A stretch of 35,514 nucleotides of DNA from a virus: IMG/VR virus record IMGVR_UViG_3300024265_000144, positions 1 through 35,514 of that record. One strand, written 5' to 3'. The translations under genes were made by a program, and so were the position numbers. The notes under the pieces are model-generated. The model did no database searches and was not told where the DNA came from. It saw only the letters and a list, made by a program, of their open reading frames with translations. This document shows positions 1-35,514 of this stretch, piece by piece. Position 1 is the stretch's first letter. Every line of letters starts with the position of its first letter.

Positions 1-126
1 CAAACAATAACTATATGAATCAATACGACATAGACCCCGAAGTAGAAAGAAAGTCAGCAGGACTAGGCTGTTTATTGTTAATAGTCAGTGGCATTGCGAT
101 AGTGTTCGTGATTAGCTTATTATTAA
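1..126. repeat. Terminal direct repeat, left copy
   Basis: These 126 bases are identical to 35370-35495. The simplest reading is contig overlap from a circular or circularly permuted genome with a unit of 35369 bp. The copies diverge only after the shared TTATTAA: the left copy continues into the next gene, while the right copy turns back on itself. A true terminal redundancy of the virion DNA cannot be excluded from sequence alone. Confidence 0.95.
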
Positions 127-131
127 ATTAA
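15..131 (+). CDS. Small single-pass membrane protein, 38 aa
   Basis: ATG at 15 opens a 38-codon frame ending in TAA. The first 15 residues are charged and polar (MNQYDIDPEVERKSA). They are followed by a continuous hydrophobic segment, roughly residues 17-37 (GLGCLLLIVSGIAIVF and on), that would span the membrane once. In the closed genome it follows the 69-aa gene at 35170-35379 by four bases, so it is the second gene behind the promoter at 35110. The next gene begins at the base directly after its stop. Function is unknown. A membrane-acting early protein is possible but unsupported. Confidence 0.6.
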   Translation: MNQYDIDPEVERKSAGLGCLLLIVSGIAIVFVISLLLN

Positions 132-287
132 ATGTTCGTCATGATAAAATGGATTTATAAGAAGTTGGATTTGTTTTGCTTCGAACACAAGACAAGAAAG
201 AGATGCAAATTACATGATCAGAATATTTGTCCTAAATGTTGGAACAGATATGTTGATTGGGAAACAAATAAAAAACCCTCCAAATAA
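132..287 (+). CDS. Small putative zinc-binding protein, 51 aa
   Basis: ATG at 132 abuts the stop of the preceding gene. The product is short, basic and aromatic-rich. It has a Cys/His arrangement (FCFEHKTRKRCKLHD, then ICPKCWNRYVDWE) that includes a CPKC knuckle, so one small zinc site is plausible. I cannot assign a family. Its tight packing with both neighbours argues that it is translated. A second possible start within it is the Met at residue 4. Confidence 0.5.
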   Translation: MFVMIKWIYKKLDLFCFEHKTRKRCKLHDQNICPKCWNRYVDWETNKKPSK

Positions 288-294
288 AAGCACT

Positions 295-510
295 ATGAAA
301 ATAGATAACAAATTCAATATAGGTCAAACGGTGTACCTAGTTACTGATATCGATCAAAACGAATGGATGGTTACTTCCATTACTGTTTCACCTAACGGAA
401 TACTTTACAACTGCTCATTCGGAACGATCAACGCAGGATGTTACGATATAGAACTATCAGCAAATAAGGATGTATTGAGAGTTTGCGGTATTGAAAAGGA
501 ATCAAATTAA
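295..510 (+). CDS. Small hypothetical protein, 71 aa
   Basis: The frame is open from 214, but the Met at 295 (MKIDNKFNIGQTVYLV) is the better start. It falls just after the previous gene ends, and the earlier Met would overlap that gene by 74 bases. The sequence FNIGQTVYLVTDIDQNEWMV followed by a 'GTINAGCYDIEL' stretch reads like a small beta-rich domain, of the kind found in many short phage proteins that begin 'f.iGq.Vy...d'. Function is unknown. It is the last gene before the intergenic control region at 511-664. Confidence 0.65.
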   Translation: MKIDNKFNIGQTVYLVTDIDQNEWMVTSITVSPNGILYNCSFGTINAGCYDIELSANKDVLRVCGIEKESN

Positions 511-530
511 TTATTGTATATTAGCAGTCA
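491..530 (+). promoter_or_regulatory. Putative promoter upstream of the tail operon
   Basis: TTG at 491-493 and TATATTAG at 517-524 resemble the Bacteroidetes -33/-7 pattern, although the 23-base spacer is long. The block TGTATATTAGCAGT is shared with the promoter modules at 20038, 23683, 27178 and 35110. Downstream of CAGT the conserved leader diverges (CAACAAAAGTG). Confidence 0.5.
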
Positions 531-620
531 ACAAAAGTGAACCCATATGTTGTTTTTGTCTTGATACACTTTAATACTTTCGTTTCACTTTGTGGCCTCT
601 GTTAATTCAGGGGCTTTTTT
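531..620 (+). ncRNA. Candidate small RNA or attenuated leader
   Basis: Between the putative promoter (-7 box at 517-524) and the terminator at 595-620 there is no convincing ORF. AAAGTGAA at 534-541 is complementary to TTCACTTT at 584-591, and with one bulge the pairing extends outward to ACA/TGT. The transcript would therefore be a closed stem followed by a terminator hairpin, about 90 nt in all. It may be a free small RNA, or a leader whose terminator controls read-through into the tail operon. The pairing is read by eye. Confidence 0.4.
595..620 (+). terminator. Rho-independent terminator
   Basis: GCCTCTG at 595-601 pairs with CAGGGGC at 608-614 (one G-U pair, 6-base loop) and is followed by six T. 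It separates the small-gene cluster and its leader from the tail operon starting at 665. Confidence 0.8.
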
Positions 621-647
621 ATTTCCCTCAAACTACAAATTCCTTTC

Positions 648-667
648 AGATCGGTTAATTAAGTATG
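648..667 (+). promoter_or_regulatory. 20-bp conserved leader element, copy 1
   Basis: AGATCGGTTAATTAAGTATG ends in the start codon of the tail chaperone gene. It matches 18 of 20 bases of 11968-11987, which likewise ends in a start codon and likewise follows a terminator. It could be a promoter/leader or a translation-control element for two late structural transcripts. Confidence 0.5.
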
Positions 668-1354
668 AAAGCAGAATTAAGTGTACCCAATGATTTAAAC
701 GAAATATCCCTAAAGCAATATCAGCACTATTTAAAGATTGCACCAGATATTGACGGGCTATTCCTGGAGCAAAAAACAATAGAGATATTCTGCCGGGTTG
801 AACTATCTTCCGTCGTATTCATTAAGAAGAACTTCGTATCAAGCATTGTAAAGGATATCAATGCAATGTTCGAAGAACAGAAGCGACCATTCTATCAAAC
901 ATTTACAATCAAAGATCAAGAGTTCGGATTCATACCTGACTTAGAAAATATGTCCTTTGGTGAGTTCGGAGACCTTGACGGGTACATAACCAATTGGGAA
1001 GACATGCACAAGGCAATGGCCGTGATGTATCGACCAATCGAAAAGAAGGACAAGGCAGGGAAGTACATAATTAAGGAATACATGGGCAGTGATGACTATT
1101 CAGAAATAATGAAGTATGCCCCACTTGGAGTTGTATTCGGGGCAATGGTTTTTTTTTGGCGTTTAGGGAACGAGTTATTAAAGGCAACCAAATCTTATTT
1201 GGTGGATCAGGTGGGGGAAATCCTCACAGCGAACGATCCCAATTCAATGCAAACTGGGGATGGTATCAGTCCATCTATGCTCTTGCTCAAGGAGATGTTA
1301 GACGATTCGACGACGTTACAAGGCTCCCAATATTTACCGCTCTTACCTTCTTAA
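665..1354 (+). CDS. Tail assembly chaperone (gpG-like), 229 aa
   Basis: The protein resembles the upstream (G-type) tail assembly chaperone of Bacteroidetes siphophages. It has a helical, acidic N-terminal half (LKQYQHYLKIAPD, FEEQKRPFYQTFTIKDQEFGFIP) and a hydrophobic segment near residues 155-167 (GVVFGAMVFFW). Chaperones of this kind coat the tape measure during tail assembly. Two features support the call. First, a second frame (-1) opens inside its 3' part and encodes a typical T-type extension. Second, tail genes follow immediately. A run of nine T at 1149-1157 reads GTT TTT TTT TGG in this frame, a perfect U-UUU-UUU slippery heptamer. The start follows the conserved 20-bp leader at 648. 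Confidence 0.75.
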   Translation: MKAELSVPNDLNEISLKQYQHYLKIAPDIDGLFLEQKTIEIFCRVELSSVVFIKKNFVSSIVKDINAMFEEQKRPFYQTFTIKDQEFGFIPDLENMSFGEFGDLDGYITNWEDMHKAMAVMYRPIEKKDKAGKYIIKEYMGSDDYSEIMKYAPLGVVFGAMVFFWRLGNELLKATKSYLVDQVGEILTANDPNSMQTGDGISPSMLLLKEMLDDSTTLQGSQYLPLLPS

Positions 1355-1425
1355 CATTTGAGAAGCAGAAACAAAAGGTTGAAAAGAAAGAAATGGAACG
1401 AAGCTTTAAACAACAGACATTATGA
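1156..1425 (+). CDS. Tail chaperone -1 frame extension (gpT-like)
   Basis: This frame is -1 relative to the upstream chaperone gene and has no good start codon of its own (TTG at 1156, no ATG). Its second half, WGWYQSIYALAQGDVRRFDD followed by VTRLPIFTALTFLTFEKQK, looks like the T-domain of G/GT tail chaperones. The likely product is a G-T fusion made by -1 ribosomal slippage. The U-UUU-UUU site at 1150-1156 is the best sequence candidate. A later slip near the G run at 1210-1216 would keep more of the G protein. The frame ends in TGA overlapping the next ATG (ATGA at 1422), which supports real translation. Confidence 0.7.
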   Translation: MAFRERVIKGNQILFGGSGGGNPHSERSQFNANWGWYQSIYALAQGDVRRFDDVTRLPIFTALTFLTFEKQKQKVEKKEMERSFKQQTL

Positions 1426-1883
1426 GTGCAACACTATATTACGACGTATTAAAAAGGCTTAAGGATCAATTACTATTGGATGACAATGTAAACACAGTAA
1501 CGACCGGAGATATTACCGACATTGATTTACAGAAGAAAACAATTTTTCCTTTATCACATATCATGATTAACAACACTCCAGACGAAGGGAATGTGATCCG
1601 GGTTAATATAACAATATTCTACATGGACATAGTTGATATATCCAAGGATAAAGTAATCGATTTATTTAAAGGCAACGACAACCTTGAAGACGTGTTAAAT
1701 ACTCAACATGCAGTTATGACAAGAATGAACGCTTTAATGAGGCGAGGAAGTTTAAACACTCCCGACTTCAGTTTGGACGGCAACCCTTTTCCTGAAAGAT
1801 TTGTAGATAGATTTGAAAACCTTCTTGCGGGATGGGCTTGCACATTTGAAGTACTTGTACGAAACGACATGACGATATGCTAG
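1422..1883 (+). CDS. Putative tail completion/terminator protein, 153 aa
   Basis: It starts in an ATGA overlap with the chaperone extension and ends overlapping the next gene by seven bases, so the three are translationally coupled. The N-terminus (ATLYYDVLKRLKDQLLLDD) is amphipathic and helical, followed by a beta-rich core. The size and the place directly before an HK97 gp10-like protein fit a tail terminator or neck protein of Bacteroidetes phages. I see no motif that proves this, so the role is inferred from context. Confidence 0.5.
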   Translation: MSATLYYDVLKRLKDQLLLDDNVNTVTTGDITDIDLQKKTIFPLSHIMINNTPDEGNVIRVNITIFYMDIVDISKDKVIDLFKGNDNLEDVLNTQHAVMTRMNALMRRGSLNTPDFSLDGNPFPERFVDRFENLLAGWACTFEVLVRNDMTIC

Positions 1884-2428
1884 ATCAGGAACAGCTCGAA
1901 GCTCAAATAACAGTATTCAGAGACTTTGTTATTCAACAATCAAGGTCAAGGCTCACCCGTGGCAAGAAGAACGCTACACGAGACCTTTATAATAGTTTGA
2001 GGGGTGATCTAGGGGTATCAAAGAATTCGTTCTTCTTGAACTTCTTTATGGAGGAATACGGGGAGTTCGTGGACCAAGGTGTACGAGGTAAGAATAATTC
2101 ACACAAGGCACCGAACAGCCCTTTTAGATTTGGCACAGGAACAGGAACGAAGGGAGGTTTAACCAAAGGCATTAAGAAATGGATCAAGGTCAAGGGTATA
2201 AGAGGTCGTGATGCACAGGGTAGGTTTATAACAGATAAGTCTTTAGCGTTTCTTATTTCACGAAGCATCTACCGTAACGGAATTGAACAAAGCCTATTCT
2301 TTACCAAGCCATTCGAACAAGCATTTGCGAAGTTGCCCGATGAATTGATTGAGGCTTTTGCATTAGACATCGACGACTTTATAGAGTTCACATTAAAACC
2401 AATACCAAAAACATTACCACATGGCTAA
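1877..2428 (+). CDS. HK97 gp10-like head-tail/tail completion protein, 183 aa
   Basis: The segment EYGEFVDQGVRGKNNSHKAP around residues 56-75 and the downstream basic, glycine-rich region (GTGTGTKGGLTKGIKKWIK) are typical of gp10/HK97-like minor tail or head-tail joining proteins. In these families a 'Y..fvdqG' strand is followed by a flexible basic loop. The C-terminal part (LFFTKPFEQAFAKLPDELIE) fits the family's closing helix. It overlaps both neighbours by 7-8 bases within the tail operon. The function is inferred from family resemblance and position. Confidence 0.6.
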   Translation: MLDQEQLEAQITVFRDFVIQQSRSRLTRGKKNATRDLYNSLRGDLGVSKNSFFLNFFMEEYGEFVDQGVRGKNNSHKAPNSPFRFGTGTGTKGGLTKGIKKWIKVKGIRGRDAQGRFITDKSLAFLISRSIYRNGIEQSLFFTKPFEQAFAKLPDELIEAFALDIDDFIEFTLKPIPKTLPHG

Positions 2429-3455
2429 CACACCAATGTTCACGAGATCACCGCACATAATTAGTGTCACGAGTGATAACTTTGCTACTATAAAACTTGA
2501 ACTGTTTATACATAGCGCTTTTGCTTCTATACCTTCACTACCTACAGAGACTTTAAGCAAGCCGATTCCAACCGTTGGGTTTTCTGCTGTTGAATTTAAT
2601 ATAAGCCCGTTTATACGGAGGTTCATTACACATCTAAGTTTTGGTGAGGTGTTTACAGGTGAAGATCCTGCGGACCTCGGTGAGTTCGCTTTTTGCACAA
2701 CAAAGTCCTATATCAACGATGTGTTACAAACAACGCTTACATTCATATGTTTCGATGGATATGGGTATTTCGAAGATGGGAGAAATCCATTTCCTCTTGC
2801 TCCGTTCCTAACTGAAGGGTCATATGTTATAAACGAGACGGGAGGTACAGGAGCGGTGTATGTATTTAATGATCTAACTGGTCCGGTATGGAACGCTAAG
2901 TATACAGGATTAAAGACAGGAACTATAATAAACCAGACTTTAACAAATGAATTAGGAAGAGTTCCTTATGTACCAACGTCGCTAGTAAACGAAGGCGCAA
3001 AGCTTGAGATAACAAAAGACGCTGTTGTACAAAAGACATACATATTTAATTCGGAATGTGAATCAAAGTACGAGGTGTTTAAATGTGACTTCGTTAATCG
3101 ATTTGGCATGTGGCAGCGACTAACGTTCTTCAAAGTAAATAGGGTTGAGATTACGACGAAAGCAGAGAACTTCAACCTAATGCCCGATGACAGTGACTAC
3201 AACATTCTACAAGATGTTGACCAAACATTCAACACTAATGGACGAGAATCAATAAGACTGAACACCGGGTTTGTACCTGAAGATTATGGCGAAGTAATAA
3301 AAGAACTAGCACTGTCTGAAAAGATAATGATTAACGATAGACCGGTAAAATTAAGAAGGAGGAACTTCGAGTTGTTTACACACATCAACAATCATAACAT
3401 CAACTATGAAGTACAGTTCGAGTATACGCATGATTTAATTAATAATATCATATAA
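2421..3455 (+). CDS. Tail structural protein (distal tail/baseplate-like), 344 aa
   Basis: A beta-rich protein with no transmembrane segment or signal peptide. The stretch CESKYEVFKCDFVNRFGMWQ near residues 213-232, followed by RLTFFKVNR, resembles a pattern seen in tail proteins encoded just before the large tail-tip protein in Bacteroidetes phages. It ends in a TAATG overlap with the 790-aa gene. A distal tail or baseplate hub component is the likeliest role, inferred from order and pattern only. Confidence 0.55.
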   Translation: MANTPMFTRSPHIISVTSDNFATIKLELFIHSAFASIPSLPTETLSKPIPTVGFSAVEFNISPFIRRFITHLSFGEVFTGEDPADLGEFAFCTTKSYINDVLQTTLTFICFDGYGYFEDGRNPFPLAPFLTEGSYVINETGGTGAVYVFNDLTGPVWNAKYTGLKTGTIINQTLTNELGRVPYVPTSLVNEGAKLEITKDAVVQKTYIFNSECESKYEVFKCDFVNRFGMWQRLTFFKVNRVEITTKAENFNLMPDDSDYNILQDVDQTFNTNGRESIRLNTGFVPEDYGEVIKELALSEKIMINDRPVKLRRRNFELFTHINNHNINYEVQFEYTHDLINNII

Positions 3456-5827
3456 TGAAAAGAGTTGTTCACGTACACATTGGAGGCTTAAATATTCTTG
3501 GTAAACTCGATTTCTTTGACGACGAAGAAATAGTTGTTGATTCATCTATTAAGAAGGTTCAGGATATTGACAAGGTGTTTACCGATGTATCAATAACGTG
3601 GACTGTACCAGGTTCCGAGAATAACAACAGGATATTCTCACACTTCTATAACTCAGATGTTGACGGAGGGTTCCAGGCTAATACACGAGTTGATGCACGT
3701 ATTGAAATTGATCTAGTAGTATTCAGAATAGGCAAACTACAATTAGAGTCTGCAGTAGTAAAGGATAATCAAATACAAAACTACAAGGTTACATTTTACG
3801 GAGAAACAGCAAGCCTAAAAGATCTATTCGGAGATGATAAGTTAAGGGACTTGGACTATACATCATTAGACCATCCGAACACAGGACCAGAAATACAAAG
3901 CCGTATTACAAGCACTGCCGACATAGATGTGCGATACCCAACAATAACTTCGCTTAGACGCTGGGAGCATGGGACAGCAACTGCGCTAGATATAAACACT
4001 ACTGGTGGAGCTATGAGGTTTGACGAATTATTCCCCGCCATTAAGGCCGCGAAGATATTCGAATTTATGGAAACCAAATACTCAATAACATTTACGGGTT
4101 TATTCTTAAGCAACAAGAAGTTTACCAATCTATTTACTTGGTGGAAGAACAGAGAGGCTCCAGACTTCTCAACGGCTGCAAAAGATTTAGAATTCGGTGT
4201 AGGGAACCCAGTAACCAACCCGGTTAGAGATAGTGTTGTACATGTTGATTATAGAGATGTTGCGATACTCAACTCACAACAGCCAGCAGGGTTTCATGTT
4301 GTCGGGTCACAATCACACACAACAAAAGTTTATATCACTGCTCCATTGCCATCAACGGTATACTTTTTAGATGTGTATCTTGACGGGATTTATAATACCA
4401 CACATAATGGCGTTGGTACTAGTTTGTTTTTAATAGCTGATACCAATAATGGTGTTGGTCTATCGAGAGATTACACATTTAAGATAAGAAGTAACGGAGC
4501 AAATACATTTGGCGGGGATGTTACTTATCAGTTTCACTATGTACGGGCCGCCGACTTTCCAGGAACCTCGATTACTTTCATCAACGAAACCCTTATAAGC
4601 GAGCCGATAACTTCTGTATCAACAGCTATAACTACCGACTTCTCGTTGTCTGCACCAGACATAAAGATTGTGGACTACTTCAATGGCATTTTGAAGATGT
4701 TTCATTTAACTATCACACCAACTGATACTACAACCTTTCAACTTGAACCGGTTGATGATTGGTATAAGAAAGGTGACAGCGTGAATATCACACCGTTTGT
4801 TGATACTGATACGATCGGTTATTCAAGAGTTAAACTGTTTAACAAGATTAATTTCGGATGGCAAAAAAGCAAGTCAGAATTCAACGAAGAGTTCGAGGGT
4901 GTTTCGAATAGACAATGGGGATCACTATCTCAGTTGTTCACTTACGATGGAGGTGTGTTTGATATTACATTACCATTTGAGAACTTTAGATTCGTAAAGA
5001 TAGGTGACCAAGTACATGCGGGGTTCTCTATCGACATTGACGGAAAGCCATTCATACCAAAACCTGTAATGTTGTATTTACATGAGAGTGATAGTACAAC
5101 GTTTAAGTTTTTCGACGGGTCCGTTACAAACGACATTACAAGTTATGTGCCATTAGGGCAAGACGTAGAGTTCAATAGCAGTACACTCTCTATGAACTGG
5201 GGAAACGAAACAAGTACCTTGCTTGATGTTCCTGTGCCAAATTCATTATACAAAACATATTATGATACATACTTTCTTAATCTGTACAATCCTAAAACGA
5301 GATTAGTCACACTTGATTGTCAATTACCAAACAGCATAGTGACGGGGCTAGAATTAAACGATGAGATAATTGTCAGAGACAAGTCGTATCGTATCAATAA
5401 CATGAAGTCTAATTTAGTTACAGGACTTGTAAAGTTTCAGTTGATAAACAACTTCACAAGCACACCATGCCCTATTACTGAAGCTACTTTTTTAAGTGAT
5501 GCGGGAACAACAATTATACGATCTGTGTTAATGATTAACAACCATACTGCAAACGTTAGCATACTGGACGGAGCCCCATTCATTAGTGTTGTACCAACGT
5601 TGCCAGCCACATTCACAGTCGACACCGATTTAACGATCACGGTTCCAGCGAACGCAACAGGTCTTCAGAGGTCCAATACAATAGTGGTGGATTATGTGAA
5701 TTCTTCGGGAGTTGTTATATGCACCGATTCAATCGTGATAACACAAGATCCAGTAATAGACTTTATAATAACCCAGGACAACATTAAGATAATAACCCAA
5801 GGGTTTGATAATCTAATCACTCAATAA
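3455..5827 (+). CDS. Large tail-tip/baseplate protein with BACON-like C-terminus, 790 aa
   Basis: The N-terminal ~130 residues (KKVQDIDKVFTDVSITWTVP, GSENNNRIFSHFY) look like the phage tail-hub type seen in Bacteroidetes siphophages. The central part is a long beta-rich region. The last ~110 residues have the BACON pattern: a strand FISVVPTLPATFTV, then LTITVPANATGLQRSNTIVV, then a terminal IVITQDP. BACON domains are often carbohydrate-binding and occur in tail proteins of crAss-like phages. The final residues repeat a short unit (FIITQDNIKIITQGFDNLIT) built on ITQ. The role is likely tail tip and host contact. The BACON call is by eye. Confidence 0.6.
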   Translation: MKRVVHVHIGGLNILGKLDFFDDEEIVVDSSIKKVQDIDKVFTDVSITWTVPGSENNNRIFSHFYNSDVDGGFQANTRVDARIEIDLVVFRIGKLQLESAVVKDNQIQNYKVTFYGETASLKDLFGDDKLRDLDYTSLDHPNTGPEIQSRITSTADIDVRYPTITSLRRWEHGTATALDINTTGGAMRFDELFPAIKAAKIFEFMETKYSITFTGLFLSNKKFTNLFTWWKNREAPDFSTAAKDLEFGVGNPVTNPVRDSVVHVDYRDVAILNSQQPAGFHVVGSQSHTTKVYITAPLPSTVYFLDVYLDGIYNTTHNGVGTSLFLIADTNNGVGLSRDYTFKIRSNGANTFGGDVTYQFHYVRAADFPGTSITFINETLISEPITSVSTAITTDFSLSAPDIKIVDYFNGILKMFHLTITPTDTTTFQLEPVDDWYKKGDSVNITPFVDTDTIGYSRVKLFNKINFGWQKSKSEFNEEFEGVSNRQWGSLSQLFTYDGGVFDITLPFENFRFVKIGDQVHAGFSIDIDGKPFIPKPVMLYLHESDSTTFKFFDGSVTNDITSYVPLGQDVEFNSSTLSMNWGNETSTLLDVPVPNSLYKTYYDTYFLNLYNPKTRLVTLDCQLPNSIVTGLELNDEIIVRDKSYRINNMKSNLVTGLVKFQLINNFTSTPCPITEATFLSDAGTTIIRSVLMINNHTANVSILDGAPFISVVPTLPATFTVDTDLTITVPANATGLQRSNTIVVDYVNSSGVVICTDSIVITQDPVIDFIITQDNIKIITQGFDNLITQ

Positions 5828-5837
5828 AATAAAAGAG

Positions 5838-6035
5838 ATGACCAAGGAAGAATTCAGAAATTATAACGAGAAAGTTTATCACGTAGAGTGCAACTTTCCA
5901 GATATTTCAAAGTCATGGGGCAGATGGTCAGGTTATAGAAAAGGTATGCAAGCATTAAATGCTATAAGAAATCTCAGAAAAGACATCCCTCACATAAGAT
6001 GGAGAATAAGAATAGTTAAACCAATTACTAAATAA
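5838..6035 (+). CDS. Small basic hypothetical protein, 65 aa
   Basis: ATG follows an A-rich leader (AATAAAAGAG) ten bases after the tail-tip gene. The product is basic and tryptophan/arginine-rich (SWGRWSGYRKGMQALNAIRN, then HIRWRIRIVKP), so it may bind nucleic acid or a partner protein. I cannot name a family. It sits between the tail-tip and tape measure genes in a compact operon, which supports it as real. Confidence 0.55.
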   Translation: MTKEEFRNYNEKVYHVECNFPDISKSWGRWSGYRKGMQALNAIRNLRKDIPHIRWRIRIVKPITK

Positions 6036-6046
6036 CTTTCAATAAC

Positions 6047-6205
6047 ATGATACAGCAGATACTAGACTTATTACAGATAGATGATTTTTACGGTAAGTCC
6101 GAACTAATCGATATAGCGAAGGGCAAGTTTAAAATGCCAATGTCATACAAGGAAAAGAAAGAACAAGTTAAACGCAAGAAAGCATGGCAATTAAAAGAAC
6201 AGTAG
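6047..6205 (+). CDS. Small hypothetical protein, 52 aa
   Basis: ATG at 6047 opens a frame (MIQQILDLLQIDDFYGKSEL) that ends at 6205, overlapping the tape measure start by 22 bases in another frame. It has an acidic helical N-terminus and a strongly basic C-terminus (KEKKEQVKRKKAW). It could be a small tail assembly factor. Only its position and tight packing support it. Without it, a 148-base gap would lie before the tape measure gene. Confidence 0.5.
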   Translation: MIQQILDLLQIDDFYGKSELIDIAKGKFKMPMSYKEKKEQVKRKKAWQLKEQ

Positions 6206-8343
6206 AATTAGTAGTCGATAGTAGCGGAGCAGTAAAAGGCACGGATGCCTTAGACGATTCAATGACTAATTTGAACGCTACGTTCGAAGATGTTAATGGT
6301 GAAGTACAAACGGTTAGTGACAGGATAAGTCAATTAGAAGACCGTATGTTCTCATTGGCTGACCAGGGCAAAACAAACACCAAGGAATTCGAAGACCTCG
6401 CCAAAGAAGCTGGACGACTCAAAACAGTAGTAGAGGAAACGGACAAGGTTATCGATAGCTTGACTGGTACTTTCTCTCAAAAGTTTGGTAAAGCGATCAC
6501 AGGAGTTACAGGTGCTTTCGAGATAGGAACCGGTGTAATGGGTGCTTTCGGTACTGAATCTGAAAACGTTCAGAAGTTATTGTTGCGTGTTCAATCTGCC
6601 ATGGCTATCGCTGACGGGATCGAACGAATCAAAGAAGCTCAGGGCGTATTCGGTGGCCTTACAAGGGCAATTCTTAAAACCAGAGTTGGACAAATAGCGT
6701 TGAACGTGGCACAAGCGGCCGGGGCTATAGGTATGAAGATATTGAATGCTGTCATGAATGCAAACCCCGTCTTCTTAATAATAGCAGGGATCACGGCATT
6801 GGTTGGTGCATTGGCATTCTTTTTTAGTGCAACTGAAAAGGCTGAAAAGGTAAACGAGAAACTTAATAAAAGTCATGAAAGACAGATAACACTAATCAAT
6901 AGAATAACTGCACTCAATACAAAACAAGCTCAGCAAAGACTAGAACTACTTCAGGCACAGTCAGCCAGTGAAGATGAATTACACCAACAAAGATTACAAA
7001 TTCTTTTAACAGAGGAGGCTGCTAGAAAAGTAAATCTAAAAGTTGAGTTGAAATTAATAGCCGATAAAAGGAAAGTTTTAAAGCAAGCAATAAAAGAAGG
7101 TGACAAAGAGATCATAAAAAGTATCAAAGAAGAACTTGAGGGTAGTAGAAATAGATATAGAGATCTCATAACTCAAAACGGAGACTTCAAACAAGCCATT
7201 CAACTTGAGAACCTGGAGTTCGCGAAAATACAAGATGAAGCTAGACAAAAGGAAATAGATGACGAACAATCATCATTCGACGAACGATTAGAAAAGTTCA
7301 AAGCCTTTCAACAAAACAGGGTTGACGCTACACGTAGGATCGAAGACTTAAACCTAGCACTTTTAGAGGAAGGACTAGAAAAGGAGCTTGCAGTCAATAA
7401 ACGTAATTTTGACAGGATCATCGAAGCGACAAAAAGGGATGAAAAATTAAACCAAGAAGAGAAAACAAAGATTATAGAAGCCAATAACAAACTTCGTCAA
7501 GAAAAAGAACTTGCATTAATACAGTCCAATACACAAAAACTTCGAGACGTTGAAGATCAAGAGTTCCAGGAGCAGATGGTCCGTGAAGACGAACAGTTCG
7601 CGTTGATGGAAGAACTAAGATCAACCGAACGAGAAAAAGAGATTGCTGCAATTGTATCTGACTTTGAAACTAAGTTCGAATTATCCCAAGGCAATGCAGA
7701 ACTTGAACTTGAACTTCACGAAGCTCAAAAGGTAGCCATCAAGGAAATAGATGATAGATTCGAGCAAGAAGCAGCGGCTAAAGAAGCCGAAGAAGCGGAA
7801 AAGTCAAAGGCACTACAACAAAGTGTCGTATCGGCACGTGTCGAGATTGCTAAAAGTGGATTTACATTATTGTCAGATTTAGCGACATTGTTTACAGGTA
7901 AAAACGAACGAGCCCAAAAAAGAGCATTTCAGATCAACAAGGCTGCCGGTATAGCAACGGCAACTATAGATACTGTCACATCGGCTCAAGCTGCGTACAG
8001 ATCACAATTATCTGTACCAACTCCAGACGCTCCGATACGTGCTGGATTAGCTGCTGCATTCGCGGCTGCTCAAGGTGCGATAAGAATAGCGGCCATAGCC
8101 CGAACTAAATTCGGTAGCGCTTCATCGGTACCAACTGGAGGCGGTGGAGGTGGACCAAGTATAGGACAGCCATCGGGTGAACCTTCAGAGCCATCATTTA
8201 GTGTTGTGGGGGCTAATCTTCCTAATCAACTTGCAGAGAGCTTATCGCAACAGCCACCTATTGAAGTACAGGTAGTTGCCGGGAAAGTTACGACTGCACA
8301 AGCTCTTGAACGTAACAAAATAGAAAATGCCTCTTTGGGCTAA
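6184..8343 (+). CDS. Tail tape measure protein, 719 aa
   Basis: This is the longest helical protein in the window. The N-terminal ~90 residues are coiled coil (VSDRISQLEDRMFSLADQGK). A hydrophobic stretch at about residues 188-215 contains the segment FLIIAGITALVGALAFFFSA. A charged coiled coil of over 250 residues rich in Lys/Glu/Gln follows. An Ala/Gly-rich C-terminus includes a Gly run (GGGGGG). This is the classic layout of a tape measure, which sets tail length and enters the cell envelope at ejection. At the usual rule of about 1.5 angstrom per residue the tail would be near 110 nm. The length implies a long-tailed phage. Confidence 0.9.
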   Translation: MAIKRTVELVVDSSGAVKGTDALDDSMTNLNATFEDVNGEVQTVSDRISQLEDRMFSLADQGKTNTKEFEDLAKEAGRLKTVVEETDKVIDSLTGTFSQKFGKAITGVTGAFEIGTGVMGAFGTESENVQKLLLRVQSAMAIADGIERIKEAQGVFGGLTRAILKTRVGQIALNVAQAAGAIGMKILNAVMNANPVFLIIAGITALVGALAFFFSATEKAEKVNEKLNKSHERQITLINRITALNTKQAQQRLELLQAQSASEDELHQQRLQILLTEEAARKVNLKVELKLIADKRKVLKQAIKEGDKEIIKSIKEELEGSRNRYRDLITQNGDFKQAIQLENLEFAKIQDEARQKEIDDEQSSFDERLEKFKAFQQNRVDATRRIEDLNLALLEEGLEKELAVNKRNFDRIIEATKRDEKLNQEEKTKIIEANNKLRQEKELALIQSNTQKLRDVEDQEFQEQMVREDEQFALMEELRSTEREKEIAAIVSDFETKFELSQGNAELELELHEAQKVAIKEIDDRFEQEAAAKEAEEAEKSKALQQSVVSARVEIAKSGFTLLSDLATLFTGKNERAQKRAFQINKAAGIATATIDTVTSAQAAYRSQLSVPTPDAPIRAGLAAAFAAAQGAIRIAAIARTKFGSASSVPTGGGGGGPSIGQPSGEPSEPSFSVVGANLPNQLAESLSQQPPIEVQVVAGKVTTAQALERNKIENASLG

Positions 8344-8392
8344 GGGCTACAAACCGCAACACTAGGTTAAATAAATAAGTTAAATAAATAGT

Positions 8393-9049
8393 ATGGCAGA
8401 ATTACAAGATATAGAAATGATAATTTCTACAGATGATACCAAAGGAGTATTTGCGATATCATTAGTCGAGAAACCAGCAATTGAAGAAGATTTCATTGCT
8501 CTAAGTTCACACAGCAATTACGGTATCGATTTAAAGATCGCAGACAAAAAGCGTGGCGTTGTAGTTGGGCTAGCACTTGTTCCGGACAAAAGGATCTTTA
8601 GAGAAATGAAAGGACAGAAGTTTAACATCTTCTTTTCAAAATCAACCATTGCGAAGTCAGCGGAAATGTTCATGAAGAAGTTGCACCTGGCAGATGTAAC
8701 AGAAGAACATGCGGTTGACGTTGATGGACCGTTTGTATTTGAATCGTGGATAGTTGAAGATACTAAAAATGACAAGTCTAACATCTTTAACCTAAACGCT
8801 CCAGAAGGAAGCTGGGTTATCATGATGAAAATTAACAATGGTGAACTATTAGAAAAGATAGACAACGGAACGCTTAAAGGATTCTCAATTGAGGGTGGGT
8901 TTGACGGACTCGAAAAACTTGAACAGTCAGCAGTTGAACTAACCGACGACCAGAAAGTAAAGGAACTCCAAGACATCGTATCGGATGATAATTTATCAGA
9001 GAAGGGCAAGATTGAACAACTAAAAAAGAAGTTGAATGAGCAAGAGTAA
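8393..9049 (+). CDS. Prohead protease, XkdF-like, 218 aa
   Basis: The sequence matches the XkdF-type phage serine protease pattern. It has GVVVGLALVPDKRIFR near residues 55-70, then FNIFFSKSTI, a strand with FESWIVEDTKNDKSNIF, GSWVIMMKI, and the hallmark LKGFSIEGGF near residues 160-169. Such proteases mature the procapsid by cleaving the scaffold and capsid. It opens the head gene block and lies 1.3 kb before the major capsid gene. The acidic C-terminal tail (from about residue 180) may act as a scaffold-like or regulatory segment. It overlaps the next gene by 14 bases. Confidence 0.8.
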   Translation: MAELQDIEMIISTDDTKGVFAISLVEKPAIEEDFIALSSHSNYGIDLKIADKKRGVVVGLALVPDKRIFREMKGQKFNIFFSKSTIAKSAEMFMKKLHLADVTEEHAVDVDGPFVFESWIVEDTKNDKSNIFNLNAPEGSWVIMMKINNGELLEKIDNGTLKGFSIEGGFDGLEKLEQSAVELTDDQKVKELQDIVSDDNLSEKGKIEQLKKKLNEQE

Positions 9050-9227
9050 GAAGTCAAAAAAGACACCTGGTAAAGCGAGCCCGACTAGCGGTACAAGTTG
9101 TATCTGTGAAGACGAAACATACTCAGTAGATTGCTGTGATGGATCGTTACAGGCTCAAGGAATAGGAGCGCTTACAGGGCAGGGTATTTCTAACGTAACA
9201 AACATATCCACAGTACGAATTCTATAA
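9036..9227 (+). CDS. Small cysteine-containing structural-block protein, 63 aa
   Basis: The N-terminus is lysine-rich (MSKSKKSKKTPGK). Then comes a cysteine cluster (TSCICEDETYSVDCCDGSLQ) with four Cys in 15 residues, followed by a Gly/Thr-rich end. Small proteins with the 'YSV.CCDGSL.AQGIG' pattern recur between protease and capsid genes of Bacteroidetes phages, as far as I recall. The function is unknown. It may bind a metal or be a minor head component. The start overlaps the protease gene. Confidence 0.6.
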   Translation: MSKSKKSKKTPGKASPTSGTSCICEDETYSVDCCDGSLQAQGIGALTGQGISNVTNISTVRIL

Positions 9228-9268
9228 TGAAACAGCAACAGTAATTTTTAAAATAAAGTTATATAATT

Positions 9269-9880
9269 ATGAGTAAAGAAAAAACAACAGCAAAATCAAT
9301 TCTAGATAAAGTCATAGTTGCTTTAGGATTAGAAAAGGAGCCGTTTAAACTTTCGCAAATCAAGGCAGAAGGAAAAATCGAGCTAGCACAAGTTAAGACC
9401 GACAAGGGCGTTGTCTTAGAGGCTGAAGTATTCGAAGCTGGTCAATCAGTAGGCATTGTACAGGAAGAAGGTATTGTAGCTTTACCAGTTGGAGACTACA
9501 CACTTGAAGACGGTAGCGTATTGGTAGTTCGTGAAGAAGGTATCATTGCAGAAATCAAAGCAGCCGGTGAAACTGAAGCAGCAACCGACGAAGACAAAGA
9601 GTTAACCGATAAAGTTAAAAAGGTGGTTGAGTCAGTAAGCAAAGAGACATTCTTTTCTAAACAAGACGGTGAGTCGTTACTTGAAGCAGTAACCAAATTA
9701 ACTGAACACATCGAGGCATCTATTAAAAACGGTGAAGAGACAGAAACCACTGAAAGTGTTGAATTATCGAAGCCTCCTAAGTCAATCAAACCAAACCCTG
9801 AGCAAAAAGAAAGAAAAGTAATTAATTACACGAATGGAGAAACGTCAAACACACGAATCGAAAACATCCTTCGTAAATAA
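9269..9880 (+). CDS. Putative scaffold or head assembly protein, 203 aa
   Basis: Acidic, helix-rich and low in aromatic residues. An N-terminal ~90-residue part contains a small beta module (LPVGDYTLEDGSVLVVREEG). A charged helical stretch follows (KELTDKVKKVVESVSKETFF), and a basic tail ends in NTRIENILRK. Composition and place between protease and capsid fit a scaffold, which is degraded by the protease. A motif-based assignment is not possible. Confidence 0.55.
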   Translation: MSKEKTTAKSILDKVIVALGLEKEPFKLSQIKAEGKIELAQVKTDKGVVLEAEVFEAGQSVGIVQEEGIVALPVGDYTLEDGSVLVVREEGIIAEIKAAGETEAATDEDKELTDKVKKVVESVSKETFFSKQDGESLLEAVTKLTEHIEASIKNGEETETTESVELSKPPKSIKPNPEQKERKVINYTNGETSNTRIENILRK

Positions 9881-9899
9881 CAATTAAAAAAGAAAAAAG

Positions 9900-10298
9900 A
9901 TGAGCATATCAAACGATGTACAAAGAGATAGATTCTCTTCAACACCATTAACAGCAGACACTACACTAACTGTTGCAGATTCAGGGGAAGTTATTTTCCT
10001 TGACGCAGTAGGTGAAGCGATTACACTTCCAGCGGTAGCAGATGCGGCAAACGTAAAATTCAAATTTATAGTTGCAGCGGCGGTAATTACTTCAGCATGG
10101 ACTATCGTAGCAGATGCGGCAAAGGTTTTCGGTAGCGTAACAGAGGCGGGTCTTGTTCAATTAGCTTCAGCGGAAACCACACTAACTATTGTACATACAA
10201 AATCTATCGAAGGGGATTGGATTACTTTAGAAAGCGATGGTACCAACTGGTATCTAGCAGGTCAATTTTCAGTAGCAGCTAGCTTCACAACAGCATAA
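9900..10298 (+). CDS. Putative head decoration protein, 132 aa
   Basis: A beta-rich, Ala/Thr/Val-rich protein with no charge clusters. Its pattern is TLTVADSGEVIFLDAVGEAITLP, then FKFIVAA, and ends with GDWITLESDGTNWYLAGQF. This strand order, 'fill-in' at GEAITLPA and a closing 'SDGTNWY.sGq', is common in small phage proteins encoded just before the capsid gene and thought to decorate heads. It follows an A-rich leader (AATTAAAAAAGAAAAAAG). Confidence 0.55.
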   Translation: MSISNDVQRDRFSSTPLTADTTLTVADSGEVIFLDAVGEAITLPAVADAANVKFKFIVAAAVITSAWTIVADAAKVFGSVTEAGLVQLASAETTLTIVHTKSIEGDWITLESDGTNWYLAGQFSVAASFTTA

Positions 10299-10326
10299 TA
10301 ATAATCATTAAAACAAAAAATTAGTT

Positions 10327-11277
10327 ATGGCAACTACAAACAATATCACAACAACTTTTGCAGGGGAGGCAGCTAGGGACTATCTAACAGCAGCACTTTT
10401 GACAGGTAACACACTTGCAAACAACTTAATTACGATTAAACCCAATATTAAGTTCAAACATGCTTTACGAAGAGCAGATTCAACAGCAGGAATTGCGGAC
10501 GCATCATGTGACTTCAGTGCAACTGGAACAGTAACTTTAGACGAGAGATCATTGGAGCCAAAAGAACTCCAGGTAAACAAACAATTCTGTAAAGATGACT
10601 TTCAAAGTGATTGGGACGCAATGAGCATGGGTATTTCTGCTCACGATAAATTGCCGCCTAACTTTCAATCGTTCATTATTGAACACCACGTTAAACTGGT
10701 ATCGAGACAAACAGAGATTGATATTTGGCAAGGTACTGCAACGGCTGGTTCATTTATTGGCCTTGAAACAAGAATGTTAACGGAAGCAGATCAACCAACA
10801 GCACAAGAGGTTACAGGAACAGGTCTTACAGCAGCAAACATTATCGCGGAAATGCGTAAAGTGGTTGATGCAACGCCTACTAGATTGAAATCATTGGATG
10901 ACTTCAGGATTTATATCCCAGTTAGCGCGAAGACTTTTTATATCCAAGCATTAGGGGGATTCGGAGCTTCAGGACTAGGAGCTAATGGTATTCAAGGGAA
11001 CGGATCAATGTGGTTCCAGAACGGACCTTTAACTATTGACGGTTTCCAAATTGAGGTGGCGCACGGGATGAGCGACGACGTAATGATCGCAGGTCCTAAG
11101 TCTAACTTCTTCTTCGGAACTGGTTTAATGAACGATCAGAATATGGTTAAGATTTTAGATATGGCAGACATCGATCTTTCTCAAAATGTTCGTTTAGGCA
11201 TGCGCTATACAGCAGCTACACAAATTGCATTTGGTGGTGACGTAATCACTTACGGTATTGTAAACGGTTCTAACTAA
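10327..11277 (+). CDS. Major capsid protein, 316 aa
   Basis: Size, position (after protease, scaffold-like and decoration-like genes, before a strong terminator) and sequence character fit an HK97-fold major capsid protein of Bacteroidetes phages. The N-terminal arm is followed by KELQVNKQFCKDDFQSDWDA, a central helix, and a C-terminal half with FQIEVAHGMSDDVMIAGPKS and FFGTGLMND, which resembles capsid P/A-domain strands. There is no obvious signal or membrane segment. The closely following terminator at 11302 suggests a high-copy transcript. Confidence 0.8.
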   Translation: MATTNNITTTFAGEAARDYLTAALLTGNTLANNLITIKPNIKFKHALRRADSTAGIADASCDFSATGTVTLDERSLEPKELQVNKQFCKDDFQSDWDAMSMGISAHDKLPPNFQSFIIEHHVKLVSRQTEIDIWQGTATAGSFIGLETRMLTEADQPTAQEVTGTGLTAANIIAEMRKVVDATPTRLKSLDDFRIYIPVSAKTFYIQALGGFGASGLGANGIQGNGSMWFQNGPLTIDGFQIEVAHGMSDDVMIAGPKSNFFFGTGLMNDQNMVKILDMADIDLSQNVRLGMRYTAATQIAFGGDVITYGIVNGSN

Positions 11278-11301
11278 AATTAGAGTAAATAACTAATAGA
11301 G

Positions 11302-11333
11302 GGGGATAGGGTTCGACTCCATCCCCTTTTTTT
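11302..11333 (+). terminator. Strong rho-independent terminator after the capsid gene
   Basis: GGGGAT at 11302-11307 pairs with ATCCCC at 11321-11326, with extra pairs inside, and is followed by seven T. The apical part (GGGTTCGACTCC) happens to look like a tRNA T-arm. Confidence 0.9.
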
Positions 11334-11356
11334 ATAAACAATTAAAAATAGAAAAA

Positions 11357-11899
11357 ATGGCATGTGATATAAGCAAAGGGCGCGCGGAGGTATGTAAGGA
11401 TAGTATTGGTGGATTAAGAAATATTTATTTCGTGAACTTCGACCCTACAATTACATACACCTTTGACGCGATCAATACGGACGCTATTGAAGCGGTTTCA
11501 GGGACGCCGACTTTACATAAATACGAATTGAAAAGTGATGACTCAACGTTCATTCAAACAACCAACAGTGACCGAAACGCGGGTACATCCTTCGAGTCCC
11601 AAGAATTGGCTATTACGTTAAAGAAACTGACTGTTGAGTCTCATAGGGAAATCAAGCTTTTGATCTTTGGAAGAACAAATGTTGTTATTGAAGACAATAA
11701 CAGTAATTTCTTCTTAATGGGTATCGATTTTGGGGCTGAAGTAACAGGAGGTACAACTGTCACCGGTGGAGCTAAAGGCGACTTGAGCGGTTACACGTTA
11801 ACTCTGGTGGCAGAGGAAAAGACAAAAGCTAACTTTTTTGAAGCAACTACAGAAGCAGGATTATTGAGTGCCGGGTACGGAAGTGTAGTAACCGGATAG
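11357..11899 (+). CDS. Putative major tail (tube) protein, 180 aa
   Basis: A beta-rich protein of tail-tube size. It begins MACDISKGRAEVCKDSIGGL and contains the pattern LLIFGRTNVVIEDNNSNFFLMG, then GAEVTGGTTVTGGAKGDLSGYTLTLVAEE. This pattern recurs in a family encoded near the capsid gene in Bacteroidetes phages, and I think it is the tube protein. It has its own terminators on both sides (11302 and 11922), consistent with a separately tuned, abundant product. No other gene in the window is a better tube candidate. Confidence 0.55.
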   Translation: MACDISKGRAEVCKDSIGGLRNIYFVNFDPTITYTFDAINTDAIEAVSGTPTLHKYELKSDDSTFIQTTNSDRNAGTSFESQELAITLKKLTVESHREIKLLIFGRTNVVIEDNNSNFFLMGIDFGAEVTGGTTVTGGAKGDLSGYTLTLVAEEKTKANFFEATTEAGLLSAGYGSVVTG

Positions 11900-11921
11900 T
11901 AAATGGTGTCTATAATAAACG

Positions 11922-11949
11922 AAGCCCGTCCTAATAAGATGGGCTTTTT
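11922..11949 (+). terminator. Rho-independent terminator
   Basis: AAGCCCGTC at 11922-11930 pairs with GATGGGCTT at 11938-11946 (one G-U), loop CTAATAA, followed by T. Flanking AACGAA/TTCGTT also pair, so it could work in both directions. Confidence 0.9.
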
Positions 11950-11967
11950 CGTTAACAAAAAAAAATG

Positions 11968-11987
11968 AGATCGGTTACTTAAATATG
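11968..11987 (+). promoter_or_regulatory. 20-bp conserved leader element, copy 2
   Basis: AGATCGGTTACTTAAATATG differs from the element at 648-667 at only two positions, ends in the same way with the start codon, and again lies 20-30 bases after a terminator. It probably starts the portal/connector/fibre transcript. Confidence 0.5.
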
Positions 11988-12311
11988 ATCGTACTAAAGG
12001 AACAAGGAGCGTCACAAGAATTCAAAATCATCCCAAGGGAATTAGTTGCGACAACTATGAATATTTTGGATGAGGCTCAAGGTACAGATGTAGACATCCT
12101 TATTACGCCTTCAGTGGATCGGTATTATTTGGTCATTGATGCAATAGTTACTTTGATTCAGGACAGACACTACATTTTGAAGGTATTTAACGGTTCTGTT
12201 GAAGTATATAGGGATAGAATCTTTTGTACTAACCAAGTTGTTCCTGATTACTCAGTAAATGACGGAGAATACAAAGAAAACCCTTCAAACAACGACTTTA
12301 TTATCATTTAA
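11985..12311 (+). CDS. Small structural-block protein, 108 aa
   Basis: First gene after the terminator at 11922, starting inside the conserved 20-bp leader. The sequence (MIVLKEQGASQEFKIIPREL, later YYLVIDAIVTLIQDRHYILKVF) is predominantly beta and carries no membrane segment. Similar small proteins sit before the portal gene in related phages, as far as I recall. The role may be a minor head or neck component. It ends six bases before the portal gene. Confidence 0.55.
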   Translation: MIVLKEQGASQEFKIIPRELVATTMNILDEAQGTDVDILITPSVDRYYLVIDAIVTLIQDRHYILKVFNGSVEVYRDRIFCTNQVVPDYSVNDGEYKENPSNNDFIII

Positions 12312-12317
12312 CAGTAT

Positions 12318-14120
12318 ATGAGCGAAGAAAACATAAATACCAACTTTGACCCCATAGTTTTACAGTTAGGAATGACTGAACAACCAATTGTTACGGAGCC
12401 AACGAACACAACTGATAAATGGGTCGCATTTGGAGAGAATAACGACTACTACGATCATATTATCGGAAGGTATCGGAACTCAACAACGAACAACGCTGTA
12501 ATAAACAACATTAGCCGCCTTATTTATGGCAAAGGGTTGGATGCTATCGATGCATCAATGAAACCCGGTCAGTTCGCAGCTATGAAGATGTTGTTCCCTT
12601 CTGAAGTAGTTCGAAAGGTGTCTATTGAATTAAAAATGCTTGGGCAATGTGCTTTTCAGGTACATTATAACGATTCACACACTCAAGTCATAAAGGTAGA
12701 TCATTTCCCTGTTCATTTGTTACGTGCTGAGAAGGTAAACGACGACGGGGACATTGTTGCATATTGGTGGTCGAGTGATTGGAGTAATCTCCGTGATTTT
12801 CCAGCTAAAAGAATACCATCGTTCGGAACTTCAAAAGAAGCAGTCGAAATATGCTTTATACGCCCTTATTCAGTGGGTATGGTGTACTACAGTACTGTTG
12901 ACTACCAAGGTAGTTTACCGTATGCAGTATTAGAAGAAGAAATATCAGATTATCTAATAAACGATGTACAAAATGGGTTTTCCGGTACCACTGTAGTGAA
13001 CTTTCCAGGTGTTCCAAGCGAAGAACGCAGGGAAATCACGAAAGCACAAGTTATTAATAAGTTAACGGGCGCGAAAGGCGAGAAGGTAATAGTTGGATTC
13101 AACGCCGACGGTGACAAGAAGACCACAGTCGAGAAAGTACCTTTAGATAACGCACCAGACCATTACAATATGCTTTCTACAGAAGCGAAGGCCAAAATAC
13201 TAAACGGACATAACGTAGTATCGCCCATGATTGTAGGGATAGAGAAGGAATCAAGCGGATTCGGTGATAATGGAGCAGAACTAAGAACAGCAAGCAGTTA
13301 TTTCTACAATACTGTTGTAGTTCCATTCCAAGACTTACTTATTGACGGTATTGATAAGATATTAGCTGTTAACGGGATCATGTTGGACCTATTCTTTAGA
13401 AGATTGGACTTATTGGAAGATTTAGAGGCGAAACGACAACAAAAAGAAGAGACCACACTTAAGTTCGAACGACACGAACACATGCATACGTTACTTGATG
13501 AGTTTGGCGAAGAAGAAGACCCTGAGGAATGGGTGTTAGTAGATGAAAGGGAGGTTGATTACGACGATGAAGATAGACTTAACGATGAAGTTAGTTTGTG
13601 GGACCTCGGGTTAACACCTGGAAACAAGTTAATCTATAAACTTAAAGTGTTGCTAGCAAGCACAGGGATAGCTCGTGGTAACGCACGAAGCACTCAAGAT
13701 GCAAAGATAGGTGACTCATTCTTTAAAGTACGATACCAGTATGACGGATCTGGTTCTCCGGATAGAGAGTTTTGCAAACTTATGATGAGTGCAAAGAAGA
13801 TTTACCGCAAAGAAGATGTAATTCGAATGGGTGCCGTTGCTGTTAACCCTGGATTTGGCGAAGATGGCTCAGATACTTATTCAATTTGGCTTTATAAAGG
13901 TGGTGCAAGGTGCGAACACAAGTGGAAGCGCAAAACATACATGAGTAAAACACGCTCCATTGATGTAAACAGCCCTTTAGCACCCACAATAAGCACGAAT
14001 AGGGCAGAATCCTTCGGTTATCGAGTAAGAAACGACAGAAGAGTAGCTATGAAGCCTACAGACATGCCAATGAAAGGATTCTCACCACGTAATACTAACA
14101 AACCAAGTGACGCACAATAA
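12318..14120 (+). CDS. Portal protein with Cys/His C-terminal extension, 600 aa
   Basis: The N-terminal ~370 residues match Bacteroidetes-phage portal proteins. WVAFGENNDYYDHIIGRYRN near residue 35 is followed by NNISRLIYGKG and, in the middle, EKESSGFGDNGAELRTASSY. Portals form the dodecameric DNA gate at the capsid vertex. After an acidic linker (about residues 395-430) comes a separate C-terminal region with DREFCKLMMSAKKIYRKED, then NPGFG, YSIWLYKGGARCEHKWKR. Its conserved Cys and His recall the metal-binding end of MuF-like minor capsid proteins, so this may be a portal-MuF type fusion. The portal lies after the capsid gene here, the reverse of the usual order. Confidence 0.8.
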   Translation: MSEENINTNFDPIVLQLGMTEQPIVTEPTNTTDKWVAFGENNDYYDHIIGRYRNSTTNNAVINNISRLIYGKGLDAIDASMKPGQFAAMKMLFPSEVVRKVSIELKMLGQCAFQVHYNDSHTQVIKVDHFPVHLLRAEKVNDDGDIVAYWWSSDWSNLRDFPAKRIPSFGTSKEAVEICFIRPYSVGMVYYSTVDYQGSLPYAVLEEEISDYLINDVQNGFSGTTVVNFPGVPSEERREITKAQVINKLTGAKGEKVIVGFNADGDKKTTVEKVPLDNAPDHYNMLSTEAKAKILNGHNVVSPMIVGIEKESSGFGDNGAELRTASSYFYNTVVVPFQDLLIDGIDKILAVNGIMLDLFFRRLDLLEDLEAKRQQKEETTLKFERHEHMHTLLDEFGEEEDPEEWVLVDEREVDYDDEDRLNDEVSLWDLGLTPGNKLIYKLKVLLASTGIARGNARSTQDAKIGDSFFKVRYQYDGSGSPDREFCKLMMSAKKIYRKEDVIRMGAVAVNPGFGEDGSDTYSIWLYKGGARCEHKWKRKTYMSKTRSIDVNSPLAPTISTNRAESFGYRVRNDRRVAMKPTDMPMKGFSPRNTNKPSDAQ

Positions 14121-14127
14121 CTAAGAT

Positions 14128-14628
14128 ATGGCAGAATCATTATTAATAACAACAGCTGATATAGTTAAGTTCACATCGATGAATGGAGGTGTTGACGTTG
14201 ATAAGTTTGTACAATATGCTAAAATAGCTCAGGATGTACATATTCAAAATTATTTAGGGACTAAGCTATTTAGAAAGATTCAAGATGATATAGAAGCTGA
14301 TACTTTAATCGATCCATACTTGGCTTTGGTCACTGATTTCGTTAAACCAATGTTGATACACTGGACAATGGTAGAGTACTTACCGTATGCACCGTACACA
14401 ATTGCCAACGGGGGGGTATTTCTGCACAGTTCAGAAAATAGTGAAGGTATAACAAGGGGTGCGCTTTCGGACCTGTTAGAGGCGCAAAGAAACACCGCAC
14501 AAGGATATACACAAAGGTTCCTGGACTTTATTTGTGCTAATCAATCGGACTTTCCGGAATACAGCACGAATACAAGTGGTGATATGTTCCCGGATAGAAA
14601 CACGAACTTCACTGGCTGGGAATTATGA
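14128..14628 (+). CDS. Head-tail connector/adaptor protein, 166 aa
   Basis: Helical protein (ITTADIVKFTSMNGGVDVDK, later YAKIAQDVHIQNYLGTKLF) of the type encoded right after the portal gene and thought to form the head completion adaptor ring beneath it. The pattern 'I..YLG..Ly..i..d' is frequent in such adaptors. It is eight bases after the portal stop and ends in an ATGA overlap with the next small ORF. The call comes from pattern and gene order. Confidence 0.6.
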   Translation: MAESLLITTADIVKFTSMNGGVDVDKFVQYAKIAQDVHIQNYLGTKLFRKIQDDIEADTLIDPYLALVTDFVKPMLIHWTMVEYLPYAPYTIANGGVFLHSSENSEGITRGALSDLLEAQRNTAQGYTQRFLDFICANQSDFPEYSTNTSGDMFPDRNTNFTGWEL

Positions 14629-14723
14629 ACAAGAAAAAGAACTATAAGCCTAAACAGGCCAATATTAAGAAACTGAAACTATTTCTAAAGAAATACAACG
14701 ATGGCAGAGATAAAAGTAATTGA
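14625..14723 (+). CDS. Very small basic protein, 32 aa
   Basis: ATG at 14625 overlaps the previous stop (ATGA) and the frame runs 23 bases into the next gene. The product (MNKKKNYKPKQANIKKLKLF and on) is nearly all Lys/Asn/Leu. The overlap geometry suggests a translated coupling peptide. It could equally be chance, as no family is known to me. Confidence 0.35.
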   Translation: MNKKKNYKPKQANIKKLKLFLKKYNDGRDKSN

Positions 14724-15801
14724 TTTACCGGCAGCCGGAGCCCTAACGGGAGCCGAAGTCATGTTAGTTGAGCAAGGGTCCACAACTTCAAGGTCTACTG
14801 CTCAGGCTATCGCGGATTTAAACCCAGAGAAACACCTCGGTACAGACGATTTAACAATTGATCAGTCTTTGGCAACGAGATTCTTAAGAACAGGGGGAAA
14901 TCTAGTTGGGGATGTTTTTTCAATTCAAACACTTGCAGGCACTAAAATAATTGACTTCAGAGGTGACAACACCATAACACTTCCCACTGGTTTTTTAGGA
15001 ATAGGTACTACAAGTATAGGCCCGGGTTTTGGAGGGCATAGATTAGTAATTGCAAACACCGCAAGCGGGTCCGGATTACTTGTACAACAATCAGGAGCAA
15101 ATGGCGAAGGTGTTTCAGTAACATTGACAGCTACAGGAGGCAGTACTGTTACCGGATTTGAGTGTACAAGTAGCAATGCGACTACAGTAACTAAATTAGG
15201 TTCAAGATATGATATTACAGGTTCAAGTACTGCTAATTTTGCTATAGATATTGTGAACGGTGATGTCAGAACTGGCACTGGTACAACTAACTTTGACATT
15301 GGGGGTGACTTAGCAACCGACACGATCAACTTCGAGAATGCTTCGGGAACTAATATAATGACAATTCAAGGTGATGGAGATATTAATGCTTTTGATGCGG
15401 CGGCAGCTAATTATGTCAACTTTGATCATTCGACAGGGATATTAAAAACTACAGCAAGTGAGGTTGGGAATATTGGTACAGCGGTACAATATGCGTTTAA
15501 CGTTTTCTCGCGTCTATCTTCATCATCGGGAGTAGCGAGAATGCATAATAGCTCTGGAGGTGTTATATTTGATATGAGGCAGGCATCAGGTCATGGCACT
15601 TTAGCCCTGAAAGATTCATCAGGAGTTACACAAGCATTCATAAACACACAAGCCGGAACAATAGAGACAAGTATAAAGTTTATAGTTAATTCATTATCAG
15701 GAATAACAGAAGTTGTAGCTTTTGGCGGTGGATCAACCGGAGAAGTTGCAACACTAACAATTACAGGGGGAATAATAACAGCACGTACATTAGTACCATA
15801 A
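14701..15801 (+). CDS. Tail fibre/receptor-binding-like protein, 366 aa
   Basis: The N-terminus MAEIKVIDLPAAGALTGAEV resembles the small anchor found at the start of many phage fibre proteins ('i.dLp....l.g.d.....'). The rest is a Gly/Thr/Ser/Ala-rich, cysteine-poor beta repeat with recurring units of the type 'GTGTTNFDIGGDLATDTINF' and 'ASGTNIMTIQGDGDI', as in fibrous trimeric proteins. It begins a run of four probable surface proteins. Host adhesion is the probable job. There is no visible intramolecular chaperone end. Confidence 0.6.
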   Translation: MAEIKVIDLPAAGALTGAEVMLVEQGSTTSRSTAQAIADLNPEKHLGTDDLTIDQSLATRFLRTGGNLVGDVFSIQTLAGTKIIDFRGDNTITLPTGFLGIGTTSIGPGFGGHRLVIANTASGSGLLVQQSGANGEGVSVTLTATGGSTVTGFECTSSNATTVTKLGSRYDITGSSTANFAIDIVNGDVRTGTGTTNFDIGGDLATDTINFENASGTNIMTIQGDGDINAFDAAAANYVNFDHSTGILKTTASEVGNIGTAVQYAFNVFSRLSSSSGVARMHNSSGGVIFDMRQASGHGTLALKDSSGVTQAFINTQAGTIETSIKFIVNSLSGITEVVAFGGGSTGEVATLTITGGIITARTLVP

Positions 15802-15812
15802 ACAATAACGAA

Positions 15813-16172
15813 ATGAAACTAGAAACAACAATAGACGTAACATATAATGTTAAAGGAACAATCAAGAAGCAAGAAACAGGTAAGCTAGTATTACGTATAA
15901 CAAACACTTCATGGATGGATGATTTCGATAAAGTAGGTGTTAATTATAAATACTTAAGACCTGACGAAACATTGGTTAGTACAGGATCATTCACTGCTAC
16001 AAATGGAGACATCAACGCGATCTATGATGCAATAAAGGGAAGTATACCAGAAGGTTTAAATCAAACGGAACACACAAAGTATAAATTCTACTTAGCTGCA
16101 CAAATTGAAATGTCTACATCTTTGGAAATACAAGTTTCTGAAATTACACTAGATCCAGAATCGCAACAATAA
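15813..16172 (+). CDS. Small structural-block protein, 119 aa
   Basis: Beta-rich and slightly acidic (MKLETTIDVTYNVKGTIKKQ, then LVLRITNTSWMDDF). The gene lies between two fibre-like genes, so a fibre accessory or tail appendage part is likely. I recognise no motif. The C-terminus (LEIQVSEITLDPESQQ) looks complete. Confidence 0.5.
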   Translation: MKLETTIDVTYNVKGTIKKQETGKLVLRITNTSWMDDFDKVGVNYKYLRPDETLVSTGSFTATNGDINAIYDAIKGSIPEGLNQTEHTKYKFYLAAQIEMSTSLEIQVSEITLDPESQQ

Positions 16173-16215
16173 AATTTTAATCGAGTTATATAAATAACAA
16201 TTAACACTAAGAAAA

Positions 16216-16593
16216 ATGGCAATTACAAATAACGGAACAGAGAATAAATTACCTGCTCAACAGGTTCCAACAGGGTATACACGACCAACTATTACTACGT
16301 TTGATATAGTAGGGGAGTATCAAAAAACTTTAACGCTTTCAGTATTAAAAGTTACTGTTGATGACGCTACAGAGGCTACTACGATGACCAACATCTTCGA
16401 CGATGCAGTTATCGGCCTGGACAAGCAAGTTGCGGATCTCGTTACAGCGGAATACGACGCAACGGCAACAGTCAATTCATTCGCTCAACTTGTAGCAATG
16501 ACAGACAACATAGTTGTTGAAGGTCCTAACTTCCTAACAGACGCAGCAACGAGCTATGTGTGTACAGTAAGATTATTCGTTCAAATAGTATAA
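16216..16593 (+). CDS. Small structural-block protein, 125 aa
   Basis: Thr/Ala/Val-rich (YTRPTITTFDIVGEYQKTL, then TVDDATEATTMTNIFDD), with no membrane segment. It is preceded by an A-rich leader like those of the decoration and capsid genes (ACAATTAACACTAAGAAAA), which suggests good expression in the virion block. The function is unknown, but a minor virion component is reasonable. Confidence 0.5.
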   Translation: MAITNNGTENKLPAQQVPTGYTRPTITTFDIVGEYQKTLTLSVLKVTVDDATEATTMTNIFDDAVIGLDKQVADLVTAEYDATATVNSFAQLVAMTDNIVVEGPNFLTDAATSYVCTVRLFVQIV

Positions 16594-16597
16594 GATC

Positions 16598-17284
16598 ATG
16601 GCATTAAAAGCATTTACAAACAACAACTCCGTCGAACTTGACGATGGATCAGGAAACATCATATATATTCCTAAAACATCTTTTGATTTCAACGCAGACG
16701 GAGGAGGACAGTATACCCTTTTCAATAATCACAAGAAAGAGGAAAGTAGATCCGCAGCATTTGGAGATATTACAGATTCAGGAGGAACGCCGATTGGAAC
16801 AGAAGCACAAGTAATAACCTTACTAACGGGTTTTAGCCCGGCCGGGGGAAGCAGTCCGGCGGAATATGCAGAGTTTCACTTAACAACGACACCTGAAGTT
16901 GTTGCTTTGAATGATGACGGTGTAACTTATACCAAAATACCCAATATGGTTCTTCCTATAGGGAATGGTTTTTCTGTAACTACAGGGACATTGAAATATG
17001 AGGGGACAGGAGGTACATTTTTAATTAATGGCGTATCAGATTTAGAAGTAAACAAAGCTACCGGAATATGTTATGCATTGTTCGTTAATGGTTCAGAGGT
17101 TCCCGGTGAAGTAACTCCACATGGGTTTACTAATCAGTCTAAGATTGAGAATATTTCCATTACCGCAATAGGTGTTTTAGCTACAAATGATCTTATAGAA
17201 ATTAGAGCAAGAACAGACGCTTCAGCTATGACTGTGACGATTACAGTTGCAAAACTAGATGTAACATTCTTCCAGGTAGCTTAA
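16598..17284 (+). CDS. Putative receptor-binding protein with C1q/TNF-like C-terminus, 228 aa
   Basis: The N-terminal ~90 residues carry short beta repeats (VELDDGSGNIIYIPK) and a Gly/Pro linker. From about residue 95 the pattern is a jelly-roll of the C1q/TNF type: FHLTTTPEVVAL, then GNGFSVTTGTLKYEGTGGTF, ICYALFVNGSEVPG, and a closing DLIEIRARTDASAMTVTI strand pair. Such heads are common at the tips of phage fibres and bind the host surface. The call rests on the pattern only. Confidence 0.5.
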   Translation: MALKAFTNNNSVELDDGSGNIIYIPKTSFDFNADGGGQYTLFNNHKKEESRSAAFGDITDSGGTPIGTEAQVITLLTGFSPAGGSSPAEYAEFHLTTTPEVVALNDDGVTYTKIPNMVLPIGNGFSVTTGTLKYEGTGGTFLINGVSDLEVNKATGICYALFVNGSEVPGEVTPHGFTNQSKIENISITAIGVLATNDLIEIRARTDASAMTVTITVAKLDVTFFQVA

Positions 17285-17320
17285 TAATAAAGTTCATTAT
17301 ATTTATAAAAAATATAAGAT

Positions 17321-17785
17321 ATGAAAATTGAAAGAAATGATCTAGTAACATTTTATGAAGGGCTACACAACCTCTCTAATCTATGTGGGATTGCTTTTAT
17401 TAACGCTATAAGCCATAACAAACGTAAACTTAAGGCTGAATATAAGACTATCCAAGAAGTACGCTCAGAAGGTTTAAAGAAGTACAACAAAGACCGAATT
17501 GAATTGGCTGAGTCTCATTCAGAGAAGAACGAAGAAGGGGGACCAGTACTTATTTATAAAGAAAACCAAGAGACCTATAAGATAATTGACAACAATTTGT
17601 TCAATGCTGATTTAGCTAAACTTCAAAGCGATCATAAGGAGTCATTCGATGAATTGAATGATTATATGAAGGAAGAAATTGATATTGATGTTTACATGGT
17701 CAAATTGGACAAGGTAGACGAAGGAATAACAGAAGGTCAATACGATGTTATTTACATCATGATTGATGATTCAGAAACAAAATAA
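17321..17785 (+). CDS. Helical hypothetical protein, 154 aa
   Basis: A highly charged, mainly helical protein (VRSEGLKKYNKDRIELAESH, LAKLQSDHKESFDELNDYM) with an acidic end. It has no signal, membrane segment or cysteine motif. It sits between the fibre block and the membrane protein block. A chaperone or assembly factor for the adjacent fibre is possible. Function is unknown. Confidence 0.5.
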   Translation: MKIERNDLVTFYEGLHNLSNLCGIAFINAISHNKRKLKAEYKTIQEVRSEGLKKYNKDRIELAESHSEKNEEGGPVLIYKENQETYKIIDNNLFNADLAKLQSDHKESFDELNDYMKEEIDIDVYMVKLDKVDEGITEGQYDVIYIMIDDSETK

Positions 17786-17796
17786 AAATAAAATAA

Positions 17797-17979
17797 ATGG
17801 CAACAAGAACGGCAACGATTACATCGTCAATTGAAGAACCAAACGGAGAAACAACAACGGTATCAATAACAAGAGACTACGACGATTCAGATGATTTCAA
17901 GTGGGAAGATATAGATTTTGAGTATATTTCAGAATCTAACCCAGGTGGTCCAGTAATGAGACCAAAGAAACCAAGATAA
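17797..17979 (+). CDS. Small acidic protein, 60 aa
   Basis: Starts with a Thr-rich beta stretch (MATRTATITSSIEEPNGETT), continues acidic (DYDDSDDFKWEDIDFEYIS) and ends with a basic proline tail (VMRPKKPR). The gene is close to both neighbours, with one base to the next ATG's upstream base. Function unknown. Confidence 0.5.
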   Translation: MATRTATITSSIEEPNGETTTVSITRDYDDSDDFKWEDIDFEYISESNPGGPVMRPKKPR

Positions 17980-17980
17980 A

Positions 17981-18358
17981 ATGAGTAGTGCGACAGAGAA
18001 GATTACAGCGTTAATAACACTAGCTTTACTAATGATTAACATTGTACCACCTTTGTTTAGAGATAATGAACTGTACTTTGATAACGCATACAATACGGTG
18101 CTTTATTTTTCTCTGTCGTTTGTAGCTATAGCTTTACCTTGGATAACTAAAATGTATAGAATTGTCAAAATACTTTGTTTAGCTGTTGGTGGATGGTTTA
18201 CTTCCGCATTAGCATTTGAAGTGTTTAATTGGTTCGTTCCGGACGTTGTTTTTAACACTATGGCCGACGACTTTTTATACTTGCAATGGGTAATATGTTT
18301 TGTTATAGCTATTTCATTTATTATAACACATGAAGTATGGATCAAGCAGAAGAGATAA
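17981..18358 (+). CDS. Multi-pass membrane protein, 125 aa
   Basis: Three to four hydrophobic segments are visible: residues 9-27 (ALITLALLMINIVPPLF), 42-55 (LYFSLSFVAIALPW), 64-82 (ILCLAVGGWFTSALAFEVF) and 101-115 (WVICFVIAISFIITH). It opens a run of three membrane proteins before the hydrolase gene. A holin or holin-associated function is possible from context, but four spans would be unusual for a holin. It overlaps the next gene by 22 bases. Confidence 0.55.
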   Translation: MSSATEKITALITLALLMINIVPPLFRDNELYFDNAYNTVLYFSLSFVAIALPWITKMYRIVKILCLAVGGWFTSALAFEVFNWFVPDVVFNTMADDFLYLQWVICFVIAISFIITHEVWIKQKR

Positions 18359-18600
18359 GACAACTAATTGAGAGCGCTAAGAGCGGTTATTGGTACCCGA
18401 TAGTATTAATGGCTTCGGTATTTTCTATCATCGTAGCATTGCTGTTAGTTATATGGAACCAAATGATTAGGAACAACAATACTCGACACAAGAAAACGGA
18501 AGACATATTAGAGGAGACAATGAAAAATCAACAACAAATAGCGATTATTGTTAACCGTCACGATGTAGAGATTGAACACCTGAAGAAGTCCACTCAGTGA
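18337..18600 (+). CDS. Holin-like/membrane-anchored coiled-coil protein, 87 aa
   Basis: One membrane span at about residues 19-41 (WYPIVLMASVFSIIVALLLVIW) is followed by a charged coiled coil (ILEETMKNQQQIAIIVNRHD). The topology recalls small phage lysis proteins that combine a span with a helix, though in XhlA-type proteins the span is C-terminal. It overlaps genes on both sides (22 and 4 bases), which points to coordinated lysis-module expression. Confidence 0.5.
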   Translation: MDQAEEIRQLIESAKSGYWYPIVLMASVFSIIVALLLVIWNQMIRNNNTRHKKTEDILEETMKNQQQIAIIVNRHDVEIEHLKKSTQ

Positions 18601-18812
18601 AACTATGGAACTACATAAAGAAATTAATCGAAAGCGATTCTCAAGAGTCCTCAAAGCGTTTTATCGCATTGTTTATCGTTATACTAATAACCTACACAGT
18701 AATACGATTTACAAACACTAAGAACTATATAGACGTACTTGTGATCCTTCGTAATTTCGTGTTGGCACTTGCCGGAGTTGGTGCAGCTATATCGATGTTT
18801 AAAAAGAAGTAG
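18597..18812 (+). CDS. Putative holin, 71 aa, two spans
   Basis: A short protein with two hydrophobic segments, about residues 20-39 (SKRFIALFIVILITYTVIRF) and 46-66 (VLVILRNFVLALAGVGAAIS). A charged N-terminus and a Lys-only C-terminus (MFKKK) flank them. Length, two spans and a basic tail fit a class II holin. It starts in an ATGA overlap with the coiled-coil membrane gene and ends one base before the hydrolase start, matching a holin-endolysin order. Confidence 0.55.
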   Translation: MKLWNYIKKLIESDSQESSKRFIALFIVILITYTVIRFTNTKNYIDVLVILRNFVLALAGVGAAISMFKKK

Positions 18813-18813
18813 T

Positions 18814-19395
18814 ATGTATTATAGATCAGAACATATTGTTGCAATGGCGAGAATGGCTGAAGGTTTCGTCGAGATCCCGAAAGGCTATTGGTTAGCTCCT
18901 ATTCGAACGAACTTAAAGGATCAGAAACCAAACGAATTCAATGACGTAGTACACTTGATGCACGGTGAAAAGAAAGTCATGTCGACAACTTGTACCACCG
19001 TACCAGGATTACCAGCATTGAAAGGAGGGTATAAGAAGTACAACTCTAAGGGTGCTGCGGTTGTTTGTGCTAATGTATGGATGTATGATTCGTTTCAATA
19101 TGGATTACACCGGGGACGAATGAAAGCACTTCGAGCAGTTAAAGCTATATTTACCACACGTGACGGTAATCTAAACAACAAAGCTGAAGAATACGGAAAC
19201 CGTCAATTAGGAATGTGGGCTACGAACTTCCATGCATCTACATACAAGTACCTCGATAAGCTGGTTCGTAAATGGATCGGACATTGGTCCTATGGGTGTA
19301 TCGTTTGTAACAACAGGCAAGAGTATAATAAGATTATCGAGACAGTGGGAAAAGATCCTATTAGCATGGTAATCATTCCAGAATTCAGTGTGTAA
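18814..19395 (+). CDS. Putative endolysin-like cell-wall enzyme, 193 aa
   Basis: The start at 18814 (MYYRSEHIVAMARMAEGF) is chosen because the earlier in-frame Met lies inside the holin gene. Near residues 150-175 the sequence NFHASTYKYLDKLVRKWIGH followed by WSYGCIVCNN has a His-...-SxGC arrangement. It recalls the active site of L,D-transpeptidase/YkuD-like enzymes and of a group of phage endolysins with 'H..T...wS.GC.v'. A GLHRG motif lies near residue 105. Placed right after a holin and before spanin-like genes, a peptidoglycan-acting enzyme is likely. The exact reaction is uncertain. Confidence 0.55.
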   Translation: MYYRSEHIVAMARMAEGFVEIPKGYWLAPIRTNLKDQKPNEFNDVVHLMHGEKKVMSTTCTTVPGLPALKGGYKKYNSKGAAVVCANVWMYDSFQYGLHRGRMKALRAVKAIFTTRDGNLNNKAEEYGNRQLGMWATNFHASTYKYLDKLVRKWIGHWSYGCIVCNNRQEYNKIIETVGKDPISMVIIPEFSV

Positions 19396-19664
19396 TGAAA
19401 GAACTAATTACAGCAAAGAGTGTATTCGTCGTTTTAATAACGATTTACTGCGTCTCAGTAACAGAACGTAGACTTAACGTAGAATATAACCATTCAGAAG
19501 AGATCGTGCAGCACGAACGAGATAAAGCGACAATGCAGGATAACATTAATAGTCTAACCAATAAAATATACAAGTATGAAATTGACAGGATTAAAAAGAA
19601 TGCTAGCGTTGATACTATGTCTAACGATGGCCTCGATAGTGAATGGTCAGACATCCACAGATAG
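19395..19664 (+). CDS. Inner-membrane spanin-like protein, 89 aa
   Basis: An N-terminal membrane anchor (SVFVVLITIYCVSV, about residues 9-22) is followed by a charged coiled coil (EEIVQHERDKATMQDNINSL). This is the layout of Rz-type i-spanins, which connect inner and outer membranes in the last step of Gram-negative lysis. It follows the hydrolase in a TAATG overlap, and a second frame starts inside it at 19576. Identification is by topology and position, as spanins have little sequence conservation. Confidence 0.5.
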   Translation: MKELITAKSVFVVLITIYCVSVTERRLNVEYNHSEEIVQHERDKATMQDNINSLTNKIYKYEIDRIKKNASVDTMSNDGLDSEWSDIHR

Positions 19665-19938
19665 TGTAACGATAACACGTAAAGCTCAACGTAGCTGCAT
19701 TAAGTGGTATTACGATAGCAAGTTTAAGGACTCGGTTATCGTGTATAAGGATTCGATTATACTTACTCAGTCACAGTTTATAGAGTTGTCCGATCAACGA
19801 ATACACCGTATGAACGACGAAATAAACGAAGCACGGGAAGAGTCTGTAAAGGATAGGAAACGATTGAAACGAACAAGAATCATTGCATGGGGAGCGGGTA
19901 TATTGGCAGGGGTTCTCACATTGTCATTATTTATTTAA
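19576..19938 (+). CDS. Spanin partner-like protein, signal peptide plus C-terminal span, 120 aa
   Basis: It starts inside the previous gene in the +1 frame (89-base overlap), as Rz/Rz1 pairs do. An N-terminal signal peptide (MKLTGLKRMLALILCLTMAS, cleavage probably before the Gln at residue 25) is followed by a coiled-coil ectodomain (IHRMNDEINEAREESVKDRK) and a C-terminal span (IIAWGAGILAGVLTLSLFI). The Cys at residue 15 is not in a good lipobox, so it may not be a lipoprotein. The C-terminal anchor makes it closer to a unimolecular spanin than to an o-spanin. Confidence 0.5.
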   Translation: MKLTGLKRMLALILCLTMASIVNGQTSTDSVTITRKAQRSCIKWYYDSKFKDSVIVYKDSIILTQSQFIELSDQRIHRMNDEINEAREESVKDRKRLKRTRIIAWGAGILAGVLTLSLFI

Positions 19939-19956
19939 GAAATATTTGTATCTTCG
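19920..19956 (+). promoter_or_regulatory. Putative promoter of a small RNA
   Basis: TATCTTCG at 19949-19956 is one base from the Bacteroidetes -7 box TAnnTTTG. An ATTG at 19920-19923 could serve as -33, but the 25-base spacer is long. It lies directly after the lysis genes and before a folded 75-base stretch with a terminator. Confidence 0.4.
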
Positions 19957-19959
19957 CTT

Positions 19960-20030
19960 ACCGACCGTTCTGGTTGGGATGTAGTTTTTAAGTTAGGTAC
20001 TAAGGGGAGGTTTCATGATCTCCCTTTTTT
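19960..20030 (+). ncRNA. Candidate small RNA, about 70 nt
   Basis: The stretch between the -7 box at 19949 and the terminator has no ORF. It holds a 5' hairpin (CCGACC 19961-19966 with GGTTGG 19972-19977, loop GTTCT), a single-stranded middle and a terminator hairpin. This is a standard small-RNA layout. Alternatively it is the 3' untranslated end of the lysis transcript. Confidence 0.45.
20004..20030 (+). terminator. Rho-independent terminator
   Basis: GGGAGGT at 20005-20011 pairs with ATCTCCC at 20018-20024 (one G-U), followed by six T. It ends the late lysis transcript and/or the candidate small RNA before the early promoter at 20038. Confidence 0.9.
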
Positions 20031-20037
20031 AATACTA

Positions 20038-20094
20038 TTTGGTTTATATTAAAATATATTAGTATATTGCGGTCATAACTTAAAAATATACATT
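20038..20094 (+). promoter_or_regulatory. Conserved promoter-leader module, copy A
   Basis: TTTG at 20038-20041, a 21-base spacer containing TTTATATTAAAATATATTA, and TATATTGC at 20063-20070 match the Bacteroidetes promoter. The leader AACTTAAAAATATACATTATG is shared with copies at 23683, 27178 and 35110. Confidence 0.75.
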
Positions 20095-20349
20095 ATGGAA
20101 TTCAAAGGAACAGAAGGAGAATGGAAAGACCAGTACGGAATATCGGGTATTCTGATATTAGACCTCGATAATAATTTAGTAGCAAAGGTTTATAATGAAG
20201 AAGACGCAAAGCTAATTATAGCAGCACAAGACTTGTTAGAGGCTTTACAGGAATTGGTTGCAGATGTAGACGGAAACACACTCGACGACGCCCAATTCAA
20301 CGCAATGGAAAAAGCAAAAACAGCAATCAATAAATCACTAAACCAATAG
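20095..20349 (+). CDS. Small early protein of the 'LLEALQ' type, 84 aa
   Basis: Contains EEDAKLIIAAQDLLEALQEL near residues 41-60. It closely follows the 'eAnAkLIaaApdLLeALq.l' pattern found in many small phage proteins of unknown function. The N-terminal half (EFKGTEGEWKDQYGISGILI) is a beta hairpin that usually precedes it. It is the first gene behind the conserved promoter at 20038, so it is likely early. Confidence 0.7.
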   Translation: MEFKGTEGEWKDQYGISGILILDLDNNLVAKVYNEEDAKLIIAAQDLLEALQELVADVDGNTLDDAQFNAMEKAKTAINKSLNQ

Positions 20350-20351
20350 TC

Positions 20352-20669
20352 ATGAAAGGATTAAATTCACGCGTAGTACTAACCTATTCTAAAATGGAAG
20401 GTAAAGGAAACGAAACCTGGTTCAACATAACATCTGACCACGGATTGTATATAGAGGAACAAAGTATCGGTGTCGTTTACCACGAAGACGAACAAGCAGC
20501 CGAATCAATTGCCAACCACATAATATGTATTCCACAAATGGTCGTAGCTATAGAGGCTTATAACAAGCTGAAGAATGCTGGGATATTGGAGCCGTCAGAA
20601 TTCGAAACGATGTCAACGGATCTACAGGAGAAAATGAAAGCAGCATATACAAAGTTGTACGGTGAGTAA
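20352..20669 (+). CDS. Hypothetical early protein, 105 aa
   Basis: Starts two bases after the preceding stop. It has a beta-rich first half (LNSRVVLTYSKMEGKGNETW) and a helical second half (ICIPQMVVAIEAYNKLKNAG) that loosely echoes the AA-rich 'LLEA' helix of the upstream gene. A shared fold is possible. It overlaps the next gene by eight bases. Function unknown. Confidence 0.6.
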   Translation: MKGLNSRVVLTYSKMEGKGNETWFNITSDHGLYIEEQSIGVVYHEDEQAAESIANHIICIPQMVVAIEAYNKLKNAGILEPSEFETMSTDLQEKMKAAYTKLYGE

Positions 20670-20952
20670 CACAGTTAAACAACATACCGAGGACCAGATT
20701 AGACATGACTTGTTAGATGGTCGATTAGCGACGAAGCAGATAGCACTAAAGTACGATGTTACGATGTATACTGTTAATCGTTTGATGAGTGACATCTGTC
20801 ATAATGTTTATAGGCATCCGGTAGGTGTTTATGGTGATATGAGTAAGACTTCGTCGTATTGGACGGAAGACGAAATGCTCAGCTCACCTTTTTACAATGC
20901 AACAAACCGAGAAAAAATAACCCCGATCAGAGAAGATTGGAAATTATATTAG
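20662..20952 (+). CDS. Small putative helix-turn-helix protein, 96 aa, GTG start
   Basis: The start is GTG at 20662, inside the end of the previous gene. Residues 9-40 (TEDQIRHDLLDGRLATKQIA followed by LKYDVTMYTVNRLM) read as a helix-turn-helix of the 'iA.kygvs..tV.r.m' type, so DNA binding is likely. The second half is polar with no motif. As an early-region HTH it is a candidate transcription regulator. Confidence 0.55.
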   Translation: MSNTVKQHTEDQIRHDLLDGRLATKQIALKYDVTMYTVNRLMSDICHNVYRHPVGVYGDMSKTSSYWTEDEMLSSPFYNATNREKITPIREDWKLY

Positions 20953-20956
20953 AATT

Positions 20957-21169
20957 ATGGAAAAGACAATTGAAGAATGGTATCAAGATTTACCGCAATA
21001 TGTGCGTGAAAAAGCAATTAAGAACGCTAGGACTCAAAATATGACTCCTACATTGGGATTAACGGTTGAAGATTTACAGAGTGCGTTAATTTGTGGTTTT
21101 TCATGGGGGAACTCACCAGAAGAACATGACTATTGGCAAGATCAACATAATAAGTTGTTTGGTGATTAA
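20957..21169 (+). CDS. Small hypothetical protein, 70 aa
   Basis: An acidic helical protein (MEKTIEEWYQDLPQYVREKA, then TPTLGLTVEDLQSALICGF) ending with HDYWQDQHNKLFGD. The 'W...LP.y.rekA..n' start is seen in small phage proteins of unknown function. Its last codons overlap the putative -33 box (21158-21161) of the structured RNA locus, so its 3' end also carries control sequence. Confidence 0.6.
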   Translation: MEKTIEEWYQDLPQYVREKAIKNARTQNMTPTLGLTVEDLQSALICGFSWGNSPEEHDYWQDQHNKLFGD

Positions 21170-21188
21170 ATAATTATTCGTATTATTG
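21158..21188 (+). promoter_or_regulatory. Putative promoter of the structured RNA locus
   Basis: TTTG at 21158-21161, a 19-base spacer and TATTATTG at 21181-21188 match the Bacteroidetes -33/-7 consensus at 11 of 12 defined positions. The expected start is near 21193, just before the first stem. Confidence 0.65.
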
Positions 21189-21192
21189 TACC

Positions 21193-21305
21193 GTTAGTTC
21201 TGACGAAAGTCATATTCGACACTAACCAGACATAAGGATATTAGCTTTTGATTAAGCAATTCAATATAGAAGGTTTACGAGGTCGAATACGTAAGCCTTT
21301 TTTTT
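21193..21305 (+). ncRNA. Structured small RNA, about 110 nt, with own promoter and terminator
   Basis: There is no ORF of note. Stem 1: GTTAGT 21193-21198 with ACTAAC 21221-21226. Inside it, TGAC 21201-21204 pairs with GTCA 21209-21212 around a GAAA tetraloop (GNRA). After a mostly unpaired middle (21227-21270) comes a 9-bp terminator stem. A promoter lies upstream and a strong terminator downstream, so it is an independent transcription unit. I do not recognise the class. Confidence 0.65.
21271..21305 (+). terminator. Strong rho-independent terminator
   Basis: AGGTTTACG at 21271-21279 pairs with CGTAAGCCT at 21290-21298 (one G-U), loop of ten bases, followed by a run of T to 21305. Confidence 0.9.
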
Positions 21306-21308
21306 ATG

Positions 21309-21600
21309 GGCGATAATTGAATCTTAGTTATCGCCTATATCACACAGAACTTTCTGGTTACTCATACAGACAACAAGGCTAATAACTTGTACCTAATTTT
21401 GGCTCAGTGAGGGCGTGTTTAAGGAGGTGTATGAGCGATGATAGTAGGAATACTATTCTGTCTTCGTGACAGGCTGATGACGAGAGCGGCTCGATGGTCG
21501 AAGTAAGTCAGGGGTTCGTTAGTTGTCACTTCTATTATGTAGTAGTGGCTTATTAGCGAAGCTGTTTCTAAGAACAACTAATAATCAAAGTAAGTAACCA
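21309..21600 (+). ncRNA. Large folded RNA region, class unknown
   Basis: A gene-free stretch dense in complementary arms, listed in order. GGCGATAA 21309-21316 with TTATCGCC 21328-21335. A closing helix TGGTTACT 21355-21362 with AGTAACCA 21593-21600. ACAAG 21373-21377 with CTTGT 21386-21390. GCTCA 21402-21406 with TGAGC 21432-21436. ATAGTA/TACTAT 21441-21456 around a GGAA (GNRA) loop. CTGTC/GACAG 21458-21472. CTGA 21474-21477 with TCAG 21508-21511 enclosing CGAG/CTCG 21481-21493. A three-way junction GTTAGTTGT 21518-21526 with ACAACTAAT 21574-21582, holding hairpins at 21527-21547 and 21549-21572. So many compact helices argue for a functional RNA. The pairs were found by eye, with no energy calculation. 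No promoter of its own is clear, so it may come from read-through. Confidence 0.6.
21431..21469 (+). other. Possible 12-codon ORF behind a perfect Shine-Dalgarno
   Basis: AAGGAGGTGT at 21421-21430 directly precedes ATG at 21431, which opens MSDDSRNTILSS and a TGA. A full AGGAGG is out of place in a genome whose other starts are A-rich. The spacing is short (about three bases) and the site lies in an RNA fold, so it may be structural rather than translated. Confidence 0.25.
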
Positions 21601-21636
21601 TTATAGTAAGTAAGTAGTTAATTAATAATATAAGTT

Positions 21637-21825
21637 ATGGAGTGGATAAGTATAGAAGACAGATTGCCGGAGTTTGGCACGGACGTATTGGTGTTTGACG
21701 AGGTGCCTAATATGGTATTATCGGCCATATTGAACGATGGTGTTTGGGTTGATACTTTTGATGAATTTGAGTTAGAGACTGTGACTCATTGGTCCGAATT
21801 ACCAGAACCACCAAAAACGAAGTAA
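21637..21825 (+). CDS. DUF551-type protein, 62 aa
   Basis: Begins MEWISIEDRLPEFGTDVLVF and ends THWSELPEPPKTK. The 'W.si.drLPe.g..Vlv' start and 'THW.pLPePP' end are the hallmarks of the DUF551 family, small proteins found throughout phages and prophages with no known role. Length is typical. It is the first gene after the RNA region and is tightly followed by the replication genes. Confidence 0.85.
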   Translation: MEWISIEDRLPEFGTDVLVFDEVPNMVLSAILNDGVWVDTFDEFELETVTHWSELPEPPKTK

Positions 21826-21827
21826 GC

Positions 21828-22460
21828 ATGAAAAGTAAATACACAGTAATACCAGATAAGATCTTAACTGATATTCACGAAGTACAGACACTAGGATTAA
21901 TAGTAATCTTATTATCCGGTAAGTATGATGATATAGAGAAGGAACGGCTTTCGTCGACTTTAGGAATGAGTAAAACGGCTTTCACGAAGTCCTGGAAGCA
22001 ACTAACCGATTTAGGGTATATCGTCGAGTCTAACGAAGGCTACCAAGTTTTCGATACACCAGACCCATTATACAACCATACGAACAGCACGCAGGACTTA
22101 TTCAACGAAGAACAACCAACTGAACAGATTGCTATTGTAAAAGACAATAGTCAAAACGATTTAAAAGAAGAATCTTTCAATAGGTTTTGGGACTTGTACG
22201 GAAAAAAGGGTACTAGAAAGAAGGCTTTATCTAAATGGATGAAACTGTCCAAACCACAAATCGATAAGTGTTTTGAGTTGGTAGGGCCTTACATTCTGTC
22301 CACTCCGGATAGACAATACCGTAAAGGATGTGAGTCATGGTTACACAATGAATGTTGGAATGACGAAGTTGATTTGCCGAAGGTTGACAAACGAACCGAA
22401 AGCCTAGGCAAAGGGTATAACCATATAATGGACCAAGTACGTAAAGCCGAAGAATCATGA
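21828..22460 (+). CDS. Replication initiation/replisome organiser protein, 210 aa
   Basis: The start at 21828 (MKSKYTVIPDKILTDIHEVQ) is preferred over an upstream Met inside the DUF551 gene. The N-terminal ~80 residues form a winged-helix domain (RLSSTLGMSKTAFTKSWKQL, then TDLGYIVESNEGYQV). The C-terminal ~80 residues have the 'F..FWdlYgkK..rkkAl.kWmkL' pattern followed by RQYRKGCESWLHNECWNDE, typical of phage O/DnaD-like organisers. These bind the origin and load the helicase, whose gene overlaps by four bases. The phage origin may lie in or near this gene, but I see no clear iterons. Confidence 0.75.
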   Translation: MKSKYTVIPDKILTDIHEVQTLGLIVILLSGKYDDIEKERLSSTLGMSKTAFTKSWKQLTDLGYIVESNEGYQVFDTPDPLYNHTNSTQDLFNEEQPTEQIAIVKDNSQNDLKEESFNRFWDLYGKKGTRKKALSKWMKLSKPQIDKCFELVGPYILSTPDRQYRKGCESWLHNECWNDEVDLPKVDKRTESLGKGYNHIMDQVRKAEES

Positions 22461-23377
22461 TATTAAAAAAGGGACATAGTTCAAAATACTTGCGAGACTA
22501 TAAGGACGGTAAGATACCAATGGGCTTAGGCTTAGGTTGTGATCTGGATAAGAATTTAGTTTGGAAAGATTCACAGTTAAACATAATTCTAGGTCATGAC
22601 AATGTTGGTAAAACCTATTTTATAGAATGGTACTTCTTAGCACTCGCCACTATACACGGAATGACGTTCACTTTGTTTATGGATGAGAATCATGCCGGGA
22701 AAGTATTCAGGGATTTAATTCAGATGTTAGCAGGCAAAGAGTTTAAGAAGATCGAAGACGATGAACTGGAATATTACGAAGCTATAATACATAGACACTT
22801 CAAGGTAGTTGATAATTCAAAAAGGTATAGCCCGGAAGAACTTTTGGAGTTGTTTAAAAAATCGAATACAGACAATTACTTAATTGACCCATACAATGCA
22901 CTTAAAATGTCAATGACATACACGACTAATTATGAAGTACTGAATGAGTTCAAGATGTTCACCAAACAAACGAAGAAGACTATTTACATTAATACTCATC
23001 CAGCTACGGCAAGCGGTAGACGATCAGCAGGAACGTATAACCAAGATCACCAATTCGCAGGACACATAATGCCACCGGTTAAGGCCGACATTGAAGGCGG
23101 TAAACCCTTCGCTAACAAAGCAGATGATTTTATATTGATACATAGATTACTCAAGCACCCGGATATGTGGAAGTACACAATGTTAGAGGTCGACAAGATC
23201 AAAGATATGGACACAGGAGGCCGTCCAACTGTTATGGATTTACCTGTACTTTTGGATTATAACTTCGGCTTAGGCTTTAAAGTAAACGGTAAGGATGTGA
23301 TCAAACGAACACGAATGCCTGTAAAACAAATTAAATCAGTTATTGACTTTTCTTCTGAAGATGAAAGGGGATTCTAA
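22457..23377 (+). CDS. RecA/DnaB-fold replicative ATPase (helicase), 306 aa
   Basis: Walker A is GHDNVGKT at residues 46-53 (preceded by LNIIL). Walker B is YLIDPYN around residue 144, and a sensor-like YINTHPATA lies near 177-185. This is the RecA/DnaB ATPase core (AAA_25 type). The N-terminal DnaB domain and a primase are missing, so it is a short, ATPase-only helicase. Coupled (ATGA) to the replisome organiser, it probably unwinds phage DNA while host primase and polymerase do synthesis. A RepA-like hexameric helicase is the alternative. Confidence 0.8.
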   Translation: MILKKGHSSKYLRDYKDGKIPMGLGLGCDLDKNLVWKDSQLNIILGHDNVGKTYFIEWYFLALATIHGMTFTLFMDENHAGKVFRDLIQMLAGKEFKKIEDDELEYYEAIIHRHFKVVDNSKRYSPEELLELFKKSNTDNYLIDPYNALKMSMTYTTNYEVLNEFKMFTKQTKKTIYINTHPATASGRRSAGTYNQDHQFAGHIMPPVKADIEGGKPFANKADDFILIHRLLKHPDMWKYTMLEVDKIKDMDTGGRPTVMDLPVLLDYNFGLGFKVNGKDVIKRTRMPVKQIKSVIDFSSEDERGF

Positions 23378-23388
23378 AAACCAGACTT

Positions 23389-23667
23389 ATGATAGCGTAT
23401 AAAAAACTAACGACCGTATTAAGTGATATATATTACGACGATGAACTCATTGGACACGTTGAGCGAATAGGAACGATGTACGCACTCGAAATACATTATA
23501 TGACACTAAACCTACCTTTACAACATAAACGCCTTATAAAAGGCATTATTGAACGCCTAGATCAACGTCACAGAGACAGACAGTATAAAAAAATGGTAAT
23601 GGCTTACAACCTTAGAAATAGTAAGATATACGGGAATAAATATGTGGAATTTTATATACTTGATTAA
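23389..23667 (+). CDS. Hypothetical protein, 92 aa
   Basis: A basic protein with a beta-hairpin start (YKKLTTVLSDIYYDDELIGH) and a basic helical middle (KRLIKGIIERLDQRHRDRQY). It may bind nucleic acid. It is the last gene of the replication transcript, with a promoter following at 23683. Function unknown. Confidence 0.55.
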   Translation: MIAYKKLTTVLSDIYYDDELIGHVERIGTMYALEIHYMTLNLPLQHKRLIKGIIERLDQRHRDRQYKKMVMAYNLRNSKIYGNKYVEFYILD

Positions 23668-23682
23668 AATAAATCAAATCAA

Positions 23683-23738
23683 TTGTTGTATATTAAAATA
23701 TATATATTAAATTAGCAGTAACTTAAAAAATATACATC
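23683..23738 (+). promoter_or_regulatory. Conserved promoter-leader module, copy B
   Basis: TTGTTG at 23683-23688, an AT-only spacer (TATATTAAAATATATATATT) and TAAATTAG at 23708-23715. The leader CAGTAACTTAAAAAATATAC and CATCATG are then identical to copy C apart from one or two bases. Confidence 0.75.
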
Positions 23739-23945
23739 ATGGAAACACCAAATCAATTACACTTAACAATCGAACAGTTGGAGGACATCGTTGATCAAGC
23801 GAAGTCTCTACGACATAAACACAAAGATCGTAGTCCAATCGTAAGAATCACGAAAACAGCTAGTAGGCAAGACCTGAGAAGCACCGACAAGATCGAACTA
23901 GATTTGTTGATGTCATCTTCAACAACCGAAAATCACGAAGGATGA
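23739..23945 (+). CDS. Small hypothetical protein, 68 aa
   Basis: Helical and charged (LTIEQLEDIVDQAKSLRHKH, then KDRSPIVRITKTASRQDL). It is first in a transcript behind copy B of the conserved promoter. It overlaps the YopX gene in ATGA. The function is unknown. The 'I.k..srqdL...D.I' stretch may form a small beta element. Confidence 0.55.
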   Translation: METPNQLHLTIEQLEDIVDQAKSLRHKHKDRSPIVRITKTASRQDLRSTDKIELDLLMSSSTTENHEG

Positions 23946-24391
23946 GAGAGATAAAATTTAGAGCATGGGATGATAAAGAAATGTACTATAATCCATATAT
24001 ACCAAATCATGGTACTTGGGCGATGATTGATGAATCAATTAAAGATTGCCAAGACAATTACAAATCATTCATGCAATCCACTGGACTTAAGGATAAGAAT
24101 GGTAAAGACATTTACGAAGGTGATATAATTAGCTTTCCCAGCGGAACTTCTACACGAATAGAAATCGAACATGACGGCCAGAAAATGGCAGCGTATAAGG
24201 AAAACCCCAATAAAATCGGATTAGTTTTATATCACAACGCAGGGTTTCAAGTCCATAACTCCAATGAGATTAAAGGAATTACAGGAGTTGGTTATTATGG
24301 TTGCTTAGGAACGACAAGACATTTAAAGTATACTTTCGAAATAGAAATAATCGGAAATATTCACGAAGACAAACACTTATTGGATGCCTAA
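23942..24391 (+). CDS. YopX family protein, 149 aa
   Basis: Starts MREIKFRAWDDKEMYYNPYI and has the family pattern FMQSTGLKDKNGKDIYEGDI near residues 43-62, followed by a small beta barrel (IEIEHDGQKMAAY). YopX proteins (PF09643) are very common in phages and prophages. No biochemical role is known. Length and order of motifs are normal. It overlaps genes on both sides by 4 and 8 bases. Confidence 0.9.
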   Translation: MREIKFRAWDDKEMYYNPYIPNHGTWAMIDESIKDCQDNYKSFMQSTGLKDKNGKDIYEGDIISFPSGTSTRIEIEHDGQKMAAYKENPNKIGLVLYHNAGFQVHNSNEIKGITGVGYYGCLGTTRHLKYTFEIEIIGNIHEDKHLLDA

Positions 24392-24668
24392 AGCAACCAC
24401 CGATCAGATCATTGCTTACAAAACATCTTTGGATAAGATATACAAACGAAACCTAGAGTTGAACATAGGCATGACGAAGAAACAAATCGAAAGGGACATT
24501 AAGTATAACGCACAATTTCCGTATGAGTCGACGAAGCATAAAGATGTGACCACGGAAGACATGATAAACTTAACAATCCACTGTGATTTGTATAGCGACC
24601 AATTCGGGTTGGATAACAACTTTCCACCGGATGAACAAGACGATCAAATTAATTTAAATATCGAATAA
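24384..24668 (+). CDS. Hypothetical protein, 94 aa
   Basis: Starts in the last codons of the YopX gene. Helical N-terminus with many Lys (ATTDQIIAYKTSLDKIYKRN) and an acidic C-terminus (FPPDEQDDQINLNIE). No family recognised. The overlap and the single base to the next gene show it belongs to the YopX transcript. Confidence 0.55.
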   Translation: MPKATTDQIIAYKTSLDKIYKRNLELNIGMTKKQIERDIKYNAQFPYESTKHKDVTTEDMINLTIHCDLYSDQFGLDNNFPPDEQDDQINLNIE

Positions 24669-24669
24669 T

Positions 24670-25176
24670 ATGGAATGGCACAAAGAAGGTTATGACATTG
24701 ACGAACAACAAATAAACAAAACAATTATGTCAGGAATTAAGACAGCAGCAATTACAACAGTAGGAACGGTAAGCGAACCATTTGGACAGTATCAAACCCT
24801 TTACCATGATTTAACACTGGATAATGGTGATAAGATAAACATCGGTAAAAAGGCTCTTCAGAAAGCAGGGTGGAATGTAACGTATCAAATAATAGGTGAT
24901 TTGGGTCAACACGAATTCACAAAGGCCAAGTCTGTAAGCGCGCAGATTCAATCAACAGAACAGAGCCATGCATCTGCCCAACAACCACAAAAGACGACAC
25001 AGGCTTACGTACCTCAAGCAGATCCACGACAAGAGTCAATAGAAAAACAAGTGTGTTTGAAGGAGGCTATTAACTACCATGCACACAACGGGTATATCAC
25101 GGAAGAAAAGCACAAAGAAACATGCGACACTGCACGACTATTCTACGCGGAATTATTTAACAATTCAATATCCTAA
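24670..25176 (+). CDS. Putative single-stranded DNA-binding (OB-like) protein, 168 aa
   Basis: Residues 25-75 form a compact beta domain with a Gly/Asp turn (FGQYQTLYHDLTLDNGDKIN, then GWNVTYQIIGDLGQHEFTKA). This reads like an OB-fold used by phage ssDNA-binding proteins. A Gln/Ser/Ala-rich linker (about 90-120) and a helical end follow. Role in replication or recombination is inferred from the fold-like pattern and from the nearby helicase. There is no acidic SSB tail, which speaks against a classic SSB. Confidence 0.4.
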   Translation: MEWHKEGYDIDEQQINKTIMSGIKTAAITTVGTVSEPFGQYQTLYHDLTLDNGDKINIGKKALQKAGWNVTYQIIGDLGQHEFTKAKSVSAQIQSTEQSHASAQQPQKTTQAYVPQADPRQESIEKQVCLKEAINYHAHNGYITEEKHKETCDTARLFYAELFNNSIS

Positions 25177-25179
25177 GTC

Positions 25180-25467
25180 ATGATAGAATCACAACATAAC
25201 GACGTGCTAGAGTATGAATACAATGTTGTATTACCCATATACGAATTGAAAGATCAAATCATTAAACGATCAATACTGTTAACGGTTTTTTCATGTACAA
25301 TGAATACTTGGAATGATATGACACAGAGATATTCAGATTCCAAGATACTTCGGAAAGGTATGTGCATCACGTTCGAAGGTAAAGAAAGTGACTTTGATAA
25401 TTTATTAGATCAACTTTATGCGGATGAATCCAATATGAAAGTGATCGGAATTTACGAAAACAATTAG
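25180..25467 (+). CDS. Hypothetical protein, 95 aa
   Basis: Alpha/beta protein (VLEYEYNVVLPIYELKDQII, then MCITFEGKESDFDNLLDQLY) with no motif I know. It packs tightly with its neighbours (3 and 2 bases), so it is a real operon member. Function unknown. Confidence 0.55.
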   Translation: MIESQHNDVLEYEYNVVLPIYELKDQIIKRSILLTVFSCTMNTWNDMTQRYSDSKILRKGMCITFEGKESDFDNLLDQLYADESNMKVIGIYENN

Positions 25468-25469
25468 CC

Positions 25470-25703
25470 ATGGATTACGACTTAGCAAAACGAATCAACA
25501 GTAAGTTCATACTTAAATGCACTAACAGCACAGGTGATAAACAGCTTATCGGTGCTGGACAGCTTCATAAGTTCATCGGTATGGGTGGATCAGAAGTCGC
25601 GAAGGACATATATGTTGATGCACTACAACGAGAAGGAGACAATTTCGAAATAGAGTTGAAACGAGGTATAACTATTCGATTCAATAAACGACAAACCAAA
25701 TAG
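25470..25703 (+). CDS. Small hypothetical protein, 77 aa
   Basis: Basic, with glycine loops (NSTGDKQLIGAGQLHKFIGM) and a closing strand (FEIELKRGITIRFNKRQTK). Basic character and small size suggest nucleic-acid contact, but nothing diagnostic is visible. Two bases separate it from each neighbour. Confidence 0.55.
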   Translation: MDYDLAKRINSKFILKCTNSTGDKQLIGAGQLHKFIGMGGSEVAKDIYVDALQREGDNFEIELKRGITIRFNKRQTK

Positions 25704-25705
25704 TC

Positions 25706-26077
25706 ATGAAAAAATTAGAATTAAAACACTTAGCACCTTACTTGCTTTATGGGTTGAAATTACAGTGGATAGATTTGAACGAGGTTGTAATGAGTGCTGA
25801 TACCATTCAAGTTGCGATCAATCAAAACATTAAGCCAATCTTACGGCATTTGTCGGATCTTCCAAAACATACTGATACAAATTCAGATTATGTCTATTTC
25901 TTTGGTGAGATAAATGGAATAGATGGAATGGGGCAAGCAGAGGCAATTGCCAGAGGTATTATATCAATTAGAGAGCTAGATTATGGCACTGTAGGTTGTT
26001 TGTTAGAACATCATTACGATGTATTCGGACTAATCGACAAAGGACTAGCAATTGATATTAACACTTTAACCAAATAA
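25706..26077 (+). CDS. Hypothetical 'LkhLapYLpYgLk' protein, 123 aa
   Basis: Begins MKKLELKHLAPYLLYGLKLQ. Phage and prophage proteins from Bacteroidetes often open with the same 'LkhLapYLPygLk' phrase and are of unknown function. The central part (LRHLSDLPKHTDTNSDYVYF) and the C-terminal DYGTVGCLLEHHYDVFGLID are also family-like ('w..L...hfD.fgLIekGlAid'). Length is usual for the family. Confidence 0.7.
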   Translation: MKKLELKHLAPYLLYGLKLQWIDLNEVVMSADTIQVAINQNIKPILRHLSDLPKHTDTNSDYVYFFGEINGIDGMGQAEAIARGIISIRELDYGTVGCLLEHHYDVFGLIDKGLAIDINTLTK

Positions 26078-26078
26078 T

Positions 26079-26303
26079 ATGGCGAAGACGAAAACAATAG
26101 GTAAAGGCGAGAGGGCTGCACGAAAAAAGCTACAGACTTATGTTTACAAATACTTAGAACGAGGCGGTTCAATACTACAGATAGCCAACGGGTCTAACGT
26201 TCATTCACAGACGATAGTTAGATTCCTTGAAAAAGAATCAATACTTCGACTCGATAAGTGGGACGACATTGTAAAATTCATGGATAAAAACCCAATCAAA
26301 TGA
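26079..26303 (+). CDS. Small helix-turn-helix protein, 74 aa
   Basis: A basic protein with ERGGSILQIANGSNVHSQTI near residues 28-47, matching a helix-turn-helix ('s...iA..snvs.qti.rfl'), followed by LEKESILRLDKW. It is a candidate DNA-binding regulator. It overlaps the next small membrane gene by four bases. Confidence 0.55.
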   Translation: MAKTKTIGKGERAARKKLQTYVYKYLERGGSILQIANGSNVHSQTIVRFLEKESILRLDKWDDIVKFMDKNPIK

Positions 26304-26458
26304 AACAGTACTGGAACTTCCTGATGGCTTTGGCATGGTGTACGGTGTTACTATTCATTATATTCTGGTCGTTAATGACATGGTCAGAGTCGAATAAAAC
26401 GAAGCCCGACACTAGGGAAACAATTACCAAGGACAACGCAAGCCGTCTAAATTATTAA
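26300..26458 (+). CDS. Small membrane protein, 52 aa
   Basis: ATG at 26300 overlaps the previous stop (ATGA). The frame encodes one clear membrane span (ALAWCTVLLFIIFWSLMTW, about residues 10-28), then a polar tail (SNKTKPDTRETITKDN). The strong overlap and the terminator just after it support it as a real last gene of this transcript. Function unknown. Confidence 0.55.
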   Translation: MKQYWNFLMALAWCTVLLFIIFWSLMTWSESNKTKPDTRETITKDNASRLNY

Positions 26459-26465
26459 GTAACCT

Positions 26466-26496
26466 AATCCCTGCATCGTTTGGTGTGGGGATTTTT
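26466..26496 (+). terminator. Rho-independent terminator
   Basis: AATCCC at 26466-26471 pairs with GGGATT at 26488-26493, and the stem continues inside with several G-U pairs to a GTTT loop. A T run follows. Confidence 0.75.
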
Positions 26497-26506
26497 AATT
26501 ACCACT

Positions 26507-27166
26507 ATGAAAGAACCCAAACTAAAAGACTGCGCCAACGAGTCATGCGATAATCAATTCCAACAATTTAAAAGCACTGTGAAGGTATGTTCAATGCATT
26601 GCGCTATAGAATTCGCGAAAAAGAAAAGCCAAGACGATCAAATCAAACAGGCTAAACGGGACAAGAGTAAACACAAGGTCGACGAAATGTCCGTAGATAA
26701 ATACCGATCAACATACATACAACCACTCATCAACCTGCTTGCACGAATCATTGATAAAGGCCAACCATGTATCGCATCAAAAGTAACGAAAGGAAAGATG
26801 GCAGGAGGACATTACCACGCAGTAGGACACAACAGAACACTAGCTCTTAACCTTCACAACGTACACATCCAATCATATCACTCAAACGGACCCCAGGGAG
26901 GCCAACACATTAAGTATCGCCACGGGTTAATCGATGTGTACGGAGATCAGTACACGAACTTCGTGGATATGTACATCATGCAATGTCCACCACTACACTT
27001 GACGAAAGAAGACCTTGTAAACGTTAAACCTATTCTTCAAAAGATGGTCAACCACTATAAGAAGCTTGATAAGGAATATACACCGTTAGAACGTATAGAA
27101 TTACGTAACAAACTCAACATTGAATTGCGTATTTATCCGGAAGAATTCGCGAAGTATAAAAAATAA
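26507..27166 (+). CDS. ninG: NinG/Rap-like recombination protein, 219 aa
   Basis: Zn-binding N-terminus with CANESCDNQFQQF and CSMHCAIEFAKKK (residues 8-45). A basic helix and then an HNH-like core follow: GGHYHAVGHNRTLALNLHNV near residues 100-120, HIQSYHSNGPQGG, and YRHGLIDVYGDQY. This is the NinG/Rap pattern (lambda NinG, PF05766), thought to process recombination or Holliday-type intermediates. The start at 26507 is preferred over an upstream in-frame start because it follows the terminator directly. Confidence 0.85.
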   Translation: MKEPKLKDCANESCDNQFQQFKSTVKVCSMHCAIEFAKKKSQDDQIKQAKRDKSKHKVDEMSVDKYRSTYIQPLINLLARIIDKGQPCIASKVTKGKMAGGHYHAVGHNRTLALNLHNVHIQSYHSNGPQGGQHIKYRHGLIDVYGDQYTNFVDMYIMQCPPLHLTKEDLVNVKPILQKMVNHYKKLDKEYTPLERIELRNKLNIELRIYPEEFAKYKK

Positions 27167-27177
27167 TTAACCTAACA

Positions 27178-27233
27178 TTTGTTTATATTAAAATATATTA
27201 CTTATATTGCAGTAACTTAAAAAATTATACATC
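27178..27233 (+). promoter_or_regulatory. Conserved promoter-leader module, copy C
   Basis: TTTG at 27178-27181, a 21-base spacer with TTTATATTAAAATATATTA, TATATTGC at 27203-27210 and the leader CAGTAACTTAAAAAATTATA then CATCATG. Spacer length and sequence are almost the same as in copy A. Confidence 0.75.
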
Positions 27234-27605
27234 ATGAACGAATCAACAATTAAAGTGTGGCAATGCTTCAGTACCCACAAAGTCGACGGAAAGCCAGTAA
27301 ACAGAAATGTGGGTGAACCATTCAAAGGAACGAAACAACAATCACAGGCATGGATTAACTTGATGTACGACGTAACAGCAGTAGCCTGTAAAGAGGCTGA
27401 CATAATGGAACTGTCGAAGATAAAATTCCACGAAACACAGATGTCCGGAGTAACCGCAATGGTAAAAGGTAATGGAAAGATAATTGGAATGGTGTCCAAA
27501 CCAAACGGAAGCTACATGCTGCAAGAAGGAGTATACGATAGTGAGCCATCCGAAGTAGATCACGAAGACTTACAAGAATTAGGGTTTAACGAGACCCAAA
27601 AGTAA
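27234..27605 (+). CDS. Hypothetical early protein, 123 aa
   Basis: First gene behind promoter copy C. Mixed alpha/beta (TIKVWQCFSTHKVDGKPVNR, later ITGAMVKGN-like strands at VTAMVKGNGKIIGMV). The residues 'K.WQcFst....gkpv' and a closing acidic tail (SEVDHEDLQELGF) do not match a family I know. It probably acts early. Confidence 0.55.
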   Translation: MNESTIKVWQCFSTHKVDGKPVNRNVGEPFKGTKQQSQAWINLMYDVTAVACKEADIMELSKIKFHETQMSGVTAMVKGNGKIIGMVSKPNGSYMLQEGVYDSEPSEVDHEDLQELGFNETQK

Positions 27606-27665
27606 CACTACCGTACGCCTATTTATTACACCTGAATACGTTTAATTAAAACAAAAACCACGATC

Positions 27666-27896
27666 ATGAATAAGACGAACCAACTAATAGACACTTTCTT
27701 TAATCAGTTCATATCAAACGAAGAAACACCAGAGAATGAATATAATCCTAAAGTTAAAGTTCTATCAACAGTATACCCAGGAGACTGTAAACGAATGAGC
27801 TTAAACGGAGACACTGAATGGTACGGACTACAAGAAGAGTCAATAACATATAGCAGTATAGCAAGCAGTACACACCAGCCATTTGGGCTAAGATAA
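27666..27896 (+). CDS. Small hypothetical protein, 76 aa
   Basis: Polar, Asn/Thr/Ser-rich (NQLIDTFFNQFISNEETPEN, then VLSTVYPGDCKRMSLNGD). It ends in FGLR and is followed directly by TAAAACGTTC, one copy of the repeated gene-end motif. No family recognised. Confidence 0.5.
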   Translation: MNKTNQLIDTFFNQFISNEETPENEYNPKVKVLSTVYPGDCKRMSLNGDTEWYGLQEESITYSSIASSTHQPFGLR

Positions 27897-27916
27897 AACG
27901 TTCAAATACTTAACAC

Positions 27917-28087
27917 ATGACCAAAAGAGAAACAGTAAAAGAATTGTGGATGGCAAACACATCAAACGAGATTGCAGTTATCCTTAATAAACACACTCGT
28001 AAAGAAATCAAAAGAGTACTTGATAATATTTCTGAATATGTACCAGAAGACATTTTATCACAGATTCACGTTACAGAAAAACTTTAA
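27917..28087 (+). CDS. Small helical protein, 56 aa
   Basis: ATG at 27917 opens MTKRETVKELWMANTSNEIA followed by VILNKHTRKEIKRVLDNISE. It looks like a small HTH-type unit ('t..eIa..l....rkeIkrvl'), so nucleic acid binding is possible. Spacing to both neighbours (about 15-20 bases) is normal for this region. Confidence 0.5.
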   Translation: MTKRETVKELWMANTSNEIAVILNKHTRKEIKRVLDNISEYVPEDILSQIHVTEKL

Positions 28088-28102
28088 TTAAAAAATACAG
28101 AT

Positions 28103-28315
28103 ATGGAAGCAATAAACAGCACACATATTATCAAAGTCGATTGGATTGACGCAACAAAAAACGAAGTCATTGCAGTATTGCCTTTTTTATATGAAGGAGA
28201 AAAAACAATGAGAATTGGAGATAAACAATATTCCTCATTAAAAAGAGAAGACCATATACACGATGGTAAAGGAGTAATTAGGAAACTGTTCGTTGATAAG
28301 AAGCGTTCAAAATAA
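28103..28315 (+). CDS. Small hypothetical protein, 70 aa
   Basis: Alpha/beta protein (STHIIKVDWIDATKNEVIAV, then LPFLYEGEKTMRIGDKQYSS) with a basic tail. The stop codon overlaps an ATG of the next frame. No family recognised. Confidence 0.5.
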   Translation: MEAINSTHIIKVDWIDATKNEVIAVLPFLYEGEKTMRIGDKQYSSLKREDHIHDGKGVIRKLFVDKKRSK

Positions 28316-28326
28316 TGTTAATTATT

Positions 28327-28515
28327 ATGAAAGCACAAGACCTAGTAGACTCATGGAAGAAACAAAAGTATTACATTTTAAAACGTGGATACTTTTACCG
28401 ACCAGACGCAAAAGGATATACTGGTGAAAAATCGGAAGCTGGTCAATTCACTTATGATGAAATGAAATCTCACTTAGACCATTGCGACGAATTAACATCC
28501 TTGCCAATAAATTAA
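28327..28515 (+). CDS. Small hypothetical protein, 62 aa
   Basis: The start MKAQDLVDSWKKQKYYILKR is chosen because homolog-like proteins open here, although an in-frame ATG at 28315 overlaps the previous stop and may be used. The phrase YYILKRGYFYRPDAKGYTGE, then AGQFTYDEMKSHLDHCDEL, follows the pattern 'yyi.rrGYyyRpn..GYT....eAG.ft.eea..h...c', found in small phage proteins of unknown role. Confidence 0.6.
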   Translation: MKAQDLVDSWKKQKYYILKRGYFYRPDAKGYTGEKSEAGQFTYDEMKSHLDHCDELTSLPIN

Positions 28516-28532
28516 ACATTAAGATAATTGAT

Positions 28533-28619
28533 ATGGGATATTTCACCAAACGACAAGAGAAAATTAAAAGGGCTTACTTGGAAGGCAAGAAGGCACGGGA
28601 AGAATCAAACAAACGTTAG
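28533..28619 (+). CDS. Very small basic protein, 28 aa
   Basis: ATG at 28533 opens MGYFTKRQEKIKRAYLEGKK and ends REESNKR. All helix and strongly charged. It fills the gap between two genes with good spacing. It could be a real micro-ORF or chance. Confidence 0.35.
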   Translation: MGYFTKRQEKIKRAYLEGKKAREESNKR

Positions 28620-28621
28620 TT

Positions 28622-28747
28622 ATGAAAAGAGATAAAGATTGTACAGATTGTAATGGGTCTGGATATGCAAATATTGGCGGGAATATAATTCCTTGCAATT
28701 GTGAATTAATTAAAATCAAACTTTCGTCTAAGGACGAGACAAAATAG
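28622..28747 (+). CDS. Small zinc-knuckle protein, 41 aa
   Basis: Residues 7-26 hold CTDCNGSGYANIGGNIIPCN followed by CE. This is the CxxCxGxG...CxC layout of DnaJ-type zinc ribbons and of many tiny phage proteins. It likely binds one zinc. The C-terminal codons (IKLSSKDETK) carry a copy of the AAACYTTCG gene-end motif with a small hairpin. Confidence 0.55.
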   Translation: MKRDKDCTDCNGSGYANIGGNIIPCNCELIKIKLSSKDETK

Positions 28748-28752
28748 AAGTT

Positions 28753-28926
28753 ATGCAGAAAAGAAAACTTGAAGAACTTAAAGCGGATTTACATGATTGT
28801 GAAGCGCTTTGGTCAAAACATAGTTGTGATTGTCTATCATTTGAAATGGATTCATTGCAAAAAGAAATCAAAGAACTAGAAAGATGTAGAATTTATATGA
28901 ACCGATTTAAAAGATACGATTTTTAA
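28753..28926 (+). CDS. Small helical protein, 57 aa
   Basis: MQKRKLEELKADLHDCEALW and then EMDSLQKEIKELERCRIYMN suggest a two-helix hairpin or coiled coil with four cysteines (C16, C24, C26, C45). A metal site is possible. It follows the previous gene by five bases. Function unknown. Confidence 0.5.
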   Translation: MQKRKLEELKADLHDCEALWSKHSCDCLSFEMDSLQKEIKELERCRIYMNRFKRYDF

Positions 28927-28948
28927 AAACCTTCAAAAGATTAGCACT

Positions 28949-29215
28949 ATGAGAGTACCAGAGATATTAGGCGTAGAAGTAATAACACCAGATGGTAGAG
29001 GTAGTATACTATCCTTACATAACGGTAGAGTTATAATATGCTTACATAAAATAGAACGCAATCAGGTGATGAAAGGAAGCTCTAGAGAGTTTGGTGAAAT
29101 GCATTACGCATATAAATATGAAGATGTTGAAATAATAAAAGGGCAATATTGTTTCAATGACGAAAGAATATCTAGCCAATACGAACACATTAAACCTTCG
29201 TCTACGGGCGAGTAA
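28949..29215 (+). CDS. Hypothetical protein, 88 aa
   Basis: Beta-rich start (MRVPEILGVEVITPDGRGSI) with a VxTPxGxG turn seen in small KOW/SH3-like phage proteins, followed by EMHYAYKYEDVEIIKGQY. The C-terminus (HIKPSSTGE) encodes a gene-end motif copy with a TCGTC-TACG-GGCGA hairpin. Function unknown. Confidence 0.55.
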   Translation: MRVPEILGVEVITPDGRGSILSLHNGRVIICLHKIERNQVMKGSSREFGEMHYAYKYEDVEIIKGQYCFNDERISSQYEHIKPSSTGE

Positions 29216-29226
29216 AAATAAATAAA

Positions 29227-29430
29227 ATGAAATACAAGCATTATATATCAATTGTTTTTGTAGGGTTAAACGGTGAGGCGTTCTACTCATCATTCGAAAC
29301 AACAAGTAAAATACCATCTGATTCTGAATTAAGGGATTGCATTCTACAAATCATGCAAGAATCACCAAAAATGAAGGACGGAGATGATTACCGCTTTGGA
29401 ATTAACAGCATAGCAACTGTTACACTTTAA
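29227..29430 (+). CDS. Small hypothetical protein, 67 aa
   Basis: Alpha/beta protein (YISIVFVGLNGEAFYSSFET) with a helical middle (ELRDCILQIMQESPKMKDGD) and a closing strand (NSIATVTL). No family recognised. It is in a run of single small genes each separated by 10-25 bases. Confidence 0.5.
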   Translation: MKYKHYISIVFVGLNGEAFYSSFETTSKIPSDSELRDCILQIMQESPKMKDGDDYRFGINSIATVTL

Positions 29431-29442
29431 CTTTGATTTACC

Positions 29443-29601
29443 ATGAGAGATTATACAATATGTTACAGACCAATATGGGGACAAATGACAAGGTACTTTA
29501 AAAGAGTAAGGGCATCATCTGAAAGACATGCAGAAGTAAAATTTTACGGAACAAAAGAAGCAGACAATTGCCAAGAGATATTATTTATAGAACAACGTTA
29601 A
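29443..29601 (+). CDS. Small hypothetical protein, 52 aa
   Basis: ATG at 29443 opens MRDYTICYRPIWGQMTRYFK and ends EILFIEQR. It is basic and aromatic, with no motif I recognise. It ends in TAAACCTTCG, one of the gene-end motif copies, 12 bases before the methyltransferase start. Confidence 0.45.
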   Translation: MRDYTICYRPIWGQMTRYFKRVRASSERHAEVKFYGTKEADNCQEILFIEQR

Positions 29602-29613
29602 ACCTTCGAAATA

Positions 29614-30363
29614 ATGAGACACGGCAGTTTATTTACAGGTATAGGAGGAAATGACCTAGCAGCAGAATGGATGGGATGGGATAATATATTCCAAGTTGAG
29701 AAAGACATTGCTTGCCAAAAATTATTAAAAAAACGATTCCCAAATACAGAACTACATGGAGACATCAAAGAATTTAAACCGGAACAAGGATCTGTTGATA
29801 TTATCACAGGTGGATTCCCTTGCCAACCATTTAGTCAAGCCGGAAAGCGAAGAAGCAAAGAAGATGACCGTTACCTCTGGCCGGAAATGTTACGAGTTAT
29901 TCAAGAAGCAAAGCCAAAGTTCGTTGTTGCTGAAAACGTTACTAACATCGACGGGATGGCACTCAAAGAGGTGCTTAATGACTTGGAAGACGAAGGTTAT
30001 GAAACGCTCCCACCGCTTGAAATTGAAGCTGCAAGTGTCGGTGCGTTCCACAGAAGAAATAGAGTTTGGATCATCGCCATTAAAGAAGACCCACTCGATA
30101 CCAACACCAACAGCATCGGATCACATAGAGAGGGTGTCGACCAGCAAGGAAGTGTTGAATTTCAACACGAACAAATCAGTCTCCCTGGATCGTTGGTTTC
30201 GCCATCGATACAACAGGGAGTTGACCCCAGAGTTTTCAGAAACTCTAATGGGTTATCCAGCCGGGTGGACAGACTTAAACAAATAGGAAATGCAATATGT
30301 CCTCAGATAGCCTTTGAGATTTTTAAAGCTATAGAGTGTACACAAAACCCTTCCAAAAATTGA
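29614..30363 (+). CDS. C5 cytosine DNA methyltransferase (Dcm-type), 249 aa
   Basis: Motif I is SLFTGIGG (residues 5-12), motif IV GGFPCQPFS with the catalytic Cys70, motif VI ENV (107-109), motif VIII HRRNRVW (146-152) and motifs IX/X RVDRLKQIGNAICPQ (217-231). These show a complete catalytic core that moves a methyl group from S-adenosylmethionine to cytosine C5. The protein is short for the family, with a target recognition part of only about 65 residues (152-217). No restriction partner is nearby, so it is an orphan enzyme, probably protecting phage DNA. A long second frame overlaps most of the gene. Confidence 0.9.
   Translation: MRHGSLFTGIGGNDLAAEWMGWDNIFQVEKDIACQKLLKKRFPNTELHGDIKEFKPEQGSVDIITGGFPCQPFSQAGKRRSKEDDRYLWPEMLRVIQEAKPKFVVAENVTNIDGMALKEVLNDLEDEGYETLPPLEIEAASVGAFHRRNRVWIIAIKEDPLDTNTNSIGSHREGVDQQGSVEFQHEQISLPGSLVSPSIQQGVDPRVFRNSNGLSSRVDRLKQIGNAICPQIAFEIFKAIECTQNPSKN
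29756..30286 (+). CDS. Overlapping +1-frame ORF inside the methyltransferase gene, 176 aa
   Basis: The frame lies +1 to the methyltransferase and is open for 176 codons. Its residues 39-80 (VTSGRKCYELFKKQSQSSLL, then TGWHSKRCLMTWKTKVMKRS) resemble phage proteins often annotated as DNA methylase or associated ('SGrkClELy....LgsLvk.LL.Ss.W.S....LTWK.k.Tks..l'). So do SIPTPTASDHIE (115-125) and ELTPEFSETLMGYPAGWTDL (155-174). Much of this could be a systematic shadow of the conserved methyltransferase motifs, since the alternative frame of such a gene tends to look alike. No good start signal is seen. Real translation is uncertain. Confidence 0.35.
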   Translation: METSKNLNRNKDLLILSQVDSLANHLVKPESEEAKKMTVTSGRKCYELFKKQSQSSLLLKTLLTSTGWHSKRCLMTWKTKVMKRSHRLKLKLQVSVRSTEEIEFGSSPLKKTHSIPTPTASDHIERVSTSKEVLNFNTNKSVSLDRWFRHRYNRELTPEFSETLMGYPAGWTDLNK

Positions 30364-30367
30364 CATA

Positions 30368-30544
30368 ATGGATATAGAAGAATTTAAAAAGCAATACGAA
30401 GAGAATAACCCTGCACCAAAATGGAATAAGAAAGAATGTGGTGAGGGTTGTAATTGCATTGACATTGCAGAATTTAATAATGGAGGTGAGCCAGTGAAAA
30501 ACTATCCTTGCAAAAGTCCACATACACCATTTGATAAAGATTAA
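30368..30544 (+). CDS. Small cysteine-containing protein, 58 aa
   Basis: ATG at 30368 opens MDIEEFKKQYEENNPAPKWN and continues with KKECGEGCNCIDIAEF and NYPCKSPHTP. Four cysteines (C24, C28, C30, C48) could bind a metal. It sits just after the methyltransferase gene and ends with TAAACGTTCGG, a gene-end motif copy that forms a small hairpin. Confidence 0.5.
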   Translation: MDIEEFKKQYEENNPAPKWNKKECGEGCNCIDIAEFNNGGEPVKNYPCKSPHTPFDKD

Positions 30545-30576
30545 ACGTTCGGTTAATCCCGACTAAAAATAAGAAG

Positions 30577-31212
30577 ATGAAAAAATTACTATTTATACTA
30601 ATGATAGTACCATACATGAGCTATTCGCAATGCGCGTGTGCTTGTTATGATCCTAATGATGTAACTGACTGTACGGAGAGCAATTGCAGCCAGCTAAACT
30701 TTACCAACTGTATTAATTCAGGATTGATATGGTTCCAAGGAGCGGTAAACGTACCCCAGGGAATGTGTGCATGTGAGTATTTACAAGGTATAGAATTACC
30801 AGTTGAACTAATTTCGTTTGATGGTGATTGTAACAGGTTGTACTGGGAAACTATATCAGAACATAACGCTTCACATTTCGCTATACAGTCCAGTACAGAC
30901 GGAAAGGATTGGGAAGTATTAGGTGATGTCATGTGTAATAATAGCGAGTATGGAGGCAGCTATTCGTTGAAACTTGAAAACAACGGGAAAGAAATCACAT
31001 ACTACAGATTAGCACAATACGACTTTAACGGAGACAGCGCATTGTACCCGGCCATTTCCATACAATGTGATAAACCAGCAATAGAGATAGCTGTATATGA
31101 CATGCTAGGTAGATATATAGGTGATTCAATACCCACGAACAAAACAGGGATTGTTATCATTAAGTATCTGGATGGTAGTATAAGTAGGAGATATTTAAAT
31201 CCACTATATTAA
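30577..31212 (+). CDS. Secreted protein with type IX secretion-like C-terminus, 211 aa
   Basis: Signal peptide MKKLLFILMIVPYMSYS, cleavage probably before Q18. A Cys-rich segment (residues 18-66, ten Cys: CACACYDPNDVTDC and later) is followed by LPVELISFDGDCNRLYWETI and SEHNASHFAIQSSTDGKDWE. This phrase is characteristic of Bacteroidetes type IX-secreted proteins just before the sorting domain. The last ~45 residues (IEIAVYDMLGRYIGDSIP, then KTGIVIIKYLDGSISRRYL) match the CTD pattern ('..v.iyd..Gk.v......G.Yiik...g...kk'). A phage-encoded protein would thus be sent by the host machinery to the cell surface. The function is unknown; superinfection exclusion or adhesion are guesses. Confidence 0.65.
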   Translation: MKKLLFILMIVPYMSYSQCACACYDPNDVTDCTESNCSQLNFTNCINSGLIWFQGAVNVPQGMCACEYLQGIELPVELISFDGDCNRLYWETISEHNASHFAIQSSTDGKDWEVLGDVMCNNSEYGGSYSLKLENNGKEITYYRLAQYDFNGDSALYPAISIQCDKPAIEIAVYDMLGRYIGDSIPTNKTGIVIIKYLDGSISRRYLNPLY

Positions 31213-31225
31213 ACGGAAACAACAG

Positions 31226-31247
31226 CAGCTTAACGGCTGATTTTTTT
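31226..31247 (+). terminator. Weak terminator-like hairpin
   Basis: CAGCT at 31226-31230 pairs with GGCTG at 31235-31239 (one G-U) and is followed by seven T. A short stem but with the right context between two genes. Confidence 0.5.
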
Positions 31248-31273
31248 GTATTGCATATAAATTTGTAATTTAG
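31245..31273 (+). promoter_or_regulatory. Putative promoter of the lipoprotein gene
   Basis: TTTG at 31245-31248, 17 bases, TAATTTAG at 31266-31273. The start codon at 31278 is only five bases past the -7 box, so the mRNA would be nearly leaderless. The spacer is shorter than usual. Confidence 0.35.
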
Positions 31274-31277
31274 TGAT

Positions 31278-31694
31278 ATGAAAAAACTATTATCAATCGC
31301 CTTGTTAATTATTATAGTGTCAAGTTCTTGCGAAAAAGCAACCATTACAAATACACCGGTCCCTTCACCTCAAAACGGCTGGGTTGATAGTTTAGAGGGT
31401 GTATGGTACAATCAATTAAACGACTCGATTATATTTACCTATCATCAATCATTCTTTACGGACGCGTCGGGATCAACGGAACATTGGGAGTTAGAAGAAA
31501 TGTATATAGGAACTGGTAACAGTTTCGACCAGGATAACGACGGCCTATTATCATTCGCGATATCCACAGACACTAACTACTTTTCCGGGATAGACATATC
31601 AAACTATGTAAACAAGTATTACCAGATACAAAACGATACACTAAGATTAAGCGACACCCCAGATTTATTAACCCCAATTATATTCACTAGGTAG
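31278..31694 (+). CDS. Lipoprotein, 138 aa
   Basis: N-terminal signal MKKLLSIALLIIIVSSSC with a lipobox (SSSC, Cys18), then a Ser/Pro-rich linker and a beta-rich domain (WVDSLEGVWYNQLNDSIIFT, HWELEEMYIGTGNSF, later YYQIQNDTLRLSDT). The 'L.G.W......d..i.f' pattern resembles lipocalin-like small lipoproteins common in Bacteroidetes. It would be anchored in an envelope membrane. With the preceding secreted protein it forms a two-gene surface cassette in the middle of phage genes, probably a moron acquired from a host. Confidence 0.65.
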   Translation: MKKLLSIALLIIIVSSSCEKATITNTPVPSPQNGWVDSLEGVWYNQLNDSIIFTYHQSFFTDASGSTEHWELEEMYIGTGNSFDQDNDGLLSFAISTDTNYFSGIDISNYVNKYYQIQNDTLRLSDTPDLLTPIIFTR

Positions 31695-31699
31695 AGATT

Positions 31700-32260
31700 A
31701 TGGAAGACTGGATAACGAAAATAGCAAACAAACATGACTACTGGGTAAGGATAATTAACTCTTATGGCGAGTCGTTATATGCTGAAGACATTGTTCAAGA
31801 ACTGTATATAAGATTATATAAGTACGCCACAGAGGATAAAGTTTTAATTGATGGTGAGGTAAATTACAGTTACGTTTCCTTCGTATTACGCAATCTATTC
31901 TATGACTACTGCAAGAAAAAGAAACAGGTTGAGCTAGTACGTATTGGTGAAGGGTATAATACCCCTGCAAACAAAGAGTATTCATATATGGAGCAAACAC
32001 AGGCCGACGAAGCTATATTAAGAATAAACGATAAGATAAACAACCACATTAAAAAATGGCATTGGTACGACGGTCATCTATACGACTTACACATAAACAA
32101 AGGAATGTCCATGCGTTCAATCTCACGAGGCGCTGGTATAAGCCTTAAGAATATATGTGAAACCATGAAGCGATGCAGAAAGGATATGGAACAATTCATG
32201 TCCGACGAAGTACAACAAGACATTGACAATTATAAAGAGGGTAACTACGAATTAGTATAA
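31700..32260 (+). CDS. Sigma-70-like transcription factor, 186 aa
   Basis: Residues 20-75 show a sigma region 2 pattern (LYAEDIVQELYIRLYKYATE, then YVSFVLRNLFYDYCKKKKQ), including the DIVQE.Y.RLYKY core. Residues 125-165 contain a region 4-like helix-turn-helix (DLHINKGMSMRSISRGAGIS, then LKNICETMKRCRKDM). It likely binds host core RNA polymerase and directs it to phage promoters, perhaps the late set. It lies just before the terminase genes. It starts five bases after the lipoprotein stop. Confidence 0.65.
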   Translation: MEDWITKIANKHDYWVRIINSYGESLYAEDIVQELYIRLYKYATEDKVLIDGEVNYSYVSFVLRNLFYDYCKKKKQVELVRIGEGYNTPANKEYSYMEQTQADEAILRINDKINNHIKKWHWYDGHLYDLHINKGMSMRSISRGAGISLKNICETMKRCRKDMEQFMSDEVQQDIDNYKEGNYELV

Positions 32261-32270
32261 AACAAACAAC

Positions 32271-32849
32271 ATGACAGATCAAAGATTAAAAGATTTCAAA
32301 GGGGATAAACGCTCCAAAGAATACAAGGCATTAAAGGAACTTGTTGCATCCGAACAAGTAAACGCGAAAACTATCAATGCTGTTACGGACATACAGACTG
32401 AAGACGATTCTATATTATCTCCAAGCGTAGAAATTACAACAGAAGTTAAAACACAAGAGGAACTAACAGAGATACACTCTAATCAATCTTCAGGCGTTGG
32501 CGATACAGTTGAGAAGGTATTAGAGAAGACAGGCGTTAAAAAGCTTGTTAAGTGGTTGTCCGGTGGCGAAGATTGTGGATGCGACGAAAGAAAAGAAAAG
32601 CTAAACAAGATGTTCCCTTACAGGAAGCCACTATGCTTAACGGAGCAAGAACACGAATACCTATCCAGATTCTTCGGAAGACAAAACCAGTTCGAAGTAA
32701 CACAGTCCCAACAGTTAGGAATACTTAAGATATACAATAGGGTCCTACGACACGACCGACAGCCTTCGAATTGCCCAAGCTGTTTACGACAGATAGTTGC
32801 GGATCTCACGAACATATACGATACTTACCAGGACGATGAGAAAGCTTAA
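32271..32849 (+). CDS. Hypothetical Cys-rich protein near terminase, 192 aa
   Basis: Residues 75-120 read VGDTVEKVLEKTGVKKLVKW and then GGEDCGCDERKEKLNKMFPY, a phrase found in Bacteroidetes phage proteins close to terminase. A second pair CPSC lies near residue 168 (SNCPSCLRQIV). The Cys (CGCDER, CPSC) may form a zinc site. The N-terminal 70 residues are acidic and disordered-looking. The function is unknown. A DNA-end or packaging accessory role is a guess from location. Confidence 0.6.
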   Translation: MTDQRLKDFKGDKRSKEYKALKELVASEQVNAKTINAVTDIQTEDDSILSPSVEITTEVKTQEELTEIHSNQSSGVGDTVEKVLEKTGVKKLVKWLSGGEDCGCDERKEKLNKMFPYRKPLCLTEQEHEYLSRFFGRQNQFEVTQSQQLGILKIYNRVLRHDRQPSNCPSCLRQIVADLTNIYDTYQDDEKA

Positions 32850-32928
32850 AAACGAAAGAAGAGTAAAAGGAATATGCTTATGTGTGTTCCTTGCTTTAGT
32901 AACAGTGATAACCTATGTTATACAATAA
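32836..32928 (+). CDS. Small membrane protein, 30 aa
   Basis: ATG at 32836 overlaps the previous gene's end. A basic N-terminus (MRKLKNERRVKG) is followed by one span (ICLCVFLALVTVITYVI). The charge and span pattern is that of a small membrane protein. Confidence 0.4.
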   Translation: MRKLKNERRVKGICLCVFLALVTVITYVIQ

Positions 32929-32945
32929 GAAAATAAACCTGAGTT

Positions 32946-33116
32946 ATGGAGATACAAGAAATAATATTTTTAATAAAGTTTTACGAAGAAAAGCTGTCAT
33001 TACATACGGGAGGGTGTATGAATGAAGAATTGAGCTATGCGAATAATATCGTTCCTAAACTAAATAAAAAACTAACAGAGATGACCGACAACTTAATAAA
33101 ACCTTCCAAACAGTAA
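32946..33116 (+). CDS. Small helical protein, 56 aa
   Basis: ATG at 32946 opens MEIQEIIFLIKFYEEKLSLH and continues with NEELSYANNIVPKLNKKLTE. Two-helix look. It ends IKPSKQ, where the codons carry a copy of the AAACCTTCC gene-end motif shared with genes at 28.7-30.4 kb. Confidence 0.5.
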   Translation: MEIQEIIFLIKFYEEKLSLHTGGCMNEELSYANNIVPKLNKKLTEMTDNLIKPSKQ

Positions 33117-33148
33117 CATTGAATAATCATTAATGAATTTATTTGATT

Positions 33149-33409
33149 ATGGAGAAAGAAGATAAAAGAAAGAATAACGGAGGCAACAAGAACGCTGGGC
33201 GTAAACCTAAGAGCGAAGAACAGATGTTAGCAGAGAAACTATCACCCTTTGAAGAAGATGCGTTAGAAGCTCTTAAAATAGCTGTAAAAGATAAGAAGCC
33301 CTGGGCTATTAAAATGTTCTTCGAATACATGTATGGTAAACCACATCAAACGATACAACAAGATAATACGCATAGCTTTGATAAAATAGATATGAACGAT
33401 TGGAAATAA
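33149..33409 (+). CDS. Putative small terminase subunit, 86 aa
   Basis: The start at 33149 (MEKEDKRKNNGGNKNAGRKP) is chosen over an in-frame TTG. The basic 'NKNAGRKPKSEEQ' N-terminus, a helical core (LSPFEEDALEALKIAVKDKK, then WAIKMFFEYMYGKPHQT) and a polar tail match short small-terminase proteins of Bacteroidetes phages. They recognise pac or cos sites and deliver DNA to the large subunit. The large terminase follows after one gene. Confidence 0.65.
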   Translation: MEKEDKRKNNGGNKNAGRKPKSEEQMLAEKLSPFEEDALEALKIAVKDKKPWAIKMFFEYMYGKPHQTIQQDNTHSFDKIDMNDWK

Positions 33410-33416
33410 TACAGTT

Positions 33417-33809
33417 ATGGAATCAAACGAATTACGGATTGGAAATTACATTAAGCATACTGAATCAAATAGAGTTGGTGCGGTTACCGGCTTACAAGAA
33501 AACATAATTGATTGTACGAATGGATTTGATGGCTCATTATATTCTGAACCAATCCCATTAACCGAAGAATGGTTATTGAAGTTTGGATTTGAAAAGAAAA
33601 CTGAATTATTAGGATTTGGCTCTGTAGAGTCTACATTCTACGAATTGAACAACGACAGAATTTATTTGCTTCGCAAAGGGTTTGAATATGAACGAACACC
33701 AACCTTGAAATCAAACGAAAGATTTAATTTATGTAAGGTATATAATTATGTACACCAACTACAAAACTTATACTTCGCATTGAAAGGCGAAGAACTAGAA
33801 TGCAGATAA
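33417..33809 (+). CDS. Conserved Bacteroidetes phage protein, 130 aa
   Basis: Opens SNELRIGNYI and has PLTEEWLLKFGFEKKTELLG in the middle and YVHQLQNLYFALKGEELE at the end. The order 'LRiGNyv...pI.LTEEWL.kFGF....vHqLQNLYFAltGeEL' is frequent in small proteins from Bacteroidetes phages and prophages, often annotated hypothetical. It overlaps the large terminase start by ten bases. Confidence 0.75.
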   Translation: MESNELRIGNYIKHTESNRVGAVTGLQENIIDCTNGFDGSLYSEPIPLTEEWLLKFGFEKKTELLGFGSVESTFYELNNDRIYLLRKGFEYERTPTLKSNERFNLCKVYNYVHQLQNLYFALKGEELECR

Positions 33810-35071
33810 CTAAGCCACATCTAACAAGCTACCAAAAGAAGATCCTGTTCTCGAAGGCACGGTTCACGATAACTGAAGCCGGCACGAAGACGGGTAAAAC
33901 ACACTCGCACATCCTTTGGCTGTTTGGTAAGGCTCACGAATACGAAGTAGCATTAGGATTTAATTACTGGTGGGTAGCTCCCGTATATTCTCAATCAAAG
34001 ATTGCCTTCAACCGATTAAGATTAAACCTAGTAAGATACGGAGTCTACAGATTCAACGAAACATCATTAATAATCTATTGTCCTAACGGAGCAGAGATAC
34101 ACTTTAAGACAGCAGACAAACCAGATAACTTATACGGGGAAGATGTACACGCAGCAGTGTTCGACGAAGCAAGCAGAGCCAAAGAACATGCATGGACAGC
34201 ACTATACTCCACACTAGCAGCAACCAAAGCACCATGTAAACTAATAGGAAACTTCAAAGGCATATCGAATTGGGTCCACAAGCTTAAGGAGTTAATGAAG
34301 AACGATCCTAACTGGGATTACTTCAAAGTAACATGTTGGGATGCGGTCGACGAAGGCATACTTGAACTGGACATTGTACTACAAGCACAGAAAACAATGC
34401 ACCCTAGAATGTTCAGTGAACTATGGGAAGCAGAACCAACGGAAGACGAAGGCCAATTAATAAACAACGAAAGCATAGTAAAGCTATTCAGTAACACTCA
34501 CATAGAAGAAGGGGCCAAATACATCACAGCGGATATCGCACGTATGGGAAGGGACAAGACAGTTATCTATCTATGGGACGGCCTAAGAGTTATCGAAGTT
34601 ATTGAGATGGATGTGTCGAAGGTTACGGAGTCAGCAGCAGCAATAAAGAAGCTACAGGATGAACACAATGTAAATACCAGTAATATCATAGTCGACGAAG
34701 ACGGAGTAGGAGGAGGAGTAGTAGACATACTTGGATGCATAGGATTCGTAAACAACTCAACACCGATCAAGATCGAAGGGAAGAAGGAAAACTTCGTTAA
34801 CCTCAAAGTACAATGTTACTGGAAGCTTGCCCAGGTAATAAACAGGAACGAAATCTATGTTGACTGTGATCCGACTCAAGGACGAATGTTAACGGAGGAA
34901 CTAGAGTGGGTAAGGCTTCCGAAGGAGATAGACGCACAGAAGATTAACATATTAAGCAAAGATGAGATTAAGAAGAACATAGGACGTTCACCTGATTACT
35001 CAGATGCTTTAATGATGCGTATGTACTTTATGGTTGACCCACATCGAGGGCAGTTGTATGTGTACATGTAA
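33800..35071 (+). CDS. terL: Terminase large subunit, 423 aa
   Basis: The N-terminal ATPase has Walker A GTKTGKT (residues 28-34) and Walker B AAVFDEA (118-124, with D122 and E123). The C-terminal RNase H-like nuclease has ADIARMGRDKT (D245), VDEDGVGGG (D299/D301) and PDYSDALMM (D399, D402). These are the hallmarks of the motor that pumps DNA into the prohead and cuts it. Length is normal. The TerL group (cos or pac type) cannot be told from this sequence. Confidence 0.95.
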   Translation: MQITKPHLTSYQKKILFSKARFTITEAGTKTGKTHSHILWLFGKAHEYEVALGFNYWWVAPVYSQSKIAFNRLRLNLVRYGVYRFNETSLIIYCPNGAEIHFKTADKPDNLYGEDVHAAVFDEASRAKEHAWTALYSTLAATKAPCKLIGNFKGISNWVHKLKELMKNDPNWDYFKVTCWDAVDEGILELDIVLQAQKTMHPRMFSELWEAEPTEDEGQLINNESIVKLFSNTHIEEGAKYITADIARMGRDKTVIYLWDGLRVIEVIEMDVSKVTESAAAIKKLQDEHNVNTSNIIVDEDGVGGGVVDILGCIGFVNNSTPIKIEGKKENFVNLKVQCYWKLAQVINRNEIYVDCDPTQGRMLTEELEWVRLPKEIDAQKINILSKDEIKKNIGRSPDYSDALMMRMYFMVDPHRGQLYVYM

Positions 35072-35109
35072 AAACGAGTCTCCACCGTGTGCAGTAAGTT
35101 GCCACGATG

Positions 35110-35169
35110 TTTGATTATCAGTAAGTTAAAAAATGACTATATTAGCAGTAACTTAAAAATATATACATT
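35110..35169 (+). promoter_or_regulatory. Conserved promoter-leader module, copy D
   Basis: TTTG at 35110-35113, TATATTAG at 35138-35145 (24-base spacer) and leader CAGTAACTTAAAAATATATA to CATTATG. The spacer holds an extra copy of the leader block, CAGTAAGTTAAAAAA at 35119-35133, so the block is tandem with a 27-base period. Confidence 0.7.
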
Positions 35170-35379
35170 ATGCCGAAAATATCAGAACTGGAAGTAGTAG
35201 ACTTTAACAAGGACATGATAGATCACTGCTTTTACGTACAGGACATGAACACTCCAAACATTACGAACGTTCCTTTATCTAAAGTCTTTGAGTATATTAA
35301 AGAGTCTGCGATGCAGGACGAAGGACTAACGGTAGAATTAAGAGATGACAAAATGTTCTTCATTAAGGGCAAACAATAA
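35170..35379 (+). CDS. Small protein with fibre-anchor-like N-terminus, 69 aa
   Basis: Begins MPKISELEVVDFNKDMIDHC, like the 'MpkIsELp.vd..t..D.i.vvd' start of many fibre proteins, and loosely like the fibre gene at 14701. It stops after a short C-terminal strand (LTVELRDDKMFFIKGKQ). It could be a small virion protein or a separate anchor. It is first behind promoter copy D and its stop is followed by the terminal repeat gene. Confidence 0.6.
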   Translation: MPKISELEVVDFNKDMIDHCFYVQDMNTPNITNVPLSKVFEYIKESAMQDEGLTVELRDDKMFFIKGKQ

Positions 35380-35495
35380 CTATATGAATCAATACGACAT
35401 AGACCCCGAAGTAGAAAGAAAGTCAGCAGGACTAGGCTGTTTATTGTTAATAGTCAGTGGCATTGCGATAGTGTTCGTGATTAGCTTATTATTAA
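35370..35495. repeat. Terminal direct repeat, right copy
   Basis: Identical to 1-126. Past this point the sequence does not follow 127 onward but folds back (see 35490-35514). Confidence 0.95.
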
Positions 35496-35514
35496 CAATA
35501 AACAGCCTAGTCCT
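35384..35514 (+). CDS. Second copy of the 38-aa membrane protein gene, partial
   Basis: The start at 35384 repeats the gene at 15-131. The fold-back replaces the true 3' end, so the frame stays open to the contig edge and the last residues are artefactual. It should not be counted as a separate gene. Confidence 0.6.
   Translation, partial: MNQYDIDPEVERKSAGLGCLLLIVSGIAIVFVISLLLTINSLV
35490..35514. repeat. Terminal inverted repeat (fold-back)
   Basis: These 25 bases are the exact reverse complement of 59-83 and so also of 35428-35452, giving a hairpin with a 37-base loop. The join is at TATTAA, a micro-homology. Likely a chimera from amplification or an assembly-graph turn. Confidence 0.85.

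What the first reader, a model, noticed from the sequence alone, without database searches (positions are those of the whole stretch)
21309..21600. Large, strongly folded non-coding RNA of unknown class in a phage
A gene-free stretch of about 290 bases holds many separate complementary helices. They include a long-range closing helix (21355-21362 with 21593-21600), a GGAA-capped stem, a UUCG-like loop stem and a three-way junction. Loop TTCG of the 21458-21472 hairpin can also pair with CGAA at 21499-21502, a possible pseudoknot. This density is far beyond chance intergenic DNA. The pairs are seen in the sequence. That the RNA is functional and new is inference.
Basis: partly seen in the sequence, partly recalled or inferred. 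Interest (0 to 1): 0.82.

Follow-up and report, generated by a model that had tools for sequence, protein, structure and literature searches.

The report
Pseudoknotted RNA gene in a phage
A phage that probably infects Flavobacteriia carries a previously undescribed folded RNA, supported by matching base changes in four otherwise dissimilar phages; most of it lies just upstream of the stretch that was flagged, and its job is not yet known.

Summary
There is a real, conserved structured RNA here, but it is mostly not the one flagged. The flagged helices exist, yet 21355-21600 folds only modestly better than shuffled DNA (z about -2; rank about 23 of 576 stretches in the window) and has no sequence or structure match in three related loci. 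The strong signal starts 116 bases upstream. A domain of about 113 nt (21193-21305) has promoter-like bases before it, two hairpins, an intrinsic terminator (8 bp plus U8), and an 8-bp pseudoknot joining a bulge of hairpin 1 to the terminator loop. Four phages that share few other genes carry it: all 123 scored pair cells are standard pairs and 13 of 31 pairs change on both sides, 6 of them in the pseudoknot. A helix (P6, 21305-21339) follows directly in all four, capped by 3 nt here, by tRNA-like domains in two phages, by a long hairpin in one. Then come 290-365 gene-free nt without sequence conservation; most of the flagged region is this part. No Rfam family matches. Best reading: an RNA gene with a short terminated and a long read-through form, the pseudoknot coupling hairpin 1 to termination. 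That mechanism is inference.

The parts
21158..21188 (+). Promoter-like bases: TTTG (21158-21161), 19 nt, TATTATTG (21181-21188), 4 nt before P1
   Evidence: TA-box-like bases at the same 4-nt distance before P1 in all four loci (TATTATTG, TAAATTTG, TACCTTCG, TACCTTCG); Bacteroidota consensus from PMC7366714; the pattern alone is not rarer than chance
21193..21226 (+). Hairpin 1: P1 (21193-21198/21221-21226), P2 with GAAA loop (21201-21204/21209-21212), 8-nt bulge 21213-21220
   Evidence: paired in all four phages; 2 pairs of P2 change on both sides; P1 nearly invariant
21213..21289 (+). Pseudoknot: bulge 21213-21220 with terminator loop 21282-21289 (8 bp)
   Evidence: 8/8 pairs in each of four phages, 6 of 8 pairs change on both sides
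21238..21267 (+). Hairpin 2: P3 (21238-21242/21263-21267, invariant) and P4 (21244-21247/21254-21257)
   Evidence: P3 never varies, so its pairing is unproven by covariation
21272..21305 (+). P5 with U8: intrinsic-terminator hairpin (21272-21279/21290-21297, U-run 21298-21305)
   Evidence: 8 bp in all four, 5 pairs change on both sides, U7-U8 kept
21305..21339 (+). P6: 16-bp hairpin with 3-nt loop that starts at the end of the U-run; the only part of the flagged interval with comparative support
   Evidence: helix at the same place in all four, 11-12 of 12 pairs in three of them; tRNA-like cap in L056, T-arm-bearing cap in L057, long hairpin in L114
21340..21636 (+). 3' part (most of the flagged region): gene-free, not conserved in sequence
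21420..21429 (+). TAAGGAGGTG, a 10-nt complement of the usual 16S rRNA 3' end; meaning unknown
   Evidence: only copy in the window; listed gene starts of this phage lack Shine-Dalgarno sequences
21637..21825 (+). Next gene: DUF551 protein, followed by replication initiator (21828-22460) and primase/helicase-like (22457-23377) genes

Best explanation
This is a phage RNA gene of a new family. Shown: a 5' domain (21193-21305) in which an 8-nt bulge of hairpin 1 pairs with the loop of an intrinsic-terminator hairpin, and a helix P6 directly behind the U-run, kept by compensatory changes in four otherwise dissimilar phages. Inferred: transcription starts near 21193 from a Bacteroidota-type promoter and yields a short form (about 113 nt, stopped at the U-run) and a long read-through form (up to about 440-570 nt: P6, sometimes a tRNA-like domain, and a fast-changing 3' part). 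Hairpin 1 is made first, so its bulge can capture the terminator loop as it emerges; this couples the state of hairpin 1 (perhaps bound by a protein or ligand at the conserved unpaired UUC, GAAA, CCAGA) to termination and so to the short/long ratio. Because flanking genes differ in all four phages, it is more likely a stand-alone RNA or an operon-level gate than a switch for one particular gene.
For: All 123 pair cells standard, 13 pairs changed on both sides, 0 of 500 shuffles as good, slid partners pair in only 30-39%. Homologues found independently by blastn, pattern and model. P5 plus U7-U8 in all four. P6 directly behind the U-run in all four. Block of 467-585 nt gene-free in each. Unlike neighbouring genes. 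TA-box-like bases at constant distance.
Against: Only four sequences. No expression data. The promoter pattern is no rarer than chance. No alternative (antiterminator) pairing was identified; terminator and pseudoknot look compatible, so the pseudoknot may simply stabilise the fold. The 3' part is not conserved.
Confidence: 0.4

Rival explanations
1. A plain trans-acting small RNA of about 113 nt with a compact pseudoknotted fold, ended by its intrinsic terminator; what lies behind the U-run is not part of it.
For: Promoter-like bases and terminator at the right distance, unlike flanking genes, conserved unpaired bases. Start site plus intrinsic terminator is the typical anatomy of intergenic small RNAs in Bacteroides (PMC7366714).
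Against: Does not explain why P6 follows the U-run at once in all four phages, nor the 290-365 gene-free nt kept behind it.
Confidence: 0.28
2. An antitermination element in the nascent RNA, acting like the put sites of phage HK022: hairpins 1 and 2 modify RNA polymerase so that it reads through this and later terminators of the operon.
For: Two stem-loops directly before a terminator, in one-directional phage operons, independent of which gene follows.
Against: No sequence test of membership was possible; the specific pairing with the terminator loop is not a put feature (own knowledge). In three of the four phages the following genes are small unknowns.
Confidence: 0.14
3. A member-like analogue of ornate large phage RNAs (GOLLD, ROOL): one long RNA of 410-580 nt that folds as a scaffold and sometimes carries a tRNA piece.
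For: Phage-borne, one conserved end and one variable end, tRNA-like domain in a variable hairpin in two of four phages; [quoted passage not shown]
Against: No Rfam match to GOLLD or ROOL; 3' part poorly folded and not conserved; an internal U8 behind a strong hairpin is unlikely to be read through fully; no tRNA islands.
Confidence: 0.09
4. The block is a replication origin or transcript-primed start (ColE1-like), placed before the replication genes.
For: In the window it lies just before the replication initiator and helicase genes.
Against: In the other three phages it is not next to replication genes; no shift of G+C skew at the site (20-23.5 kb only).
Confidence: 0.04
5. The flagged helices at 21355-21600 themselves form a functional RNA fold as drawn by the first reader.
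For: z = -2.2; slightly G+C-richer than its surroundings.
Against: No counterpart by sequence or structure model in the three loci that share the upstream domain; those 3' parts fold little better than shuffles.
Confidence: 0.05

Closest known systems
Intergenic small RNAs of Bacteroidota with a sigma-ABfr promoter and intrinsic terminator (PMC7366714)
   Same: Promoter-like bases, about 113 nt, intrinsic terminator, stands between unrelated genes
   Different: Phage-borne; bulge-to-terminator-loop pseudoknot; followed at once by a conserved helix, at times tRNA-like
Terminator-containing riboswitches and attenuators
   Same: Folded leader with conserved unpaired bases followed by an intrinsic terminator
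   Different: No common downstream gene in the four phages; no alternative antiterminator pairing identified; no Rfam match
put RNAs of phage HK022 (own knowledge)
   Same: Two stem-loops in a phage operon ahead of a terminator
   Different: Pairing with the terminator loop; host group; no sequence comparison made
GOLLD (RF02032) and ROOL RNAs
   Same: Phage RNAs of unknown function, conserved part plus variable part, tRNAs sometimes in the GOLLD linker (PMC12286853)
   Different: Shorter, conserved part at the 5' end, no Rfam match, internal terminator, no tRNA island

Membership tests
Any Rfam family (release 15) | Score above the family's gathering threshold | tested here: not met
   No match in the window; permissive search of 21150-21700 gives only chance-level hits, best E = 1.2; same blocks of the relatives give only tRNA in L056 and a sub-threshold Betaproteobacteria-1 match in L057
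GOLLD / ROOL ornate RNAs | Match to the Rfam covariance model | tested here: not met
   not listed even at E up to 5-10
GOLLD / ROOL ornate RNAs | Forms a homo-oligomeric cage | not testable with these tools
   needs cryo-EM or sizing
New covarying RNA family (this work) | Compensatory changes beyond chance across homologues | tested here: met
   13 of 31 pairs change on both sides, 100% paired, 0 of 500 shuffles as good; four sequences only
tRNA (P6 cap of L056) | Cloverleaf with readable anticodon | tested here: not met
   Rfam tRNA 36 bits, E = 6.7e-6, but ARAGORN calls tRNA-???; the window has no tRNA-like part
Bacteroidota small RNA with own promoter and terminator | -7 TAnnTTTG and -33 TTTG upstream of the start | tested here: inconclusive
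   TATTATTG and TTTG at 19 nt here; constant 4-nt distance to P1 in four loci, but the pattern is not rarer than chance
Bacteroidota small RNA with own promoter and terminator | Intrinsic terminator | tested here: met
   8-bp stem plus U7-U8 in all four
Riboswitch | Linked to a consistent class of downstream genes | tested here: not met
   Downstream genes differ
HK022 put-type antitermination RNA | Suppresses termination by the same polymerase in cis | not testable with these tools
   needs a read-through reporter

The most novel reading that the evidence does not exclude
A new phage regulatory RNA in which an upstream hairpin captures the loop of the terminator hairpin by a pseudoknot during transcription and so decides between a short RNA and a long RNA that can carry an exchangeable tRNA-like domain: a terminator-gating device that does not depend on the downstream gene.
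Probability: 0.3. Interest if true: 0.82.

Novelty: new variant of a known kind. Interest (0 to 1): 0.6.

Why it matters
Phages of Flavobacteriia are common in water, yet I found no described non-coding RNA of theirs in the library searched. This one is small, its fold is supported by covariation, and it makes a concrete prediction: a loop-bulge pseudoknot that touches a terminator. If that pseudoknot controls termination, it would be a new way for RNA to gate transcription. The swap of a plain hairpin for a tRNA-like domain at the same spot bears on why phage RNAs pick up tRNA pieces.

Tried and rejected
Rfam at gathering and permissive thresholds: nothing usable for the RNA. Blastn against isolated phages and plasmids: none (only a 24-nt tRNA-Pro match). 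Exact 19-mer from the flagged RNA in IMG/VR: none. Search via the protein just upstream: none. Genome-contig scans: one random Clostridium coding match. Model R2 in 46 phage records including 9 isolates: only the known loci; weak extra hits look like ordinary terminators. Single-sequence model of the flagged fold against the three relatives: no match. Group I/II intron, RNase P, tmRNA and hammerhead readings considered from sequence motifs: no Rfam or ARAGORN support. Intergenic regions of other primase relatives (L003, L005, L006, L007, L020): no shared structure seen. A switch between two pairings of 21518-21526 inside the flagged RNA: the alternative costs about 5 kcal/mol and has no comparative support. 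Bacteroidota genomes could not be searched with the model, as no centre genome of that phylum was at hand. One sliding fold scan timed out and was repeated.

Full report
WHAT THE WINDOW IS. The window is a 35.5-kb virus record with nearly all genes on the + strand. Its terminase is nearest to Flavobacterium phage 11b and to Cellulophaga and Polaribacter phages, and the listed gene starts lack Shine-Dalgarno sequences, as is usual for Bacteroidota. The host is probably in Flavobacteriia (inference). The flagged stretch lies between a 70-aa protein of unknown function and a DUF551 / replication-initiator / primase-helicase group.

THE OBSERVATION. The gap 21170-21636 (467 nt) is the only large gene-free stretch on the + strand. 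Their density is not far beyond chance: 21309-21600 has z = -2.8, but 21355-21600 alone has z = -2.2 and ranks about 23rd of 576 stretches of the same window; 21336-21636 has z = -1.1. The best-folded stretch of the whole window is 21188-21433 (z = -5.2), about half of which is outside the flagged interval.

HOMOLOGUES. Blastn of the block against whole records of related viruses found one homologue, G001 (IMGVR_UViG_3300043167_000007; L056), 75% identical but only over 21174-21320. A pattern from the shared bases found a second, L057 (IMGVR_UViG_3300037521_000133). A second pattern plus a covariance model built on the first three found a further one, L100/L114 (IMGVR_UViG_3300024517_000029, 79 bits, E = 1.4e-13). 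A third pattern gave no more, nor did a model search of 46 phage records including nine isolates. The four phages share few other genes, and the genes beside the RNA differ in each.

THE CONSERVED DOMAIN (21193-21305). P1 with an inner GAAA hairpin P2; an 8-nt bulge on the 3' side; hairpin P3/P4; then a terminator hairpin P5 with U8. The bulge 21213-21220 (TATTCGAC) is the exact complement of 21282-21289 (GTCGAATA) in the terminator loop. In G001 the two are TCTCTGAA/TTCAGAGA, in L057 CGTCTCAC/GTGAGACG, in L114 GCTTCGAA/TTCGAAGC: 8 of 8 pairs every time. Counted on the four-sequence alignment (31 pairs, 123 cells), every cell is a standard pair. 13 pairs change on both sides (6 in the pseudoknot, 5 in P5, 2 in P2), with 20 double-changed cells against 7.9 +/- 1.9 in column shuffles (0 of 500); partners slid by 1-3 columns pair in 30-39% of cells. 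The alignment was made by MAFFT without the structure; the structure was read from the first three sequences, and L114 came as an independent test of the pseudoknot, since model R1 did not contain it. P1 and P3 are nearly invariant and so say little. G-U pairs occur on the + strand in every sequence, which points to the + strand as the transcript.

PROMOTER. In all four loci TA-box-like bases stand 4 nt before P1 (TATTATTG, TAAATTTG, TACCTTCG, TACCTTCG). They resemble the -7 consensus TAnnTTTG of Bacteroidota, and the window and L057 have TTTG 19 nt further up; the consensus is quoted in PMC7366714. The pattern by itself is not rarer than chance, so the promoter is a suggestion.

BEHIND THE U-RUN. 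A helix, P6, begins at the end of the U-run in all four. In the window it is a 16-bp hairpin with a 3-nt loop (21305-21339). In G001 it carries a tRNA-like domain (Rfam tRNA 36 bits, E = 6.7e-6, no sensible anticodon). In L057 it carries a domain with a canonical T-arm (read by eye; no Rfam or ARAGORN tRNA). In L114 it is a long hairpin. P6 pairs 12/12, 11/12 and 12/12 in the first three, with changes on both sides (a hand count with one bulged base left out in L057). So the structured unit appears to continue past the terminator.

THE FLAGGED 3' PART. After P6 come 290-365 gene-free nt in each phage. Their sequences are not significantly alike, a structure model of the window's fold finds none of the others, and they fold little or no better than shuffles. 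What is kept is the length and the absence of genes: total block 467, 570, 585, 580 nt. This can be a fast-changing part of the RNA, a leader or a spacer.

MECHANISM. Shown: fold, pseudoknot, terminator anatomy, P6, unlike neighbours. Inferred: a short RNA stopped at the U-run and a long read-through RNA, the pseudoknot coupling hairpin 1 to the terminator. Order of synthesis allows the coupling: the bulge is made before the terminator loop and can capture it as it emerges. The loop has 10 nt, 8 of them in the pseudoknot, so terminator and pseudoknot can coexist; whether the pseudoknot helps or hinders termination cannot be told from sequence. Conserved unpaired bases (UUC, GAAA, CCAGA) suggest a bound partner. 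A plain small RNA is the nearest rival, an antitermination element the next, and an ornate tRNA-carrying RNA the most exotic.

COMPARISON. No Rfam family matches, so by that test it is not GOLLD, ROOL or a known riboswitch. It works most like a terminator-containing leader or small RNA. The tRNA-like exchange recalls GOLLD linkers (PMC12286853), without membership.

LIMITS. Four sequences; exact-pattern scans miss diverged members; no metagenome or Bacteroidota genome scan with the model was possible; no expression data.

Noticed in passing
window 20095, 23739, 27234, 35170 (bases before the start codons): Near-identical leaders, about AACTTAAAAA(A)TATACAT, stand right before four separate start codons; perhaps a repeated phage promoter or translation leader.
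   Followed up: no
window 21420-21429: TAAGGAGGTG, a perfect 10-nt complement of the usual 16S rRNA 3' end, lies in the flagged RNA although the listed genes of this phage lack Shine-Dalgarno sequences.
   Followed up: partly
L057 2240-2329: The 3' part in this relative has a sub-threshold match to the Rfam family Betaproteobacteria-1 (24.0 bits, gathering 49.4, E = 0.019).
   Followed up: no
L056 2053-2139: tRNA-like gene with intact acceptor, D and T arms but no sensible anticodon and a rebuilt anticodon/variable region.
   Followed up: partly
window 31700-32257: ORF with a weak match to a phage sigma-factor family (phrog_1740, E = 8e-7).
   Followed up: no
window 33580-33825 (+) and 30136-30381 (+): Two further stretches fold better than shuffles (z = -3.5 and -3.3 with 20 shuffles each); both overlap coding sequence.
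   Followed up: no
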